From Streptomyces humicola (GTDB taxonomy: Bacteria > Actinomycetota > Actinomycetes > Streptomycetales > Streptomycetaceae), in contig NZ_JANFNG010000004.1 in assembly GCF_024436035.1 (NCBI RefSeq), positions 1-64,000 of the forward strand: DNA of 64,000 nt. Reading direction: 5' to 3'. Of this stretch, positions 1 to 64,000 are shown piece after piece. The number at the start of each line of letters is the position of its first letter. Position 1 is the first letter of the stretch. Made by a program: the position numbers and the translations under genes. The notes beneath the pieces are model-generated. The model saw only the letters and a program-made list of their open reading frames with translations. It had not been told where the DNA came from and searched no databases.

Positions 1-46
1 GCATCGTCCTCATCTGCGGCCCGGCGGCCACGCGCGCGTCGCTCAC
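1..46 (-). CDS. 5' end of the gene downstream of hutU (partial)
   Basis: A GTG start at 44-46 overlaps the TGA of the preceding short frame (43-45), and the frame runs open off the left edge. The first codons read [12 protein letters not shown]. They repeat the start of the short frame at 43-138 because of a 92-bp tandem duplication. In S. coelicolor the gene after hutU is, as I remember it, an M20-type amidohydrolase, but too little is visible here to identify the product. Confidence 0.4.
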   Translation of the reverse strand, partial: MSDARVAAGPQMRTM

Positions 47-134
47 GCCTCCTCCTTGTTCGCTTCTCCGCCCGCGCGGCGCACAGGCACAGGCATCGTC
101 CTCATCTGCGGCCCGGCGGCCACGCGCGCGTCGC

Positions 135-138
<4 letters not shown>
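43..138 (-). CDS. 31-codon frame made by a tandem duplication behind hutU
   Basis: The GTG at 136-138 overlaps the hutU stop codon in a GTGA junction. The frame ends after 31 codons at a TGA that itself forms an identical GTGA junction with the next frame (start 46). It exists because 55 bp (93-147) recur exactly at 1-55, offset by 92 bp, which is not a multiple of three. It is either a tiny translated coupling peptide or simply a duplication product; I know of no function. Confidence 0.4.
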
Positions 139-1835
<1,697 letters not shown>

Positions 1836-1866
1836 GCGGGTCGCCTCCTACACCTCGCTGGATTGA

Positions 1867-1874
1867 TTCATTCA
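1867..1874. promoter_or_regulatory. TTCATTCA box at the hutU start site
   Basis: TTCATTCA lies just downstream of the candidate -10. The same octamer occurs at 5128-5135 in front of the MurR/RpiR regulator gene, so it may be a shared operator half-site. This is inference from two copies only. Confidence 0.3.
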
Positions 1875-1875
1875 C

Positions 1876-1904
1876 ATCCTCACTGTCTGAATACTTCCAG
1901 TCAA
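1876..1904 (-). promoter_or_regulatory. Candidate hutU promoter
   Basis: Reading leftward: TTGACT (-35, 1899-1904), a 17-bp spacer, GAGGAT (-10, 1876-1881). This is close to the sigma-HrdB consensus TTGAC-N17-TAGGAT. Transcription would start near 1869, about 34 nt before the hutU ATG. The local sequence is clearly more AT-rich than its surroundings. Confidence 0.55.
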
Positions 1905-1948
1905 CAGGCCGCGCCACCTAGGCCACCGGGACGACCGCCAGGAGGCCG

Positions 1949-2080
1949 CTAGAGCGTGAAGCCGCGAGGGAACGGATCGGTCGGATCCAGGAGGAATTGC
2001 CCCATGCCGGTGATCCACCCGCGCCCCGTCACCTCGGGCACAACGGGCCGGAGCCCTGCTGGTGCGGAGGGATCGGATGC
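1949..2080 (-). pseudogene. 3' remnant of a proline racemase / hydroxyproline epimerase gene
   Basis: Read on the minus strand, the frame ending at TAG 1949-1951 gives PVVPEVTGRGWITG followed by FLLDPTDPFPRGFTL and stop. That is the conserved C-terminal tail of the proline racemase/4-hydroxyproline 2-epimerase family (about 310-345 residues when intact). Only about 40 recognisable residues remain. The frame is closed upstream by a TAG at 2081-2083, and nothing upstream resembles the catalytic Cys domains. It is a decayed gene fragment lying behind the hutU promoter. Confidence 0.75.
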
Positions 2081-2140
2081 CTACGGCAGCGCAGTGGCGA
2101 CGATGAAACCGGCGAGGGTGGCGGCGTGTGGTCCGGCCAT
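2081..2140 (-). CDS. 19-residue frame ahead of the racemase remnant (doubtful)
   Basis: ATG at 2138-2140 follows a good ribosome binding site (GAGGAGACC), and the 19 codons end at TAG 2081-2083, in the same frame as the racemase fragment. The peptide MAGPHAATLAGFIVATALP is hydrophobic and is not part of the racemase fold. It could be the residual start region of the broken gene joined by deletion, or a leader peptide. Low confidence that it is expressed. Confidence 0.25.
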   Translation of the reverse strand: MAGPHAATLAGFIVATALP

Positions 2141-2232
2141 GGAGGTCTCCTCTCACGGAGGGAACGTCGGCGACGCTAACTCCCTCACGGCGAGCCCAAC
2201 AAGACCGCCGCGCGCGTGGTTGGCTTGATCCC

Positions 2233-3591
2233 ATGACGCCCACACTCGCCCACGACGCCGCCGCACGCCGCACGGCAGCGGTGCAGGCCGCGGCCGAACA
2301 GGAGCTCGTCGGTGAGGACCAGCCGGTGATCGGGCTGCTCGACGCGGCGGGTATCCAGGAGTCGGCGGCCGAGCTGCACGCGGCCTTCGCCACCCCCGGT
2401 ACGGCCGTCACGCACACCTTCGCGGTCAAGGCCGCCTCGCTCGTGCCGGTGCTGCGACTGCTCGCCGCCGAAGGTGTGGGCTGCGAGGTCGCCAGCGCCG
2501 GTGAGCTCGCCCTCGCCCGCGCCGCCGGGCTGCCCGCGGACCGCATCGTCTTCGACTCCCCCGCCAAGACCACCGCGGAGCTGCGCGCGGCCCTGGCCCT
2601 CGGCGTCGCCGTCAACGCCGACAACCCGCAGGAGCTGGCCCGTCTTGACGCCCTCGTCCGGGAGACCGGCACCGCGTCCCCGATCGGGCTGCGCGTCAAT
2701 CCGCAGGTCGGGGGCGGCACGATCGAGGCGCTCAGCACCGCGACCGCGACCTCCAAGTTCGGCTTCGCGCTGCGCGACGAGGGCGCGACCGACCGGATCG
2801 TCAGGGCCTACGCCGACCATCCCTGGCTCAGCCGCCTCCACGCCCACACCGGTTCCCAGGGTATCCCGCTGGAACTGATGGCCGTGGGTGTGCGCGCCGC
2901 GTACGAGCTCGCCGAACGCATCAACGTCCACGCCCGCGCCGCCACCGGCCGGCAACAGATCACCACCATCGACATCGGCGGCGGCCTGCCCGTCAACTTC
3001 GCCTCGGACGAGGTCACACCGACCTTCCGCGCCTATGCGGAGCTGCTGCGGACCACCGTGCCCGGTCTCTTCGACGGCCGTTATGCCCTGGTCACCGAGT
3101 TCGGCCGGTCGCTGGTCGCCAAGCACGGCACGATCCTCGCGCGCGTCGAGTACACCAAGACGGCGGGCGGACGCGCCCTCGCGATCACTCATGTGGGCGC
3201 CCAGGTCGCCACCCGTACAGTCTTCGACCCCGGATCGTGGCCGCTGCGAGTGCTCGCCTTCGACGCCAAGGGCCGCCCGAAGAGCGGCGAGCCGGTCGTG
3301 CAGGACGTGACCGGGCCCTGCTGCTTCGCGGGCGACATCGTGGCGCACCGGCGCGAACTCCCGCTGCTCGCCGAGGGCGACCTGGTCGCGCTGCCGGACA
3401 CGGGCGCGTACTACTTCTCCACGCACTACGCGTACAACTCGTTGCCACGGCCCGGGATCTACGGGTACGATGGCGACGCGAACGAGCCGCACGGCGTCCG
3501 ATTCACGACTGTGCGCGCCCCGCAGACCCTGGACGAGATCGTCGCGGAGAGCGGTTCCGCCAACGCCGACGCCCTCACCGGGCCGCGCTGA
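2233..3591 (+). CDS. Fold-type III PLP-dependent decarboxylase-like enzyme (Orn/DAP/Arg decarboxylase 2 family, Y4yA-like)
   Basis: A 452-residue relative of diaminopimelate and ornithine decarboxylases. The N-terminal alanine-racemase-like barrel has the PLP lysine in THTFAVKAASL, then GVGCEVASAGELALARAAG, the His of LHAHTGSQG, the phosphate-binding glycine loop DIGGGLPVNF, and EFGRSLVAKHG. The C-terminal beta domain shows GPCCFAGD (the catalytic cysteine region) and DTGAYYFSTHYAYNS. The substrate is unknown; the sequence looks more like the Y4yA/uncharacterised branch than LysA. Start: a track-length frame opens at 2128, but the ATG at 2233 fits the family start. No clear Shine-Dalgarno precedes it, so the start is uncertain. 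The 3' end overlaps the convergent membrane gene by 17 bp. Confidence 0.8.
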   Translation: MTPTLAHDAAARRTAAVQAAAEQELVGEDQPVIGLLDAAGIQESAAELHAAFATPGTAVTHTFAVKAASLVPVLRLLAAEGVGCEVASAGELALARAAGLPADRIVFDSPAKTTAELRAALALGVAVNADNPQELARLDALVRETGTASPIGLRVNPQVGGGTIEALSTATATSKFGFALRDEGATDRIVRAYADHPWLSRLHAHTGSQGIPLELMAVGVRAAYELAERINVHARAATGRQQITTIDIGGGLPVNFASDEVTPTFRAYAELLRTTVPGLFDGRYALVTEFGRSLVAKHGTILARVEYTKTAGGRALAITHVGAQVATRTVFDPGSWPLRVLAFDAKGRPKSGEPVVQDVTGPCCFAGDIVAHRRELPLLAEGDLVALPDTGAYYFSTHYAYNSLPRPGIYGYDGDANEPHGVRFTTVRAPQTLDEIVAESGSANADALTGPR

Positions 3592-4156
3592 CCGCTCTCC
3601 GCCTGGCCCCGCCGGGGCGGGCGTCACCCGCGACCGGTCCGGTGGTCAGGTACGACTTCACGTCCCGGCCCGCCGGGCCGCGGCGGCTCGCCCACTCCGG
3701 CCGCACCCACAGCAGCGCCTCGTTCCGGCGCTCCCAGCGCCCGATTGCCACCGCCTTCGCCCACAGCCCCGCGCCGAGCCCGGCGAGCAGCATGCCACCG
3801 GCCGCTGGGGCGGCGAGGGACGAGGCGACGGCGAGGGTGAGGGCAAGCAGCAGCCACCAGCGGCGCGCACGCAGCCACGCGCGCGCCGTCACGCGCCGGT
3901 CCTGCAGGATGACGGTCTTGGCGGCGCGCGTGGCGCCGTTCTCCAGCTCCGTATAGCGCCGACGGTGCACCAGGAACGCGGTGGCAGCCGCGACGAGGAA
4001 GAGCGCGGCTCCGGCGACGAGGCCGATCGTCCGCCCGGTGAACCCCGGCACGAACGCTCCGGCGAACGCCGCGATCGCGCCCAGCCACCAGCACCACAGC
4101 GCCGCCGTCCGCACCATCACCGCAACCCGAGCCAGCGCATACGCCCCGCGCCCCAC
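3575..4156 (-). CDS. Conserved hypothetical membrane protein
   Basis: 193 residues with about four hydrophobic segments in two pairs (roughly residues 17-33, 44-61, 98-114 and 116-133), separated by a basic loop with RRRYTELENGATRAAK and TARAWLRARRW. The C-terminal 60 residues are hydrophilic and Arg/Gly-rich. No enzymatic motif is visible and I do not recognise a named family. It is convergent with the PLP enzyme and overlaps its last 17 bp, so the two transcripts may interfere. The only in-frame upstream start is the ATG at 4156. Confidence 0.6.
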   Translation of the reverse strand: MGRGAYALARVAVMVRTAALWCWWLGAIAAFAGAFVPGFTGRTIGLVAGAALFLVAAATAFLVHRRRYTELENGATRAAKTVILQDRRVTARAWLRARRWWLLLALTLAVASSLAAPAAGGMLLAGLGAGLWAKAVAIGRWERRNEALLWVRPEWASRRGPAGRDVKSYLTTGPVAGDARPGGARRRAVSAAR

Positions 4157-4257
4157 GACCGCGCTCCTTCCCCATCCACCTGCTACAGGGCATCCGGTGC
4201 GGAGGGTACTCAGAAAATCTCAAAATTGCGTGAGGGTGCGGGGCGGTCGATGCGTGC

Positions 4258-5100
4258 TCACTCGACGAACAGACCACGCTCCGCCGCCCGTGCGTCGAAC
4301 TCCTCCAGCCTCGCCTGCGCGTCGGGCAGCTCGTCGCACATCGCCTCCAGCAGCACCCGGCCGAGCATCATCGGCGCGCACGCGGTGTCGAAGACCAAAC
4401 CGGTCCCGACCGCGGCAGGAAGCAGCAGGTCGGAGTGTTTGGCAACCGGCGCGAAGGAGCTGTCGGCGACGGTGACGACGGTGAGCCCCGCGCCCTTGGC
4501 GTACTCCAGCGCCGCGACCACCTCGCGCGGGTGGCGTGGCAGCGCGAAGCACAGCAGCGCGTTCGCGCCCGCGCGCACCGCCGCGTCGATCCGGTCGGCG
4601 AGCAGCGTGCCGCCCTCGTCGAGCAGTCGCACGTCCGGGTGCACCTTCGCCGCGAAGTAGGCGAATCCGCGCGCCTGTGGCCCCGCGGCTCGCAAGCCGA
4701 GCACCGGAAGCGGCTGGGAGAGGGCGAGCAGCCGTCCTGCCCGCGCCACCGGCTCCGGGTCGGCGAGCAGCGCGGCGAGGTGCCGCAGATTGTCGATCTC
4801 GGCGAGTACGGCCTGCTGGTACTCGTTGTCGGTGACGGCCTGCGTCTCCTGCGGTGCGGGTGCGACCTCGCGCAGATGCCGCCGGAGCGCCGGGTAGCCG
4901 TCGAAGCCCAGGGCGACCGCGAACCGGGTCACCGACGGCTGGCTCACCCCGGCCAGCTCGGCGACCTCGACGCTCGACAGGAACGGCGCATCCGCGGCCC
5001 TGCGCACCAGGCAGTGCGCGATCCGGCGCTGCGTCGGCGTGAGCCGGTGCCCGTCGAACATCCGCATCAAGCGCGCCGCTCCCCCGTCCTGCGTCGCCAT
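4258..5100 (-). CDS. MurR/RpiR family transcriptional regulator
   Basis: 280 residues: an N-terminal RpiR-type helix-turn-helix (LTPTQRRIAHCLVRRA, then SSVEVAELAGVSQPSVTRFAVALGFDGYPALRRHL, residues about 15-75) and a C-terminal SIS sugar-phosphate-type sensor domain (PLPVLGLRAAGPQARGFAY, then ALLCFALPRHPREVVAALEYAK and VVTVADSSFAPVAKHSD). The frame is open further upstream, but the ATG at 5100 has AGGAGGGTGCA directly in front and starts at the usual place. It lies near hutU and shares a TTCATTCA box with its promoter region, so it may control histidine use. That role is inference. Confidence 0.9.
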   Translation of the reverse strand: MATQDGGAARLMRMFDGHRLTPTQRRIAHCLVRRAADAPFLSSVEVAELAGVSQPSVTRFAVALGFDGYPALRRHLREVAPAPQETQAVTDNEYQQAVLAEIDNLRHLAALLADPEPVARAGRLLALSQPLPVLGLRAAGPQARGFAYFAAKVHPDVRLLDEGGTLLADRIDAAVRAGANALLCFALPRHPREVVAALEYAKGAGLTVVTVADSSFAPVAKHSDLLLPAAVGTGLVFDTACAPMMLGRVLLEAMCDELPDAQARLEEFDARAAERGLFVE

Positions 5101-5127
5101 TGCACCCTCCTGGCTGGAACCACGCGT

Positions 5128-5166
5128 TTCATTCAGTGGATCTCGACTCTGCATGAATCCATGCAG
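5128..5166. promoter_or_regulatory. Candidate operator region of the RpiR gene
   Basis: Contains TTCATTCA (5128-5135), the octamer also found at the hutU start site, and a palindrome CTGCATG-AATC-CATGCAG (5149-5166; 7-bp arms, 4-bp centre). Both lie 28-66 bp upstream of the ATG at 5100, where an autoregulatory site would be expected. Confidence 0.45.
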
Positions 5167-5211
5167 CCTGGCAAGAGTCCGCCCCCGTGCCTCACCCCCG
5201 CCGAGGAAGAA

Positions 5212-5242
5212 GGGCCGGGCGCGCACCCAGCGCGCCCGGCCC
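5212..5242 (-). terminator. Hairpin terminator behind the MMPL gene
   Basis: GGGCCGGGCGCG (5212-5223) and CGCGCCCGGCCC (5231-5242) form a perfect 12-bp stem with a 7-nt loop, 35 bp after the stop codon of the leftward MMPL gene. There is no U-tract, as is common in Streptomyces. Confidence 0.65.
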
Positions 5243-5277
5243 CTGTCCCTCCTTGGCTGTTCAGCCGTCGACCATGT

Positions 5278-7419
5278 TCAGCTGTGGACCGGCTCGGCAA
5301 CCCTTGGCTCATCGCCCGCCGGGAGCTCGGAGCCGCGGTCGCCGTGACCCGGCCACCATGCGGCGTGGCCGATGAGCGCCGTCAGGCTCGGCGTGAAGAA
5401 CATCGCCATCACGAAGGCCGCCACCACGATGCCGAACGAGACCGCGAAGCCCATCTCGGTGAGCAGCGAGTTGCCTGCCAACATCATCGTGGCGAAGGTC
5501 GCCGCCAGGATGAAACCGGCGGCGGCGACCGTCGGGCCCGCGTGCCGGAGCGCCATGCCCGCCGCCTCGCGCGGATCACGGCCCTCGCGGGCCTCCTCGC
5601 GAAGCCGGGCGATCATGAGGATGTTGTAGTCGGTGCCGATAGCGACGACGAACAGATACATGATCACCGGGAGCATGAACATCAGACCCGAATGCCCCTG
5701 CGCCTTCTGGAAGATGAGCACCGTCGCCCCGAGGGTCGCACCGAAGCCGAGTCCCACCGATGCCATCAGGTACCAGGGCGCGACCACACTGCGCAGCAGC
5801 AGCGCCAGGATCACCATGATGAGCACCGCCGCGACCGGGAAGACGGTCCTGTAGTCGTGGTTGACGGCGGTGTCGATGTCCTTGTAGATCGCGGACATGC
5901 CGCCCACGAGAGCCTTGGTGCCGGTCGGCGCGTCGGCATGCGCCACGTCGCGGACGTGGCCGACGGTGCTGATCGCCTGGTCGCTCGAGGCCTCCGAGGT
6001 GAGGGTGACGGTGATGTCGGCCGTCGTGCCGTCCTTGCTCAGGGCGGTCAGGCGCGCGGAGGCGACCCCGTCGACGGTCTGCAGCTTGCTCGCGTAGGCG
6101 GGCAGCGCCGACTTGTCGAGCGGCCGGCCGTCGGTGCTCGTCAGGTAGACGTCCGTCGGCTCGGCCGCGCCCGCCGAGTAGGCCTGCTGCATCTCGGTCT
6201 GGACGACCATGGACTCCTTGGTCTTCGGCATGGAGCCCGAGGCGAGGTCGAAGGTGGCGTTGAAGCCCAAGGTGCCGATCGCCAGCGCGACCATGATCAC
6301 CCCGGAGACGGCGGCGGCCAGCGACGGGCGCCGTTGCACGGTACGGCCGAGCGCCGCGAACCGCGCGTTCTCCGGCTCCCGCTGCCACGACTTCGACGGC
6401 CAGAAGACCTTCGGGCCGATGAGCGAGACCACGGCCGGGACGAGAGTGAGACCGGCGACCAGCGTGGCGGCGACGGCGATGGCGAGCGCCGGGCCCATCT
6501 GCTTGAGGAAGCCGAGGGTGGAGAGCACCAGCGCCAGGAAGGCGATGATGACCGCACCGGCGGCGGAGGCGATCGCCTCTCCGACCCGCGCGACCGCGTT
6601 GATCATGGCTTGTTTCGGTTCGTCACCGGCTCGCAGCCGCTCCCGGTAACGGAACATCAGGAACAGGAAGTAGTCGGTGCCGACGCCGAAGAGCACGACG
6701 ATGAGGATGGACGAGACCGAACTGTTGGCCTGCAGCCCGAAGAGCTTGGTGGCGTAGGCGATGAGGCCGTTGGCGACCGCCGAGACCACGCCGATGAGCA
6801 GCAGCGGCAGCACGGCGAGAATCGGCGCACGGAAAATGATCAGCAGCGTCACCAGGATGATCACGAAGGTGCCGATGCCGATCAGCGCCTGACCGCGCTG
6901 CGATGAATCCTGCTGGTCGAGGGCCTGGGCTGCCGAACCGCCCAACTGGGCTTCCAGGTGGGTGCCCTTGGTCAGGTCCTTCGCGTCGGCGCGCAGCGTC
7001 CTGGCCGCGTCCGCCTGCTTGGGCTGGCCCGCGTTCTTCGGGTCCATCTGGACCAGGGCCATGTCGTACTTCCCGTCCTTGGACGGGGGTCCGGGGATGA
7101 CCTTCTGCACCTGGTCGATGTGCTCGCCGGTGAGTGCGCCGGTGATCCGCAGCGCGTCCTGCTTGTCGGCGGGCGTCAGCGCGGCGCCGTCCGTGCGCTG
7201 GTAGAGCACGATCGCGGACGGCGTGAAGGCGCTGGGGAACGCCTTCTGCTGCAGGTCCGACGCCTGAATGGATTCGTAGCTCTTGGGGAGGAAGCTACTT
7301 TCGTCGCTGTTGGACGGAAGGCTCGGTGCGGTGGCGACGATCGCGACGGCGGCTATGAGCCACGCCACGATCGTCCATATGGGATGGCGGACGACGGTGC
7401 GTCCTATGCGGTGGAACAT
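5278..7419 (-). CDS. MMPL-family RND transporter
   Basis: 713 residues with the duplicated MMPL layout: one N-terminal membrane helix (HPIWTIVAWLIAAVAIVATA), a large extracytoplasmic loop, a bundle of five helices (GQALIGIGTFVIILVTLLIIF onward, including VLFGVGTDYFLFLMFRYRE), then the same plan repeated with AIGTDYNILMIARLREE near residue 600. The GTDY motifs carry the proton-relay Asp-Tyr pairs of this family. Such proteins export lipids, polyketides or drugs; the substrate here cannot be read. The ATG at 7419 (MFHRIGR) has GGAGGCAGC upstream and is preferred over the open upstream extension. Confidence 0.93.
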   Translation of the reverse strand: MFHRIGRTVVRHPIWTIVAWLIAAVAIVATAPSLPSNSDESSFLPKSYESIQASDLQQKAFPSAFTPSAIVLYQRTDGAALTPADKQDALRITGALTGEHIDQVQKVIPGPPSKDGKYDMALVQMDPKNAGQPKQADAARTLRADAKDLTKGTHLEAQLGGSAAQALDQQDSSQRGQALIGIGTFVIILVTLLIIFRAPILAVLPLLLIGVVSAVANGLIAYATKLFGLQANSSVSSILIVVLFGVGTDYFLFLMFRYRERLRAGDEPKQAMINAVARVGEAIASAAGAVIIAFLALVLSTLGFLKQMGPALAIAVAATLVAGLTLVPAVVSLIGPKVFWPSKSWQREPENARFAALGRTVQRRPSLAAAVSGVIMVALAIGTLGFNATFDLASGSMPKTKESMVVQTEMQQAYSAGAAEPTDVYLTSTDGRPLDKSALPAYASKLQTVDGVASARLTALSKDGTTADITVTLTSEASSDQAISTVGHVRDVAHADAPTGTKALVGGMSAIYKDIDTAVNHDYRTVFPVAAVLIMVILALLLRSVVAPWYLMASVGLGFGATLGATVLIFQKAQGHSGLMFMLPVIMYLFVVAIGTDYNILMIARLREEAREGRDPREAAGMALRHAGPTVAAAGFILAATFATMMLAGNSLLTEMGFAVSFGIVVAAFVMAMFFTPSLTALIGHAAWWPGHGDRGSELPAGDEPRVAEPVHS

Positions 7420-7533
7420 GCGGTGCTGCCTCCATGGCAGATGAGTCACCGCCACCCTACGGAGCGGAACCCGGGTACGGCGATCCGGCCAATTCACTTA
7501 CTGACCGGCCGGGTGGTCGTGGGCTCCCCCATC

Positions 7534-8940
7534 TTAATCCAGCCTCGGAAGCAGTTTTTTCTGGGGCTTTCCCATGGCGTTGCGCGGGAGCGCGTCGAGG
7601 AAACGGACCACCCGCGGCCGCTTGTGCACGGACAGATGCCCGGCGACGAAGTCGATCAGGTCGCGCTCGCTCACCCCGTCCGCGACCACGAACGCCACGA
7701 CCTGCTGACCCAGGTCCGGATGCGGAGCCCCGACCACCGCAGCCTCCCGCACCGCGGGGTGGTCGAGCAGCGCGTTCTCCACCTCGCCCGCGCCGATCCG
7801 GTAGCCGCCCGACTTGATCAGGTCGGTGGAAGCGCGGCCGACGATGCGGTGCATGCCGTCCGGCTCGATCACGGCCATGTCGCCGGTGCGGAACCAGCCG
7901 TCCGCGGTGAGCGCGGCCTGAGTCGCCTGCGGCCGGCCCAGATACCCGTCGAACAACGTCGCGCCGCCGACCTGCAGTTCGCCGACGGTGGCGCCGTCGT
8001 ACGGCGCCGGCTCGCCGTCCTCACCGACCAGCCGCGTCGACACCCCGGCCACCGGCAGCCCCACCGAGCCCGCGCGCCGCTCCCCGTTCGCCCGGGTGCT
8101 GACCGTGATCAGGGTCTCCGTCATCCCGTACCGCTCCACCGGCCGCTGCCCGGTCAGCGCCTCCAGGTCGCGGAAGACGGGGGCGGGCAGCGGAGCGCTC
8201 CCCGAGACCAGCAGCCGCGCCCCGGCCAGCTCCTTCGCCGCCGAGGCGTCCTGCACGACGCGCGACCACACCGTCGGCACACCGAAGTAGAGGCTGCCCG
8301 CGGCGGCCGCGTAAGCGGCGGGGGCGGGCCGCCCGGTGTGCACCAGACGGCTGCCCACCCGCAGCGCCCCGAGCGCGCCCAGGACGAGACCGTGCACATG
8401 GAAGAGCGGCAGCCCGTGGACGAGGGTGTCCTCGGGCGTCCACGCCCATGCCGCGGCGAGCGCGTCGAGGTCGGCTGCGATCGCGCGCCGCGAGAGTAAC
8501 ACGCCCTTCGGCGCGCCCGTCGTGCCCGAGGTGTAGAGGATCAACGCGGGCGCTTCCGGCCGCTCTTCGCCGGCCGGCGCGTCGGCACGCTCGTCCAGCC
8601 GCACCGGGACGGTCTCGCAGCAAGCGTCCGGCCACACCTGCGGGTCGGCCGCGAGCAGCAGCCGGGCCCCGGAGTCCCGCAGGATGTGATCGCGCTCGGC
8701 GCGCCCCGCGTCCGGCGGCACGGGCACCACCGGCACCCCCCCGAGCAGCCCGCCGACCACCGCGGCCAGCGTCCCGGCCACCGGCGCCGCGTGCACCGCG
8801 ACCGCGGGCGCACCGGCGATACGCCGCGCGACCGCCCCGGCGGCGCCGAGCAGCTCCTCGCGCGAGAGCGCGTGGTCGTCCACCCGTACGGCATCCGGTG
8901 CGTCGCCATCCGATGAGCCCAGCGCCGTCAGCAGCTCCAT
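7534..8940 (-). CDS. MatB-like malonyl-/acyl-CoA synthetase (contains a TTA codon)
   Basis: 468-residue ANL-superfamily adenylating enzyme. Motifs: LYTSGTTGAPKG (ATP P-loop), HGLPLFHVHGLVLG, ERYGMTETL, GWFRTGDMAV, KSGGYRIGAGEVENALLDHP and the C-terminal lysine region ALPRNAMGKPQKK. The sequence is close along its length to S. coelicolor MatB as I remember it, so a dicarboxylate such as malonate or methylmalonate is the likeliest substrate. The product would be extender-type CoA ester for fatty acid or polyketide synthesis. The codon at 8497-8499 (Leu of GVLLSRRA) is TTA, making translation dependent on bldA. ATG 8940 follows GAAGGGAG. A five-fold 14-bp repeat lies immediately upstream. Confidence 0.9.
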   Translation of the reverse strand: MELLTALGSSDGDAPDAVRVDDHALSREELLGAAGAVARRIAGAPAVAVHAAPVAGTLAAVVGGLLGGVPVVPVPPDAGRAERDHILRDSGARLLLAADPQVWPDACCETVPVRLDERADAPAGEERPEAPALILYTSGTTGAPKGVLLSRRAIAADLDALAAAWAWTPEDTLVHGLPLFHVHGLVLGALGALRVGSRLVHTGRPAPAAYAAAAGSLYFGVPTVWSRVVQDASAAKELAGARLLVSGSAPLPAPVFRDLEALTGQRPVERYGMTETLITVSTRANGERRAGSVGLPVAGVSTRLVGEDGEPAPYDGATVGELQVGGATLFDGYLGRPQATQAALTADGWFRTGDMAVIEPDGMHRIVGRASTDLIKSGGYRIGAGEVENALLDHPAVREAAVVGAPHPDLGQQVVAFVVADGVSERDLIDFVAGHLSVHKRPRVVRFLDALPRNAMGKPQKKLLPRLD

Positions 8941-8951
8941 GCCGCTCCCTT

Positions 8952-9021
8952 CGTCTCCACGTGGCCGTCTCCACGTGGCCGTCTCCACGTGGCCGTCTCC
9001 ACGTGGCCGTCTCCACGTGGC
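8952..9021. repeat. Five tandem copies of a 14-bp unit containing CCACGTGG
   Basis: CGTCTCCACGTGGC is repeated exactly five times (8952, 8966, 8980, 8994, 9008). Each copy contains the 8-bp palindrome CCACGTGG. The array starts 12 bp before the start codon of the MatB-like gene and lies between it and the divergent gene at 9145, so it is in the leader or promoter of one or both. Exact repeats like this can change copy number by slippage. Confidence 0.95.
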
Positions 9022-9144
9022 AGTCCTGCGCCGACCGTACCCACCCGGCCCCGCGGAACAGCCGTCCCCCAGGGAACAACCCCAGGGAAGATTCGGGGGT
9101 TGCCCCCAGTGCCTTACGCGGATCCCCGGTCCTACGGTGAGCCC

Positions 9145-9579
9145 ATGAGTGCGCCCGACCAAGAGCTGAAGAAGGAACTCGACGCCACGCTGCAGGCTCG
9201 CAAGGAGCTGGGTCCCGAGTACGAGTCCGAGCTGATCGACTCATTCCTCGCCACGATGGAAAAGCGCCTCGACGGCCAGGTGGAGCGCCGCATACGCCGC
9301 GAACTGACACAGGCCCGGACCTCCGCCGCCCGCGTGGGCGCGCCCGCGCGCCGCCCGCGGGGCCGCGACGACGGCACCCGCAACCGCCGCTTCGGCCTGG
9401 CGAGCGTGTCCCTCGTCTTCGCCATCCCGCTGTCGGCGATCGCCGCGGTCAACGCCCACCTTCCGGGACTGCTGGCGACCTGGGCCGGGATCGTCGGGGT
9501 GAACATCGCGCACTCGATGGGCGCGATCTTCCACGAGCGCGGCGACCGCCGCGACCGTGACATGGAGAGGGAATGGTGA
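9145..9579 (+). CDS. Conserved membrane protein with helical N-terminus
   Basis: 144 residues. Residues 1-60 are charged and helical (ELKKELDATLQARKELGPEYES, then EKRLDGQVERRIRREL). Residues about 88-125 hold two closely spaced hydrophobic segments, and the protein ends in a charged HERGDRRDRDMEREW tail. This plan (cytoplasmic charged helix, membrane hairpin) is common in actinobacterial hypothetical membrane proteins; no enzymatic motif is seen. ATG 9145 has GGTGAG close by. A strong hairpin begins at the stop codon. Confidence 0.65.
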   Translation: MSAPDQELKKELDATLQARKELGPEYESELIDSFLATMEKRLDGQVERRIRRELTQARTSAARVGAPARRPRGRDDGTRNRRFGLASVSLVFAIPLSAIAAVNAHLPGLLATWAGIVGVNIAHSMGAIFHERGDRRDRDMEREW

Positions 9580-9635
9580 CGGGGACCGCCGCACCCTCGC
9601 CCGGGGGCGAGGGGCGGGACGACGGCGGTCCCCGT
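9579..9635 (+). terminator. Strong hairpin terminator behind the 9145 gene
   Basis: ACGGGGACCGCCG (9579-9591) pairs perfectly with CGGCGGTCCCCGT (9623-9635), and a second stem (CCCTCGCCC/GGGCGAGGG) fills the loop. It begins on the last base of the stop codon. Confidence 0.75.
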
Positions 9636-9737
9636 GGGGACGCGAGGCCGGGTCAGGGCCGGCTCATCCGCGTCCGGGGCAACTGAGGAGGTCCGGGAGC
9701 CGCTCCGTCGATCCTCGCTGCCACACCTTTTGTTGTC

Positions 9738-9795
9738 CCTTGTGGTGTCCCCTTGTGGTGTCTGTGTTGCCGTGCCTGCCGTGCCTGCCGTGCCG
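9738..9795. repeat. Short direct repeats in a 310-bp intergenic gap
   Basis: CCTTGTGGTGTC occurs at 9738-9749 and 9751-9762. A 9-bp unit GCCGTGCC(T/G) occurs three times at 9769-9795. The gap 9580-9889 holds the terminator above and these repeats; I see no gene in it. Confidence 0.7.
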
Positions 9796-9889
9796 ACGAC
9801 AACCAATGTGCCCGACGCGTGTTAAGCCCGTGCTGCACGCACGTGTCGCGGGCGTACCGTTTCGCGGACGTGAGGATGACCCGGCACGC

Positions 9890-11278
9890 TTACTTGGCGC
9901 CCCGCGCCATGAACGCGAGCAGATCCTGCCGGCTCACCACACCGGTCGGCTTCCCCTCGACCAGCACGATCGCGGCGTCCGCGCCCTGCAGCACCTCCAT
10001 CAGGTCGCCGACCGTCTCGCCCGAGCCGACCTGCGGCAACGGTGCGCTCATGTGTTTCTCCAGCGGGTCGGTCAGCTGTGCCCGCTGGGTGAACAGCGCG
10101 TCGAGCAGCTCCCGTTCCACCACCGAGCCGACCACCTCTGCGGCCATCACGTCCGGGTGCCCGGCCCCCGGCTTGACGATCGGCATCTGCGAGACGCCGT
10201 ACTCGCGCAGCACCTCGATCGCCTCGCCGACGGTCTCCTCGGGGTGCATGTGCACGAGCTCGGGGATGCCGCCGGACTTGTGGGCGAGCACGTCGCCGAC
10301 GCGCGCCTGCTGGCCTGCGCCCTCCTCCAGGAAGCCGTAGTCGGCCATCCACTCGTCGTTGAAGATCTTGCTGAGGTAGCCGCGGCCGGAGTCCGGGAGC
10401 AGCACCACGACCACGTCGTCGGGGCCGAGCCGCTCGGCGACCCGGAGCGCCGCGACGACGGCCATCCCGCAGGAGCCGCCGACGAGCAGGCCCTCCTCCT
10501 TGGCGAGACGACGGGTCATCTGGAAGGAGTCCTTGTCCGAGACGGCGATGATCTCGTCGGTCACCGTCCGGTCGTAGGCGGTCGGCCAGAAGTCCTCGCC
10601 GACTCCCTCGACGAGGTACGGACGGCCGGAGCCGCCGGAGTAGACCGAGCCCTCGGGGTCGGCGCCGATGATCCTGACCCGGCCCTCCGAGACGTCCTTG
10701 AGGTAGCGGCCGGTGCCGGAGATCGTGCCGCCGGTGCCGATGCCGGCGACGAAGTGGGTGATGCGTGCGTCGGTCTGCTTCCACAGCTCGGGGCCGGTCG
10801 ACTCGTAGTGCGACCGCGGGTTGTTCGGGTTGCTGTACTGGTCCGGCTTCCAGGCGCCGGGCGTCTCGCGCACCAGGCGGTCGGAGACGTTGTAGTACGA
10901 GTCGGGGTGTTCCGGGTCGACGGCCGTCGGGCAGACCACGACCTCCGCGCCGTAGGCCCGCAGCACATTGATCTTGTCGGTCGACACCTTGTCCGGGCAG
11001 ACGAAGATGCAGCGGTAACCCTTCTGCTGCGCCACGATGGCAAGCCCGACGCCGGTGTTGCCCGAGGTCGGCTCGACGATGGTGCCGCCCGGCTTCAGCT
11101 CGCCCGACTGCTCAGCGGCCTCGATCATGCGCAGCGCGATGCGGTCCTTGACCGATCCGCCGGGGTTGAAGTACTCGACCTTCGCCAGCACCGTGGCCTG
11201 GATTCCGGCCGTGACGCTGTTGAGCCTCACCAGCGGGGTGTTGCCGACAAGGCTGATCATCGAGTCGTGGAACTGCAC
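9890..11278 (-). CDS. cbs: Cystathionine beta-synthase
   Basis: 462 residues. The N-terminal 330 form a fold-type II PLP enzyme: the Schiff-base lysine is in NPGGSVKDRIALRM, followed by the substrate loop EPTSGNTGVGLA and the phosphate loop GIGTGGTISGTGRYLK. The C-terminal 120 residues are a tandem CBS-domain (Bateman) module ending GVVSRQDLLAFMARG, which marks it as CBS rather than plain cysteine synthase. It condenses serine and homocysteine to cystathionine in transsulfuration. The start is GTG at 11278, with GGAGG about 6 bases upstream. It is divergent from the GDSL hydrolase. Confidence 0.92.
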   Translation of the reverse strand: MQFHDSMISLVGNTPLVRLNSVTAGIQATVLAKVEYFNPGGSVKDRIALRMIEAAEQSGELKPGGTIVEPTSGNTGVGLAIVAQQKGYRCIFVCPDKVSTDKINVLRAYGAEVVVCPTAVDPEHPDSYYNVSDRLVRETPGAWKPDQYSNPNNPRSHYESTGPELWKQTDARITHFVAGIGTGGTISGTGRYLKDVSEGRVRIIGADPEGSVYSGGSGRPYLVEGVGEDFWPTAYDRTVTDEIIAVSDKDSFQMTRRLAKEEGLLVGGSCGMAVVAALRVAERLGPDDVVVVLLPDSGRGYLSKIFNDEWMADYGFLEEGAGQQARVGDVLAHKSGGIPELVHMHPEETVGEAIEVLREYGVSQMPIVKPGAGHPDVMAAEVVGSVVERELLDALFTQRAQLTDPLEKHMSAPLPQVGSGETVGDLMEVLQGADAAIVLVEGKPTGVVSRQDLLAFMARGAK

Positions 11279-11415
11279 GACGTCCTCCGGATGTTTTCCG
11301 TAATGGTGGGTCCGAGCCTAAGCGTTCAACGCCCCGACCGGCGGCGTTGCACATCTGGTCGGATCGGGCAACAAGCATGTACAGGCCTCGGAGCTCGGGA
11401 GGACGACGGGAGCGG

Positions 11416-12555
11416 ATGCCGATGTCGAGGGCGAGGGTGGCGCGCCGCATAGCGGCGGCCGCGGCATATGGAGGCGGCGGGATCGGCCTGCTCGGTGGGG
11501 CGGCGATCGGTCTGCTGCTGACCGAAGTACAGCTGGCGCGGCGTGTGGTCGGCGGCTCGGAGGACGTACCGCCGGTCGCGGACGGCCGGTACGGTGCCGC
11601 CTTCGCCCATGCGTGCGACGGCGCAGGACCGCTGCGGCTCGCCTTTCTCGGTGATTCGACGGCAGCGGGGCAGGGGGTGCACCGGGTGCGCGAGACGCCG
11701 GGCGCGCTGCTCGCATCCGGGCTCGCGGCGATCGCCGAGCGGCCGGTCGACCTGGTGAATGTGGCGCTGCCCGGCGCCCAGTCGGACGACCTGGGGCGTC
11801 AGGTCGGGCTGCTGCTCGACGGCTCCGCGCGGCCTCCCGACGTCTGCGTGATCATGATCGGTGCCAACGATGTGACGCACCGGATGCCTCCGGCACGGTC
11901 GGTGCGCCATCTGGCGGATGCGGTGCGTGCGCTGCGCGCCGCGGGGGCCGAGGTGATCGTCGGGACCTGTCCCGACCTGGGCACGATCGAGCCCGTCTAC
12001 CAGCCGCTGCGGTGGGTCGCCCGGCGGCTGAGCCGTCAGTTGGCCGCTGCGCAGACGATCGCGGTGGTCGAGCTCGGCGGCCGGACGGTCTCGCTGGGTC
12101 AGCTGCTCGGCCCGGAGTTCGAGGCGAGCCCGCGCGAGATGTTCGGCCCGGACAACTACCACCCGTCGGCCACGGGGTATGCGACGGCGGCGATGGCGGT
12201 GCTGCCCACGCTGTGCGCGGCGCTGGGGCTGTGGCCCGAGGACGAGCGTCCCGACAGCTTCCGTGGCGAGACGATCCTGCCGGTGGCCCAGGCGGCGGCG
12301 GAGGCGGCCGCGGAGGGCGGCACCGAGGTCGCGGCGGCGGGGCCCGCGGGGGCGCCCGGTGCGCCGACCGAGGCGGCGGCGGGCCGGCGCGGCCCGTGGG
12401 CGCTGCTCAAGCACCGCCGGCTGCGGCGTGTCGCAGCCCAGGAGGCGCCGGAGCCGCCCGCACCGCAGGAGTACGGGGAAGAGCACGACGGGGAGCGGCG
12501 CAACGGGGAGGAGCCGGACGGAGAGGAGCGCAACGTCACAACGCACCGGTCGTGA
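11416..12555 (+). CDS. SGNH/GDSL-family hydrolase, membrane anchored
   Basis: 379 residues. A basic start plus a hydrophobic helix (YGGGGIGLLGGAAIGLLL) suggests an N-terminal anchor. The catalytic domain shows block I FLGDSTAAGQG (nucleophile Ser), block II with NVALPGAQSDDL, block III GANDVT (oxyanion Asn) and block V DNYHPS (Asp/His), a complete SGNH set. The last 90 residues are Ala/Pro/Glu-rich and look disordered. Substrate unknown (esterase/lipase class). The ATG at 11416 follows GGGAG; an upstream TTG/ATG extension is also open. Confidence 0.85.
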   Translation: MPMSRARVARRIAAAAAYGGGGIGLLGGAAIGLLLTEVQLARRVVGGSEDVPPVADGRYGAAFAHACDGAGPLRLAFLGDSTAAGQGVHRVRETPGALLASGLAAIAERPVDLVNVALPGAQSDDLGRQVGLLLDGSARPPDVCVIMIGANDVTHRMPPARSVRHLADAVRALRAAGAEVIVGTCPDLGTIEPVYQPLRWVARRLSRQLAAAQTIAVVELGGRTVSLGQLLGPEFEASPREMFGPDNYHPSATGYATAAMAVLPTLCAALGLWPEDERPDSFRGETILPVAQAAAEAAAEGGTEVAAAGPAGAPGAPTEAAAGRRGPWALLKHRRLRRVAAQEAPEPPAPQEYGEEHDGERRNGEEPDGEERNVTTHRS

Positions 12556-12624
12556 CTGTCAGTGCTACGTGTGGGTAACTTCCCTGTGAGCGAGCGAGCC
12601 CCGCACACCCCCCGGAGGAAGAGA

Positions 12625-13845
12625 ATGCCTGAAGCCGTCATCGTCTCCGCTGCCCGGTCGCCGATCGGGCGCGCCTTCAAGGGGTCGCTCAAGGACATGC
12701 GTCCGGACGACCTGACCTCCGCGATCATCCAGGCCGCGCTCGCCAAGGTCCCGGAACTCGACCCCCGTGAGATCGACGACCTGATGCTCGGCTGCGGCCT
12801 GCCCGGCGGCGAGCAGGGCCACAACCTGGGCCGTGTCGTCGCCGTGCAGATGGGCATGGACCACCTGCCGGGGTGCACCATCACCCGCTACTGTTCGTCT
12901 TCGCTGCAGACGACGCGGATGGCCTTCCACGCCATCAAGGCGGGCGAGGGCGACGTGTTCATCTCCGCCGGTGTGGAGACGGTCTCGCGCAGCGTGAAGG
13001 GCACCTCGGACGGCATGCCCGAGACCCACAACCCGCTCTTCGCCGAGGCCGAGGCCCGGACCGCGGCCCGAGCCGAGAGCGAGGGCGCGGACTGGCACGA
13101 CCCTCGCGAGGACGGCCTGCTGCCCGACCCGTACATCGCGATGGGGCAGACCGCCGAGAACCTCGCCCGCCTCAAGGGCATCACCCGACAGGAGATGGAC
13201 GAGTTCGGGGTCAGGTCGCAGAACCTCGCGGAGAAGGCGATCGCGGACGGCTTCTGGCAGCGGGAGATCACCCCGGTGACGCTGCCCGACGGCACGGTGG
13301 TCTCGAAGGACGACGGCCCACGGCCCGGCGTCACGCTGGAGGGCGTGCAGGGGCTCAAGCCCGTCTTCCGCCCGGACGGCCTGGTCACGGCCGGCAACTG
13401 CTGCCCGCTCAACGACGGCGCCGCGGCGCTGGTGGTGATGTCGGACGTCAAGGCGCGCGAGCTGGGTCTCACGCCGCTGGCGCGCGTCGTCGCGACGGGT
13501 GTCTCGGGCCTGTCCCCGGAGATCATGGGCTACGGGCCGGTGGAGGCGACCAAGCAGGCGCTGAAGCGGGCCGGGATGTCGATCGGCGACATCGACCTGG
13601 TCGAGATCAACGAGGCCTTCGCCGCACAGGTGATCCCGTCCTACCGCGACCTGGGCATCGACCTGGACCGGCTCAACGTCAACGGCGGCGCGATCGCGGT
13701 GGGCCACCCGTTCGGGATGACGGGCGCACGGATCACCACGACTCTGATCAACTCGCTGCAGTGGCACGACAAGCAGTTCGGGCTCGAGACGATGTGTGTC
13801 GGCGGCGGCCAGGGCATGGCGATGATCATCGAGCGCCTCAGCTGA
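12625..13845 (+). CDS. Acetyl-CoA acetyltransferase / 3-ketoacyl-CoA thiolase
   Basis: 406 residues. The acyl-accepting cysteine is in [12 protein letters not shown], the substrate region is [12 protein letters not shown], the catalytic histidine is in [16 protein letters not shown], and the second cysteine is in [13 protein letters not shown]. All are expected of a biosynthetic or degradative thiolase; chain-length preference cannot be told. The ATG at 12625 has GGAGGAAGAGA upstream and is chosen over the longer open frame from 12562. A terminator hairpin follows at 13911. Confidence 0.93.
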
Positions 13846-13910
13846 GAGCGCCCTGAGATCAGCCGGTTCCGCCTGAGAACTGCCTGAGATCTGCGTCTCA
13901 TTACGAATGT

Positions 13911-13939
13911 CCCTCCGGGCCGCAAAATGACCCGGAGGG
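13911..13939 (+). terminator. Terminator behind the thiolase gene
   Basis: CCCTCCGGG (13911-13919) and CCCGGAGGG (13931-13939) form a 9-bp stem around an A-rich loop, 66 bp past the thiolase stop. Confidence 0.65.
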
Positions 13940-14110
13940 GCAGCTTTTGCCCAGGTCGGGGGCGTTGTGACCGAATCACGTCGCGCCGAAGTCATGCCCT
14001 ATTCGTGACATTCCGCACTGCACAGGCCAAGGGTGAGACGGCACAGTGGTGTACGGGGAGGAACAACAGCCGCCATCGACCTCAGTCCCCGCCTGCCAGG
14101 AGACCCGCCC

Positions 14111-14908
14111 GTGACCGCCATCATGCTGACACTGCTGCTCGTCGCGGCCGTCGCCGCGTTCGCGGGGGTCGCGGCCCTGCTCGTCGCCCGCAGCCTGTAC
14201 CGCCGCCTCGCGGAGCTGCGCGAGGAGCTAGCCGCGCACCGCGCCGAGGCCAGCGCCCCGCACGTAACGGTGCCGGGAGCCCGTACGGCGCCGGACACCG
14301 AGGAGATACGCAGCGCCGTGGCCGCGGCCCTTGCCGATGAGCGGGAGCGCGAGCTGGCAGAGGCGCGCGCCTTCTGGGCCGCGCAGGACGCCCGGGACGC
14401 CGCCGAGGCCCCCGTCTTCGACACGCACGACGTGCACGAGCTGCAAGGGCTTCACGAGCTGCGCGACGTCGCGGCCGCTTCCGGCGACAACACGGACGCC
14501 GAGTTCGAGGTGGCGCCGTTCCTGCCGCGGCAGCCCGACCTGGCCGGGCTCGAACCGGTGCGCAGGCACCCCTCCGACCCGGAGTCCGGCTCGTACTCCC
14601 CGATCATCACCGACCCCGCCGGCACCGTGGCGCGGCTCGCCGAGCTCGCGGAGTCGGCCACCCCGCTCGCCGACGTACGGCCGGGGCCGCTCGGCACGCT
14701 CGACCTGTACGTGTTCGCCGACGGTACGACGCTGTGCCTGACCCCCGGCCACTCCGATACCGCCGACAAGCTCGCCGCCGCCATCGACCGCGGCGACGCA
14801 CCGGTCCTGGTGGGCGGCTCCGGCGTCTCCGGTGCCTTCACACTGACGTTCGCCTACGGCGACGAGAACGTGTTCATCCTCGCCGACCGCGTCGTAGCGT
14901 CCATCTGA
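14111..14908 (+). CDS. Conserved hypothetical protein with N-terminal membrane anchor
   Basis: 265 residues. A single hydrophobic segment lies at residues about 5-25 (MLTLLLVAAVAAFAGVAALL), followed by a charged helical stretch (RLAELREELAAHRAEA), an acidic middle and a globular C-terminal part with LDLYVFADGTTLCLTPGH and FTLTFAYGDENVFIL. No named family is recognised. The GTG at 14111 is preferred because AGGAGA sits 9 bases before it and it places the helix at the N-terminus; a longer frame from 14033 lacks a ribosome site. Confidence 0.6.
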   Translation: MTAIMLTLLLVAAVAAFAGVAALLVARSLYRRLAELREELAAHRAEASAPHVTVPGARTAPDTEEIRSAVAAALADERERELAEARAFWAAQDARDAAEAPVFDTHDVHELQGLHELRDVAAASGDNTDAEFEVAPFLPRQPDLAGLEPVRRHPSDPESGSYSPIITDPAGTVARLAELAESATPLADVRPGPLGTLDLYVFADGTTLCLTPGHSDTADKLAAAIDRGDAPVLVGGSGVSGAFTLTFAYGDENVFILADRVVASI

Positions 14909-14909
14909 T

Positions 14910-15242
14910 TCACAGCTCGGCGGCGGTCTCCGCGACGCGCCGCAGGGCGCGGTCGAGTACGTCCTGCCCCTGCCGGTCCGGGTGCGCGGCCAGCGCCGCG
15001 GCGAGATCATGACCGGAGACGGCGATCTGCTCAGCGATCACGAACATCCCGTCGTCCGGCATCTGCCGCACCGGCGCGTCCGGGTGCTCGAGACGCTGCG
15101 CCTCGGCGCTGAGCTCGCGCGCCAGCGCGAGCCCCACGGCAGCCGCCCGCCGCAACCTGCTCTGCGGCAGCGACCGGTAGCGGCCGGCGAGCTGATCCAC
15201 GGCGTCGAGGAGCGGTACGCAGTCGAGCAGGGCGGGCGGCAT
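14910..15242 (-). CDS. Small conserved hypothetical helical protein
   Basis: 110 residues starting MPPALLDCVPLLDAVDQL: leucine/alanine-rich amphipathic helices throughout, no cysteine pairs and no catalytic motif. It is convergent with the 14111 gene, with one base between their stop codons. The ATG at 15242 lacks a well-spaced Shine-Dalgarno (a GGAGG lies about 15 bases upstream), so the start is uncertain. Longer frames run through the intergenic repeat and look spurious. Confidence 0.5.
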   Translation of the reverse strand: MPPALLDCVPLLDAVDQLAGRYRSLPQSRLRRAAAVGLALARELSAEAQRLEHPDAPVRQMPDDGMFVIAEQIAVSGHDLAAALAAHPDRQGQDVLDRALRRVAETAAEL

Positions 15243-15254
15243 GCGTGGAGCATA

Positions 15255-15559
15255 GAGCCTCCGGCGGTAGGGACCGCGGGTGAAGAAGCGGTCCCCCATG
15301 CCCGAAGGGCTATGGGAGGGCCGAGGGCCTGGGGGTTCCCCTTGCCCGGAGGGCCAGGGGCCTGAGCATGCCGCGTGAGGCCGTGCCGCATCAACCGACC
15401 CCGTCGACGGGCGCAGCGGTGCCCAGCACACGGGCACCCCCACGCGCAACTGCCGGGGAGAGTGCGGCGCAGCCCGGAGGCCCCCCGCCGCAGGCAGGGC
15501 GTCCGGGCAGGCGACTCCCCTCGGCACGGGCCACCGGCGGGCCCTACCGCCGGAGGCTC
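15255..15559. repeat. 305-bp segment bounded by perfect 18-bp inverted repeats
   Basis: GAGCCTCCGGCGGTAGGG at 15255-15272 is exactly complementary to CCCTACCGCCGGAGGCTC at 15542-15559. The inside is non-coding and holds smaller hairpins (for example CCCATGCCC-GAA-GGGCTATGGG near 15296). The gap 15243-15700 contains no gene apart from this element. It may be a small non-autonomous element or a dispersed Streptomyces intergenic repeat; no target duplication is obvious. Confidence 0.7.
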
Positions 15560-15700
15560 CAGCCTCCGCACGGAGGCGCGGGCAGGTGGCCGCTACGGGC
15601 GCGCGTGCGCAGACACGCGCCGGTCGCCTGAAAACCGACGGTTGCCAATGGCTGGCGCGTCAGGCACCGTAAGGTAACGGATCGCATCCCGGAGGCGCCG

Positions 15701-15934
15701 ATGTCCCAGATCATCTCCGAAGAAACCCACCGGAACCTGCTCTCCCGTATCCCCCAATGCACCGGCCGAGAAATCGATGACTGGCTCCGCGCCCTCGAAG
15801 ACGGGCCCGCACTGCTCCGGTTCGAGGAGAAAGTCAACTGGCTGCGCCGCGAGTACGAAGGCCTCTCTTCGGGCCACGCCAGGGCAATCGTTCACGAATA
15901 CGACCTCAGGCGCGCCCACCGCAAACTCCAGTAG
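15701..15934 (+). CDS. Small DUF4287-like protein
   Basis: 77 residues. The core CTGREIDDWLRALED, then FEEKVNWLRREYEGLSSGHARAIVHEYDLRRA, matches the DUF4287 pattern (TG-x3-DEW, a wLk-x-eyglghghA-like segment). It is usually found in small stand-alone proteins of unknown function, likely helical and cytoplasmic. ATG 15701 is preceded by GGAGGCGCCG. Confidence 0.75.
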   Translation: MSQIISEETHRNLLSRIPQCTGREIDDWLRALEDGPALLRFEEKVNWLRREYEGLSSGHARAIVHEYDLRRAHRKLQ

Positions 15935-16030
15935 CGCAACCGGCCCACCCCCCTCAGGACACCGACGGGCCCCGGGCGGCGACCACCGCCTCGGGGCCTG
16001 CTGCCGTACCGGCCGCCCGGCCGGATCCCG

Positions 16031-16876
16031 CTAGTCGCGCAGGATGGCGATCAGCCGCAGCATCTCCAGGTAGATCCACACCAGCGAGACCGTCAGGCCG
16101 AAGGCCGCCAGCCACGACTCCTTCTGCGGGGCGCCGCCGCGGATGCCGTCCTCGATCATCTTGAAGTCGAGGGAGAGGAAGAACGCGCCCAGCAACACGC
16201 CGACGATGCCGAAAGCGATGCCCAGACCGCCGCTGCGCAGGCCGAGGCCCTCGCCGCCGAAGGCCGCGAAGAGCAGGTTGGCCAGCATGAGCAGCACGAA
16301 GCCGATGGCGATCGCCATGCCGGCCCGGTAGTAGCGCCGGGTGACCCTGATCAGCCGGCTCCGGTATGCGATGAGCATGCCCGCGAAGACCGCCATCGTG
16401 CCCAGCACCGCCTGGACCGGGGCGCCGGCCCACGCCGCGTTGAACATGTTGCTGACGACGCCGAGGAAGACGCCCTCGAAGAGGGCGTATCCGAGGATGA
16501 GCACGGGCATCGGTGTGCGCAGAAACGCCTGGATCACCGCCAGGACGAACGCGACGACCGCGGAGCCGAACGCGATGGCGTAGCCGGTGCCGCTCACCGG
16601 CAGCGTGAACCACGCGAGGAGCGCGCCGACGACCACCGTGCCGAGCGTCAAGCCGGTGCGCACGACGACGTCATCGATGGTCATCCGCCCGGTCTGCACC
16701 GGCCCCGCCGCCGGGGCCCGGTACATCGCCCGCAGCTCATCGGCGGTGAGGTCCCGCGGTGCGCCCGCGTGGGCCGCGTAGGGGTTCCCGGGTTGCGGCG
16801 CGCCCTGGTGGAACCCCGCGTACTCGTTGCTGCGGCTGAAACCCCGACGCGAGAAGATCGGGTTGCTGCTCCTCAT
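16031..16876 (-). CDS. Bax inhibitor-1 / YccA-like membrane protein
   Basis: 281 residues. A hydrophilic N-terminus of about 80 residues (MRSSNPIFSRRGFSRSNEYAG, then LTADELRAMYRAPA) is followed by seven hydrophobic segments. Family signatures include YALFEGVFLGVVSNMFN and the C-terminal SLDFKMIEDGIRGGAPQKESW-type region with the acidic residues of the di-Asp pH sensor, then LRLIAILRD. BI-1 proteins are small leak or ion channels. ATG 16876 follows GGAGGGGTGAG; longer upstream frames cross bldA and are spurious. Confidence 0.9.
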   Translation of the reverse strand: MRSSNPIFSRRGFSRSNEYAGFHQGAPQPGNPYAAHAGAPRDLTADELRAMYRAPAAGPVQTGRMTIDDVVVRTGLTLGTVVVGALLAWFTLPVSGTGYAIAFGSAVVAFVLAVIQAFLRTPMPVLILGYALFEGVFLGVVSNMFNAAWAGAPVQAVLGTMAVFAGMLIAYRSRLIRVTRRYYRAGMAIAIGFVLLMLANLLFAAFGGEGLGLRSGGLGIAFGIVGVLLGAFFLSLDFKMIEDGIRGGAPQKESWLAAFGLTVSLVWIYLEMLRLIAILRD

Positions 16877-17013
16877 CTCACCCCTCCATCGCCGCACGGC
16901 ACGACCGCCGCAAGGCACGACTCCGAACAAGAGTAATGGGTTTGCAAAGGAAACGGGAGGCAAGCCTGCCGCGAAGCCGCGGACATGTGCCCACGGCGTC
17001 GCGGGCGACGGCG

Positions 17014-17095
17014 TGCCCGGAGCCGGACTCGAACCGGCACGACCCGAAGGCCAGTGAGGTTTAAGCTCACCGTGTCTGCATTCCACCATCCGGGC
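17014..17095 (-). tRNA. bldA: tRNA-Leu(UAA), the bldA tRNA
   Basis: Read leftward from 17095: acceptor GCCCGGA pairing with the 3' end, anticodon stem GTGAG/CTCAC around the loop CTTAAAC, which gives anticodon TAA, a long variable arm typical of tRNA-Leu, and the T arm GGTTCGAGTCC. The 3' CCA is not encoded (CGC follows the discriminator A). This is the only tRNA able to read the rare UUA codon in Streptomyces; loss of bldA blocks aerial growth and many pathways. It lies between the BI-1 gene and an ABC operon. Confidence 0.96.
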
Positions 17096-17143
17096 AAATA
17101 ACACTCGCTCGGGACACGACAGGTGACCCTGAGGGCAGCACGA

Positions 17144-17149
17144 GCCTAG
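17144..17149 (-). promoter_or_regulatory. Candidate bldA -10 element
   Basis: TAGGCT on the minus strand, 49 bp upstream of the mature 5' end, matches the Streptomyces -10 consensus. No good -35 is seen at 17-19 bp. The rest of the gap 17150-17574 is without a gene and contains no other element I can support. Confidence 0.45.
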
Positions 17150-17574
17150 CCCGCTCCAACCCCCCGAACAGGTGAATCCCTGCTCCATGTTGTCTGATTT
17201 TATGGGCAGGTGAGGATGTGTCAGCAACTCCCGAATGCAGGCGTTCCATGTCCGGACCGGCCCGCATAGGCTCCGCGCCCGGCCAGCACCGGCATGGCGG
17301 CACGCCATGCAAATGACGTGAATTCGCCGACCCCTCATCCACCGCCAGGAATTCCGTACCGGGTTCAACCAAAATCGGCCGTCATACAGCGGCTCATGGC
17401 TGCCGCTCAGCCCCGTTGCTCATACCTGGGGATGAGACCGGCCGCTGCCGTACCTCCGAGGGCTTCCCGAAAGACCAGGATGAGGGCTGATCCGTCGCGC
17501 CCGGGGGCACGGGGAAGATAGAGACCCGACGCCACCGGCACGACACACGACAGGACACGACAGGAGTCGCCACC

Positions 17575-18366
17575 GTGACCACCTCAACCCCCTCAGGAAC
17601 GCGCGCCGACGACTCCGACGACCGCGCGGTCGCGGTGGCCGCCCGCGCTACCGACCTCACCAAGGTCTACGGGCAGGGCGAGACGCGCGTGGTCGCACTC
17701 GACGGCGTCTCGACCGAGTTCCGCAAGGGCGAATTCACCGCGATCATGGGGCCGTCCGGCTCCGGCAAGTCGACGCTCATGCACTGCATGGCCGGGCTCG
17801 ACGCGGTGACGGCGGGATCGGCACGAATAGGTGACACCGAGCTGTCGGCGCTCAGAGACAAGCAACTCACGCGCCTGCGCCGGGACAAGGTGGGCTTCGT
17901 CTTCCAGGCGTTCAATCTGCTGCCCACGTTGACGGCTGCGGAGAACATCACGCTGCCGTTGGACATCGCGGGCCGCAAAGCCGACGAGGCGTGGCTGGAG
18001 AAGGTCATCAAGACGGTCGGCCTCGCCGACCGGCTCTCGCACCGGCCGGCCGAGCTCTCCGGCGGGCAGCAGCAGCGCGTCGCGGTGGCGCGTGCGCTGG
18101 CCGCCCGGCCCGAGATCATCTTCGCCGACGAGCCGACCGGCAACCTCGACTCGCGATCGGGCGCGGAGATCCTGGGGTTCCTGCGCAACTCGGTACGGGA
18201 GTTGGGCCAGACCGTCGTCATGGTGACCCACGATCCGGTCGCGGCCTCGTACGCGGACCGGGTGATCTTCCTCGCCGACGGGCGCATAGTCGACGAACTC
18301 CGGTCGCCCACGGCGGAGGCGGTGCTGGAACGGATGCGGCGCTTCCCGAGCACCGTGCACAGCTGA
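17575..18366 (+). CDS. ABC transporter ATP-binding protein (MacB/LolD type)
   Basis: 263 residues: Walker A GPSGSGKST, Q-loop VFQAFNLLPTLTAAENITLP, signature LSGGQQQRVAVARAL, Walker B IIFADEPTGNLDS and switch VTHDPVAASYADRV. The pattern is that of the MacB/LolD/FtsE group, which drives extracytoplasmic (mechanotransmission) work with an FtsX-type permease; that permease follows 41 bp downstream. GTG 17575 has AGGAG about 9 bases upstream. Paralogous to the ATPase at 39757-40566. Confidence 0.93.
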   Translation: MTTSTPSGTRADDSDDRAVAVAARATDLTKVYGQGETRVVALDGVSTEFRKGEFTAIMGPSGSGKSTLMHCMAGLDAVTAGSARIGDTELSALRDKQLTRLRRDKVGFVFQAFNLLPTLTAAENITLPLDIAGRKADEAWLEKVIKTVGLADRLSHRPAELSGGQQQRVAVARALAARPEIIFADEPTGNLDSRSGAEILGFLRNSVRELGQTVVMVTHDPVAASYADRVIFLADGRIVDELRSPTAEAVLERMRRFPSTVHS

Positions 18367-18407
18367 CCCGCCCCCCGTACGCCCAAGCACACCCAGGACC
18401 CGTCACC

Positions 18408-20972
18408 ATGTTCCGTACCGCCCTGCGCAACGTCCTCGCGTACAAGGCCAGACTGCTGATGACCGTGCTCGCCGTGATGCTCGGCGTGGCCTTCGTCTCC
18501 GGCACGCTGGTCTTCACCGACACGCTCGGTACCGCCTACAAGAACCAGTCGGCCAAGTCCTACGACAACGTGGCCGTCGCCATCAGCAGCAGCGCGGGGG
18601 GCACCACTCACCCCAGGTCCAAGGACGCGGCAGCGGACGAGGGGCTCACCCAGCAGACCCTCGACCGGATATCCAAGCTGCCGGGGGTCGCCTCCGCGAT
18701 CGGGCGCGTCAGCGGCTTCGCGGGCGCCGCCGACTCCAAGGGCAGGCTGATAGGCAGCGGCTGGTCCAACACCGGTGCCAACTTCGCGCCGGGGCCGGAC
18801 GGCAAGGACCCCCGCTACACCTTCGTCTCCGGCAACGGCCCGGCGCAGGCCGGAGACGTCGCGCTCGACAAGGAGACCGCGGCCAGGGGCGGCTTCCACG
18901 TCGGCGACCCCGTCGAGGTGGCCACCAACGGCCCGGTGCGGACCTACACGGTCAGCGGCATCTTCACCACCGACGACGGCGCGGTCAGCGCGGGCGGCTC
19001 GCTCGTCCTGTTCGACACCGCGAGCGCGCAGCAGCTGTACCTGACGCCCGGCCACTACCAGGAGATCACCGTCGTCGGCGCCAAGGGCGCCTCGCAGCAG
19101 CAGATCCTCGCCGAGGTCAAGCCGTTGCTGCCGAAGGACGGCACGGCCGACGCGCAGACCGGCAAGGAGCTCGCCGACGCACAGGCCAAACAGATCGAGG
19201 ACAGCTTCAGCGCGATGAGCACGATGCTCATGGTCTTCGCCGCCATCGCCCTGTTCGTCGGCGTTTTCCTGATCGCCAACACCTTCACCATGCTCGTCGC
19301 GCAACGCACCAAGGAGCTGGCGCTGCTGCGGGCGCTGGGCGCCAGTCGCCGTCAGGTGACGCGCTCGGTGCTCACCGAGGCCCTCATCGTGGGCGGCACC
19401 GCGTCGGCGGCCGGTTTCGCACTCGGCGTCACCATCGCCTCCGGGCTGCGCTCGGCGATGAACGGGCTCGGCGCCAAGGTGCCGGCCGGGCCGCTGATCG
19501 TGGCGCCGACGACGGTCGTTGCCGCCTTCGCGGTCGGCGTGCTGATCACCATGGTCGCCGCGTGGCTGCCCGCACGCCGGGCCGCCAGGATCCCTCCGGT
19601 GGCCGCGATGAGCAGCGCGGAACTCCCCGCGCCCGCCAAGTCGTTGCTGCTTCGGAACGTCGTCGGAGTGATTCTTGCCTGCGGCGGCGCGGGACTGGTG
19701 GTGGCCGGCGCGGCGACCGGGCGCGACTCGGGCCGCCGGGCGGTGGGGATCGGCGCGTTCCTGCTGCTGGTCGGCCTGATCGTGCTGACGCCGCTGCTCT
19801 CCCGGCCGGTGCTGACCGTGGTACGTGCGCCGCTGGCGCGCGTGTTCGGCGTCTCCGGGAATCTTGCGGCGCGCAACGCCCGCCGCAACCCGCGTCGTAC
19901 GGCCGCGACCGCTTCCGCCCTCGCCATCGGGCTCACGCTCATCACCGGCCTTTCGGTGCTCGGCGTCTCCGTCGGCCGCAGCGTCGACGAGGCGACGGTG
20001 GACAACCTGTCGGCCGACTACATGGTGCGCATGGCGAGCGGCATGCCGCTCGACCCCTCGGTGGCGGGCGAGATCTCCAAGGTGCGGGGCGTGACGGCGG
20101 CCACGGCCCTCGAATCGGCGTACTTCGACGTCGACGGAAGGTTCTCCGCCGTCACCGCGGCCGATCCGCGCGGGCTCGCCGAAACGGTGCGTGTGACGAC
20201 GGTGACCGGGTCGCAGTCGCCGCAGACGGCACTGGCGGAGGGCAAGATCCTCGTCGACGACAAGACGGCGAAGAGCCGCGGCTGGAAGGCCGGGGACGTG
20301 GTCCAGGCCTCCTACCCGGACGGTACGAAGGCCGAGGTGACGATCGGCGGCACCTTCGCGGACAACCTCGTCCTGTCGCCCGTCGTCATGTCGGACACAC
20401 TGCTCGCGCCCCACGTGGACAAGCCCGAGGTGCCGCAGGTGCTGGTGAAGACGACGGGCGGCGCCGATGCGAAGACAGCCGAGGCGATCGCCGACGGCCT
20501 GGGCAACAACCCGGCCATCTCGATCATGGACCGCCAGGGCATCCGCAACACGTTCGGCGGCGTGATCAACAACATGCTCAACATCATGTACGGGCTGCTG
20601 GGCATGTCGCTGATCATCGCCGTGCTCGGGGTCGTCAACACCCTGGCCATGTCGGTCTTCGAGCGGCGCCGCGAGATCGGAATGCTGCGCGCGATCGGCC
20701 TCGACCGGAGCAGGATCAAGCGGATGATCCGCCTGGAGGCCGTGGTGATCTCGCTCTTCGGTGCCGTGTCCGGCGTTGCGCTGGGCCTGTTCATCGCCTG
20801 GGCGACGGGCCGGACGATCAGCGCGGACCTGCAGGCCTATGTGATGGTGCTGCCCTGGGGCCGCATCGCGATCTTCTTGGGCCTGGCGGCGCTGGTCGGT
20901 GTCCTCGCGGCGGTGTGGCCTGCTCGGCGGGCGGCGCGGCTCGACGTCCTGGACGCGATCATGACGGAGTGA
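18408..20972 (+). CDS. FtsX/MacB-type ABC transporter permease
   Basis: 854 residues with the duplicated FtsX plan: an N-terminal helix (LLMTVLAVMLGVAFVSGTLVF), a large extracytoplasmic MacB_PCD-type domain, three helices around residues 270-380 (including VFLIANTFTMLVAQRTKELALLRALGASR), a central helix pair, a second periplasmic-type domain, and three C-terminal helices (IIAVLGVVNTLAMSVFERRREIGMLRAIGL). The RAIG/RALG coupling helices contact the ATPase. Exported substrate unknown. ATG 18408 follows AGGACC. The 3' end overlaps the convergent cyclopropane synthase-like gene by 14 bp. Confidence 0.92.
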   Translation: MFRTALRNVLAYKARLLMTVLAVMLGVAFVSGTLVFTDTLGTAYKNQSAKSYDNVAVAISSSAGGTTHPRSKDAAADEGLTQQTLDRISKLPGVASAIGRVSGFAGAADSKGRLIGSGWSNTGANFAPGPDGKDPRYTFVSGNGPAQAGDVALDKETAARGGFHVGDPVEVATNGPVRTYTVSGIFTTDDGAVSAGGSLVLFDTASAQQLYLTPGHYQEITVVGAKGASQQQILAEVKPLLPKDGTADAQTGKELADAQAKQIEDSFSAMSTMLMVFAAIALFVGVFLIANTFTMLVAQRTKELALLRALGASRRQVTRSVLTEALIVGGTASAAGFALGVTIASGLRSAMNGLGAKVPAGPLIVAPTTVVAAFAVGVLITMVAAWLPARRAARIPPVAAMSSAELPAPAKSLLLRNVVGVILACGGAGLVVAGAATGRDSGRRAVGIGAFLLLVGLIVLTPLLSRPVLTVVRAPLARVFGVSGNLAARNARRNPRRTAATASALAIGLTLITGLSVLGVSVGRSVDEATVDNLSADYMVRMASGMPLDPSVAGEISKVRGVTAATALESAYFDVDGRFSAVTAADPRGLAETVRVTTVTGSQSPQTALAEGKILVDDKTAKSRGWKAGDVVQASYPDGTKAEVTIGGTFADNLVLSPVVMSDTLLAPHVDKPEVPQVLVKTTGGADAKTAEAIADGLGNNPAISIMDRQGIRNTFGGVINNMLNIMYGLLGMSLIIAVLGVVNTLAMSVFERRREIGMLRAIGLDRSRIKRMIRLEAVVISLFGAVSGVALGLFIAWATGRTISADLQAYVMVLPWGRIAIFLGLAALVGVLAAVWPARRAARLDVLDAIMTE

Positions 20973-22287
20973 GCCACGCCCCGCGCGTCGGGGGCATCCC
21001 GGATTCGCCGGACGCGGGCGTGCGAACCGCCAGGATCTGGTTGACGCCGATGCGGTTGCGCTCGAACGAGAGGGCGGACGCCGCCATGTACAGGCGCCAT
21101 ACCCGAGCCCGACCCGGCGAGGTGAGCCGCACGCACTCGTCCCAGTGCTCCTCGAGATTGGCCACCCAGCGGCGCAGCGTGCGCGCGTAGTGCTCGCGCA
21201 GCGCCTCCACGTCCCGTACCTCGAACCCCGCCTCCTCGATCAGGGCGACCGTCGAGCCGACGGGGGCGAGCTCGCCGTCGGGGAAGACGTAGCGGTCGAT
21301 GAACTCGTCGACCTCGTAGCTCTCCTCGCGCTGCAGCGGACGGCGCGCGATCTGGTGGTTGAGCAACCGCCCGCCCGGCCGCAACAGGCCGTACAGCATC
21401 TTGGCGTAGGCCCGGTACTGTGTCGTTCCGACATGCTCGGCCATGCCGATCGAGGAGATCGCGTCGAACGGCCCGTCGGTGATCTCACGGTAGTCCTGCA
21501 CGCGGATCTCGACGCGGTCGGTCAGCCCCTCCTCGGCGATGCGCTTGCGGGCGAAGGCCGCCTGCTCGACCGAGAGGGTGACACCCACCGCCCGCACGCC
21601 GTAACGCTTCGCCGCGTGCAGCACCATGGAGCCCCAGCCGCAGCCGACGTCGAGCAGCCGCTGCCCCTCGCGCAGCGACAGCTTGCGGCAGATCAGGTCG
21701 AGCTTGGCCTGCTGGGCGTCCTCGAGCGTCTCGGCGCCCTCGTCCCAGTAGGCGCACGAGTAGACCATCGACGGCCCGAGCACCCGCTCGTAGAAGTCGT
21801 TGCCGACGTCGTAGTGGTGGCTGATCGCCTGCCGGTCGCGGCGCAGGCTGTGACGAGCTCCGATGCGTCCCCGCGCCTCCTCCGGCGGGGCGGAGGGCGG
21901 CAGCCCCGGTCCGGCGAGGGCGAGCGCCTCGCGGGCCGTCCGGCGTACGGATGCATCAAAGAGCGCAGCCGCCACGGTGAAGGCCCCGGAGCGCTTCCGC
22001 GCGCCGGCCGTCGGCTCGTCGCGCTGCCACACCGTCCCGGAGAGGAGGTCGAGCGCCTCGTAGAGATCGCCGTCGACCTCCAGGTCACCGGCGACCCAGG
22101 CGCGTGCCAGACCCAACTCGCCGGGCCTCCACAGCAGTCGGCGCAGCGCCCGCGGGTTGCGCAGGACGAGGGCGGGCGCCTGCGCAGGGCCGACCTCGCT
22201 CCCGTCCCAGGCGCGGATACGAACCGGGAGCGGCGATCCGAGGACCGTTTCGGCGAGTGCAGCGAGCCGTCCGGCAGCGTGGGCCAT
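20959..22287 (-). CDS. Cyclopropane-fatty-acyl-phospholipid synthase family methyltransferase
   Basis: 442 residues. The N-terminal 150 residues are the family's membrane/lipid-binding part (LARAWVAGDLEVDGDLYEALD). The SAM-dependent domain has HHYDVGNDFYERVLGPSMVYSCAYW, motif I LLDVGCGWGSMVLHAAK, SIGMAEHVG and LNHQIARRP. It probably methylates or cyclopropanates unsaturated acyl chains of membrane lipids. ATG 22287 follows GGAGG by about 8 bases. It is separated from the leftward ndh gene upstream by a strong terminator. Confidence 0.9.
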   Translation of the reverse strand: MAHAAGRLAALAETVLGSPLPVRIRAWDGSEVGPAQAPALVLRNPRALRRLLWRPGELGLARAWVAGDLEVDGDLYEALDLLSGTVWQRDEPTAGARKRSGAFTVAAALFDASVRRTAREALALAGPGLPPSAPPEEARGRIGARHSLRRDRQAISHHYDVGNDFYERVLGPSMVYSCAYWDEGAETLEDAQQAKLDLICRKLSLREGQRLLDVGCGWGSMVLHAAKRYGVRAVGVTLSVEQAAFARKRIAEEGLTDRVEIRVQDYREITDGPFDAISSIGMAEHVGTTQYRAYAKMLYGLLRPGGRLLNHQIARRPLQREESYEVDEFIDRYVFPDGELAPVGSTVALIEEAGFEVRDVEALREHYARTLRRWVANLEEHWDECVRLTSPGRARVWRLYMAASALSFERNRIGVNQILAVRTPASGESGMPPTRGAWLTPS

Positions 22288-22379
22288 GGCGCAAACCTCC
22301 GTGATGGTGGGTCACCCTATGGGTCCTTTCACCACGAAAACAGATTCATGAGCCATGTGTAGTCCCGAAACGCAAAAAA

Positions 22380-22422
22380 CGCCGAGGGTGTCCGCCCCAC
22401 GGATCGGCGGACACCCTCGGCG
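22380..22422 (-). terminator. Intrinsic terminator of ndh
   Basis: CGCCGAGGGTGTCCGCC (22380-22396) and its exact complement (22406-22422) form a 17-bp stem with a 9-nt loop. In the leftward direction it is followed by TTTTTT (22374-22379), a textbook U-tract. Confidence 0.92.
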
Positions 22423-22455
22423 TCGTGTGCCTGACCGGTGATCAGGCCGGCCCGG

Positions 22456-23838
22456 TCAGGAGGCCTTGGCCTTCTCGGCCCTGCCCGGCGCGGGCTGGGT
22501 GGCCTTGGCCGCCGCGGCCGCCGTCACCGGCGCGGCCGCCTCGTAGAACTCCTCACGCGGGTTCTCCAGTGCGCCGAGCGCCACGACGTCGCGCTTGAGG
22601 AACATCGCGAGCGTCCAGTCGGCGAGCACCCGGAACTTCCGGTTGAAGGTCGGCACGGCCATGCCGTGGTAACCACGGTGGCAGTACCAGGCCAGCCGGC
22701 CCTTGAGGCGGATCTTGCCGAAGAGCAGGGCGACGCCCTTGTGCAGGCCGAGGCCGGCGACGGCACCCATGTTCTTGTGCTTGTACTCGTGCTGCGGGAA
22801 GCCCCGCATCCCGGAGATCACGTTGTCGCCGAGCACCTTGGCCTGACGCAGGGCGTGCTGCGCGTTCGGCGGGCACCAGGCGCCCTCGCCGGCCGCGAGG
22901 TCGGGCACCTGGGCATTGTCGCCGGCGGCCCAGATGTAGTCCGTGCCCTTGACCTGGAGCGTGGGGAGCGTGTCCACGTGGCCGCGCGGGCCGAGCGGGA
23001 CGCCGAAGTTGGCCAGCGCGGGGTTCGGCTTGACGCCCGCGGTCCATACGATGGTGGACGCATCGACTTCGAGCCCGTTGGCGAGCACCACGTGCTTGTC
23101 GATGCACGACTTCATGGACGTCTCGAGGTAGATCTCGATGCCGCGCTCGCGCAGGTGCTCGAGGCCCCACGTGCCGAGCTCCGGGCCGACCTCGGGGAGG
23201 ATGCGGTTGGCGGCCTCGACGAGGATGAACCGCATGTCCTCGCGCTTGACGTTCGTGTAGTACTTGCACGCGTCGCGAGCCATGTCCTCGACCTCGCCGA
23301 TGGTCTCGGCACCCGCGAAGCCGCCGCCGACGAAGACGAAGGTCAGCGCCTTGCGGCGGAGCTCCTCATCGGTGGTGGAGTCGGCCAGGTCGAGCTGTTC
23401 GAGGATGTGGTTGCGCAGGTCGACAGCCTCTTCGACGCCCTTCATGCCGATGCCGTTCTCGGCGAGGCCGGGGATCGGGAAGGTGCGGGAGACGGCGCCG
23501 AGCGCGACGACAAGATAGTCGAAGGGCAGCTCGTACTTTTCTCCGACGAGCGGCTCGATCACGGCCACCTTGCGGTCCTGGTCGACAGAGGTGACCCGGC
23601 CGGTGAGGACCTCCGCCTTGGGAAGCACGCGTCGCAGCGGAACCACGACGTGGCGCGGAGAGATGCTGCCGGCCGCAGCTTCGGGGAGGAAGGGCTGGTA
23701 CGTCATGTACGAGCGGGGGTCGACGACCGTGACGGTCGCCTCGCCGAACCGCATCTTCTTCAGGATGCGGCGCGCCGCGTACAGGCCGACGTAACCGCCG
23801 CCTACTACGAGGATCCGTGGACGCTCCGTGGTGCTCAT
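22456..23838 (-). CDS. ndh: Type II NADH dehydrogenase
   Basis: 460 residues: N-terminal FAD-binding VVGGGYVGLYAARRI, the central NADH-binding site FVFVGGGFAGAETIGE, and the C-terminal FAD contact IWAAGDNAQVPD. It passes electrons from NADH to menaquinone without proton pumping, at the inner face of the membrane; the Ala/Lys-rich tail is typical of Streptomyces members. ATG 23838 (MSTTERPRIL) fits the family start. An in-frame ATG at 23862 has a better ribosome site (GAGGGGGG), so the start is not settled. Two Rex-like boxes lie upstream. Confidence 0.92.
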   Translation of the reverse strand: MSTTERPRILVVGGGYVGLYAARRILKKMRFGEATVTVVDPRSYMTYQPFLPEAAAGSISPRHVVVPLRRVLPKAEVLTGRVTSVDQDRKVAVIEPLVGEKYELPFDYLVVALGAVSRTFPIPGLAENGIGMKGVEEAVDLRNHILEQLDLADSTTDEELRRKALTFVFVGGGFAGAETIGEVEDMARDACKYYTNVKREDMRFILVEAANRILPEVGPELGTWGLEHLRERGIEIYLETSMKSCIDKHVVLANGLEVDASTIVWTAGVKPNPALANFGVPLGPRGHVDTLPTLQVKGTDYIWAAGDNAQVPDLAAGEGAWCPPNAQHALRQAKVLGDNVISGMRGFPQHEYKHKNMGAVAGLGLHKGVALLFGKIRLKGRLAWYCHRGYHGMAVPTFNRKFRVLADWTLAMFLKRDVVALGALENPREEFYEAAAPVTAAAAAKATQPAPGRAEKAKAS

Positions 23839-23873
23839 GGACACGAGTATCCAGCACCCCATTGGGCCCCCCT

Positions 23874-23889
23874 CGTGAGCCCCTTCACA
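23874..23889. promoter_or_regulatory. Rex (ROP)-like operator next to ndh
   Basis: On the minus strand TGTGAAGGGGCTCACG fits the Rex consensus TGTGAA-N4-TTCACA in ten of twelve arm positions. It lies 36 bp before the ndh ATG at 23838. Rex senses the NADH/NAD+ ratio and represses respiratory genes in Streptomyces. Confidence 0.5.
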
Positions 23890-24132
23890 AGGTTCTTGCG
23901 GGGTTCTGCTACACTGCGCGATTTCGTGATCGACGCCACACCCGCCCCCGGAACCTCCTCTCGAGCCGGGACGTCCCGGGACCCCCTTGAGCAGCGACGA
24001 TCGGCCGCCGACCGGTAGGCTGCGGGGTCGCTAACCCTGCCGAAACAAGGGAGTTCGGCGCTCAGTTGCGAGGGATCGCGCTCCGACGGGGCCACGGGGC
24101 CAATGAATCTGCTCCATCAGACGGGAAGTTCA

Positions 24133-24148
24133 TGTGAATAATTTCACG
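24133..24148. promoter_or_regulatory. Second Rex (ROP)-like operator, upstream of ndh
   Basis: TGTGAATAATTTCACG fits TGTGAA-N4-TTCACA with one mismatch in the arms and sits inside a longer symmetric stretch with AAGTTC/GAACTT flanks (24126-24153). It is about 295 bp upstream of ndh and is strikingly AT-rich for this genome. The stretch 23863-24260 holds no other element I can support; a rightward TAGGCT at about 24016 leads to no visible gene. Confidence 0.55.
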
Positions 24149-24260
24149 AACTTTCTCGCGCGCCCCGCCAGGCCGTCCGAGAACGCCGCGCCGCGGCCTG
24201 CCGTCGACCCATCGGTAGACGGCAAACCGCGGCGCACAAGGACACCCCTGACCGTGCGCG

Positions 24261-24440
24261 CTAGCGCTCCAGCTCGCGCTCGATGTCCTGCTCGCTGCAC
24301 TGGTCGAGCTTCTGGGTCTGCTCGTTGAGGACGCTGTAGCGGGCCGCCTTGCCCTTGCCCTGGACCTCCTGGATCCTGCCGATCTGCTTCACGCGCTGAT
24401 CGTCCCGGTACTCGACGCGCTCTCCCATGTTATGGGGCAT
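24261..24440 (-). CDS. Small conserved hypothetical protein
   Basis: 59 residues, highly charged: VEYRDDQRVKQIGRIQEVQGKGKAARY, then LDQCSEQDIERELER. It resembles a small beta-rich (Tudor/SH3-like) N-terminal part with an acidic helical tail and has no known motif. ATG 24440 has GGGAG 6 bases upstream and is preferred to the TTG at 24452. It stands between ppx and ndh, in the same direction as both. Confidence 0.6.
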   Translation of the reverse strand: MPHNMGERVEYRDDQRVKQIGRIQEVQGKGKAARYSVLNEQTQKLDQCSEQDIERELER

Positions 24441-24629
24441 GAGTTCTCCCAAAGATCGATGGAGGGGAGCAGGAGGTCGCCGGCCGGATCACCGGGGGCG
24501 GTCCCTCCTGCGGCGCACACTGCCGATCGCGCGGCGCCGTGGCCATCACATCCGACCGGCGCGTCACCGGCGACCGCAGTGGTCCGGACGGGTGAACGAC
24601 GGCGGGCGCCCCCGGCCCTGACTCTCATA

Positions 24630-25592
24630 TCACCGCTGGTCAGCGAGGTCTTCCGCCGCCTTGTGGGCGATACCGTCGAGGATGTCGTGCTCGCTCACCA
24701 CGACCTCGTCGGCCCCGGTGCGTTCCATGATCTCCAGCAGGACCAGCGCTCCCGCGCCGATCACGTCGACCCGGCCCGGGTGCAGCACGGGGATGGCCGC
24801 GCGCTCGGCGTGCGTGGAGGCCAGAAGGCGGCCGGTGACGTCGCGGACCTGATCGATCGTGATCCGGGAGTGGTGGATGAGGGACGAGTCGTACTCGGGG
24901 AGGCCCAGCGCGATCGCGGCCACGGTCGTGACCGACCCGGCCAGGCCCACCAGCGTCCCGGCCTCGCCGATCGGCACCGTCTCGGCGGCCAGGTCGAGCG
25001 CCTTGGCGACGTCGGACTTGATCGCGGTCACCTGGCCGGGGGTCGGCGGGTCACTGACGCGGCCGCCGTGCACCAGGTGACGTTCGGTCATCCGTACGCA
25101 GCCGATGTCGACCGAGCGGGCGGCGCGCACCGCACCGTCGCCGACGACGAACTCGGTCGAACCGCCGCCGATGTCCACCACCAGATACGGCGTGCGCAGG
25201 TCGTCCCGGCCGGTGAGCTCCTTGGTCGCGCCGGTGAAGGAGAATTCGGCCTCCTGTGCGCCCGTGATCACCTCGGGCTCGACGCCCAGGATTCCCACCA
25301 CGCCGCGCACGAAGTCGTCCCGGTTCTCGGCGTCGCGCGACGCCGACGTCGCGATGAAGCGGATCCGTTCGGCGCCCAGATCACGGATGATCTCCGCGTA
25401 CTCGCGGCAGGCGGCGAAAGTGCGTTCCAGGGCATCGGGGGCGAGTCGCCCGGTGCGGTCCACGCCCTGACCGAGCCGGACGATCTGCATCCTGCGGTCG
25501 AGGTCCTTCAGCTGCCCGGTCGCGGGGTTGACGTCGGCGACGAGCAGCCGGATGGAGTTCGTACCGCAGTCGACGGCGGCCACTCTGGTCAT
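24630..25592 (-). CDS. ppx: Exopolyphosphatase / guanosine pentaphosphate phosphohydrolase (Ppx/GppA)
   Basis: 320 residues of the ASKHA ATPase fold: VAAVDCGTNSIRLLVAD (phosphate 1 loop), FIATSASRDAENRDDF, VITGAQEAEFSFTGA, VVDIGGGSTEFVVG (phosphate 2 loop) and LVGLAGSVTTVAA. It is the short form without the C-terminal HD domain, as in actinobacterial Ppx. It hydrolyses terminal phosphate of polyphosphate or pppGpp, linking phosphate storage and the stringent response. It overlaps the DUF501 gene by 4 bp (ATGA), so the two are translationally coupled. Confidence 0.93.
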   Translation of the reverse strand: MTRVAAVDCGTNSIRLLVADVNPATGQLKDLDRRMQIVRLGQGVDRTGRLAPDALERTFAACREYAEIIRDLGAERIRFIATSASRDAENRDDFVRGVVGILGVEPEVITGAQEAEFSFTGATKELTGRDDLRTPYLVVDIGGGSTEFVVGDGAVRAARSVDIGCVRMTERHLVHGGRVSDPPTPGQVTAIKSDVAKALDLAAETVPIGEAGTLVGLAGSVTTVAAIALGLPEYDSSLIHHSRITIDQVRDVTGRLLASTHAERAAIPVLHPGRVDVIGAGALVLLEIMERTGADEVVVSEHDILDGIAHKAAEDLADQR

Positions 25593-26149
25593 GCGCGCTC
25601 CCCCTGCTCCCCCTGCTCCCCCTCGGACGCCCCGCCGCACTGCTCGACGCACGGGCCCTTGCGCCACCACTCGGGCAGCATCGCGATCGCCTCGTCCCCG
25701 AGCGGATTGACTCCGGGCCCGGCCGCCAGCGCGTGGCCGACTAGCACGTGCAGACACTTCACGCGGTCGGGCATGCCGCCGGCGCTCGGGAAGTTCTCCA
25801 GCACCTCGATGGCGTCGCGGCGCTTGATGTAGTCCTCGTGGGCCGCGCGGTAGGCGGCGGCGAGCTCCGGGTCCTCCGCGAGCCGGGTGGTCATCTCCTT
25901 CATGACCCCCTCGGCCTCCAGCGTGCCGATGGCGGAAGCGGCGCGGGGGCAGGTCAGGTAGTACAGCGTCGGGAACGGGGTGCCGTCCTCGAGCCGCGGC
26001 GCCGTCTCGACGACATCGGGAAGCCCGCACGGGCAGCGGTGCGCCACGGCCCGCAGCCCGCGTGGCATGCGGCCGAGCTGCTCACCGATCGCGGCGCGGT
26101 CGGCGTCGGTGGGCGGGGCGGGTTCGGTGCGGGGTGGATGGATGTCCAT
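25589..26149 (-). CDS. DUF501 family protein
   Basis: 186 residues. DUF501 features: AIGEQLGRMPRGLRAVAHRCPCGLPDVV, TPFPTLYYLTCPRA, and MPDRVKCLHVLVGHALAAGPGVNPLGDEA. Conserved Cys and His residues (RCPCG, TCP, CLHVLVGH) suggest metal binding. Function is unknown, but the family sits between divIC and ppx across actinobacteria, as here. The last 20 residues are Glu/Gly-rich. It overlaps ppx by 4 bp. Confidence 0.92.
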   Translation of the reverse strand: MDIHPPRTEPAPPTDADRAAIGEQLGRMPRGLRAVAHRCPCGLPDVVETAPRLEDGTPFPTLYYLTCPRAASAIGTLEAEGVMKEMTTRLAEDPELAAAYRAAHEDYIKRRDAIEVLENFPSAGGMPDRVKCLHVLVGHALAAGPGVNPLGDEAIAMLPEWWRKGPCVEQCGGASEGEQGEQGERA

Positions 26150-26191
26150 GGAAGCTTTCGTTCGGTGCTGGGCCGATCGGTGCTGGGCCGA

Positions 26192-26674
26192 TCAGTGCTG
26201 GGCGTCGGCGGAGTTCACGCCGTCCCACACATTGTCGTACCAGGGGCGGTTAGCACTGGCATCGGAGGACTGGTCGTCGCCGGAGCCGGAGCCGTGCTGG
26301 CCCAGCATGGTGTAGCCCGACTCGTCCGGCATGACGAAGTGCAGCTGCTCGCGCGCCTGCGCCTTGACGAAGTCCGGGTCCGACCAGCGGGCCTTCTGCT
26401 CGCGCAGCCGCTCGACCTGCTGTTGCGCCTGCTGCGCCTGCTGCCGCTGGTCGGCGATCTGCGAGCGCTGGGCCAGGTACTGCCGCGTCGGATAGGCGAG
26501 GGCCACGACGAGCGCGCAGACGGTGAGCGCGAGCAGCGCGGCCCGCCCGGTGAGCCTGTTGCGGCGGACCGGACGACCGTCGGGCTGCCGCCCGGTGGCA
26601 CGGTAGACGCGGGCCTGCGCCTGCTCACCGATGGCCTTGAACCTCGCCGCGGTGGAGAACCGGTCCGACGCCAC
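26192..26674 (-). CDS. divIC: Septum formation initiator, FtsB/DivIC family
   Basis: 160 residues: a basic cytoplasmic N-terminus (about 42), one membrane helix (LTGRAALLALTVCALVVALAY), an extracytoplasmic coiled coil (QIADQRQQAQQAQQQVERLREQ) and the family block DPDFVKAQAREQLHFVMPDE. In Streptomyces DivIC helps sporulation septation with FtsL and FtsQ. The start is GTG 26674, with GAGGGGAG 6 bases before it; a longer open frame has no such site. Located in the conserved eno-divIC-DUF501-ppx run. Confidence 0.9.
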   Translation of the reverse strand: MASDRFSTAARFKAIGEQAQARVYRATGRQPDGRPVRRNRLTGRAALLALTVCALVVALAYPTRQYLAQRSQIADQRQQAQQAQQQVERLREQKARWSDPDFVKAQAREQLHFVMPDESGYTMLGQHGSGSGDDQSSDASANRPWYDNVWDGVNSADAQH

Positions 26675-26813
26675 GTCGTCTCCCCTCGCCTGCCTGTGCA
26701 CCGCCCGCCGACGGAGTGGGCTGATGTCACTTCACAACACGTCCCCGGCCACGGTACGGGACCACGGCCGGGGACATGCGGAGCGGCAGCTGTTCGGGGC
26801 CGGTTCAGCCGGT

Positions 26814-28175
<1,362 letters not shown>

Positions 28176-28192
28176 TCACTGAGATGAAAATG

Positions 28193-28235
28193 CCCCGGCC
28201 GGGCACGCTCGGGGGGAGGGCGTGCCCGGCCGGGG
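28193..28235 (-). terminator. Terminator between rpfA and eno
   Basis: CCCCGGCCGGGCACGC (28193-28208) pairs exactly with GCGTGCCCGGCCGGGG (28220-28235), a 16-bp stem with an 11-nt loop. It lies 89 bp after the rpfA stop, and in the leftward direction it runs into CATTTTCATC. Confidence 0.88.
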
Positions 28236-28323
28236 ACTATGTGTGATCAGCATTCGCCGGAAGCGACTGATCCGAATGAGCCGGCCGAGGCGGCTGAATC
28301 GGGATAACCGTTTCAGCTCGGGT

Positions 28324-29007
28324 TCAGCCGAGGCGCAGGTGCTGACCCGGGTAGATCAGGTTGGCGTCCTTGACGACGTCCTTGTTCAGCTGGAAGAGCT
28401 TCTTCCAGCCGCCGGAGATGTGGTGGGCGGCGGCGATGCCGGAGAGCGTGTCGCCGGACTTCACGGTGTAGCTGCCGTGACCCTTGTAGGAGGGAGCGGC
28501 CGGAGCGGGGGCAGCCGGTGCGGTCCGGGCCGGGGCGGTGGACTCGGTCTGGGCCGAGGCGTTGTTGTCCGTGTTGTCCTGGCTCGCCGCCGAGCTGCTG
28601 CTCGCGGAGGAGGAGCTGCCGGCGGAGCTGCTCGACGAGCCGGCGTACGGGGCGCCGGTGAGGCCGGTGCCGCAGACGGGCCAGGCGCCCTTGCCCTGGG
28701 AGGCCAGGACCTTCTCGGCTATCTGGATCTGCTGGGACTCGGTGGCCTGGTTGGCCTCGGGCGCGAACTGGGTGCCGCCGTACGCCGCCCAGGTGCTGGA
28801 GGTGAACTGCAGGCCGCCGAAGAAGCCGTTGCCGGTGTTGATGGACCAGTTGCCGCCGGACTCGCACTGCGCGACGGCGTCCCACTGGGACTGGGTTGCG
28901 GCGTTGGCCGAGGTGGCAGTCATGAGCGGGGCGGCGATGGCGGCGCCGGTGATACCCGCGAGGGTGGCGAAACGAACAGCCTTGGAGGCACGACGGTGCT
29001 TAGCCAT
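28324..29007 (-). CDS. rpfA: Resuscitation-promoting factor with LysM domain
   Basis: 227 residues. Signal peptide about 1-36 (cleavage after SANA). Rpf transglycosylase domain about 37-110: SQWDAVAQCESGGNW with the catalytic Glu49, GFFGGLQFTSSTWAAYGG, and the cysteine pair C48/C116. A Ser/Ala-rich linker follows, then a C-terminal LysM (YTVKSGDTLSGIAAAHH to NLIYPGQHLRLG) for peptidoglycan binding. The secreted enzyme cleaves cell wall during germination and growth resumption. Its leader holds a c-di-AMP riboswitch (29065-29260), the arrangement known for S. coelicolor rpfA. Confidence 0.93.
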   Translation of the reverse strand: MAKHRRASKAVRFATLAGITGAAIAAPLMTATSANAATQSQWDAVAQCESGGNWSINTGNGFFGGLQFTSSTWAAYGGTQFAPEANQATESQQIQIAEKVLASQGKGAWPVCGTGLTGAPYAGSSSSSAGSSSSASSSSAASQDNTDNNASAQTESTAPARTAPAAPAPAAPSYKGHGSYTVKSGDTLSGIAAAHHISGGWKKLFQLNKDVVKDANLIYPGQHLRLG

Positions 29008-29064
29008 GGAGAAGTCATCCTCACCGACGCCTGCGAGGTCAGCTGTCGGGTTCGGGCCGAGTGA

Positions 29065-29260
29065 GTGCCCGGCCGCGCGCTTTTCCCGCGCGCGGCTTAA
29101 CCCCTAGCCGGTTTCCGCGCATACGGCGGTTGCTCGCACAACTGCCCGTATGCAACAGGCCCGGCGGTGAACCTTGGGTCCCCCGCTCCTGCCTACGGCG
29201 CTTTCGCGTCGACTGTTCCCATCGGCCGGCGGCAGGACTCGGCGTTCCTGGCCGACGGGG
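29065..29260 (-). promoter_or_regulatory. c-di-AMP (ydaO-type) riboswitch in the rpfA leader
   Basis: Read leftward, the leader contains ACGCCGAGTCCTGCCGCC, then GGCAGGAGCGGGGGACCCAA, the invariant core also present in Bacillus subtilis ydaO. Later come GGGGTTAAGCCGC and a closing GC-rich hairpin. The element ends about 60 nt before the rpfA start. When c-di-AMP binds, expression of the cell-wall gene is reduced in the known Streptomyces case. Boundaries are approximate. Confidence 0.88.
29073..29095 (-). terminator. Attenuator-like hairpin at the 3' end of the riboswitch
   Basis: CCGCGCGC (29073-29080) and GCGCGCGG (29088-29095) form an 8-bp stem around a loop containing TTTT/AAAA. Placed between the riboswitch core and rpfA, it could act as the expression platform terminator. 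This is inference. Confidence 0.5.
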
Positions 29261-29282
29261 CTCGCGGTGGCGAGCGGTGATG

Positions 29283-29313
29283 ACGATAAGCACACCCCCT
29301 GGGGCGAGTTCAA
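29283..29313 (-). promoter_or_regulatory. Candidate rpfA promoter
   Basis: TTGAAC (29308-29313) and TATCGT (29283-29288), spacer 19 bp (18 if the -10 is read as TTATCG). Transcription would begin near 29276, just before the riboswitch core. The rest of 29314-29525 shows nothing I can support. Confidence 0.45.
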
Positions 29314-29525
29314 ACTCCCATTTGTCCCCGACCCGCCCCCGAACCACCGCGATTTGACAGCCTGGGAAATAAGAGAATCGCAGGTCGCGACGGCGTAAAG
29401 AGATCGATTGGGGGTCGACCCCGACATTCGGGCGGGAGAGGTATGTCACAGACGTAACGCACCATCAGGAGGCAACGTTTCGGAAGAGTCTGGAATGTCG
29501 GATTCGCCTGGAGTGAGGCAGGCGG

Positions 29526-30779
29526 CTATGGTTCCTCACGGGTGAAGCGGACCGGCAACGTCCGCAAACCGCGCATGATGAGACCGCCGCGCCACCGCAA
29601 TTCGTCCGGATTTGCCGCAAGTTGGAGATCGGGAATCCGGGTGAACAGCGTGCTCAGCGCGGTCTGCGCCTCCAGCCGGGCGAGCGGAGCCCCCAGGCAG
29701 TAGTGGATGCCGTGCCCGAAGCCGAGGTGGGGATTGTCACTCCGGGCGAGGTCGAGGGTGTCGGGACCGGCGAACCGTTGCGGGTCCCGGTCGGCCGCGG
29801 CGAGCACCACCAGCACCGGGTCGCCCGCCCCGATCGCCTGACCGCCGATCGTCAGCGGCTCGGTGGCGAACCGCCATGTCGCCAGCTCCACCGGCCCGTC
29901 GTAGCGCAGCAGCTCCTCGACACCGGTGGCGAGCAGATCGCCGTCACCGCGCCGCAGCGCGTCCTGGAGCCGATGGCGCTGAACGGGATGGCGCAGCAAC
30001 GCGTACGTCCCGTTCCCGATGAGGTTGACCGTGGTCTCGAACCCGGCGAAGAGCAGGATGAACGCCATCGCCGCGGCCTCGTTCTCCGTGAGGTGCTCTC
30101 CGTGGTCACTCGCACGGATCAGACCGGAGATGAGGTCGTCGCCGAGCGCCGCCCGCTTGCGGTGGATCAGCTCGGCGAGATAGGCGCGCATCCGCTTCAC
30201 CGACCGGGCGACGCCGCCGCGCGGCCCGCGCTCGTGCCGGATCATCATTCCGGCCCAGTCGCGGAAGTCGTCCTGGTCCTCCGGCGGAACGCCGAGCAGA
30301 TCGCAGATCGCGTAAATCGGCAGCGGGAAGGCGAATTCGTGAATCAGGTCCGCCTCACCGCGCGCCGCGAATCCGTCGATAAGCCGGTCGGTCAATTCCT
30401 GTACCCGCGGCGCGAATTCGGCGACGCGGCGCGGCGTGAACGCCTTGGACACCAGCCTCCGCAACCGGGTGTGGTCGGGCGGGTCGATATTGAGCAGGTG
30501 AGTCATCAGATCGGCGCTGCGCTCACCCGGAATCCCGACCTTTCCTTTGGCATGCGCGCCCTCGGAATGATGCACGGGATTCTTCGACAGCCGGGAGTCG
30601 GCGAGGGCCTGGCGCGCGTCCGCGTACCGGGTGACCAGCCACGCCTCGACACCGCTGGGCAGGGCGGTGCGGTGCACCGGCGAGTGCTCCCGCAGCCATG
30701 CGTATGCCGGATACGGATCGGCAGCGAACTCCCACGTGAACAGGCTCGGCGGCCTGGGAGCCGGGACCTGGTCCGTCAT
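29526..30779 (-). CDS. Cytochrome P450 (CYP107-like)
   Basis: 417 residues. I-helix LLFAGFETTVNLIGNG (the oxygen-activating acidic-Thr pair is E-T here), ExxR in EELLRYDGPVELATWRFA, and the heme-binding loop FGHGIHYCLGAPLARLEA with the thiolate cysteine. It is a soluble class I bacterial P450. No ferredoxin or ferredoxin reductase gene is next to it, so it must borrow redox partners. The syntenic gene in S. coelicolor is, from memory, CYP107P1. Substrate unknown. The ATG at 30779 gives a normal length; a GTG-started extension to 30857 is open, and neither has a good ribosome site. Confidence 0.92.
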   Translation of the reverse strand: MTDQVPAPRPPSLFTWEFAADPYPAYAWLREHSPVHRTALPSGVEAWLVTRYADARQALADSRLSKNPVHHSEGAHAKGKVGIPGERSADLMTHLLNIDPPDHTRLRRLVSKAFTPRRVAEFAPRVQELTDRLIDGFAARGEADLIHEFAFPLPIYAICDLLGVPPEDQDDFRDWAGMMIRHERGPRGGVARSVKRMRAYLAELIHRKRAALGDDLISGLIRASDHGEHLTENEAAAMAFILLFAGFETTVNLIGNGTYALLRHPVQRHRLQDALRRGDGDLLATGVEELLRYDGPVELATWRFATEPLTIGGQAIGAGDPVLVVLAAADRDPQRFAGPDTLDLARSDNPHLGFGHGIHYCLGAPLARLEAQTALSTLFTRIPDLQLAANPDELRWRGGLIMRGLRTLPVRFTREEP

Positions 30780-30885
30780 GTCGGAGTTCTCGTCGTGCAC
30801 GTAACCGACCGTATCCGGTGCTCCCCCGCCGGCGCGCAGCTCCGTTTGAACGGGCACATTCGCCGGTCAGTCCCGCGTCGCCTCG

Positions 30886-31599
30886 TCACCCATGGGCCCG
30901 CAGCGCATCGCGGCTCAGGCGGTCCGCGAGGCGGGTGGTCTCAGGAAGGCGGTAGGACGGGGCGAGGGCGAGCACATGGCGGCAGGCGGTGTCGAGATCG
31001 ATGGCGTGGCCGACGGAGACGTACACCGGTTTGACGCCCCGCTGCGTGCGCAGCACCCGGCCGACCGTCTCCCCGGCGTCGACGAGCGGCACGCCATCGC
31101 CGCGCTGGGGCCCGAGCGCCCGCGCGTCGTACGAGCCGGTGAACGGCGTCTTGGCGACGCCCGCCGACGGGATGCCCGTGATCACGCCGAGGTGGCAGGC
31201 GAGCCCGAAGCGGCGTGGATGGGCGAGCCCCTGCCCGTCGCAGAGCAACAGGTCGGGGATGTTGCGCAGGCGGCCCAACGCCTCAACCAGCACCGGCAGT
31301 TCACGGAAGGCGAACAGGCCCGGTATGTACGGGAAGGCGGCGTCGCCGGCAGCGGTCGCCTCCTCCACCGGGGTGAGACTCTCGGCGTCGAGCACGACGA
31401 CGGCCGCGGCGACCCGGCAGGCACCGTCGGCACCGTCATCCTCCCCGTCGCCGCCGTAGGCCACATCGAGACCTGCGACCAGCCGGGGCCGCTGCGGCCC
31501 CGGTCCGTCGCGGTCGACCAGCGGCCGCAGCCGCTCCTGGATCGCCGCGGCCTCGTGCTCGTCGCGCGGCCACGGGTGCGGGACGACGATGCCCGTCAC
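30886..31599 (-). CDS. nfi: Endonuclease V
   Basis: 237 residues. Motifs: RLVAGLDVAYGG (catalytic Asp), FPYIPGLFAFRELPVLVEAL (the PYIPG...FRE wedge motif that strips the strand at the lesion), LLLCDGQGLAHPRRFGLACHLG (second Asp) and PSAGVAKTPF. It cleaves the second bond 3' of deoxyinosine in DNA and begins repair of deaminated adenine. It overlaps mazG by 4 bp (ATGA), pairing DNA repair with nucleotide-pool cleaning. Confidence 0.93.
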   Translation of the reverse strand: MTGIVVPHPWPRDEHEAAAIQERLRPLVDRDGPGPQRPRLVAGLDVAYGGDGEDDGADGACRVAAAVVVLDAESLTPVEEATAAGDAAFPYIPGLFAFRELPVLVEALGRLRNIPDLLLCDGQGLAHPRRFGLACHLGVITGIPSAGVAKTPFTGSYDARALGPQRGDGVPLVDAGETVGRVLRTQRGVKPVYVSVGHAIDLDTACRHVLALAPSYRLPETTRLADRLSRDALRAHG

Positions 31600-32603
31600 G
31601 CCTGCTTCTCCGCGTCGCGAATCGCGTCGCGGTAGCGGCGGGCCGCGGCGCGCAATGCGGCCTCCGGATCGGAGCCCTTGCTCTCGGCGGAGATCGCGAG
31701 CTCCAGGAGCCGGTCGCCGAAGTCGTGCGCACTGCCGACGGGAAGCTTGACCTCGACCCCGCCCGTGCGCGCCCGGCTCGCCAGCTTCGCCGCGAGCGCC
31801 AGCGCCGGCTGGTCCAAGGGGATGCCGTCGGTGACCGAGTCGCGCTTCTTCTCGGCCGCCTTCTCGCGCATCCAGTGGGCCTTGACCTCCTCCGGGGTCT
31901 GGGCTGTCTCCGAGCCGAAGACATGGGGGTGACGGCGTATCAGCTTCTCCACGATCGTGCCGGCCACGTCGTCGATGGAGAACGGCTCCTCGGGGTCCTC
32001 CTCCGCGATCCTCGCGTGGAAGACGACCTGCAGCAGCACGTCGCCGAGCTCCTCGCGGAACGCGTCCCGGTCACCGTCCTCGATCGCCTCGACGAGCTCG
32101 TACGCCTCCTCGATCAGGTACTTCACCAGGCCCTCGCTGGTCTGCCTGCCGCTCCACGGGCACTCCTCGCGGATCCGGTCCATCACCTGGACCAGATCGA
32201 GCAGGCGTGCGCCCGGCAGGTCGTAGGAGGCGGGCAGCAGTTCGAGCTCGGGCATCCGCACCCGTCCGGAGCCCGCGAGCCGCGCCAGCTCGTCGGTGAG
32301 CGCCGGATCGCCGTCGGCGGCCGGTATGACGAGCAGCGTGCGGCCGCCCGCCGCCCGGTCGACGAGCTCGCGGCCACTGGGCGCGGCGTGCTCGACCGTG
32401 ATGCCGGCCTCCCGCAGGTACGGCAGCTGAGGGTGGCTGGGATCCGGGCATATCACCTGGTCAGCCGTGCGCAGCGCATGCCAGGCGGGCCAGGAGAGCA
32501 GCCCTGGGGCCACCCGGTGGCTGGTGGTGAGCAGGACCAGGCGACCGGGGTCGTCGGCGGACGGCGAAGACTGCGAGGACGCGGAGGCCGATGAGTCGTT
32601 CAC
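31596..32603 (-). CDS. mazG: Nucleoside triphosphate pyrophosphohydrolase MazG
   Basis: 335 residues. The catalytic MazG domain starts near residue 135: LVQVMDRIREECPWSGRQTSEGLVKYLIEEAYELVEAIEDGD, then REELGDVLLQVVFHARIAEE (EEXXE and EXXD metal sites). The N-terminal 130 residues (VLLTTSHRVAPGLLSWPAWHALRTAD) look like a worn tetrapyrrole-methylase-type domain, as found fused to MazG in YabN-like proteins. It hydrolyses non-canonical NTPs. Upstream partner of endonuclease V in one transcript. Confidence 0.92.
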   Translation of the reverse strand: MNDSSASASSQSSPSADDPGRLVLLTTSHRVAPGLLSWPAWHALRTADQVICPDPSHPQLPYLREAGITVEHAAPSGRELVDRAAGGRTLLVIPAADGDPALTDELARLAGSGRVRMPELELLPASYDLPGARLLDLVQVMDRIREECPWSGRQTSEGLVKYLIEEAYELVEAIEDGDRDAFREELGDVLLQVVFHARIAEEDPEEPFSIDDVAGTIVEKLIRRHPHVFGSETAQTPEEVKAHWMREKAAEKKRDSVTDGIPLDQPALALAAKLASRARTGGVEVKLPVGSAHDFGDRLLELAISAESKGSDPEAALRAAARRYRDAIRDAEKQA

Positions 32604-32655
32604 CCCTTGAACGTACCTCGCCGCACCGACAACCCCATCAGCCTTGTCCGGTCTG

Positions 32656-33339
32656 TCAGCTCTGAGCCGTCTGTCCTGTCTGTCCGGTCAGCGCGCTCGG
32701 CGACGGTGCGGCCGCCTGCCGCAGCCACGGCTCGCTCGCCGAGCCGAGCGTCAGCGTCTGGTTGTTCCACGTCCCGTACCGCGGATTGACGTCGATGTGC
32801 AGCTGCTGCGAGGTCTTCGCCAGCTCCTTGGTCACCGATTCCTGGCCTTGCGGGGTGCTCAGGTCCACGCCCAGGGAGCGGGCGATGCCCTGGGCCTCCG
32901 CCTGGACCCGGTAGAAGCCGTCCACCTGGCCCGGCGCGACGGCGTACTGCTCCAGCAGCTGGGTGCGCAGCATGCTCATGCCGCCCGCCTGCTGCGCCGC
33001 GGCGGCCTCCAGCTGCTGGATCCGGGCCTGGCTCACCGTGATCCCGGCGCTCTGCGCTGCCCGGTCGATGACCCGGTCGAAGACCAGGTTGCCGAGCATC
33101 GAGCGGTCGAGGCCGCTGGTCGCTTCGATCAGCTGCCCCGCCTGCGACGTCTGGTTCTGCGCCGTCCGTACCGCCTTGACCTGCGACTCCAACGCCGAGT
33201 CCGAGATCGTCTGCCCGTCCACGACGGCCGCCGCCCCTGCGTGCGTACTGCCGCACGAGGTGATCATCGGCGCCGCGGCGAGCAGCGCGAGAGCGGACAC
33301 GGTGGACAAGGAGAGCGTTGCAGTGCGGCGGCGGACCAT
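32656..33339 (-). CDS. SurA N-terminal domain-like lipoprotein
   Basis: 227 residues. A lipoprotein signal (basic start, ALALLAAAPMITSC) puts the lipidated residue at Cys29. The rest is a SurA/foldase N-terminal helical domain (VVDGQTISDSALESQVKAVRT, then IEATSGLDRSMLGNLVFDRVIDRAAQSAGITVS); no parvulin domain is present. It probably binds unfolded exported proteins at the outer membrane face. ATG 33339 has GGGAGG 5 bases upstream. It lies between mfd and mazG in the same direction. Confidence 0.85.
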   Translation of the reverse strand: MVRRRTATLSLSTVSALALLAAAPMITSCGSTHAGAAAVVDGQTISDSALESQVKAVRTAQNQTSQAGQLIEATSGLDRSMLGNLVFDRVIDRAAQSAGITVSQARIQQLEAAAAQQAGGMSMLRTQLLEQYAVAPGQVDGFYRVQAEAQGIARSLGVDLSTPQGQESVTKELAKTSQQLHIDVNPRYGTWNNQTLTLGSASEPWLRQAAAPSPSALTGQTGQTAQS

Positions 33340-33453
33340 GGTGCCTCCCGGCGGGTTGATCGAGCGGCTCTGCTTCGACCTGGCGCTGATCGAGAATAAG
33401 GAGTGGCGGGGCCTGTTATCCACTACTCCGCCACTACTGCGCTCAACGAGCCG

Positions 33454-36400
33454 CTAGGCGCCCAGTACCGAGGTGAGGAGCTCGGCCGTCCATACCAGCA
33501 GTTCACGGCCGACCACCGGCTTGCCGCCGATGGTGCCGGTCGACGGGCGCGGCACCAGCACCTGCTTGACCGCCGGCTTGATCACGCTGCGCGGGTGGAG
33601 CCGCTTGAGCCTCAGCTCCTGCGACTCGCGCAACTCGACCGGGCTGAAGCGGATGTTGGAGCCCTGCAGGGTGATGTCGGTGACCCCGGCCCGCCTCGCC
33701 AGCAACCTGAGCCCGGCGACGAGCAGCAGGTTCTCCACCGGCTCCGGCAGCTTGCCGTAGCGGTCGGCGAGCTCGTCGCGTACCGCCTTGATGTCCTCCT
33801 CGGAGTTGACCGCGGCGATCGAGCGGTACGCCTGCAGGCGCAGCCGCTCACCGGGCGCGTAGTCGTGGGGCACATGGGCGTCGATCGGCAGCTCGATCTT
33901 GACTTCGAGCGGTGCCTCCTCCTCGGCCCCGCCCGGCTCCAGCGCGGCCCGGTAATCGGCGACGGCCTCGCCCACCATCCGTACATACAGGTCGAAGCCG
34001 ACGCCCGCGATGTGACCGGACTGCTCCCCGCCGAGCAGGTTGCCCGCGCCGCGGATCTCCAGGTCCTTCATCGCCACGTACATGCCCGCGCCCATCTCGG
34101 TGTGCTGGGCGATGGTCGCGAGCCGCTCGTGCGCGGTCTCGGTGAGCGGCTTCTCCGGCGGGTAGAGGAAGTAGGCGTAGCCGCGCTCGCGGCCACGTCC
34201 GACACGACCGCGCAGCTGGTGGAGCTGGCTGAGGCCGAAGGTGTCACCGCGCTCGACGATCAGGGTGTTGGCGTTGGAGATGTCGATGCCGGACTCGACG
34301 ATCGTCGTCGAGACCAGCACGTCGAACCGCTTCTCCCAGAAGTCGACGACGACCTGCTCCAGCTGGTGCTCGCCCATCTGGCCGTGCGCGGTGGCGATGC
34401 GTGCCTCCGGCACGAGCTCGCGCAGCCGGGCGGCGACACGGTCGATGGACTCCACACGGTTGTGGATGTAGAAGACCTGGCCCTCGCGCAGCAGTTCACG
34501 CCGGAGGGCGGCGGCGATCTGCTTCTCCTCGTAGGGGCCGACGAAGGTGAGCACCGGATGGCGCTCCTCCGGCGGTGTGGTGATCGTCGACATCTCGCGG
34601 ATACCGGTGACGGCCATCTCCAGCGTGCGCGGGATCGGTGTGGCGGACATCGTCAGCACGTCGACGTTGGCGCGCAGCTTCTTCAGTTGCTCCTTGTGCT
34701 CGACGCCGAAGCGCTGCTCCTCGTCGACGACGACCAGGCCCAGGTCCTTGAACCGGGTCTCGGGGGAGAAGAGGCGGTGCGTGCCGATGACGATGTCGAT
34801 CGAGCCCTCGCGCAGCCCGTCGACGACGGCCTTGGCCTCGCCGTCGGTCTGGAAGCGGGAGAGCGCCTTGACCACGACGGGGAACTGGGAGTAGCGCTCG
34901 GAGAAGGTGGCGAAGTGCTGCTGGACGAGAAGCGTCGTCGGGACGAGCACTGCGACCTGCTTGCCGTCCTGCACCGCCTTGAAGGCGGCTCTCACGGCGA
35001 TCTCGGTCTTGCCGTATCCGACGTCGCCGCAGATCAGCCGGTCCATCGGGACCGACTTCTCCATGTCGTCCTTGACCTCGGCGATCGTGGTGAGCTGATC
35101 GGGGGTCTCGGCGTAGGGGAACGCGTCTTCGAGCTCACGCTGCCAAGGGGTGTCGGCGCCGAAGGCGTGGCCGGGTGCGGCCATGCGTGCCGAGTACAGC
35201 TTGATCAGGTCCGCGGCGATCTCCTTGACCGCCTTCTTCGCCCGCGCCTTGGTCTTGGTCCAGTCGGCGCCGCCGAGCCGGTGCAGGGTCGGTGCCTCGC
35301 CGCCGACGTACTTGGTGATCTGCTCCAGCTGGTCGGTGGGGACGAAGAGCCGGTCGCCGGGCTGGCCGCGCTTGGCGGGCGCGTACTCGACGAGCAGGTA
35401 CTCGCGCGTCGCGCCCTGGACGGTGCGCTGCACCATCTCGACGTAGCGGCCGACGCCGTGCTGCTCGTGGACGATGTAGTCGCCGGCCTGCAGGGTGAGC
35501 GGGTCGATGGTCTTGCGCCGCCGGGACGGCATCCGGCCCATGTCCTTGCTGGCGGCCTTCTGGCCGGACAGGTCGGTCTCGGTGAGGACGGCGAGCTTGA
35601 GCGCCGGGGCGACGAAGCCGCGCTCGATCGATCCGCACGCGACGTGGACGACGGAGGGCTCTGGCGCGTTCGGCAGGTCGGCGTCGAAGCGGGCGGCGAT
35701 GCCCTCGTTGCCGAGCACCTCGACGGTGCGGGTGGCCGGGCCGTGGCCCTCCGTCACGTACACGGCGCGCCACCCGTCGGCGAGCCAGCCCTTGGTGTCG
35801 GCGAGGGCGCGGGCGCTGTCGCCGCGGTACGCCTCGGGGGCGCGCATCCCCAGCTGCAGGGTGTCGTCGTCCAGTTCAACGTCGCCGGCGAACTGGCTCA
35901 CCGACCACACCGGCATGCCGATGTCCTGCGCGTGATCGCGCACGTCGGCGATGGACCACAGCGATGCGGCGCCGAGGTCGATCGGTGCCTCGCCGGTTGC
36001 GGACATCGCCGTCGCCGCCCAGGAGGCCTCCAGGAACTCGCGCGAGGTCGCCACGAGGTCGGCGGCCCGGGTGCGGACCCGCTCCGGGTCGCACATCACC
36101 GTCAGGCTGCCGGCCGGCATGACGTCCATCAGCAGTTCCATGTCGTCGACGAGCACGGGGGCCAGGGACTCCATGCCCTCGACCGCGATCCCCTCGGCGA
36201 TCTTGCCGAGCAGCTCGCCGAGCTGCGGGTGCCTCTCGGCGAGCGCGGCGGCGCGCTCACGGACCTCCTCGGTGAGGAGCAGCTCGCGGCAGGGCGGGGC
36301 CCACAGGCCGTGCTCGGCGACTTCGAGGCTCCGCTGGTCGGCGACCTTGAAGTATCGAATCTCCTCGACGTCGTCGCCCCAGAACTCGATGCGGAGTGGA

Positions 36401-36996
36401 TGCTCCTCGGTGGGCGGGAAGACGTCGAGGATGCCGCCGCGCACCGCGAACTCGCCGCGCTTCTCCACCAGTTCGACGCGACTGTAGGCGGCGGCCGCGA
36501 GGCCGTCGACGATCTCCTCCAGGTCGGCGGTCTGCCCGGTGGACAGCGACACCGGCTCCAGATCGCCCAACCCCTTGACCTGCGGCTGCAGCACGGAGCG
36601 CACGGGGGCGACGACGACGGAGACCGGACCGGCCGCCGGGTCGTCCGCCCGCGGATGCGCCAGGCGCCGCAGCACCGCGAGCCGGCGCCCGACGGTGTCG
36701 GAGCGGGGCGAGAGCCGCTCGTGCGGGAGCGTCTCCCACGCCGGGTACTCCACGACCGAGTCGGCAGGGAGCAGCGAGCGCAGGGCCGCCGCCAGGTCCT
36801 CGGCCTCACGCCCGGTCGCGGTCACCGCGAGTAGCGGGCGACCGGCGCGAGCGGCGAGCGCAGCAAGCGCGAACGGCTGCGCACCGGGCGGACCGACGAG
36901 GTCCAGGTGGTCCCGATTGCGGTCAGCGGCTGCTTTCACCGCTTCGGCGAGCGCCGGATCGTTGACGACAACGTCGAGCAGACCGTTCAGGCTCAT
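33454..36996 (-). CDS. mfd: Transcription-repair coupling factor
   Basis: 1180 residues. The N-terminal UvrB-like part interacts with UvrA (LAALAARAGRPLLAVTATGREAEDLA, then PAWETLPHERLSPRSDTVGRRLAVLRRL). Next comes the RNA-polymerase interaction CarD-like domain (LQAGDYIVHEQHGVGRYVEM), then the RecG-like translocase: GDVGYGKTEIAVRAA (Walker A), VVDEEQRFGVEHKE (DEEQ), TMSATPIPRTLEMA, and the TRG region GRVGRGRERGYAYFLY. A C-terminal TRCF domain closes it. It removes stalled polymerase and recruits UvrABC. A weak stem (33402-33409 with 33428-33435) follows the gene. Confidence 0.97.
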   Translation of the reverse strand: MSLNGLLDVVVNDPALAEAVKAAADRNRDHLDLVGPPGAQPFALAALAARAGRPLLAVTATGREAEDLAAALRSLLPADSVVEYPAWETLPHERLSPRSDTVGRRLAVLRRLAHPRADDPAAGPVSVVVAPVRSVLQPQVKGLGDLEPVSLSTGQTADLEEIVDGLAAAAYSRVELVEKRGEFAVRGGILDVFPPTEEHPLRIEFWGDDVEEIRYFKVADQRSLEVAEHGLWAPPCRELLLTEEVRERAAALAERHPQLGELLGKIAEGIAVEGMESLAPVLVDDMELLMDVMPAGSLTVMCDPERVRTRAADLVATSREFLEASWAATAMSATGEAPIDLGAASLWSIADVRDHAQDIGMPVWSVSQFAGDVELDDDTLQLGMRAPEAYRGDSARALADTKGWLADGWRAVYVTEGHGPATRTVEVLGNEGIAARFDADLPNAPEPSVVHVACGSIERGFVAPALKLAVLTETDLSGQKAASKDMGRMPSRRRKTIDPLTLQAGDYIVHEQHGVGRYVEMVQRTVQGATREYLLVEYAPAKRGQPGDRLFVPTDQLEQITKYVGGEAPTLHRLGGADWTKTKARAKKAVKEIAADLIKLYSARMAAPGHAFGADTPWQRELEDAFPYAETPDQLTTIAEVKDDMEKSVPMDRLICGDVGYGKTEIAVRAAFKAVQDGKQVAVLVPTTLLVQQHFATFSERYSQFPVVVKALSRFQTDGEAKAVVDGLREGSIDIVIGTHRLFSPETRFKDLGLVVVDEEQRFGVEHKEQLKKLRANVDVLTMSATPIPRTLEMAVTGIREMSTITTPPEERHPVLTFVGPYEEKQIAAALRRELLREGQVFYIHNRVESIDRVAARLRELVPEARIATAHGQMGEHQLEQVVVDFWEKRFDVLVSTTIVESGIDISNANTLIVERGDTFGLSQLHQLRGRVGRGRERGYAYFLYPPEKPLTETAHERLATIAQHTEMGAGMYVAMKDLEIRGAGNLLGGEQSGHIAGVGFDLYVRMVGEAVADYRAALEPGGAEEEAPLEVKIELPIDAHVPHDYAPGERLRLQAYRSIAAVNSEEDIKAVRDELADRYGKLPEPVENLLLVAGLRLLARRAGVTDITLQGSNIRFSPVELRESQELRLKRLHPRSVIKPAVKQVLVPRPSTGTIGGKPVVGRELLVWTAELLTSVLGA

Positions 36997-37070
36997 GAAG
37001 GGGTATCCGTAATCCGTCCCAGAGGGTTTTCCGGGCGCGCGGCGTGTCGCGTGCCCGGTGCTCCAGGGTA

Positions 37071-37100
37071 ACGGCCCCGGTGCGGGCGCACCGGGGCCGT
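37071..37100 (-). terminator. Terminator of the second ABC operon
   Basis: ACGGCCCCGGTGC (37071-37083) and GCACCGGGGCCGT (37088-37100), a 13-bp perfect stem with a 4-nt loop, 75 bp after the permease stop. Confidence 0.82.
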
Positions 37101-37174
37101 GGGCCTGCCCGGGGACAAGCCGAGTGGCGGGGGCACCCCCGTGACCCCCGCCCCTCCTGCTCGCGGCGGCGCGG

Positions 37175-39760
37175 CTATTCCGTTGCGATCGCGTTCAGCA
37201 CGTTCATCCGCGAGGCTCGGAACGCGGGAGCCAGCGCCGCCAGCAGACCGACGACGGCCGCGCCGATGAACACCGCGGTGATCGTCGACCACGGGATGGC
37301 CAGGGTGCCGAGGCCCTGCAAGGCGAGCAGCTTCTGAGCCGCCGTGCCCCAGCCCATGCCGAGGCCGAGGCCGATCACCGCGCCGAAGAGCGCGATCACC
37401 ACCGACTCCAGGCGGATCATCCGGCGCAGCTGCCGCCGGGAGAGCCCGATCGCCCTCATCAGGCCTATCTCACGGGTCCGCTCGACGACAGAGAGAGCGA
37501 GCGTGTTCACCACGCCGAGAACGGCGACGATGATCGCGAGCGCCAACAGGCCGTAGACGAGGTTGAGCATCTGGCCTATCTGGTTCTGCAGGAGCGTCTT
37601 GTAATCGGCCTGGTCCCGCACCTGGACCTGCGGGTAGTCGTGGACCGCGACCTTGAGCGCGGTATAGGCGGTCTGCGTGTTCTTGCTGTCGGCCGAGGTG
37701 GCGAAGAGCATGACGTCCTGCGGCATCAGCTGCGCCGGGATGTACCTCGCCGCGGTGTCCAGGCCGACGTACATCGCCCCGTTGTCGAACGCGGTGCTCT
37801 TCGAGGTGATCGCGTAGATCTTCAGCTGTGCGGTGCGACCACCCAGGAAGGTGACGCCCAACGCGTCGCCGACCTCCAGCCGGTGGCTGTCGGCGAAGCT
37901 CTCGCCCACGGTGATGCCGCCGCGTGTGTAGGCGTCCAGCACCGTGCCGGCGACCACCGGCTGCCGCAGGTCCTGCACGTAGCTGGCGTCCGTGCCCGAC
38001 AGGACCTGCTTGGACTTCCCGCCGTCCGGCAGGGCGAGCGTGACGGGCAGCTCCTTGTACTCGGTGACATGGCCGAGGCCGGGCGTGGATTTCACCGCCT
38101 TGACGATGTCAGGGGTGAACGCCCCGGTGGTGGTCTGGATGATGAAGTCGGCACCAACCGACTTGTTGATCTGGTCGCTCGCGGAGGCGACCATCGACGA
38201 GCCGACCACCGACAGCCCGGCGACCAGCGCGAGGCCGATCATCAGGGCGGCGGCCGTCGCTCCGGTGCGCCGCGGGTTGCGCAGGGCGTTGCGCTGCGCC
38301 ATGCGGCCTATGGAGCCGAAGGGGCGCAGGGTGACCGTGCCGAGCACACGGACGACACCGGCGGCGAGCAGCGGGCCGATGACGATGAAGCCGATGAGGG
38401 TGAGCAACACGCCGAAGCCGAGGAAGGCGCTGCCGGTCCCTGCGGCCTTCGCCGCTCCGGCCGCGACGAGCGCGGCGGCGCCGGTGCCCGTGATGATCAG
38501 GCCGATGGCCGAGCGGACGACGGTGGAGCGCGCTGTGGCCTGCCCCCCGCCGCCGGACTCGCGCAGCGCGGCCATCGGGGAGACCTTGGCGGCACGGCGG
38601 GACGGCAGATAGGCCGAGACGAGGGTGACGATGACGCCGACGGTGGCGCCGGCCACCGGGGTGGTCCACTTGATCGTCAGCTCGCTGGTGTCGAGATGCA
38701 TGCCCATGGAGTTCATGAGCTGCATGAGTCCGACCGCGATCCCGATACCGCCGCCGATGCCGAGCGCGGAGCCCACGACGCCGAGCAGCACGGCCTCGGT
38801 CAGCACCGACCGGTTGACCTGCTTGCGGCTGGCGCCGATGGCCCGCATCAGGCCGATCTCGCGGGTGCGCTGGGCGACCAGCATCGAGAAGGTGTTGGCG
38901 ATGAGGAAGACGCCGACGAGGACGGCGATGCCGGCGAAACCGAGCATGGCGTACTTCATCACGTTGAGGAAGCTGCCGACGCTCGACTTGTCGTCGGCAG
39001 CCGCCTCGGCCTTGGTCTGGAGGGTGTAGCCGTGGCCGAGCGCGGAGGCGGCCTCCGCCTTGAGCTGGTCGTCGCTCCTGGTGCCGTCGCCGTAGGCCTG
39101 GACGGAGGTGAACTCGCCGGTGCTGCCGAGGAGTTCCCGCTGTGCGGTAGGGGTGTCCATGAAGACCATCGCGGCACCGGGGTTGGTGGTCTGGAAGGTC
39201 GCGATGCCGGTGATCTTCTGGGTGAAGGTGCCGAGCGCCGTCACCACCTTGATGTCGTCGCCGATGCCCAGGCGGGCCTTGTTGGCGGTGTCGGCGTCGA
39301 GCATGGCCTGGCCGGGACCGTGCGGCGCCTGGCCCGAGGTGAGCTTGAGCGCCGCGTTGGGCGTCACCTCCCAGTTGGTGGCGATGGTGGGGGCGCCGGA
39401 GGTCGGGCCGATGTTGGTGTCGTTCTCCGGGTCGACGACGGTGACCGAGGTCGACTCGACCGTGCCGAAGGCGGTCTTGACGCCGGGCTGTGCGGCCACC
39501 TTCTGGACGACGGAGGCGGGCAGCGTGGCCGGCCGGGCACCGGCGGAGCGCTGCTGGTTGCCCGCGTCGTCGCTGTTGGGCTTGACGGTCAGGTCGGAGG
39601 CCGTGGTGTTGAAGAGCCTGTCGAACGTGGCGTTGACGGTGTCGGTGAAGACGAGCGTGCCGCACACGAACGCGACGGAGAGCAGGACGGCGATCGCGGA
39701 GAGCGCCATCCTGCCTTTGTGCGCAAAGAAGTTGCGCAGTGAGGTCTTGAGGACGATCAC
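37175..39760 (-). CDS. FtsX/MacB-type ABC transporter permease
   Basis: 861 residues, same architecture as the permease at 18408-20972: an N-terminal helix (RMALSAIAVLLSVAFVCGTLVF), an extracytoplasmic domain, helices with VFLIANTFSMLVAQRTREIGLMRAIGASRKQV, a second extracytoplasmic domain, and C-terminal helices with VVNTLALSVVERTREIGLMRAIGLSRRQL. The two permeases share blocks such as TVNATF/TLGTAY-like boundaries and the VSP/IPP-MAA-S segment after helix four, so they are paralogues. Start ATG overlaps the ATPase stop by 4 bp. Confidence 0.92.
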   Translation of the reverse strand: MIVLKTSLRNFFAHKGRMALSAIAVLLSVAFVCGTLVFTDTVNATFDRLFNTTASDLTVKPNSDDAGNQQRSAGARPATLPASVVQKVAAQPGVKTAFGTVESTSVTVVDPENDTNIGPTSGAPTIATNWEVTPNAALKLTSGQAPHGPGQAMLDADTANKARLGIGDDIKVVTALGTFTQKITGIATFQTTNPGAAMVFMDTPTAQRELLGSTGEFTSVQAYGDGTRSDDQLKAEAASALGHGYTLQTKAEAAADDKSSVGSFLNVMKYAMLGFAGIAVLVGVFLIANTFSMLVAQRTREIGLMRAIGASRKQVNRSVLTEAVLLGVVGSALGIGGGIGIAVGLMQLMNSMGMHLDTSELTIKWTTPVAGATVGVIVTLVSAYLPSRRAAKVSPMAALRESGGGGQATARSTVVRSAIGLIITGTGAAALVAAGAAKAAGTGSAFLGFGVLLTLIGFIVIGPLLAAGVVRVLGTVTLRPFGSIGRMAQRNALRNPRRTGATAAALMIGLALVAGLSVVGSSMVASASDQINKSVGADFIIQTTTGAFTPDIVKAVKSTPGLGHVTEYKELPVTLALPDGGKSKQVLSGTDASYVQDLRQPVVAGTVLDAYTRGGITVGESFADSHRLEVGDALGVTFLGGRTAQLKIYAITSKSTAFDNGAMYVGLDTAARYIPAQLMPQDVMLFATSADSKNTQTAYTALKVAVHDYPQVQVRDQADYKTLLQNQIGQMLNLVYGLLALAIIVAVLGVVNTLALSVVERTREIGLMRAIGLSRRQLRRMIRLESVVIALFGAVIGLGLGMGWGTAAQKLLALQGLGTLAIPWSTITAVFIGAAVVGLLAALAPAFRASRMNVLNAIATE

Positions 39761-40566
39761 CAGGTCCTCCCCTGCGCGTCGCCCGCGGCCACCACGCTGG
39801 AGAAGCGCTGCATGCGGTCGAGCACGGCCTCGGCGGTCGGATCGGCCATGTCGTCGACGATGCGGCCGTCGGCGAGGTAGAGGACACGGTCGGCGTAGGA
39901 GGCGGCGACCGGGTCGTGGGTGACCATCACGATCGTCTGGCCGAGCTCGTCGACGGAACGGCGCAGGAAGCCGAGCACCTCGGCGCCGGCCCGCGAGTCG
40001 AGGTTCCCGGTCGGCTCGTCACCGAAGATGATCTCGGGCTTGGCGGCGAGGGCACGCGCGACCGCGACGCGCTGCTGCTGGCCTCCGGAGAGCTGGGCCG
40101 GCCGGTGCTTGAGGCGGTCGCCGAGGCCCACGGTGCCCACGACCTTGTGCAGCCACTCCTTGTCCGGCTTACGGCCGGCGATGTCCATGGGGAGGGTGAT
40201 GTTCTCTATCGCGTTGAGCGTGGGCAGGAGGTTGAACGCCTGGAAGATGAAGCCGATCTGGTCCCGGCGCAGCCGCGTGAGCTGCTTGTCCTTCAGCTTG
40301 GTGATCTCGGTCTCGCCGATCCAGATGCGTCCGGAGGTGAGCGAGTCGAGCCCGGCGAGGCAGTGCATGAGCGTCGACTTACCGGATCCCGACGGGCCCA
40401 TGATCGCGGTGAACTGACCGCGCGCGATGTCGACGTCGACGTCCGCCAGGGCGACGACCCTGGTCTCGCCATTGCCGTACGCCTTGGTCACCTGGCGTGC
40501 CCTTGCGGCGATGGCCGTGCGCCCTCCGCTGCCGCCCGCCCGGGGAACTGCTACAGCCGTTGTCAC
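39757..40566 (-). CDS. ABC transporter ATP-binding protein (MacB/LolD type)
   Basis: 269 residues. Walker A GPSGSGKST, signature LSGGQQQRVAVARAL, Walker B IIFGDEPTGNLDS, switch VTHDPVAASYADRV. It is nearly superposable on the ATPase at 17575-18366, including the KAYGNGETRVVAL and KQLTRLRRD(Q/K)(I/V)GF segments. First gene of the operon, coupled to its permease by ATGA. Confidence 0.93.
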   Translation of the reverse strand: MTTAVAVPRAGGSGGRTAIAARARQVTKAYGNGETRVVALADVDVDIARGQFTAIMGPSGSGKSTLMHCLAGLDSLTSGRIWIGETEITKLKDKQLTRLRRDQIGFIFQAFNLLPTLNAIENITLPMDIAGRKPDKEWLHKVVGTVGLGDRLKHRPAQLSGGQQQRVAVARALAAKPEIIFGDEPTGNLDSRAGAEVLGFLRRSVDELGQTIVMVTHDPVAASYADRVLYLADGRIVDDMADPTAEAVLDRMQRFSSVVAAGDAQGRTW

Positions 40567-40855
40567 GTGAGGTCTCCTGAAGTGTCGGCGTGGTCGCGGT
40601 GTGGTGAGGTGTGGTCAGGCGTGCGGGATCCGCACGCCGCCAGCGTGCTTGACCGGGGGTGGGTGGAGCGATGGGGCAGGGCGCCGTATCCAGGAGGGGG
40701 TTGTCCCCACCCCCGCCCTGCTGCCTACTCCAGGCTAGGGACGGTAAAGCCGCCGCTCCTCATCCGCCGGGACGAACCGCGGGTAGGAGGTCCGGGGGTC
40801 TTCCCCCTAAGGGACTACTCCGCGGGCAGGAGACCGTGGGCACCGGAACACGCCG

Positions 40856-40898
40856 CTTCCCCGTCTTCCCCCACGGGGAGTGGGGGAAGACGGGGAAG
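40856..40898 (-). terminator. Very strong hairpin terminator
   Basis: CTTCCCCGTCTTCCCCCA (40856-40873) pairs perfectly with 40881-40898: an 18-bp stem, 7-nt loop. It lies behind the leftward coiled-coil gene (stop 41095) and before the ABC operon. The gap 40567-41094 has this, the octamer repeat below, and no gene I can support. Confidence 0.85.
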
Positions 40899-41050
40899 CG
40901 GACAGGACGGTGCGGTGGGGTGGGGTTCAGCCGGTGGGCGTGACCGTCCGGTCCCAGTCGATGTGACGGCGGTGGACCGGCCCGAGCATCTGCTCGGGGG
41001 TGGGCACCGCCACGACACGATCCGACGCCAACAGCCTGACATACCGTCAG

Positions 41051-41082
41051 CTCGTCGGCTCGTCGGCTCGTCGGCTCGTCGG
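41051..41082. repeat. Four tandem copies of CTCGTCGG
   Basis: The octamer is repeated exactly at 41051, 41059, 41067 and 41075, 13 bp outside the stop codon of the coiled-coil gene. It is likely a slippage product with no obvious function. Confidence 0.9.
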
Positions 41083-41094
41083 TCCGTCGTCACG

Positions 41095-42003
41095 TCATTC
41101 GGCGGACCGGGGCTCCTCGGCGGTGACACGGCCCGTCAGGGTGGCCAGACTCTGGCGGACGTGCGCGAGATGGCCCTTGATCTCCTCCCGGCGGACTTCG
41201 TGCTCACGCTGTTCGCGCTCGATCTCACGGGCGACACGGTCCGCCGTCGCCTGGGCCTGAGCGATGATGCCGGCGGCTTCGGCCTCGGCCTCCTCCTGCC
41301 GCCGTCGGGCCGCCTCGTCGGCGTTGGCATGGGTCTGTTCGGCCTCGGCGAGGGTGCGGGCGGCCTGCTCGATCAGCTGACCCAGGCGAGCGTCCAGGCT
41401 CGCCTCGCGCTCCGCGAACTCGGTGGCCAGGGTGTCCAGCCGCTCGCCCTGCCGCTTCTCCTGCTCGGCGAGGACCCGGGCGGTCTCCTGACGTGCGCCT
41501 TCGAGGACCTGTTCGGCCTCGGCCCGCAGCACCGCCGCCTCCGCCCCGGCCGAGCCGAGGATCTCGGCCGCCTGCTCGTCGGCGTCGGCCGTCACGCTCG
41601 CGGCGTGCGCGTCGGCCGCAGAGCGGCGCTCCTGGGCCCGCGCATTCGCCTCGTCGCGAGTGGCGCGTGCCGCGCGCTCCGCCTCGTCGCGCTCCCGTTC
41701 CGCCGCCTTCTCCGTACGCTCCCGCAGATCCGCGGCTTCCTTCTCGCACAGATCCATCAGCTCCTGCGCGCCTGCGCTCAGCGTCTCGTACGTCGTCGGG
41801 CCGAGCGCCTCGACGGCGGCGCGGAGCTTGGACGCCTCGGCGTCCATCTCGTTGGCGAGGACCGTCAGGCGCGCGGCGCGCTCCCAGGCCACATCGCGTT
41901 CCTCGGACAGGTCGGCCAGGAACTGATCGACCTGGTCGGGTTGGTAGCCACGGCCCCGAGCGCTGCCGAAGTCGAAGCCATGGGGGGTCACCGAGGTACT
42001 CAT
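41095..42003 (-). CDS. DivIVA-like coiled-coil protein (FilP / cellulose-binding-protein type)
   Basis: 302 residues. The short N-terminal motif PHGFDFGSARGRGYQPDQVDQFLADLSEERD is the DivIVA-like lipid/self-assembly segment seen in Streptomyces filament proteins. Residues about 50-300 are an almost unbroken Ala/Glu/Arg coiled coil (RERTEKAAERERDEAERAAR and so on). No cellulose-binding module is actually visible, despite the common database name. It is likely a cytoskeletal or polar scaffolding protein. ATG 42003 lies in a region free of other starts; transcription is leftward, ending at 40856. Confidence 0.8.
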   Translation of the reverse strand: MSTSVTPHGFDFGSARGRGYQPDQVDQFLADLSEERDVAWERAARLTVLANEMDAEASKLRAAVEALGPTTYETLSAGAQELMDLCEKEAADLRERTEKAAERERDEAERAARATRDEANARAQERRSAADAHAASVTADADEQAAEILGSAGAEAAVLRAEAEQVLEGARQETARVLAEQEKRQGERLDTLATEFAEREASLDARLGQLIEQAARTLAEAEQTHANADEAARRRQEEAEAEAAGIIAQAQATADRVAREIEREQREHEVRREEIKGHLAHVRQSLATLTGRVTAEEPRSAE

Positions 42004-42228
42004 GCACTGCCCCTTGCCCTTGTCGCCCTTGTCGCCGTCGGCGCGCGATTGCAGCCGCGTCCATCTTTACCGATTTGAGCGAATTGTCAGTACTGCAACA
42101 CTCCGCTCACTCCCTACCCGGAATCGGTCATCCTGCGACCACCGATGGAATCGCCGACGGAATCACGGAGATCGCAGACGGCGCGCGGCAAACTCTTCAC
42201 GCCCTGCTCTCACGGAAGACAACGCAAA

Positions 42229-42259
42229 GGCGGGCCCCGTCGTGACAACGGGGCCCGCC
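42229..42259 (-). terminator. Terminator of the WHH/deaminase operon
   Basis: GGCGGGCCCCGT (42229-42240) and ACGGGGCCCGCC (42248-42259), a 12-bp perfect stem with a 7-nt loop, 12 bp beyond the stop codon at 42271. Confidence 0.82.
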
Positions 42260-42270
42260 CTGACTCGTCA

Positions 42271-44391
42271 CTACAACAACCCGTCCCACATCTGTTCGAG
42301 CAGCACGGCCCACCAGTTGTCGGGCGAGGACAGCGCGGCCGGGTCGAGCGCCGCGAGCTGGACCTGGAAATCGACCGTCCAGCGGCCCGCCTGATCAGGC
42401 GTCAGGCCCAGCCGCAGCCGCCACATCCGCCCGAGCAGGGCCAGACAGCGGGTGAATTCCGGCAGGCTGGAGTTGACGAACTGCGCCGGACTCGCCTGGC
42501 CCGGCGCGGCGCCCTGCGTCGCCTCCAGCGGCACGGCCATGATGTGCGCCGTACCGTACTGCACGCACAGCTGGCGGCCGAAATCGTTGCCCATCACCAG
42601 GTACGAGGAGGCGTCGGGCGCCGCCTGCACGCCGCGCTCGGCCGCGACCTCGGCGAGCGTCGGCACGGGACGGCCGGGCTGCGGGACGTAGCCCCAGAAG
42701 AACGGACCGAAGTCCCGCGGCAGCCCCGCCCAGACGAGGGACTGCGCGACGACGTCCGGCACACCGGCGCGCGCCACCGCGCGCTGGTCGTACCGGAAGA
42801 CCGTCTGCGGCCCGAACGCCTGCAATAGCTCCTGCCCGATCGCTTCGAGCGGGATCGGGGGCGCGGGCTGCACCTGCCGCGGGGCCGGCAGCGGGACGCG
42901 CTGCGGGCGCGGACGGGCCGGGCCGTCCGCCACCTGGTGCAACTCACCCTGGTGGGCAAGGAGTTGCTGGAACCCCTGCTGGCGAGAGGCGTGGTCGCGG
43001 CCGTACGGGGCGGTGTGGCTGACCCGCACCTGCGGCCAGGTCTCGCGGATCATCCGCGCGCAGTATCCGCCAGGCAGGTCGCAGGATTCGAGCTCGGTGT
43101 GGAGTTCGAGCACCTGCTGCGGCGGAACCCCGAGGCCGTGCAGCTCATGCAGGATCTGCCACTCCGGGTGCGGGGTGCCGGGGGCGGAGCGCCGGATGAT
43201 CTGCTGCTCGGAGCCGTCGCCCGCACGGTAGCGGAGCACGGCCATATAGCCGGGGCCCACGATCGGTGCGCCCTGCGGGACCTGCGGCTGGGACTGCGGC
43301 TGAGGTGGCTGGGGGTAGCCGTAGCCCGCGGGGAGACCGCCCGGGGCCGGCGGCGGAGGCGGCACGGGCGGAACCGGCGGACCGGGCGGACCGGCGAGCA
43401 CCGTGGGCGCGGCGTGCGGGGACGCGGGCGGCGGGGATGGCGGCGACGGGGGCGACGGCGGCATCGGTGCGGGCGCGGCCGCTGCGGGGGGCGGCGGAGG
43501 CGGAGGCGGCGTTGGGACACCGGGACCGTGGGAGGGGCCGCCCGGGGGCTTGGCCAGCATCGTGGCCGCGGCATGCGGATCGCCGTCGGCACCGACCACG
43601 GGAGGGGGCGGGGGAGGAGGAGGCGTGCCGGGGGCGCTGGGCGCGCTGGGCGCGCTCAGCTCCGTCTCGTCACCGCCGAGCGACGGCACGAGCTGGGTCG
43701 GGATGTAACCGCCTTGCACCGGTGTGCCGGTGGGCGGAGGAAGCAGTTCTGTCTTGGCGTCCGGCCGGACGAGGGGTGACCGGACCTCGGCGTCGGAACC
43801 GCTGATCGGCGGTGCCGAGACGGTCGCGGGCGGTACCGCCGGCGTGTCCGCGTCGGACCACGCCGGGGCGGAGGCCGGCGCCGCAGCGGACGCCGAGGCC
43901 GGGGTCTCCTCCCGCTGCTCCTGCTCGCGTGCCTGCTCCTGTTCCTGCCGCTCCACCGGCTGCTGCTTCTCCAGCACCGGCGTGGTGCGCCTGCGGTCCG
44001 GGATGCCCAGCTTGTCGGCGGCGTCCTGGAGCCACTGCGGCGGACTGAGCAGGAAGGACGTCGCCTCCAGGTCGACGCGCTGCTGGGCCTGCACGGGTCC
44101 CGGCTCCGGGTCCGGTTCGCCGTCGCCGTACTCCAGCGCGTACTGCCGGATCACCTCGTCGACCGGGAGCCCCGGCCAGAGCGTGACCTGTCCGTCCTCG
44201 TGCGCGATGACCAGTCGCGACCGGCCGCCCTGCCCGTCGTGCGCGTCGTGCGCGTCCTCCGCCCAGGCGACGAAGCCCAGGTCGAACTGGCGCACCTGCA
44301 CCTCCCGGCGCTGGTGGGGGGGCACGTCAGCGTTGATCCACTGCTCGGCGCGCTCCTGCGCCTGCTGATGCGTGACCACTGGACGATTCAC
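42271..44391 (-). CDS. Deaminase-like domain between a YrhB-like domain and a SUKH-4 immunity domain
   Basis: 706 residues in three parts. Residues 1-90 (THQQAQERAEQWINADV, then RLVIAHEDGQVTLWPGLP) resemble YrhB/Imm35 immunity domains (tentative). Residues about 110-375 are disordered and Pro-rich, with Thr motifs KTELLPP, DETELSAP, ATMLAKPP and PTVLAGPP. Residues about 380-475 look like an XOO_2897-type nucleotide/nucleic-acid deaminase: YMAVLRYRAGDG, the zinc-type HPE (408-410) and C437-x6-C444. Residues about 515-706 are a SUKH-4 domain ending SPDNWWAVLLEQMWDGLL. No signal peptide or secretion tag is seen. The start overlaps the WHH-SUKH gene by ATGA. Activity and target are unknown. Confidence 0.75.
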   Translation of the reverse strand: MNRPVVTHQQAQERAEQWINADVPPHQRREVQVRQFDLGFVAWAEDAHDAHDGQGGRSRLVIAHEDGQVTLWPGLPVDEVIRQYALEYGDGEPDPEPGPVQAQQRVDLEATSFLLSPPQWLQDAADKLGIPDRRRTTPVLEKQQPVERQEQEQAREQEQREETPASASAAAPASAPAWSDADTPAVPPATVSAPPISGSDAEVRSPLVRPDAKTELLPPPTGTPVQGGYIPTQLVPSLGGDETELSAPSAPSAPGTPPPPPPPPVVGADGDPHAAATMLAKPPGGPSHGPGVPTPPPPPPPPAAAAPAPMPPSPPSPPSPPPASPHAAPTVLAGPPGPPVPPVPPPPPAPGGLPAGYGYPQPPQPQSQPQVPQGAPIVGPGYMAVLRYRAGDGSEQQIIRRSAPGTPHPEWQILHELHGLGVPPQQVLELHTELESCDLPGGYCARMIRETWPQVRVSHTAPYGRDHASRQQGFQQLLAHQGELHQVADGPARPRPQRVPLPAPRQVQPAPPIPLEAIGQELLQAFGPQTVFRYDQRAVARAGVPDVVAQSLVWAGLPRDFGPFFWGYVPQPGRPVPTLAEVAAERGVQAAPDASSYLVMGNDFGRQLCVQYGTAHIMAVPLEATQGAAPGQASPAQFVNSSLPEFTRCLALLGRMWRLRLGLTPDQAGRWTVDFQVQLAALDPAALSSPDNWWAVLLEQMWDGLL

Positions 44392-45404
44392 TCCTCCACC
44401 GGGACGGCACGTGCGAATCCGCCGTCCACCATCAGGTTGGCCACGGTCTCGAGCTCCGGCGGATTGCCCGCGAGCCGCAGCAGAAAGGCATCGAAATCGT
44501 CACCGCACGGCAGGAGCAGGGAGCCGACCCGCTGCTGCGGCGAGTCCCAGGCGCCCTCGGTGTCGCGGACGTCGTCGTAGGCGCAGAACCACACGGTGCC
44601 GGTCTGTTCGCCCTTCACCTTCAGCGCGAGCAGTCCGCCCTGAACGTAACCGATGCCCAGGTAGTCCTTGGTGAGGTGGTCGCGCAGGCACTTGTTGACA
44701 TAGCGCAGGTCGTCGACGTCCGGCTCGTCGCGCAGGGTGAACAACGGCTGGTCGACGAGGAGCCCCAACTCCGGGTCGAGAGCCACCCCGACAGGCGCGC
44801 AGCCGCCTGCCGCCTTGAGGAAGTCCCGGTAGGCAGCGGGCAGCTGGTAGCCGAGGTAGTCCTCAATGTCGCGAACGCGCTTCTCATCCACCGGAACCGG
44901 TGCCTGCTCGTCGTCGGAGACAGGGCCCGCACCGACGCCCGGCAGCCCGAAGTGGACGGGGCGGGTCTCCTGCAACGGGCGTGTGCCGCGCTTGTCGTGG
45001 TCGGCGGGGGCCGTCGCGAGACCCCCGTGATGCCGCAGCAACGCCTTGACCTCGGCCGGGATCAGTTCCATGCGGCGGCCGCCCACGACGTGGTGCCAGG
45101 TCCAGCCGTGCGGGGTGGCGACCGGCGTCAGCTCTTCCCACAGCTCATGGCCCGCGTGATACGACGCCGCGTTGGCGGAGACGTAGTCGGTCAGCCGCAG
45201 CTCGTCGACACCGAAACCCTCGGGAGGATCGGCGATCTCGGCGGCGGCTCTCGCGTACGGCGAGAAATCCGGATACCCGTTCTCGTCCACCCACACACCC
45301 TGTGGATAACGGGCGGCCCGGACCGGGTCCGGGAAGTGCACGACCTGCCCGGCGTAAGCCGCGTTCGGCGGGGCGGCCTGCTGCCCGAGCCGACCTGTCG
45401 TCAT
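44388..45404 (-). CDS. WHH (HNH/EndoVII-like) nuclease domain fused to SUKH (SMI1/KNR4)
   Basis: 338 residues. The N-terminal half carries YPQGVWVDENGYPDFSPYA, then GHELWEELTPVATPHGWTWHHVVGGRRMELIPAEV, the WHH toxin nuclease pattern (W103-H104-H105). In the downstream part, where the family usually has PxxxHxxxxHxGG, Lys120 stands in the first His position and H125 remains, so activity may be reduced. Residues about 155-325 are a SMI1/KNR4 (SUKH-1) domain (RVRDIEDYLGYQLPAAYRDFLKAAGG, then DDFDAFLLRLAGNP). A toxin-type and an immunity-type domain in one chain is unusual. First gene of the leftward operon, coupled by ATGA to the deaminase-SUKH-4 gene. Confidence 0.78.
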   Translation of the reverse strand: MTTGRLGQQAAPPNAAYAGQVVHFPDPVRAARYPQGVWVDENGYPDFSPYARAAAEIADPPEGFGVDELRLTDYVSANAASYHAGHELWEELTPVATPHGWTWHHVVGGRRMELIPAEVKALLRHHGGLATAPADHDKRGTRPLQETRPVHFGLPGVGAGPVSDDEQAPVPVDEKRVRDIEDYLGYQLPAAYRDFLKAAGGCAPVGVALDPELGLLVDQPLFTLRDEPDVDDLRYVNKCLRDHLTKDYLGIGYVQGGLLALKVKGEQTGTVWFCAYDDVRDTEGAWDSPQQRVGSLLLPCGDDFDAFLLRLAGNPPELETVANLMVDGGFARAVPVEE

Positions 45405-45598
45405 GGTGGATGCCCCCTGCTTGATCTGGCCCTCTGCTGCGTAGGGCGTGGGAACAGCCTATGGGGTCGACTTGACGGCCCTGAAGCTCCGGACAGACTC
45501 GTCACGAACCTCCCGTATCTCCTCCCGGCTTCCATACCACCAGCCACGTTTGGCAGGCTGACCTTCGCAACGGGGGATGCACAGGAGGAAGCACGGCC

Positions 45599-46246
45599 TT
45601 GCGTACCACACATGCAACGCAACAACATAAAAGCGGCACAACCGCCCATGATCCTCGCCTCACCTGGCGAGCCGGCAGATCCGGCGACGAGGCGCCCGCT
45701 CCGGCACCAGACGCATCGGACGCGCCCGGCGCCTCCGATGCGCCCGGCGCCTCCGATGCGCCCGGCGCCTCCGATGCGGCCGATGCGGCAGAGCCCGGCG
45801 CGCTGACGGGCGCACCCGTGCTGCGGCACCGCCGCGACGGCATCCTCCCGGCCGTCGCAGCCGCGCTGTGCGTCCGCGGAGAGACGCTGACGTGCACCGG
45901 CTCCAAGGCCGACGCCCCGCCCCGACTCCACCCGCTCGTCGCCGACTTCCTCGGCTCGCTCCCCGTCGAGCAGCGCGAACGCACCACCGGCCGCTGCCCC
46001 GAGGCCATCCTGCTCTCGCGGTACCTGACCGCCGCCGATGCGGCACGCAAGGGGCGCGCCGCACGCAAGCCCCTCAGCCACGGCGAGGCGAAACGGTCGC
46101 TGAAGCACGCGAAACTGACGGCTCGCCGGATACGGGAGTACGGGGACCCCGAGCACGGCGCCTACGCACCGCCGTGCCGCGCCTGCACGCCGCTGCTCGC
46201 CCACTTCGGGGTGCGCGCGGTCGACCCGAGCGCGGAAGGGGAGTGA
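45599..46246 (+). CDS. YwqJ-type deaminase
   Basis: 215 residues from a TTG start with AGGAGG 10 bases upstream. After a disordered N-terminus with three exact DAPGAS repeats (45719-45772), the deaminase domain runs from about residue 75: GILPAVAAALCVRGE, LHPLVADFLGSLP, the zinc/proton-shuttle motif GRCPEAILLSRYL (C133, E135) and APPCRACTPLLAHFGV (C193, C196). CxE plus PCxxC are the active-site residues of YwqJ deaminases, known as C-terminal toxins of polymorphic systems. Here it stands alone with no export signal. Its stop overlaps the SUKH-3 start (GTGA). Confidence 0.82.
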   Translation: MRTTHATQQHKSGTTAHDPRLTWRAGRSGDEAPAPAPDASDAPGASDAPGASDAPGASDAADAAEPGALTGAPVLRHRRDGILPAVAAALCVRGETLTCTGSKADAPPRLHPLVADFLGSLPVEQRERTTGRCPEAILLSRYLTAADAARKGRAARKPLSHGEAKRSLKHAKLTARRIREYGDPEHGAYAPPCRACTPLLAHFGVRAVDPSAEGE

Positions 46247-46767
46247 GGGCGGCCGTGCCGGCGGCCGGGCCGCTCGGAGATCGTTCCGGGGCCGCCACGC
46301 GCTTCCCGCCCGAGGTCGATGCGGCGCTGCGTGCGGCGGGCTGGCAGCCGGGACGCTGGGACATCAAGCAGGCCGAGGTGTGGGCCGACCGGCTGCGGGC
46401 GCATGTCTCCCCCGGTGGGCACCGGCACGCCGTCTTCCCCGCGGCGGTCGAGGCGTGGGCGGAGTTCGGCGCGCTGTCGGTGATCCCGGACGGTGGGACG
46501 GGACACGAGGTAGCGCCGTGCGGTGTCGTCGTCGACCCGATGCGCGGGGTGCACCTGGCGCGTACGTTCGCCGATCTGGGCCGGGCGCTGGAGACCGAGG
46601 TGTGCCCGCTCGGTGAGGAGTCCGGCGGCGCGGCGAAGCTCGCGATCGACGCCGAGGGCCGGGTCTACGCGATCGACCACACCGGCGACTGGTATCTCGG
46701 CGGAAGCTTCGACGGGGCCCTGACGACGATGGTCACAGGCGTCCGCCCGGTACGACTGACGGCGTGA
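46243..46767 (+). CDS. SUKH-3 family immunity protein
   Basis: 174 residues, GTG start at 46243 overlapping the deaminase TGA. The SUKH-3 pattern is clear: RFPPEVDAALRAAGWQPGRW, VFPAAVEAWAEFGALSVIP, the DP motif VVDPMRGVHLA, CPLGEE, then AIDAEGRVYAIDHTGDWYLGGSFDGALTTMVTG. SUKH-3 proteins are known or predicted immunity partners of deaminase and nuclease toxins. The tight coupling to the YwqJ-type gene suggests that it neutralises that enzyme. Upstream, the longer frame from 45868 is a shadow. Confidence 0.85.
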   Translation: MRAAVPAAGPLGDRSGAATRFPPEVDAALRAAGWQPGRWDIKQAEVWADRLRAHVSPGGHRHAVFPAAVEAWAEFGALSVIPDGGTGHEVAPCGVVVDPMRGVHLARTFADLGRALETEVCPLGEESGGAAKLAIDAEGRVYAIDHTGDWYLGGSFDGALTTMVTGVRPVRLTA

Positions 46768-46810
46768 GCCGTACCGCGCCCGCGGCCGAGGCCGACGCCT
46801 ACGGCCGGCG

Positions 46811-48157
46811 TCAGTCGCGGGCCGGTATGACCGCCGAGACGCGGAAGCCGCCGGTGCGCGTCACGCCCGCGACGAAGCCGCCGCCGAGGGCAGAGACGCG
46901 TTCCTTCATCCCCACAAGACCGTTGCCGCCGCTCGGCAGCCCGGCCGACGGCTCGGCGGCAGGCGGCCCGTTCTCCACGAGCACGGCTATCTCCTGGGTC
47001 CGGTAAGCCACCCTGACCAGGGTTTTCGCGCCCACGGCATGCTTGTGCGCGTTGGTCAGCGCCTCCTGCACGACCCGGTACGCGGTCTGCTCGACGGGCG
47101 GGTCGAGCGGTCTGCGGTCGCCCTCCTCCGAGAGGGACACCGCCATCCCGGCCGCTCGTGACTGCTCGACCAGCACCCCGAGCTCGGCGAGGCACGGGCC
47201 GACCTCGCCGTCGTCGTCGGCGGCGCCGTCCGCCGTCCGCTCTGCGCCCCTGGCATCGTTGTCGGCGTCGTTCGGCTCCGGCGGAGCCGACGCAGGCGGT
47301 ATCTGTCCGTCGATCCGCGACGACGGCGCCGTCCGCAGCACGCCCAGCATCTGCCGCAGCTCGTTGAGCGCCTGCCGCCCCATGTCGCCGAGCAGCTCCG
47401 CGGCGCCCTGCGCGCGCTGCGGGTCGCTGAGCACGACAGACCGCAGCGCCGAGGCATGCACCACCATCAGGCTCACCCGGTGGGCGACGACGTCATGCAT
47501 CTCGCGCGCGATGCGCGTGCGCTCCTCCATGCGCGCCCGCTCCGCCCGCTCCCCCGCCTTCTCGGCGAGCAGCGACAGCTCGCGCTCCAGCCCGTCGGCG
47601 CGCTCCCGCAGGCTCTCCACCAGCCTGCGCCGCGCGCCCACGTACAGGCCGAGCAGCACGGGCGGGACGGTCAGGCCCACCGCCATCAGCACCGCGATGG
47701 CCAGCAGCAGCCACTGGGGCGTGTGGTAGCCGGAGCGCACGATGCTCTTGTGCATCGACACGAACGCGACGATCAGCGTCCCGGCAACCGTCATCGAGGC
47801 CAGCGCGGCGATGATCCTGCGGGGCACGTCGGAGGCGGCGAGCGTGTAGAGGGAGACGACCCCGAGCACGAAGCCCGTCTGGGCCGGGGTGACCGCGAGC
47901 GCGATCAGCACCACCGCTGTGGGCCAGCGTCGTCGCAGCAGCAGACTGGCGCCGACGAGCATCCCGAGGACCGCCCCGAGCTCCGGCACCATGCCGCTGT
48001 TGTGCGCGAAGGACGCGCCTTCCGCCGTGCACTCGACCGCCGATATCACGGCGAGTGACGCATCGAGCACCAGGCTGCGCCGCCTGGGCCACCACCACGG
48101 CCCCCCGCCGGGCGAGCCCTCAGGCCCGCCCGGCACCGTGACCCCCGTTTCCGTCAT
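46811..48157 (-). CDS. Sensor histidine kinase (NarL/DesK class)
   Basis: 448 residues: about 5-6 membrane helices in the first 190, then the HisKA_3 H-box REMHDVVAHRVSLMVVHASAL with the phosphorylated His, the N-box EALTNAHKHAVGA, and the G-box GLPSGGNGLVGMKERV. A 40-residue acidic/Pro linker lies between H-box and ATPase. No response regulator is next to it (neighbours are SUKH-3 and ppc), so it is an orphan whose partner is elsewhere. ATG 48157 (MTETGVTV) has GGCAGG close upstream; the very long upstream frame is the antisense of ppc. Confidence 0.9.
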   Translation of the reverse strand: MTETGVTVPGGPEGSPGGGPWWWPRRRSLVLDASLAVISAVECTAEGASFAHNSGMVPELGAVLGMLVGASLLLRRRWPTAVVLIALAVTPAQTGFVLGVVSLYTLAASDVPRRIIAALASMTVAGTLIVAFVSMHKSIVRSGYHTPQWLLLAIAVLMAVGLTVPPVLLGLYVGARRRLVESLRERADGLERELSLLAEKAGERAERARMEERTRIAREMHDVVAHRVSLMVVHASALRSVVLSDPQRAQGAAELLGDMGRQALNELRQMLGVLRTAPSSRIDGQIPPASAPPEPNDADNDARGAERTADGAADDDGEVGPCLAELGVLVEQSRAAGMAVSLSEEGDRRPLDPPVEQTAYRVVQEALTNAHKHAVGAKTLVRVAYRTQEIAVLVENGPPAAEPSAGLPSGGNGLVGMKERVSALGGGFVAGVTRTGGFRVSAVIPARD

Positions 48158-48430
48158 ACCTGCCAGCGTAGGCGGTCCCTCCGACAGCACACCTGGCACC
48201 TGTGCCGGCCCTGTGGACAACGCGCCGGAGTGAGCGACACACGTGAGCAAGCGGAGGAGGCACCCCCGCGGAGCCGGGAAGGGCGGCCGAGGGACGAGGC
48301 CGGCCGCGGGGCGCGTAGGGGGCGGAGAAGCGAACAGAAGAGGGGATGCCCGCACGCGTCTGCATATGCTGGTCACGCCGGACAGCGCGGTCCGCACCGT
48401 CAGCCGTTCCCACGCTAGGAGCCGCAACCC

Positions 48431-51178
<2,748 letters not shown>

Positions 51179-51206
51179 GCACGCCCGGACGACGCGGCGG
51201 CGGTCT

Positions 51207-51701
51207 TCAGGTCAGTGCGAAGGCCGCCGCCAGCAGCGCCGCCCCCACAAGGCCCGCGCCGACCGCCGTTCGCCGCATCCGCAGCCCGAACGCGATCACC
51301 AGCGAAGCCAGCAGCAACGCACCGGCGAACGGCACCCAGGCGTGCAGGATCCCGTCCGGCCCGGTGCGCACCACGTCGTCGGTGCCCGGCACCACCGCGA
51401 CCGGGATCTTCTCACCCGTGGCCTTGGTCGCCGACTTGTCGACGGTCACGCTCGGCCGCGCCGTCCCCGCACCGTCCGCCGGCGCGAACGGCCCGGTGCA
51501 GGTGTGGTCACCGCAGGCCTGCACCGTCATCGTGCCCTGTTCCAGGCCGGTGACCATCGCGTCCCGCCCGTGCGTCCACGAGGCCCACGCCCCGGCGGCG
51601 AGCACGACGAGCACCACGACGCCGGCGACCAGCATCTTGACGAGCAACAGCAGGCCGTACGCGCTTTCGCCCATCCGGCGGGCCCGGCTCCGTTTGACCA
51701 T
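51207..51701 (-). CDS. Hypothetical membrane protein
   Basis: 164 residues: a basic start, one membrane helix at about 17-42 (LLLLVKMLVAGVVVLVVLAAGAWA), an extracytoplasmic part with a disulfide-type cysteine pair (VQACGDHTCTGPF) and two hydrophobic segments at about 120-162. No family recognised. It is convergent with ppc and in the same direction as pth, 49 bp after pth in transcription order. Confidence 0.65.
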   Translation of the reverse strand: MVKRSRARRMGESAYGLLLLVKMLVAGVVVLVVLAAGAWASWTHGRDAMVTGLEQGTMTVQACGDHTCTGPFAPADGAGTARPSVTVDKSATKATGEKIPVAVVPGTDDVVRTGPDGILHAWVPFAGALLLASLVIAFGLRMRRTAVGAGLVGAALLAAAFALT

Positions 51702-51749
51702 GCGGGCGATCCTTGGCCATCGACGGCCCGCAGGTCAACCGTCGGCCGG

Positions 51750-52334
51750 TCAACTGTTGTAGGTGGACTGCGCGCGCTCCAGACCGTCCTCGATGAGCGA
51801 CTCGACCGCGTCGGCGGCGCGGTCCACGAACCACTCCAACTCCTTGCGCTCGGCCGCGGAGAAGTCCTTGAGCACGAAGGCGGCCACCTCCATCCGGCCG
51901 GGCGGACGGCCGATGCCACACCGCACCCGCAGATAGTCGGGACCCAGCGACTTGGTGATCGACTTCAGGCCGTTGTGACCGTTGTCACCGCCGCCCTTCT
52001 TCAACCGCAGCGTCGCATAGTCGATGTCGAGCTCGTCATGGACGGCGATGATCCGCTCGACCGGAACCTTGTAGAAGTCGCGCAGCGCCGTCACCGGACC
52101 GCCGGACAGGTTCATGTACGTCATCGGCTTGGCCAGCACCACGCGCTGCCCGCCGATGCGGCCCTCGACCACCTGGGCCCGGGACTTGTGCGACTTGAAA
52201 CGGCCGCCGATGCGCCCGGCCAGCAGGTCGGCCACCATGAAGCCGATGTTGTGGCGGTTGCCCGCGTACTCGGGCCCGGGGTTGCCGAGCCCGGCCACGA
52301 GCCAGGGCCCCTCCGGGGCGGGGGAACTGCTCAT
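51750..52334 (-). CDS. pth: Peptidyl-tRNA hydrolase
   Basis: 194 residues. [22 protein letters not shown] contains the catalytic His and binding Asn. Other landmarks: [43 protein letters not shown] (catalytic Asp and the GHNGL loop) and RVRCGIGRP. It releases tRNA from stalled peptidyl-tRNA. Downstream of rplY in the same direction, as in most actinobacteria. Confidence 0.96.
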
Positions 52335-52383
52335 GTTCTCGCGTCACCTCTCCAACAACGGACACCCGGGAACGTACAACAGG

Positions 52384-52418
52384 CGAACCGCCGCCCGGTG
52401 CGTCCGGGCGGCGGTTCG
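52384..52418 (-). terminator. Terminator between rplY and pth
   Basis: CGAACCGCCGCCCGG (52384-52398) and CCGGGCGGCGGTTCG (52404-52418), a 15-bp perfect stem with a 5-nt loop. It ends 36 bp past the rplY stop. Confidence 0.88.
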
Positions 52419-52453
52419 GATCAGCTGTCAAAGACGTGGCTCCTGCGGGCCAC

Positions 52454-53059
52454 TCAGCCCTCGGCGCCCTCGGCCTCGCCCTCGCCCTCGGCGGCCTCCT
52501 CGCCCTCGGCCGGGGCCTCGGCCTGCGCGGCCACGATCTGCACGACAACGGCGTCATCGTCGACCTCGAGCACGGTGCCGTTCGGCAGCACGATGTCCTT
52601 GGCGACGACGGAGTCACCGGCGTTCAGGCCTTCCACAGAGACGGTGACCGACTCCGGGATGTGGGTGGCCTCGGCCTGGACCGGCAGCGCGTTCAGCACG
52701 TGCTCGATCAGGTTGCCGCCCGGCGCCAGCTCGCCCTCGACGTGCACCGGGATCTCGACGGAGACCTTCTCGCCCCGCTTGACCTGCAGCAGGTCGACGT
52801 GCTCGAGGAAGCCCTTGATCGGGTCCCTCTGCACGGCCTTGGGGATGACGAGCTCGGTGTTGCCCTCGACGTCCAGGCTGATCAGCACGTTGGCGGTCTT
52901 CAGCGCGAGCATCAGGTCGTGGCCCGGCAGCGCCACGTGCACCGGGTCGGCACCGTGGCCGTAGACAACACCCGGGACCTTGCCCTCGCGACGGGTACGG
53001 CGCGCGGCGCCCTTGCCGAACTCCTTGCGCAGCTCAGCTGCGATCTTGACCTCAGCCAT
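52454..53059 (-). CDS. rplY: 50S ribosomal protein L25/general stress protein Ctc
   Basis: 201 residues: an N-terminal 5S-rRNA-binding L25 domain (IAAELRKEFGKGAARRTRREGKVPGVVYGHG), a C-terminal TL5/Ctc beta domain (VSVEGLNAGDSVVAKDIVLPNGTVLEVDDDAVV) and a 25-residue Glu/Ala-rich tail. It stabilises 5S rRNA in the large subunit. Lies in the glmU-prs-rplY-pth run. Confidence 0.96.
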   Translation of the reverse strand: MAEVKIAAELRKEFGKGAARRTRREGKVPGVVYGHGADPVHVALPGHDLMLALKTANVLISLDVEGNTELVIPKAVQRDPIKGFLEHVDLLQVKRGEKVSVEIPVHVEGELAPGGNLIEHVLNALPVQAEATHIPESVTVSVEGLNAGDSVVAKDIVLPNGTVLEVDDDAVVVQIVAAQAEAPAEGEEAAEGEGEAEGAEG

Positions 53060-53240
53060 GTCAGCACTCCTCGTGGATGACGACGGTTAACGAATGCGTC
53101 GCTCGGTCCACGACGGACCTGCTGTAAAAGCGCGTCGATAACGGAGCGCCGACCGCGTCCTGACGAACGCGGTTGCGGCCTCCCTCGCCGAGCAACGGAA
53201 CGATTCTACCTGCGCTGGAGAAGGGGTCAGTGCACGCCGG

Positions 53241-54218
53241 TCAGTGCACGCCGTTGAACAGGCTCGTCACCGAGCCGTCCTCGAACACCTCGCGGATGGC
53301 ACTCGCGATCATCGGCGCCATCGACAGCACCGTGATCTTGTCGAGCTCCAGCTCGCCCGGCGTCGGCAGCGTGTTGGTGAAGATGAACTCGCTCACCTTC
53401 GAATTCTTCAGCCGGTCGGCCGCGGGCCCGGAGAGTACACCGTGCGTGGAGGCCACGATCACGTCCTCCGCACCGTTGGCGAACAGCGCGTCCGCCGCGG
53501 CGCAGATCGTGCCACCGGTGTCGATCATGTCGTCGACCAGGACGCACACGCGGCCGTTGACGTCACCGACGACCTCGTGGACGGTCGCCTGGTTCGCCAC
53601 GTGCGGGTCGCGCCGCTTGTGGACGATCGCCAGCGGGGCGCCGAGCCGGTCGCACCAGTTGTCGGCGACGCGGACGCGGCCCGCGTCCGGAGAGACGACG
53701 GTGAGCTTCGAGCGGTCCACCTTGCCGCCCACGTAGTCGGCGAGCACCGGCAGCGCGATCAGGTGGTCGACCGGGCCGTCGAAGAAGCCCTGGATCTGCG
53801 AGGTGTGCAGGTCGACGGTGAGCAGCCGGTCGGCGCCCGCCGTCTTGAACAGGTCGGCCATCAGCCGCGCCGAGATCGGCTCTCGGCCCAGGTGCTTCTT
53901 GTCCTGCCGCGCATAGCCGTAGAACGGCACGATCACGGTGATGCGCTTGGCGGAGGCCCGCTTCAGCGCATCGATCATGATCAGCTGCTCCATGATCGAC
54001 TTGTTGATCGGCGCCGTGTGGCTCTGGATGACGAACGCGTCGCAGCCGCGCGCCGACTCCTCGAACCGCACGTAGATCTCGCCGTTCGCGAAGTCGAAGG
54101 CCTTGGTCGGCACCAGGCCGACGCCGAGCTCCTTCGCCACCTCCTCCGCCAGCTCGGGGTGGGCGCGGCCGGAGAAGAGCATCAGCTTCTTCTCACCGGT
54201 CGTCTTGATCCCGGTCAC
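53241..54218 (-). CDS. prs: Ribose-phosphate pyrophosphokinase
   Basis: 325 residues. LMLFSGRAHPELAEEVAKELG at the start, VPFYGYARQDKK (flexible ATP loop), SPDAGRVRVADNW, and the PRPP-binding loop VCVLVDDMIDTGGTI. It makes PRPP for nucleotides, histidine and tryptophan. The start is GTG 54218, with GGAGAC 7 bases upstream. The frame remains open to 54266, but that extension has no ribosome site. Confidence 0.96.
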   Translation of the reverse strand: MTGIKTTGEKKLMLFSGRAHPELAEEVAKELGVGLVPTKAFDFANGEIYVRFEESARGCDAFVIQSHTAPINKSIMEQLIMIDALKRASAKRITVIVPFYGYARQDKKHLGREPISARLMADLFKTAGADRLLTVDLHTSQIQGFFDGPVDHLIALPVLADYVGGKVDRSKLTVVSPDAGRVRVADNWCDRLGAPLAIVHKRRDPHVANQATVHEVVGDVNGRVCVLVDDMIDTGGTICAAADALFANGAEDVIVASTHGVLSGPAADRLKNSKVSEFIFTNTLPTPGELELDKITVLSMAPMIASAIREVFEDGSVTSLFNGVH

Positions 54219-54380
54219 TGCACCGTCTCCTTGGTGTTCAACGCAGCTTCGCCCCTGGTATGGCAAGCCGGCGGAATTGTGTGCACCTCACACGGTACGC
54301 CGCGCGCGGAGCGCCCGTGCACCCGGCATACGCTGTTGCCCCCGTATGCCCGTTTTCCTATGCCCGTTTCGTAACCCTCG

Positions 54381-55844
54381 TCAGGACTCACCGGCCCCGT
54401 CGTCGTCGGCGCGGGCGGACCGCTCGGCCGCCTGGGCCGCTGCACTGCCGGGGCGCTTGCGCGCCACCCAGCCCTCGATGTTGCGCTGCTGACCGCGGGC
54501 CACCGCGAGGGCGCCGGCCGGGACGTCCCTGGTGATCACCGACCCGGCCGCGGTGTAGGCGCCGTCCCCGACGGTGACAGGCGCCACGAACATGTTGTCC
54601 GAGCCGGTCTTGCAGTAGCTGCCGACGGTGGTGTGGTGCTTGTGCTCGCCGTCGTAGTTGACGAAGACGCTCGCGGCACCGATGTTCGTGTGCTCGCCGA
54701 TCGTGGCGTCACCGACGTACGACAGGTGCGGCACCTTGGTGCCCTCGCCGATGACCGCGTTCTTCATCTCGACGTACGTGCCCGCCTTGGCACCCGGTCC
54801 GAGCACGGTGCCGGGGCGCAGGTACGCGTACGGGCCGACGCTCGCGTCCTCGCCGATCCGGGCACTGTCGGCGACCGCGTTGATCACCCGGGCGCCGCGG
54901 CCCACCTCGGTGTCGGTGAGGGTGCAGTTGGGGCCGACCTCTGCGCCGGACGCGATCCGGGTGGCGCCGTGCAGCTGGGTGCCGGGGTGGATGACGGCGT
55001 CGGGCTCGAACTCGACCTCCGCGTCCACCCATGTCGTCGCCGGGTCGACGACGGTGACACCGGCGAGCATCGCCTCGCGCAGCAGCCGGTCGTTGAGCAG
55101 GCGGCGCGCCTCGGCGAGCTGGACGCGGTTGTTGATCCCGAGGATCTCCCGGTGGTCGTCGGCGACCGTGGCGCCGACGCGGTGCCCAGCCTCGCGCAGG
55201 ATGGACAGGGTGTCGGTGAGGTACTCCTCGCCCTGGGCGTTGTCGGTGGTGATCTTGCCGAGGGCGTCGGTGAGCAGCGCCGCGTCGAAGGCGTAGACGC
55301 CGGAGTTGATCTCGGTGATGGCGCGCTGCCCGGCGGTGGCGTCCTTCTGCTCGACGATTGCGCAGACCGCGCCGTCGTCCGCCCGCACGATCCGTCCGTA
55401 GCCGGTCGGGTCCGGGACCTCGGCGGTCAGCACGGTGACGGCGTTGCCCTCGGCCTCGTGGGCCGCGGTGAGCGCGCGGAGGGTGTCGGCGGTCAGCAGC
55501 GGGGTGTCGCCGTAGGTGATGATCACGGTGCCGTCGAGTGCGACGCCCTGCGCCGACAGCTCGTCGAGGCCGATGCGGGCGGCGTGCCCGGTGCCGTTCT
55601 GCTCGTGCTGGACGGCGCTGCGGATCGCGGGGTCGATGGAGGCGAGATGCGCGGAGACCCGCTCGCGCGCGTGCCCGACGACCACCACCAGGTGCTCGGG
55701 CGCCAACTCGCGTGCCGCGGCGACGACGTGGCCGACCAGCGAGCGGCCGCCGATCTCGTGCAGGACCTTGGGGGTGGCCGACTTCATGCGGGTGCCCTCA
55801 CCCGCGGCGAGGACGACGACGGCAGCCGGACGAATGGGGCTCAC
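54381..55844 (-). CDS. glmU: Bifunctional GlmU (N-acetylglucosamine-1-P uridylyltransferase / glucosamine-1-P acetyltransferase)
   Basis: 487 residues. The N-terminal pyrophosphorylase has VVVLAAGEGTRMKSATPKVLHEIGG and TYGDTPLLTADTL. The C-terminal left-handed beta helix is a run of hexapeptides (AVIHPGTQLHGATRIASGAEVGP) with the acetyltransferase residues in YVEMKNAVIGEGTKVPHLSYVGD. A disordered basic/acidic tail follows. It makes UDP-GlcNAc for peptidoglycan. First protein gene after tRNA-Gln and upstream of prs. Confidence 0.96.
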   Translation of the reverse strand: MSPIRPAAVVVLAAGEGTRMKSATPKVLHEIGGRSLVGHVVAAARELAPEHLVVVVGHARERVSAHLASIDPAIRSAVQHEQNGTGHAARIGLDELSAQGVALDGTVIITYGDTPLLTADTLRALTAAHEAEGNAVTVLTAEVPDPTGYGRIVRADDGAVCAIVEQKDATAGQRAITEINSGVYAFDAALLTDALGKITTDNAQGEEYLTDTLSILREAGHRVGATVADDHREILGINNRVQLAEARRLLNDRLLREAMLAGVTVVDPATTWVDAEVEFEPDAVIHPGTQLHGATRIASGAEVGPNCTLTDTEVGRGARVINAVADSARIGEDASVGPYAYLRPGTVLGPGAKAGTYVEMKNAVIGEGTKVPHLSYVGDATIGEHTNIGAASVFVNYDGEHKHHTTVGSYCKTGSDNMFVAPVTVGDGAYTAAGSVITRDVPAGALAVARGQQRNIEGWVARKRPGSAAAQAAERSARADDDGAGES

Positions 55845-55971
55845 GCGGGGGCTCCTCGGCGTTGAGTGCTGGACACCTCGAGGATACCGAGCGGTTCTGA
55901 ACAGGCCATACGCGCGCGGGCCCTGACCGGCCGGTCGGCCGGATGGCCGCGCGGACCGCAGCCGGGAAGTG

Positions 55972-56043
55972 CTCCGCTGCCAGGACTCGAACCTGGAATG
56001 ATGGGACCAAAACCCACAGTGTTGCCAATTACACCACAGCGGA
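55972..56043 (-). tRNA. tRNA-Gln(UUG)
   Basis: Reading leftward from 56043: acceptor TCCGCTG/CAGCGGA, D arm GTGT/ACAC, anticodon stem GTGGG/CCCAT around TTTTGGT, giving anticodon TTG, and the T arm CCAGG/CCTGG with TTCGAGT. The discriminator is G and CCA is not encoded. It lies directly upstream of glmU in the same direction. Confidence 0.95.
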
Positions 56044-56260
56044 TAGAAAATACCACCAAACCGGACAGTTGATCAGGCTGCCGGATTGACCCCCACCACT
56101 ATGCCGTACGCCGGCACCGCCACGCGACGGCATACCCGCCTGAGCGGCATGCAGATGGCCGACCGAGGGTACGCGACGGTTCGCGCGTCCTTCGCCGCAA
56201 GTCCGCCTGATCGGGTGAAAATCCTCATACCACTGCGCGCTCCGCACCCACGTGGCCCTG

Positions 56261-56288
56261 TTCCGCTCCGAATAAGCACTGCCATACT
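56261..56288 (+). promoter_or_regulatory. Candidate desaturase promoter
   Basis: TTCCGC (56261-56266), a 16-bp spacer, CATACT (56283-56288). The repeat-rich operator begins 8 bp downstream, over the expected start site. Confidence 0.4.
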
Positions 56289-56295
56289 TACGTCG

Positions 56296-56315
56296 CCGTA
56301 GGTTACGGAACCGTA
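56296..56315. promoter_or_regulatory. Candidate TetR operator of the desaturase operon
   Basis: CCGTA-GGT-TACGG-AA-CCGTA: two overlapping palindromes that share the middle TACGG. It lies 28 bp before the desaturase ATG, in front of an operon whose second gene is a TetR regulator. This is the expected place for autoregulation. Confidence 0.55.
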
Positions 56316-56342
56316 GCCACCCCCAGCCCCACGAGGGACACC

Positions 56343-57332
56343 ATGACCACCACACCTGAAGTGATCACCGAGTCCCGGGATCCCGCCACCACCGATCAGC
56401 AACAGCTGCCGAGCGCGACGCTCGGCGCGGACACCAAGGGGTCCGTCGAGCAGATCACCCTGGCGCTCTTCATCGGCGTCCCGTTCCTCGCCCTCCTCGC
56501 GGCGATTCCGTTCGCCTGGGGATGGGGAATGAGCTGGCTCGACCTCGGCCTGATGACCGGAATGTACTTCCTCGGCTGCCACGGGATCACCGTCGGCTTC
56601 CACCGGCACTTCACCCACGGCTCGTTCAAGGCCAAGCGCCCGTTGCGCATCGCGCTCGCGATCGCCGGCTCGATGGCCGTCGAGGGCCCGATCGTGCGCT
56701 GGGTCGCGGACCACCGCAGGCACCACAAGTTCTCCGACGCCGAGGGCGACCCGCACTCCCCGTGGCGCTACGGCGAGACCGTTCCGGCACTGCTCAAGGG
56801 CCTGTTCTGGGCGCACATGGGATGGATGTTCGACGAGGAGCAGACCCCGCAGCACAAGTACGCCCCCGACCTGATCAAGGATCCGGCGATCCGGGCGGTC
56901 TCCAAGCAGTTCGTGCTGTGGACGACCGTCTCGCTGCTGCTGCCCCCGCTGGTCGGCGGTCTGGTGACGATGTCGTGGTGGGGCGCGTTCACGGCGTTCT
57001 TCTGGGGCTCCCTGGTGCGCGTGGCGCTGCTGCACCACGTCACCTGGTCGATCAACTCGATCTGCCACGCGGTGGGCAAGCGCCCGTTCAAGTCGCGCGA
57101 CAAGTCCGGCAACGTGTGGTGGCTCGCAGTGCTCTCGTGTGGCGAGTCCTGGCACAACCTGCACCACGCCGACCCGACGTCGGCGCGCCACGGCGTGCTG
57201 CGCTGGCAGCTCGATTCCAGTGCGCGGCTCATCCGGTGGTTCGAACAGCTCGGATGGGCGACCGACGTGCGCTGGCCGAGCGAGGACCGTATCGCCTCCC
57301 GTCGTAAGGAAGGCGTCGCCGAGGCGGCATGA
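56343..57332 (+). CDS. Acyl-CoA / fatty acid desaturase (delta-9 type)
   Basis: 329 residues. All three histidine boxes of a membrane di-iron desaturase are present: HRHFTHG (about 85), DHRRHHKFSD (about 122) and SWHNLHHADP (about 267). The hydrophobic helix pairs are LALFIGVPFLALLAAIPFAW, LMTGMYFLGCHGITVGF, TVSLLLPPLVGGLVTM and the next one. It introduces a double bond into membrane acyl chains. It forms an operon with the TetR gene (ATGA overlap). Confidence 0.94.
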   Translation: MTTTPEVITESRDPATTDQQQLPSATLGADTKGSVEQITLALFIGVPFLALLAAIPFAWGWGMSWLDLGLMTGMYFLGCHGITVGFHRHFTHGSFKAKRPLRIALAIAGSMAVEGPIVRWVADHRRHHKFSDAEGDPHSPWRYGETVPALLKGLFWAHMGWMFDEEQTPQHKYAPDLIKDPAIRAVSKQFVLWTTVSLLLPPLVGGLVTMSWWGAFTAFFWGSLVRVALLHHVTWSINSICHAVGKRPFKSRDKSGNVWWLAVLSCGESWHNLHHADPTSARHGVLRWQLDSSARLIRWFEQLGWATDVRWPSEDRIASRRKEGVAEAA

Positions 57333-58060
57333 TTGTGCCCGTGGCGATCGACGGCAGGGCGGGCACTGCGGGAAGTACGAGCGCGACCGCGCGCAAGAGC
57401 AAGGCGAGTCAGGGTGCGCCGGGTGCGCCGCCGGCACGGCGCACCCGGCGGGTGCGGATGACCGGCAAGGAGCGCCGCGAGCAGCTCCTCGACATCGGGC
57501 GCACACTGTTCGCGGAACGCGGTTTCGAGGGCACGTCGGTCGAGGAGATCGCGCACAAGGCCGGTGTCTCGAAGCCGGTGGTCTACGAGCACTTCGGCGG
57601 CAAGGAGGGCCTGTACGCCGTCGTCGTGGACCGCGAGATGCGGATGCTGCTGGACTTGGTGACCAGCGCGCTCACCGGCGGCCACCCGCGGGAGCTGCTC
57701 GAACAGGCGGCCTTCGCGCTGCTCGACTACATCGAGCAGTCGACGGACGGCTTCCGCATCCTGGTGCGCGATTCGCCGGTGGCCCAGTCGACGGGCACGT
57801 TCGCATCGCTGATCAGTGACATCGCCACACAGGTCGAGGACATCCTCGGGCTCGAGTTCAAGCAGCGCGGCTTCGAGCCGAAGCTGGCACCGATGTACGC
57901 GCAGGCGCTGGTCGGGATGGTGGCGCTGACCGGCCAGTGGTGGCTGGACGTCCGCAAGCCGAAGAAGGCCGACGTGGCCGCACATCTGGTGAATCTGGCG
58001 TGGAACGGCCTGTCCGGCCTGGAGCCCAAGCCGCGGCTGATAGGGCACCGCAAGGCGTGA
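57329..58060 (+). CDS. TetR family regulator of the desaturase operon
   Basis: 243 residues. The basic, disordered first 40 residues are followed by the TetR helix-turn-helix RREQLLDIGRTLFAERGFEGTSVEEIAHKAGVSKPVVYEHFGGKEGLYA and an all-helical ligand domain. Co-translation with the desaturase suggests that it senses acyl-CoA or membrane state and controls its own operon through the box at 56296. Confidence 0.93.
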   Translation: MIVPVAIDGRAGTAGSTSATARKSKASQGAPGAPPARRTRRVRMTGKERREQLLDIGRTLFAERGFEGTSVEEIAHKAGVSKPVVYEHFGGKEGLYAVVVDREMRMLLDLVTSALTGGHPRELLEQAAFALLDYIEQSTDGFRILVRDSPVAQSTGTFASLISDIATQVEDILGLEFKQRGFEPKLAPMYAQALVGMVALTGQWWLDVRKPKKADVAAHLVNLAWNGLSGLEPKPRLIGHRKA

Positions 58061-58097
58061 GCTCCAGGCCGGGGGTGGCGTCAGTGGCCGGGGTGGC

Positions 58098-58466
58098 TCA
58101 GCCGGCGCCGACGGGCTCCAGGAACTCCAGGCGGTTGCCGAACGGGTCCTCGCAGTAGAAGCGGCGGTGCCCGGGGAGGTTGTCGTCCCAGACGACCTTC
58201 GCGCCGCGCTCCTCCAGGCGAGCGGCAAAGGCGTCGATCCCGTCGACCCTGATGCCCGGGTGCGCCTTCCTGGCGGGCCGGAACCCCTCCTCGACGCCGA
58301 TGTGCAGCCGGGCGGCGCCCGAGGCGAACCAGCAGCCGCCGCGCGCGGCGAGCAGCGGGGGTTTGGGGATCTCCGTCATCCCGAGCACGTCACCGTAGTA
58401 CGCACGCAACTCGTCCTCGGTGCCGGGCGGCGCGGCGAGCTGGACGTGGTCGAGTGCACTGATCAT
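58098..58466 (-). CDS. VOC (glyoxalase/bleomycin-resistance-like) family protein
   Basis: 122 residues with the two beta-alpha-beta-beta-beta modules: ISALDHVQLAAPPG, then YYGDVLGMTEI; and the second with GIRVDGIDAFAARLEERGAKVV, then RRFYCEDPFGNRLEFLEP. Metal ligands of the fold (His near the start of module one, Glu of LEFLEP at the end) are present. Reaction unknown. Six bp separate it from the stop of tam upstream, so the two form one transcript. Confidence 0.85.
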   Translation of the reverse strand: MISALDHVQLAAPPGTEDELRAYYGDVLGMTEIPKPPLLAARGGCWFASGAARLHIGVEEGFRPARKAHPGIRVDGIDAFAARLEERGAKVVWDDNLPGHRRFYCEDPFGNRLEFLEPVGAG

Positions 58467-58472
58467 CGGGGT

Positions 58473-59282
58473 TCAGCTCCTTTTCGTGGCCACTGCGAAG
58501 ATCCGGCGGAACGGGAAGGCCGTGCCGCGCGGACCGGACGGGTAGGCCTTGCGCAGTAGGTCGCGGTACTGGGCGAGGAACTCCTCCCGGGCGGGAGGGT
58601 CGTCTGCGAGTGCGGTGAGGACGGGACGCAGCGCTGTGCCCTTGGTCCACTCCAGCACCGGGTCCTCGCCGTGGAGGAGCTGGACGTAGGTGGTCTCCCA
58701 TGCGTCGACGGTGCATCCGAGCGAGTCGAAGAGCTCGAGATATCCGGCGGGTTCGAGGATGTGGACGTAGCGGCGGCCGTGCCCCTTGAGACGGTCGTGC
58801 CACTGGGGTGCGTCGCAGAGCTCGGCGAGCAGGGCGTGGCTGGGGGCGTCGAAGTTGCCGGGGACCTGGAGGGCGAAGGTGCCGCCCGGGGCGAGGGATC
58901 CGACCCAGTGGGGGATCATGTCGGGGTGGTTGGGGACCCACTGCAGAGCGGCGTTGGAGACGATGAGGTCGTAGGCCTGATCGGGGATCCAGACGGCGGC
59001 GTCGGTATGGCGGAAGCGGACAGTGCCGCCCGACGGGGTCCGGCCCGCGTACTGCTCGGCGCTCGCGAGCATCTCGGCGGAGCTGTCGAGGCCGGTGATG
59101 TCGGCGTCCGGCCAGCGGTCGGCGAGCTGGACGGTGACGTTGCCCGGCCCGCAGCCGAGGTCGGCGATCTTCGGCGGGGTACCCGGGAGTTCGGGTATGC
59201 GGGCGAGGAGGTCGCGGAACGGCCGCGTGCGGTGGCCGGAGTGCCGGAGGTACTGGTGTGGATCCCAGGTCGCCTGGTGCAT
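58473..59282 (-). CDS. tam: Trans-aconitate 2-methyltransferase
   Basis: 269 residues. SAM motif ADLGCGPGNVTVQLADRWP, LDSSAEMLASA, DLIVSNAALQWVPNHPDMIPHW, and the Tam-specific stretch VHILEPAGYLELFDSLGCTVDAWETTYVQLLHGEDPVLEWTKGT (read in parts). It methylates trans-aconitate to relieve inhibition of aconitase. ATG 59282 follows AAGGGG. A divergent MarR gene with shared operator boxes suggests control by that regulator. Confidence 0.9.
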   Translation of the reverse strand: MHQATWDPHQYLRHSGHRTRPFRDLLARIPELPGTPPKIADLGCGPGNVTVQLADRWPDADITGLDSSAEMLASAEQYAGRTPSGGTVRFRHTDAAVWIPDQAYDLIVSNAALQWVPNHPDMIPHWVGSLAPGGTFALQVPGNFDAPSHALLAELCDAPQWHDRLKGHGRRYVHILEPAGYLELFDSLGCTVDAWETTYVQLLHGEDPVLEWTKGTALRPVLTALADDPPAREEFLAQYRDLLRKAYPSGPRGTAFPFRRIFAVATKRS

Positions 59283-59386
59283 GGCGGGCCCCTTATGGCT
59301 CTTGTGAGGTGGCGTGGCCGGTACCGAAAGGCCTAGTCGAAGGTCTCTCGGCGACGACATTGCCCATACAATCCGGTTTCCAATCT

Positions 59387-59433
59387 CTTGATATCAAGCT
59401 TATTGATATCAAGAGAGTTTTCTTGAAGTCAAG
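59387..59433. promoter_or_regulatory. Three palindromic boxes between tam and the MarR gene
   Basis: CTTGATATCAAG (59387-59398), ATTGATATCAAG (59402-59413) and CTTGAAGTCAAG (59422-59433). The spacing of starts is 15 and 20 bp. The first two contain the perfect palindrome TTGATATCAA. They stand out as AT-rich islands and have the form of MarR dimer sites controlling both divergent genes. Confidence 0.75.
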
Positions 59434-59456
59434 AGACTTCACGTCGACACAACCAC

Positions 59457-59462
59457 TACACT
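59457..59462 (+). promoter_or_regulatory. -10 element of a probably leaderless MarR gene
   Basis: TACACT 8 bp before the ATG at 59470 puts the start of transcription on or next to the start codon. No Shine-Dalgarno lies between them, which supports a leaderless mRNA. Confidence 0.5.
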
Positions 59463-59469
59463 GATCGGC

Positions 59470-59967
59470 ATGGAGGACGAGGTCGATCGGCTGGTTGCTG
59501 CATGGCGCCGAGAGCGCCCTGACCTCGACGTGGAGCCGCTCGAGGTGCTCAGCCGGGTCAGCAGGCTCGCGCGGCACCTGGACCGCGCGCGCCGGCTCGC
59601 CTTCGCCGAGCACAGCCTGGAGCCATGGGAGTTCGACGTGCTCACCTCCCTGCGCCGCGCCGGATCGCCGTACCAGCTCTCGCCGGGACAGCTGCTCACC
59701 CAGACGCTCGTGACCTCCGGCACCATGACCAACCGCATCGACCGGCTCGCCAAGAAGGGGCTCGTCGAACGGCTGCCCGACCCCAACGACCGACGCGGGG
59801 TGCTGGTCCGCCTGACGCGGGAGGGGCAGGACCGCGCCGACCAGGCGCTCGCCGGCCTGCTCGACCAGGAGCGGGCGATCCTGGGTGAGTTGTCGGCTGC
59901 ACAGCGAGGCGAACTCGCGGGGCTGCTAAGGCAGTTGACGGCACCCTTCGACAACGAGCCGGGCTGA
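59470..59967 (+). CDS. MarR family regulator
   Basis: 165 residues: a winged helix-turn-helix with EPWEFDVLTSLRRAG, then LLTQTLVTSGTMTNRIDRLAKKGLVERLPDPNDRRGVLVRLTREG (recognition helix and wing). N- and C-terminal helices form the dimer. Divergent from tam, with three palindromic boxes between them. Confidence 0.93.
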   Translation: MEDEVDRLVAAWRRERPDLDVEPLEVLSRVSRLARHLDRARRLAFAEHSLEPWEFDVLTSLRRAGSPYQLSPGQLLTQTLVTSGTMTNRIDRLAKKGLVERLPDPNDRRGVLVRLTREGQDRADQALAGLLDQERAILGELSAAQRGELAGLLRQLTAPFDNEPG

Positions 59968-59993
59968 CGCGGCAACGTGCCGGGGTGACGGTG

Positions 59994-60776
59994 CTACGAA
60001 GGTGAGCTGCCCGCGCCGGCCGGGACGCCGAGGTCGATGGGGCCGACGCCGGCGCGGCGGGCGAGTGCGACGGCGGCGAGCGTCGAGTGCACCCCCAGCT
60101 TCCCCAAGACGTTCTGCATGTGGGTGCGGACCGTATGGGGGGAGAGGAAGAGCCGCTCGGCGACGGCCTTACGGCCAAGGCCCGCCACCATGCAGCGCAG
60201 CACCTCCTGTTCACGGGGTGTCAGCGACTCCACGAGGCGTTCGCTCTCGGTGCGGTGGCGGCGCGCGGCCGTCAACTCACGCAGTACCCCCGTCAACAGG
60301 GCAGGCGGCAGATGCGTCTCGTCGCGCAGCACGCCGCGGACGACGGCGAGCAGGCGGGAGAGGGAACTGTCCTTGGCGACCCATCCGGACGCGCCCGCCT
60401 GCAGGGCGCGAGCGGCCCGGCGCGGATCGTCACGCTCGGCGAGCACGACGGTGCGCAGCGCGGGGTGGTCGGTGCGGGCCTTCTCGATGAGGGTGATGCC
60501 GTCGGGGACCGTGGTGGCGCCCGCGTCGTCGGGCGCGCCGCCGGTCTGCTCGGGCCGACGGGGGGCCGGCACCCTGACCGCGGTGCCGAGATCCGCGTCG
60601 ACCAGCATCACGTCGAAGCGGCGGCCGTCGGAGACCGCCCGCTCCAGACAGCGGTGGGCGGCCGGTGCACTGCCGACCGCCGACACCTCCACATCGGATT
60701 CCGCCGCGAGCGCGGCGGCGAGCGATTCAGCGAAGATTCGATGGTCGTCGACGACGAGAACACGGATCCGGGCCAT
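59994..60776 (-). CDS. LuxR-type response regulator with an unusual receiver
   Basis: 260 residues. Receiver: RIRVLVVDDHRIF (acidic pair), VMLVDADLG with the phospho-acceptor Asp60, GWVAKDSS (Lys). Between Asp60 and the DG motif about 25 extra residues (Pro/Gly/Ala-rich) are inserted, and the switch Thr/Ser position is Ala in VVLAERDD. The C-terminal NarL-type helix-turn-helix is SLTPREQEVLRCMVAGLGRKAVAERLFLSPHTVRTHMQNVLGKLG (in parts). No kinase gene is adjacent. It may work without normal phosphorylation. Confidence 0.88.
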   Translation of the reverse strand: MARIRVLVVDDHRIFAESLAAALAAESDVEVSAVGSAPAAHRCLERAVSDGRRFDVMLVDADLGTAVRVPAPRRPEQTGGAPDDAGATTVPDGITLIEKARTDHPALRTVVLAERDDPRRAARALQAGASGWVAKDSSLSRLLAVVRGVLRDETHLPPALLTGVLRELTAARRHRTESERLVESLTPREQEVLRCMVAGLGRKAVAERLFLSPHTVRTHMQNVLGKLGVHSTLAAVALARRAGVGPIDLGVPAGAGSSPS

Positions 60777-60865
60777 GTGATCACACTCCCCCAGCCGTAC
60801 TCCTCACGACAATACCGGCAGTGGGGTCGGGGTGAGGTGCGAATGTGCGCACCGGCTGTGCGCGC

Positions 60866-62008
60866 TCACCGCACGCGCGTCGCTCCCGTGGAGGGCGTCG
60901 CCGGGAAGATGCGCGGGGACCGCAGCTTCGCGTCGTCGAACGCCGCGGCGATCGCCTCCTCGACCTTCTCGCAGAGCCCGTCCTCCACGAGAACGATCGC
61001 CGAGCCGCCGAATCCGCCCCCGGTCATCCGCGCCCCGAGCGCTCCGGCGTCGCTCGCCGTGTCGACGACCAGGTCCAACTCGGGGCAGGAGACGCGGAAG
61101 TCGTCACGCAGCGATGCGTGTCCCTCGGTGAGCAGAGGGCCGATGCCCCGCGCGTCACCTGCCTCCAGCAGTGCGACGACCCTCTCGACGCGGCGGTTCT
61201 CCGTCACGATGTGCCGCACCAGCCGCCGGACGCTCTCGTCCTTCACCTCGGCCAGCGCGGCGTCCAGCCCCTCGTAGGGGACGTCGCGCAGCGCGTCGAC
61301 GCCCAGTGCCGCGGCGCCCTCCTCGCAGCCGCGGCGGCGCCGGCCGTACTCACCGTCGCTGTGGGCGTGCTTGACGCCGGTGTCGACGACGAGCAGGGAC
61401 AACCCCCGGGCGGCGAGGTCGAAGGGGATCTGACGGTGGCTGAGGTCCCGGGTGTCGAGGAAGAGCGCGTGGCCCTCGGTGCAGCAGGCCGATGCGGTCT
61501 GGTCCATGATCCCGGTGGGGGCGCCGACGAAGACGTTCTCGGCGCGCTGGCACAGCCGCGCCAACTGCCAGGGCTGCAGCGGCAGCTCGTACAGGTCGCG
61601 CAGCGCGAGCGCGGTGACGACTTCGAGCGCGGCGGAGGAGGAGAGCCCCGCGCCTACGGGGACGGTGCTGTCGTAGTGGATGTCGGCGCCGCGGACGGCG
61701 TCGTGGCCCGCGGCGTGCAGGGCCCAGATCACGCCCGCCGGGTAGGAGGCCCAGCCGTCGACCCCCCCGGGCTCCAGGTCGTCGATGCGCAGCCACACGG
61801 TGTCGGACGGGTCGGCGGAGGAGTGCAGGCGGAGCACTCCGTCGTCGCGGCGCGCGACGGCAGCGCGGGTGGTGAGCGGGAGCGCGAAGGGCATTACGAA
61901 CCCGTCGTTGTAATCGGTGTGTTCACCGATGAGGTTCACTCTGCCCGGAGCCGCCCACTCACCCTCGGGGGTGAACTCATAGGCCGCCTGGAACGCGTCG
62001 ACGGTCAC
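60866..62008 (-). CDS. galK: Galactokinase
   Basis: 380 residues of the GHMP family: [25 protein letters not shown] (galactose signature), [19 protein letters not shown] (ATP loop), [12 protein letters not shown] (catalytic Asp) and [11 protein letters not shown]. It phosphorylates galactose at C1 in the Leloir pathway. Last gene of galT-galE-galK; its start overlaps the galE stop (ATGA). Confidence 0.96.
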
Positions 62009-62982
62009 TGTCCGTTCTCCTTACGCAGCTCGAAATCCCAGGCGTCGCGGACGATGGAGGTGAGGTCGGTGCGGGCGGGTTTCCAGCCGAGGCGGGTGCG
62101 GGCGCGTTCGGCGGAGGCGACGAGGACGGCAGGGTCGCCGCCGCGCCGCGGCGCCACGGTCTCGGGGATCGGGTGGCCGGTGACGCGGCGGACGGTCTCG
62201 ATCACCTCACGGACCGAGAAGCCGTTGCCGTTGCCGAGGTTGCAGATCAGATGCTCACCGGTGCGGGCATGGGCGAGAGCGAGGAGGTGGGCCTCTGCAA
62301 GATCGGCGACATGGATGTAGTCGCGCACGCAGGTGCCGTCGGGGGTTGGGTAGTCGTCGCCGTAGACGGAGATCGACTCACGCTTGCCGAGAGCTACCTG
62401 GAGCACCAGCGGAATCAGGTGGGTTTCGGGGTCGTGCCGTTCGCCGTACGGGCCGTACGAGCCGGCGACGTTGAAGTAGCGCAGGGAGACAGCGGCCAGG
62501 CCGTGCGCCGCGCACTCGCCGGTGATCATGTGGTCGACGGCCAGCTTGCTCGCGCCGTACGGGTTGGTGGGCGACGCGGGGGCGTCCTCGGTGATGGGCA
62601 CGGTGCGGGGTTCGCCGTAGACGGCGGCCGTGGAGGAGAAGACGAGAGTGCGCACGCCCACGTCGCGCATGGCGGTGAGCAGGTCGGTCGTGCCGCCGAC
62701 ATTGTTGCGCCAGTACTTCTCGGGGTTGACGACGGACTCGCCCACCTGTGAGCTGGCGGCGAAGTGCAGGACGGCGTCGTAGGACGGGTCGAGCACACGG
62801 ACCGCGTCCTGGATGCGGCCCTGGACGAAGTCGGCGCCCGCGGGGACGCCCTGGCTGTGCCCGGTGGTCACGTCGTCGAGGATCGTGACCTGGTGTCCGG
62901 CGTCGAGCAGGTGCGCTGCGACGACACTGCCAACGTAACCGGCACCGCCGGTTACCAGGACCTTCTTGCCCGTGCTGCTCAC
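62005..62982 (-). CDS. galE: UDP-glucose 4-epimerase
   Basis: 325 residues. Rossmann loop [19 protein letters not shown], catalytic [11 protein letters not shown] (Ser/Thr) and [11 protein letters not shown] (Tyr-x3-Lys), and the substrate part [17 protein letters not shown]. It interconverts UDP-galactose and UDP-glucose. Coupled by 4-bp overlaps to galT upstream and galK downstream. Confidence 0.96.
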
Positions 62983-64000
62983 TGGTGTCGCGCCTTTCGC
63001 TCGTAGCCGGGTGTGGCGATCTCGCGCAGCCGTGCGGCGGCCGCCTCCGGGGGCACATCGTTGATGAACACGTTCATGCCGGACTCGGAACCCGCGAGGA
63101 ACTTCAGCTTGCCCGACGTGCGGCGAATGGTGAAAAGTTCCAGATGGAGGGCGAAGTCACGGCGTGAGGGGTGGCTTACGGGCGCCTGGTGCCACGCGGC
63201 GATGTACGGGGTCGGCGGCTCGTCCTTGCCGAAGATCCGGTCGAAGCGGCGCAGCAGTTCGAGGTAGACGACGGGGAATTCGGCGCGCGCTGCGTCGTCG
63301 AGCGCGAGCAGGTCCGGCACGCGGTGGTTGGGGTACAGGTGCACCTCGTAGGGCCAGTGGGCGGCGTGCGGGACGAAGGCGGTCCAGTGGTCGGCCTCGA
63401 TGACGATCCGGCTGCCGGCAGCGCGTTCGGCGGCGAGCACGTCGTCGAAGAGATTCCCGCCTGCGATGCGTTCGCGATGGCGGTCGAGGGCGCGCAGCAT
63501 GCGCTCGGTGCGCGGGGTGACGAAGGGGTAGCCGTAGATCTGGCCATGCGGGTGACTGAGGGTGACGCCGATCTCGCGGCCGCGGTTCTCGAAGCAGAAG
63601 ACCTGCTCGACGCCGGGGAGCTGGGAGAGCTCGGCGGTGCGGTCGGTCCATGCCTCCAGCACGAGGCGGGCCTGCTCCGGGGTGAGGTCGGCGAAGGACG
63701 CGTCGTGGTCTGAGGTGAAGCACACGACCTCACAGCGTCCGGCCCCGGGACGGTGGGCGAGCAGGCCATGGCCGTCCTCGGCGGTGAGCGGTCCCGGGCC
63801 GCCGGTGAGCGAGGGGAACCGGTTCTCGAAGACGACGACGTCGTAGTCGTCGGCTGGGATCTCGGAGTGGCGCCCGTCGCGCGAGGGACACAGAGGGCAT
63901 TCGTCTGCCGGCGGGTGATAGGTGCGGCCCTGGCGGTGCGAGGCGACGGCGATCCACTCGTCGAGCAGCGCGTCGTAGCGGATCTCGGAGGCGGTGGCGG
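62979..64000 (-). CDS. galT: Galactose-1-phosphate uridylyltransferase (5' end beyond the window)
   Basis: The frame runs open to the right edge, so the first residues are missing. Visible: [20 protein letters not shown], the zinc cysteines [22 protein letters not shown], the [10 protein letters not shown] active site with the uridylylated His, and the C-terminal His-rich half ([20 protein letters not shown]). It exchanges UMP between UDP-glucose and galactose-1-phosphate. First visible gene of the galTEK operon; the promoter is outside the window. Confidence 0.95.

Follow-up and report, generated by a model that had tools for sequence, protein, structure and literature searches.

Why should the gene for a type II NADH dehydrogenase, ndh, be preceded by two boxes that resemble operators of the regulator Rex, and why should these lie about 260 bp apart? 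The first-pass annotation of this Streptomyces humicola DNA (here called the window: the whole stretch analysed, 64,000 nucleotides at positions 1 to 64,000 of contig NZ_JANFNG010000004.1) had suggested either looping between the two sites or a separate promoter for each. Both boxes were present at the places it gave, and the distance of about 260 bp that it named proved to be 259 bp from start to start. The gene and the boxes are as follows.

22456 to 23838, minus strand: ndh, type II NADH dehydrogenase (open reading frame, similarity to solved structures, conserved start)
23873 to 23890, minus strand: predicted proximal operator for Rex (weak), position -52 relative to the ATG; TTGTGAAGGGGCTCACGA
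24132 to 24149, minus strand: predicted distal operator for Rex (strong), position -311 relative to the ATG; TCGTGAAATTATTCACAT

The gene and its two Rex-like boxes

The ndh product was closest among solved structures to NDH-2 enzymes (5na1_A, E 3.8e-48; 4nwz_A, E 1.9e-42), and its predicted identity as NDH-2 is based on similarity to these enzymes over the FAD/NAD domains. The start was set by ATGAGCACCACGGAGCG, which is kept in relatives as MSTTERPR, and the ATG is thus likely to be that at 23838 and not 23862. A gene resembling that for exopolyphosphatase (ppx) lies upstream on the same strand, its best model being TIGR03706 with a score below the cut-off of that model, and a 63-amino-acid open reading frame between the two genes (24261 to 24452, minus strand) had no match in NCBIfam. 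In several relatives the ppx-like gene ends close before the distal box, and in several it leaves no room there for the 63-amino-acid frame. In loci of genus g7 (for example, L051, L052, and L057) the ppx-like frame stops inside the distal box, 6 bp past its start, so that the operator overlaps the end of the coding sequence. An RNA element before ndh was considered and rejected: Rfam models run over the upstream region gave a single sub-threshold match, RF03738 at 24184 to 24244, which we took as chance given its score of 21.9 bits against a cut-off of 90.

Each box differs from the Streptomyces Rex consensus TTGTGAANNNNTTCACAA at 2 of 14 positions. A search of the window alone with two mismatches allowed did not exceed chance (7 matches, 4.55 expected). 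Given that such window-only statistics were indecisive, we made use of the whole genome and of relatives. The genome (7.07 Mb) contains 10 sites with at most two mismatches, two of which stand before ndh; a pair at the spacing of 259 bp would be expected about 0.003 times by chance, according to simple arithmetic. With up to three mismatches allowed, there were 41 sites for the consensus compared with 12 for the reversed pattern. A palindrome elsewhere in the window, TGTGACCGTTGTCACC at 51974 to 51989, has two mismatches from the searched core.

The genome also encodes Rex itself (PF06971 match at C76, 72.1 bits), as did all 40 family genomes tested, and one of the 10 sites (C76:12235) lies directly before rex, the Rex DNA-binding domain being located at C76:12374. 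Three others equal or resemble the wblE, atpI, and nuoA sites of S. avermitilis, these names being assigned by site similarity only, and another (C78:143511) is at an open reading frame that we take to be cytochrome bd subunit I.

We scored the boxes with a position weight matrix built from ten S. avermitilis Rex sites, with ndh2 left out; the training sites themselves scored 16.9 to 28.6. The distal box of the window scored 24.3, a value reached by none of 1,554,720 background 18-mers, and the proximal box 20.5, a value reached by 4 of them. Across all boxes tested, distal scores were 23.8 to 28.0 (again with none of the 1,554,720 background 18-mers as high) and proximal scores 14.6 to 20.5. 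The far site is therefore the strong one. The distal box had been described as unusually AT-rich and as embedded in a longer palindrome. The first description holds here, where the core is TAAT, but is particular to this strain, given that in most of the relatives retrieved the core is TTTC or GTTC; the longer palindrome exists but is one base out of register. Outside the distal core, conservation is found mainly in TTCGTGAA..TTCACA.G.

The available part of a study of the S. avermitilis Rex regulon (PMC5355995) reports that Rex bound an ndh2 (SAV3529) probe in gel shifts (EMSA), and its Table 1 gives the ndh2 ROP as TTGTGAAGGGGCGCACGA, located 119 from the annotated start. The proximal box of the window differs by one base from this published ROP and is the orthologous site. 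The genome G236, which we took as S. avermitilis, has the ndh2 operator at the exact published coordinate, C1:4369478. It also has a distal box, TCGTGAAGTTCTTCACAA, with one mismatch and 273 bp beyond the proximal operator, which places it approximately 392 nt before the annotated ndh2 start (273 plus the published 119). As described in the accessible portion of the same study (PMC5355995), the scan for Rex motifs reached 350 bp upstream and yielded two motifs with one mismatch; a box at approximately 392 nt is beyond that reach and for this reason missing from the scan. The distance of 119 implies that the annotated start of this gene (G236, L215) is approximately 67 nt downstream of the conserved ATG and is probably misannotated. 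Our results thus add a strong predicted Rex operator that lies beyond the 350-bp reach of the published regulon scan, as far as the available text shows (PMC5355995).

Conservation in the family and the class

The distal box was found with at most two mismatches in 26 of 26 named relatives, and the proximal box was at its usual place with at most four mismatches in 25 of them. Among 394 Streptomycetaceae genomes, a pattern for the box pair matched in 322, and a longer permitted range added 12 of the remaining 72 to give 334. In 45 of the other 60 genomes the distal box was located at a set distance from the motif that marks the ndh start, and 13 of the last 15 had it at three or fewer mismatches, so that the distal box is present in 392 of 394 genomes. 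The two genomes that do not count are L298, in which the contig ends before the region, and one without an ndh match at 1e-200. The reversed pattern gave no match in the box searches of the family genomes. The ndh start behind the box pairs was checked in part: the start motif was detected in 122 of 129 sequences (from the window, named loci, and unnamed loci; the 7 loci that failed were left out) and in 80 of 80 longer regions. The presence of two Rex-operator-like boxes before ndh, as first annotated, is thus borne out by rarity in the genome and, decisively, by conservation.

The proximal box is less constant. It was missing from 7 of 30 loci in one set (seven or more mismatches) and from 5 of 14 in another (none at four or fewer mismatches). 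In the Embleya-like loci L023 and L152 to L155, the proximal operator has been lost and the distal box fits the Rex site almost perfectly. A palindrome, TTGTGCATTTGTGCACGG, is located at -107 in L023, with its 3' part visible in L152 to L155; it is weakly Rex-like, with a matrix score of 14.0.

We also examined 25 ndh relatives elsewhere in the class, 22 of which were readable. Four of these had one perfect Rex operator, three at -46 or -47 and one at approximately -116; the other 18 showed no Rex operator at three or fewer mismatches within 480 bp, and a second operator was found in none of the 22. The loci L186, L187, and L188, from another family of the class, have the perfect single operator at -46/-47 before ndh and no distal box. 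The ancestral arrangement may thus have been a single proximal operator, with the distal one added later throughout the family.

Stepwise change in the distance from the distal box to the ndh start

Across the family, the distance from the distal box to the ATG ranges from 234 to 379 bp. The values are not spread evenly: 224 distinct rows gave 234, 256, 262 (one row), 286, 289, 298 to 302, 311, 313, and 314 in the shorter part of the range and 322 to 326, 334 to 338, 344 to 346, 348, 354 to 357, 366, 368, and 379 in the longer part. Match lengths for the box pair were taken from 310 of the 322 first pair matches (12 matched genomes are not included). In genus g9 (Streptomyces) they fell in two groups, 287 to 290 (103 rows) and 299 to 302 (111 rows), with none of the 214 rows at 291 to 298. 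The extended search added 312 in g9, 318 (two) in g11, and 309 (four), 310, 319, 320 (two), and 330 in the Kitasatospora-like g14. A pile-up at 308 in g14 had been suspected to be an effect of the pattern cut-off, a possibility rejected by these lengths of 309 to 330; 308 is a real mode, approximately 4 bp off the Streptomyces rung and itself on a ladder of approximately 11 bp.

At least 27 switches of length cluster occur on a tree built from 150 ndh genes. To keep related genomes from being counted more than once, we compared 33 path-disjoint sister pairs, which share no branch of the FastTree tree, and counted changes of 4 bp or more. The changes were 10 bp (4 pairs), 11 bp (9), and 12 bp (11), followed by 22, 22, 23, 25, 25, 32, 66, 78, and 106 bp, so that 24 of the 33 tree-independent changes were of 10 to 12 bp. 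The best period was 11.25 bp (bootstrap range, 10.75 to 11.75) with a coherence of 0.80, and none of 20,000 sets of uniform random jumps was as coherent. Thirty of the 33 changes were within 2.5 bp of whole turns, a criterion that chance passes approximately 45% of the time; those off phase were 25, 25, and 106 bp. For 23 pairs analysed earlier the best period was 11.15 bp, and none of 20,000 sets was as coherent, whether the random jumps were uniform or geometric. A second set of 80 genomes of the genus Streptomyces, analysed as 20-kb regions and sharing 17 genomes with the earlier set, yielded 16 jumps, of which 14 were of 10 to 12 bp, one was 23 bp, and one was an off-phase 26 bp (0 of 5,000). 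A Wenjunlia pair (250 and 254) represents a small, unphased change.

Four other intergenic lengths were analysed as controls on the same tree, with values outside set length limits and jumps of more than 70 bp left out. No period was detected for tgl-eno (76 genomes), eno-divIC (78), divIC-DUF501 (78), or ndh-cfa (70), for which null sets were as coherent in 2,895 to 4,304 of 5,000 cases; the standard deviations of these lengths were 27 to 65 bp, compared with 7.8 bp for the distance from the distal box to the ATG. A fifth control, the distance from the ppx stop to the distal box, was weakly periodic in a first set (41 pairs, 3 of 5,000). This signal was not confirmed in a second set (49 genomes; best period, 10.4; 258 of 5,000), and we rejected phasing of that distance, although the result counts against a clean control. 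Coding constraint on the interval was likewise rejected, given that steps of 10 to 12 bp with a scatter of 1 to 2 bp break the reading frame.

The changes in length can be placed with the help of a set of elements conserved near the ATG, whose counterparts in the window are as follows.

23846 to 23851, minus strand: GATACT, a -10-like hexamer 7 nt before the ATG, putative promoter element
23907 to 23912, minus strand: GTAGCA, promoter-like and conserved, located 23 bp upstream of the proximal box
23950 to 23955, minus strand: GGTTCC, conserved element of the module
23988 to 23995, minus strand: GCTGCTCA, counterpart of CAGCTCA, conserved, upstream edge of the module
23996 to 24131, no strand assigned: variable zone between the distal box and the promoter module, changing in length by helical steps in relatives (limits according to our reading)

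The arrangement CAG-17-ACAACG-22-GGTTCC-26-GTCAC-20-TAGCA-21-proximal-40-ATACT-12-ATG was almost constant in the 53 of 138 Streptomyces-genus rows in which every element was found. The exceptions among these were one row with 28 instead of 17 at the first step (+11) and four rows with 25 instead of 26 at the third. Given that the module is nearly rigid, length changes fall mostly between the distal box and CAG. The ATACT element was 12 nt before the ATG in the 65 rows, of 75 from the genus Streptomyces, in which the test found it, and likewise in all 53 complete rows for the module, a position that would put the transcript start near the ATG itself; the ndh mRNA may thus be leaderless. The Streptomyces module elements before ndh (positions 23846 to 24000 in the window) are CAGCTCA, TTGACAACG, GGTTCC, ATGACCTGGGTCAC, and GCAGTGTAGCA, and the window's own copy of the module has no clear ACAACG. 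On the opposite strand, the module contains GGAACC-N16-CGTTG, which in our judgment resembles a promoter for an ECF sigma factor.

Pairwise alignments showed that several jumps are sums of smaller gaps, such as 7 + 4 + 7 + 15 = 33 for L063 versus L049; L105 and L103 differ by one single gap of 11, the placement of gaps in such DNA being uncertain. The A+T content of the 140 bp after the distal box oscillates with a spectral peak near 10 bp. In Streptomyces (138 sequences) the peak was at 10.2 bp, with a power of 3.50 compared with 1.40 for the largest of 200 shuffles. Peaks beyond the shuffles were also obtained for genus g7 (10.6 bp; 4.39 versus 1.82), Kitasatospora-like genomes (10.0 bp; 3.12 versus 2.29), g3 (9.9 bp; 6.47 versus 2.15), and the relatives of the window (10.6 bp; 3.08 versus 2.60); four Embleya-like sequences gave a peak at 10.8 bp that did not exceed the shuffles (3.91 versus 4.49). 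The phase of the oscillation was locked to the distal box in Streptomyces (R of 0.93), a value that does not represent 138 independent observations because the sequences are related. Three control zones showed a power of 1.44 to 1.74 and R of 0.06 to 0.36, with two of them slightly above their shuffles. Within the zone the maxima of A and T fall at similar phases and those of C and G on the opposite side, and there is some asymmetry between the strands. Response regulators of the PhoP type bind arrays of 11-nt direct repeats. We consider such an array the less likely explanation of the zone, given that the base phases fit bendability better.

Candidate explanations of the phased distance

A distal operator that keeps its helical face relative to the promoter while located 230 to 380 bp upstream is best explained by a loop. 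The looping proposed in the first-pass annotation is thus supported by comparison, in that the distance from the distal box to the ATG changes mostly by about one helical turn. The simplest actor for such a loop is Rex on both operators, and a strong distal operator combined with a weak proximal one is the arrangement in which a loop pays. From the sequences we infer that Rex binds the distal box, that a loop forms, and that its partner is Rex on the proximal operator. The far operator, approximately 20 to 34 helical turns from the ATG, would be brought to the promoter module with its weaker Rex operator. When NADH is low, Rex on both operators would close the loop and repress ndh; NADH would release Rex and open the loop, with the result that more NADH dehydrogenase would be made. 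Our best explanation, to which we assign about an even chance of being right, is that the strong, family-wide distal Rex operator controls ndh by forming a phased loop of DNA in which the weak proximal operator is its partner.

The nature of the partner is the point at which another explanation comes closest. Genomes without a recognizable proximal operator keep the phase, with the distal box near the ladder in Embleya-like genomes (-334, -335, and -345), in g2 (-357 and -368), and in g11, where one genome has it at -366 and its relatives at -354. The phasing partner may therefore be the promoter complex and not proximal Rex. It is possible, although we consider it the less probable reading, that distal Rex, through a phased loop, contacts RNA polymerase or some other factor bound at the promoter module and that the proximal box is a separate, steric operator. 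The within-group differences of 10 to 12 bp (334/335/345, 357/368, and 354/366) in groups lacking the proximal operator speak for such a partner, as do the near rigidity of the module in the 53 of 138 Streptomyces-genus rows with every element and a residual spread that is slightly smaller to ACAACG/GGTTCC than to the proximal box (standard deviation of 0.46 versus 0.54), a difference based on few genomes. On the other hand, a match to the proximal box was obtained for 334 of 394 genomes, which suggests that it is important, and the groups that lack it may have replacement sites. In such genomes the partner may thus be either the promoter complex or a replacement site such as the Embleya-like palindrome at -107 with its score of 14.0. 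In L302 (g2), two strong Rex boxes are located 60 bp apart, at -262 (off the ladder) and -202 (near it), with no proximal box at four or fewer mismatches.

It is unlikely that the distal box is read not by Rex but by a different regulator that recognizes a similar sequence, for example a protein of the CRP family. The CRP-type consensus, TGTGA-N6-TCACA, has the same geometry as the distal box. A study of Shewanella reports, according to its title, control of NADH dehydrogenase genes by Crp (PMC12210985), which adds to the case for such a regulator. However, the distal core keeps the inner pair of the Rex site, GTGAA..TTCAC, and the distal boxes score 23.8 to 28.0 on the Rex matrix, like the ten training sites (16.9 to 28.6). 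Furthermore, ndh2 is a Rex target by EMSA in S. avermitilis, according to the part of that report available (PMC5355995).

We regard as very unlikely the idea that the steps of approximately 11 bp arose by mutation or shared ancestry and not by selection, with short, imperfect 11-bp repeats slipping by one unit. Tandem Repeats Finder at a low threshold did give matches in 39 of 213 segments, with 11 as the commonest period (19 of 53 matches), and one neighbouring distance, that from the ppx stop to the distal box, was once weakly periodic. But such repeats are absent from 174 of the 213 segments, several jumps are made up of gaps that differ in size, and the length changes recur on the tree. 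Repeat matches were found in the three control zones as well, in two of them more often than before ndh (26 of 77 and 23 of 68 sequences, and 11 of 77 in the third, compared with 15 of 80), yet the control lengths show no period.

The most improbable reading is that each box serves a promoter of its own and the two do not interact, two promoters having first been proposed as an alternative to looping. The module may indeed comprise two or more promoters (at GTAGCA and at GATACT, the latter 7 nt before the ATG), but the fixed promoter-like elements sit in that module by the ATG, and no conserved promoter-like element was seen flanking the distal box in relatives. A sigma-70 consensus scan of 23800 to 24500 detected neither promoters nor terminators, although it also fails to pick up the supposed promoters of the module. 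Independent promoters, moreover, need no whole-turn distances.

With regard to the loop itself, we think it probable, if with moderate confidence, that Rex builds a redox-gated loop at ndh throughout the family, and that selection has kept the helical face of the far operator while the length changed at least 27 times within a span of 145 bp, in DNA with an A+T periodicity of approximately 10 bp that would favour bending. Relaxed DNA has a helical repeat of 10.5 bp, which is outside the bootstrap range of 10.75 to 11.75. The in vivo repeats fitted from lac loops, as given in the available part of the modelling study, are 10.95 to 11.60 bp (PMC1762422), and the period of approximately 11.25 bp agrees with them. 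If the loop is real, evolution in the family amounts to a natural phasing experiment, from which the in vivo helical repeat of GC-rich Streptomyces DNA can be estimated as approximately 11.25 bp. The comparison provides evidence for control of respiration by an NADH sensor by way of a phased loop, and a search for intergenic lengths that change only in steps of approximately 11 bp across many genomes could serve as a general test for looping.

The gal and araBAD operons of Escherichia coli have operator pairs that form loops. The ndh arrangement resembles such E. coli pairs, including that of lac as modelled in the text available (PMC1762422), in its combination of a strong far operator with a weaker operator at the promoter, its dependence on helical phase, and its repeat of approximately 11 bp in vivo. 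It differs from them in that the evidence for phase comes from natural variation among 394 genomes, the spacing between operators is approximately 16 to 29 turns, and the effector would be NADH. To our knowledge, Rex has so far been seen as a simple steric repressor, and we know of no bridging Rex tetramer. Schau in 2004 and Gyan in 2006 reportedly described control of ndh and cydABCD by Rex in Bacillus subtilis, and several Rex sites are said to act at cydABCD; the ndh of Streptomycetaceae would likewise be a case of an NADH dehydrogenase under Rex, in a different phylum. In the available parts of the literature searched (including PMC5355995, PMC2883068, PMC6391272, PMC7602649, PMC4398421, and PMC1762422), we found no Rex looping, paired Rex operators, Rex tetramer, or helical phasing by comparative genomics; the S. 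coelicolor paper of 2003, the comparative paper of 2012, and the B. subtilis Rex papers were outside the scope of this search, and an earlier mention is possible.

Both boxes resemble the Streptomyces ROPs described for S. avermitilis cydA1, rex, nuoA1, atpI, wblE, and ndh2 in the available part of the regulon study (PMC5355995), with the same 18-bp consensus, respiratory targets, and the regulator gene present. They differ in number: the portion of that study available reports one ROP per promoter plus half-sites, and the distal ndh box is absent from its Table 1 (PMC5355995). A further possible Rex target is suggested by a one-mismatch site at G000:C33:142316-142333 (L032), which adjoins an open reading frame that by eye resembles a CBS-domain protein.
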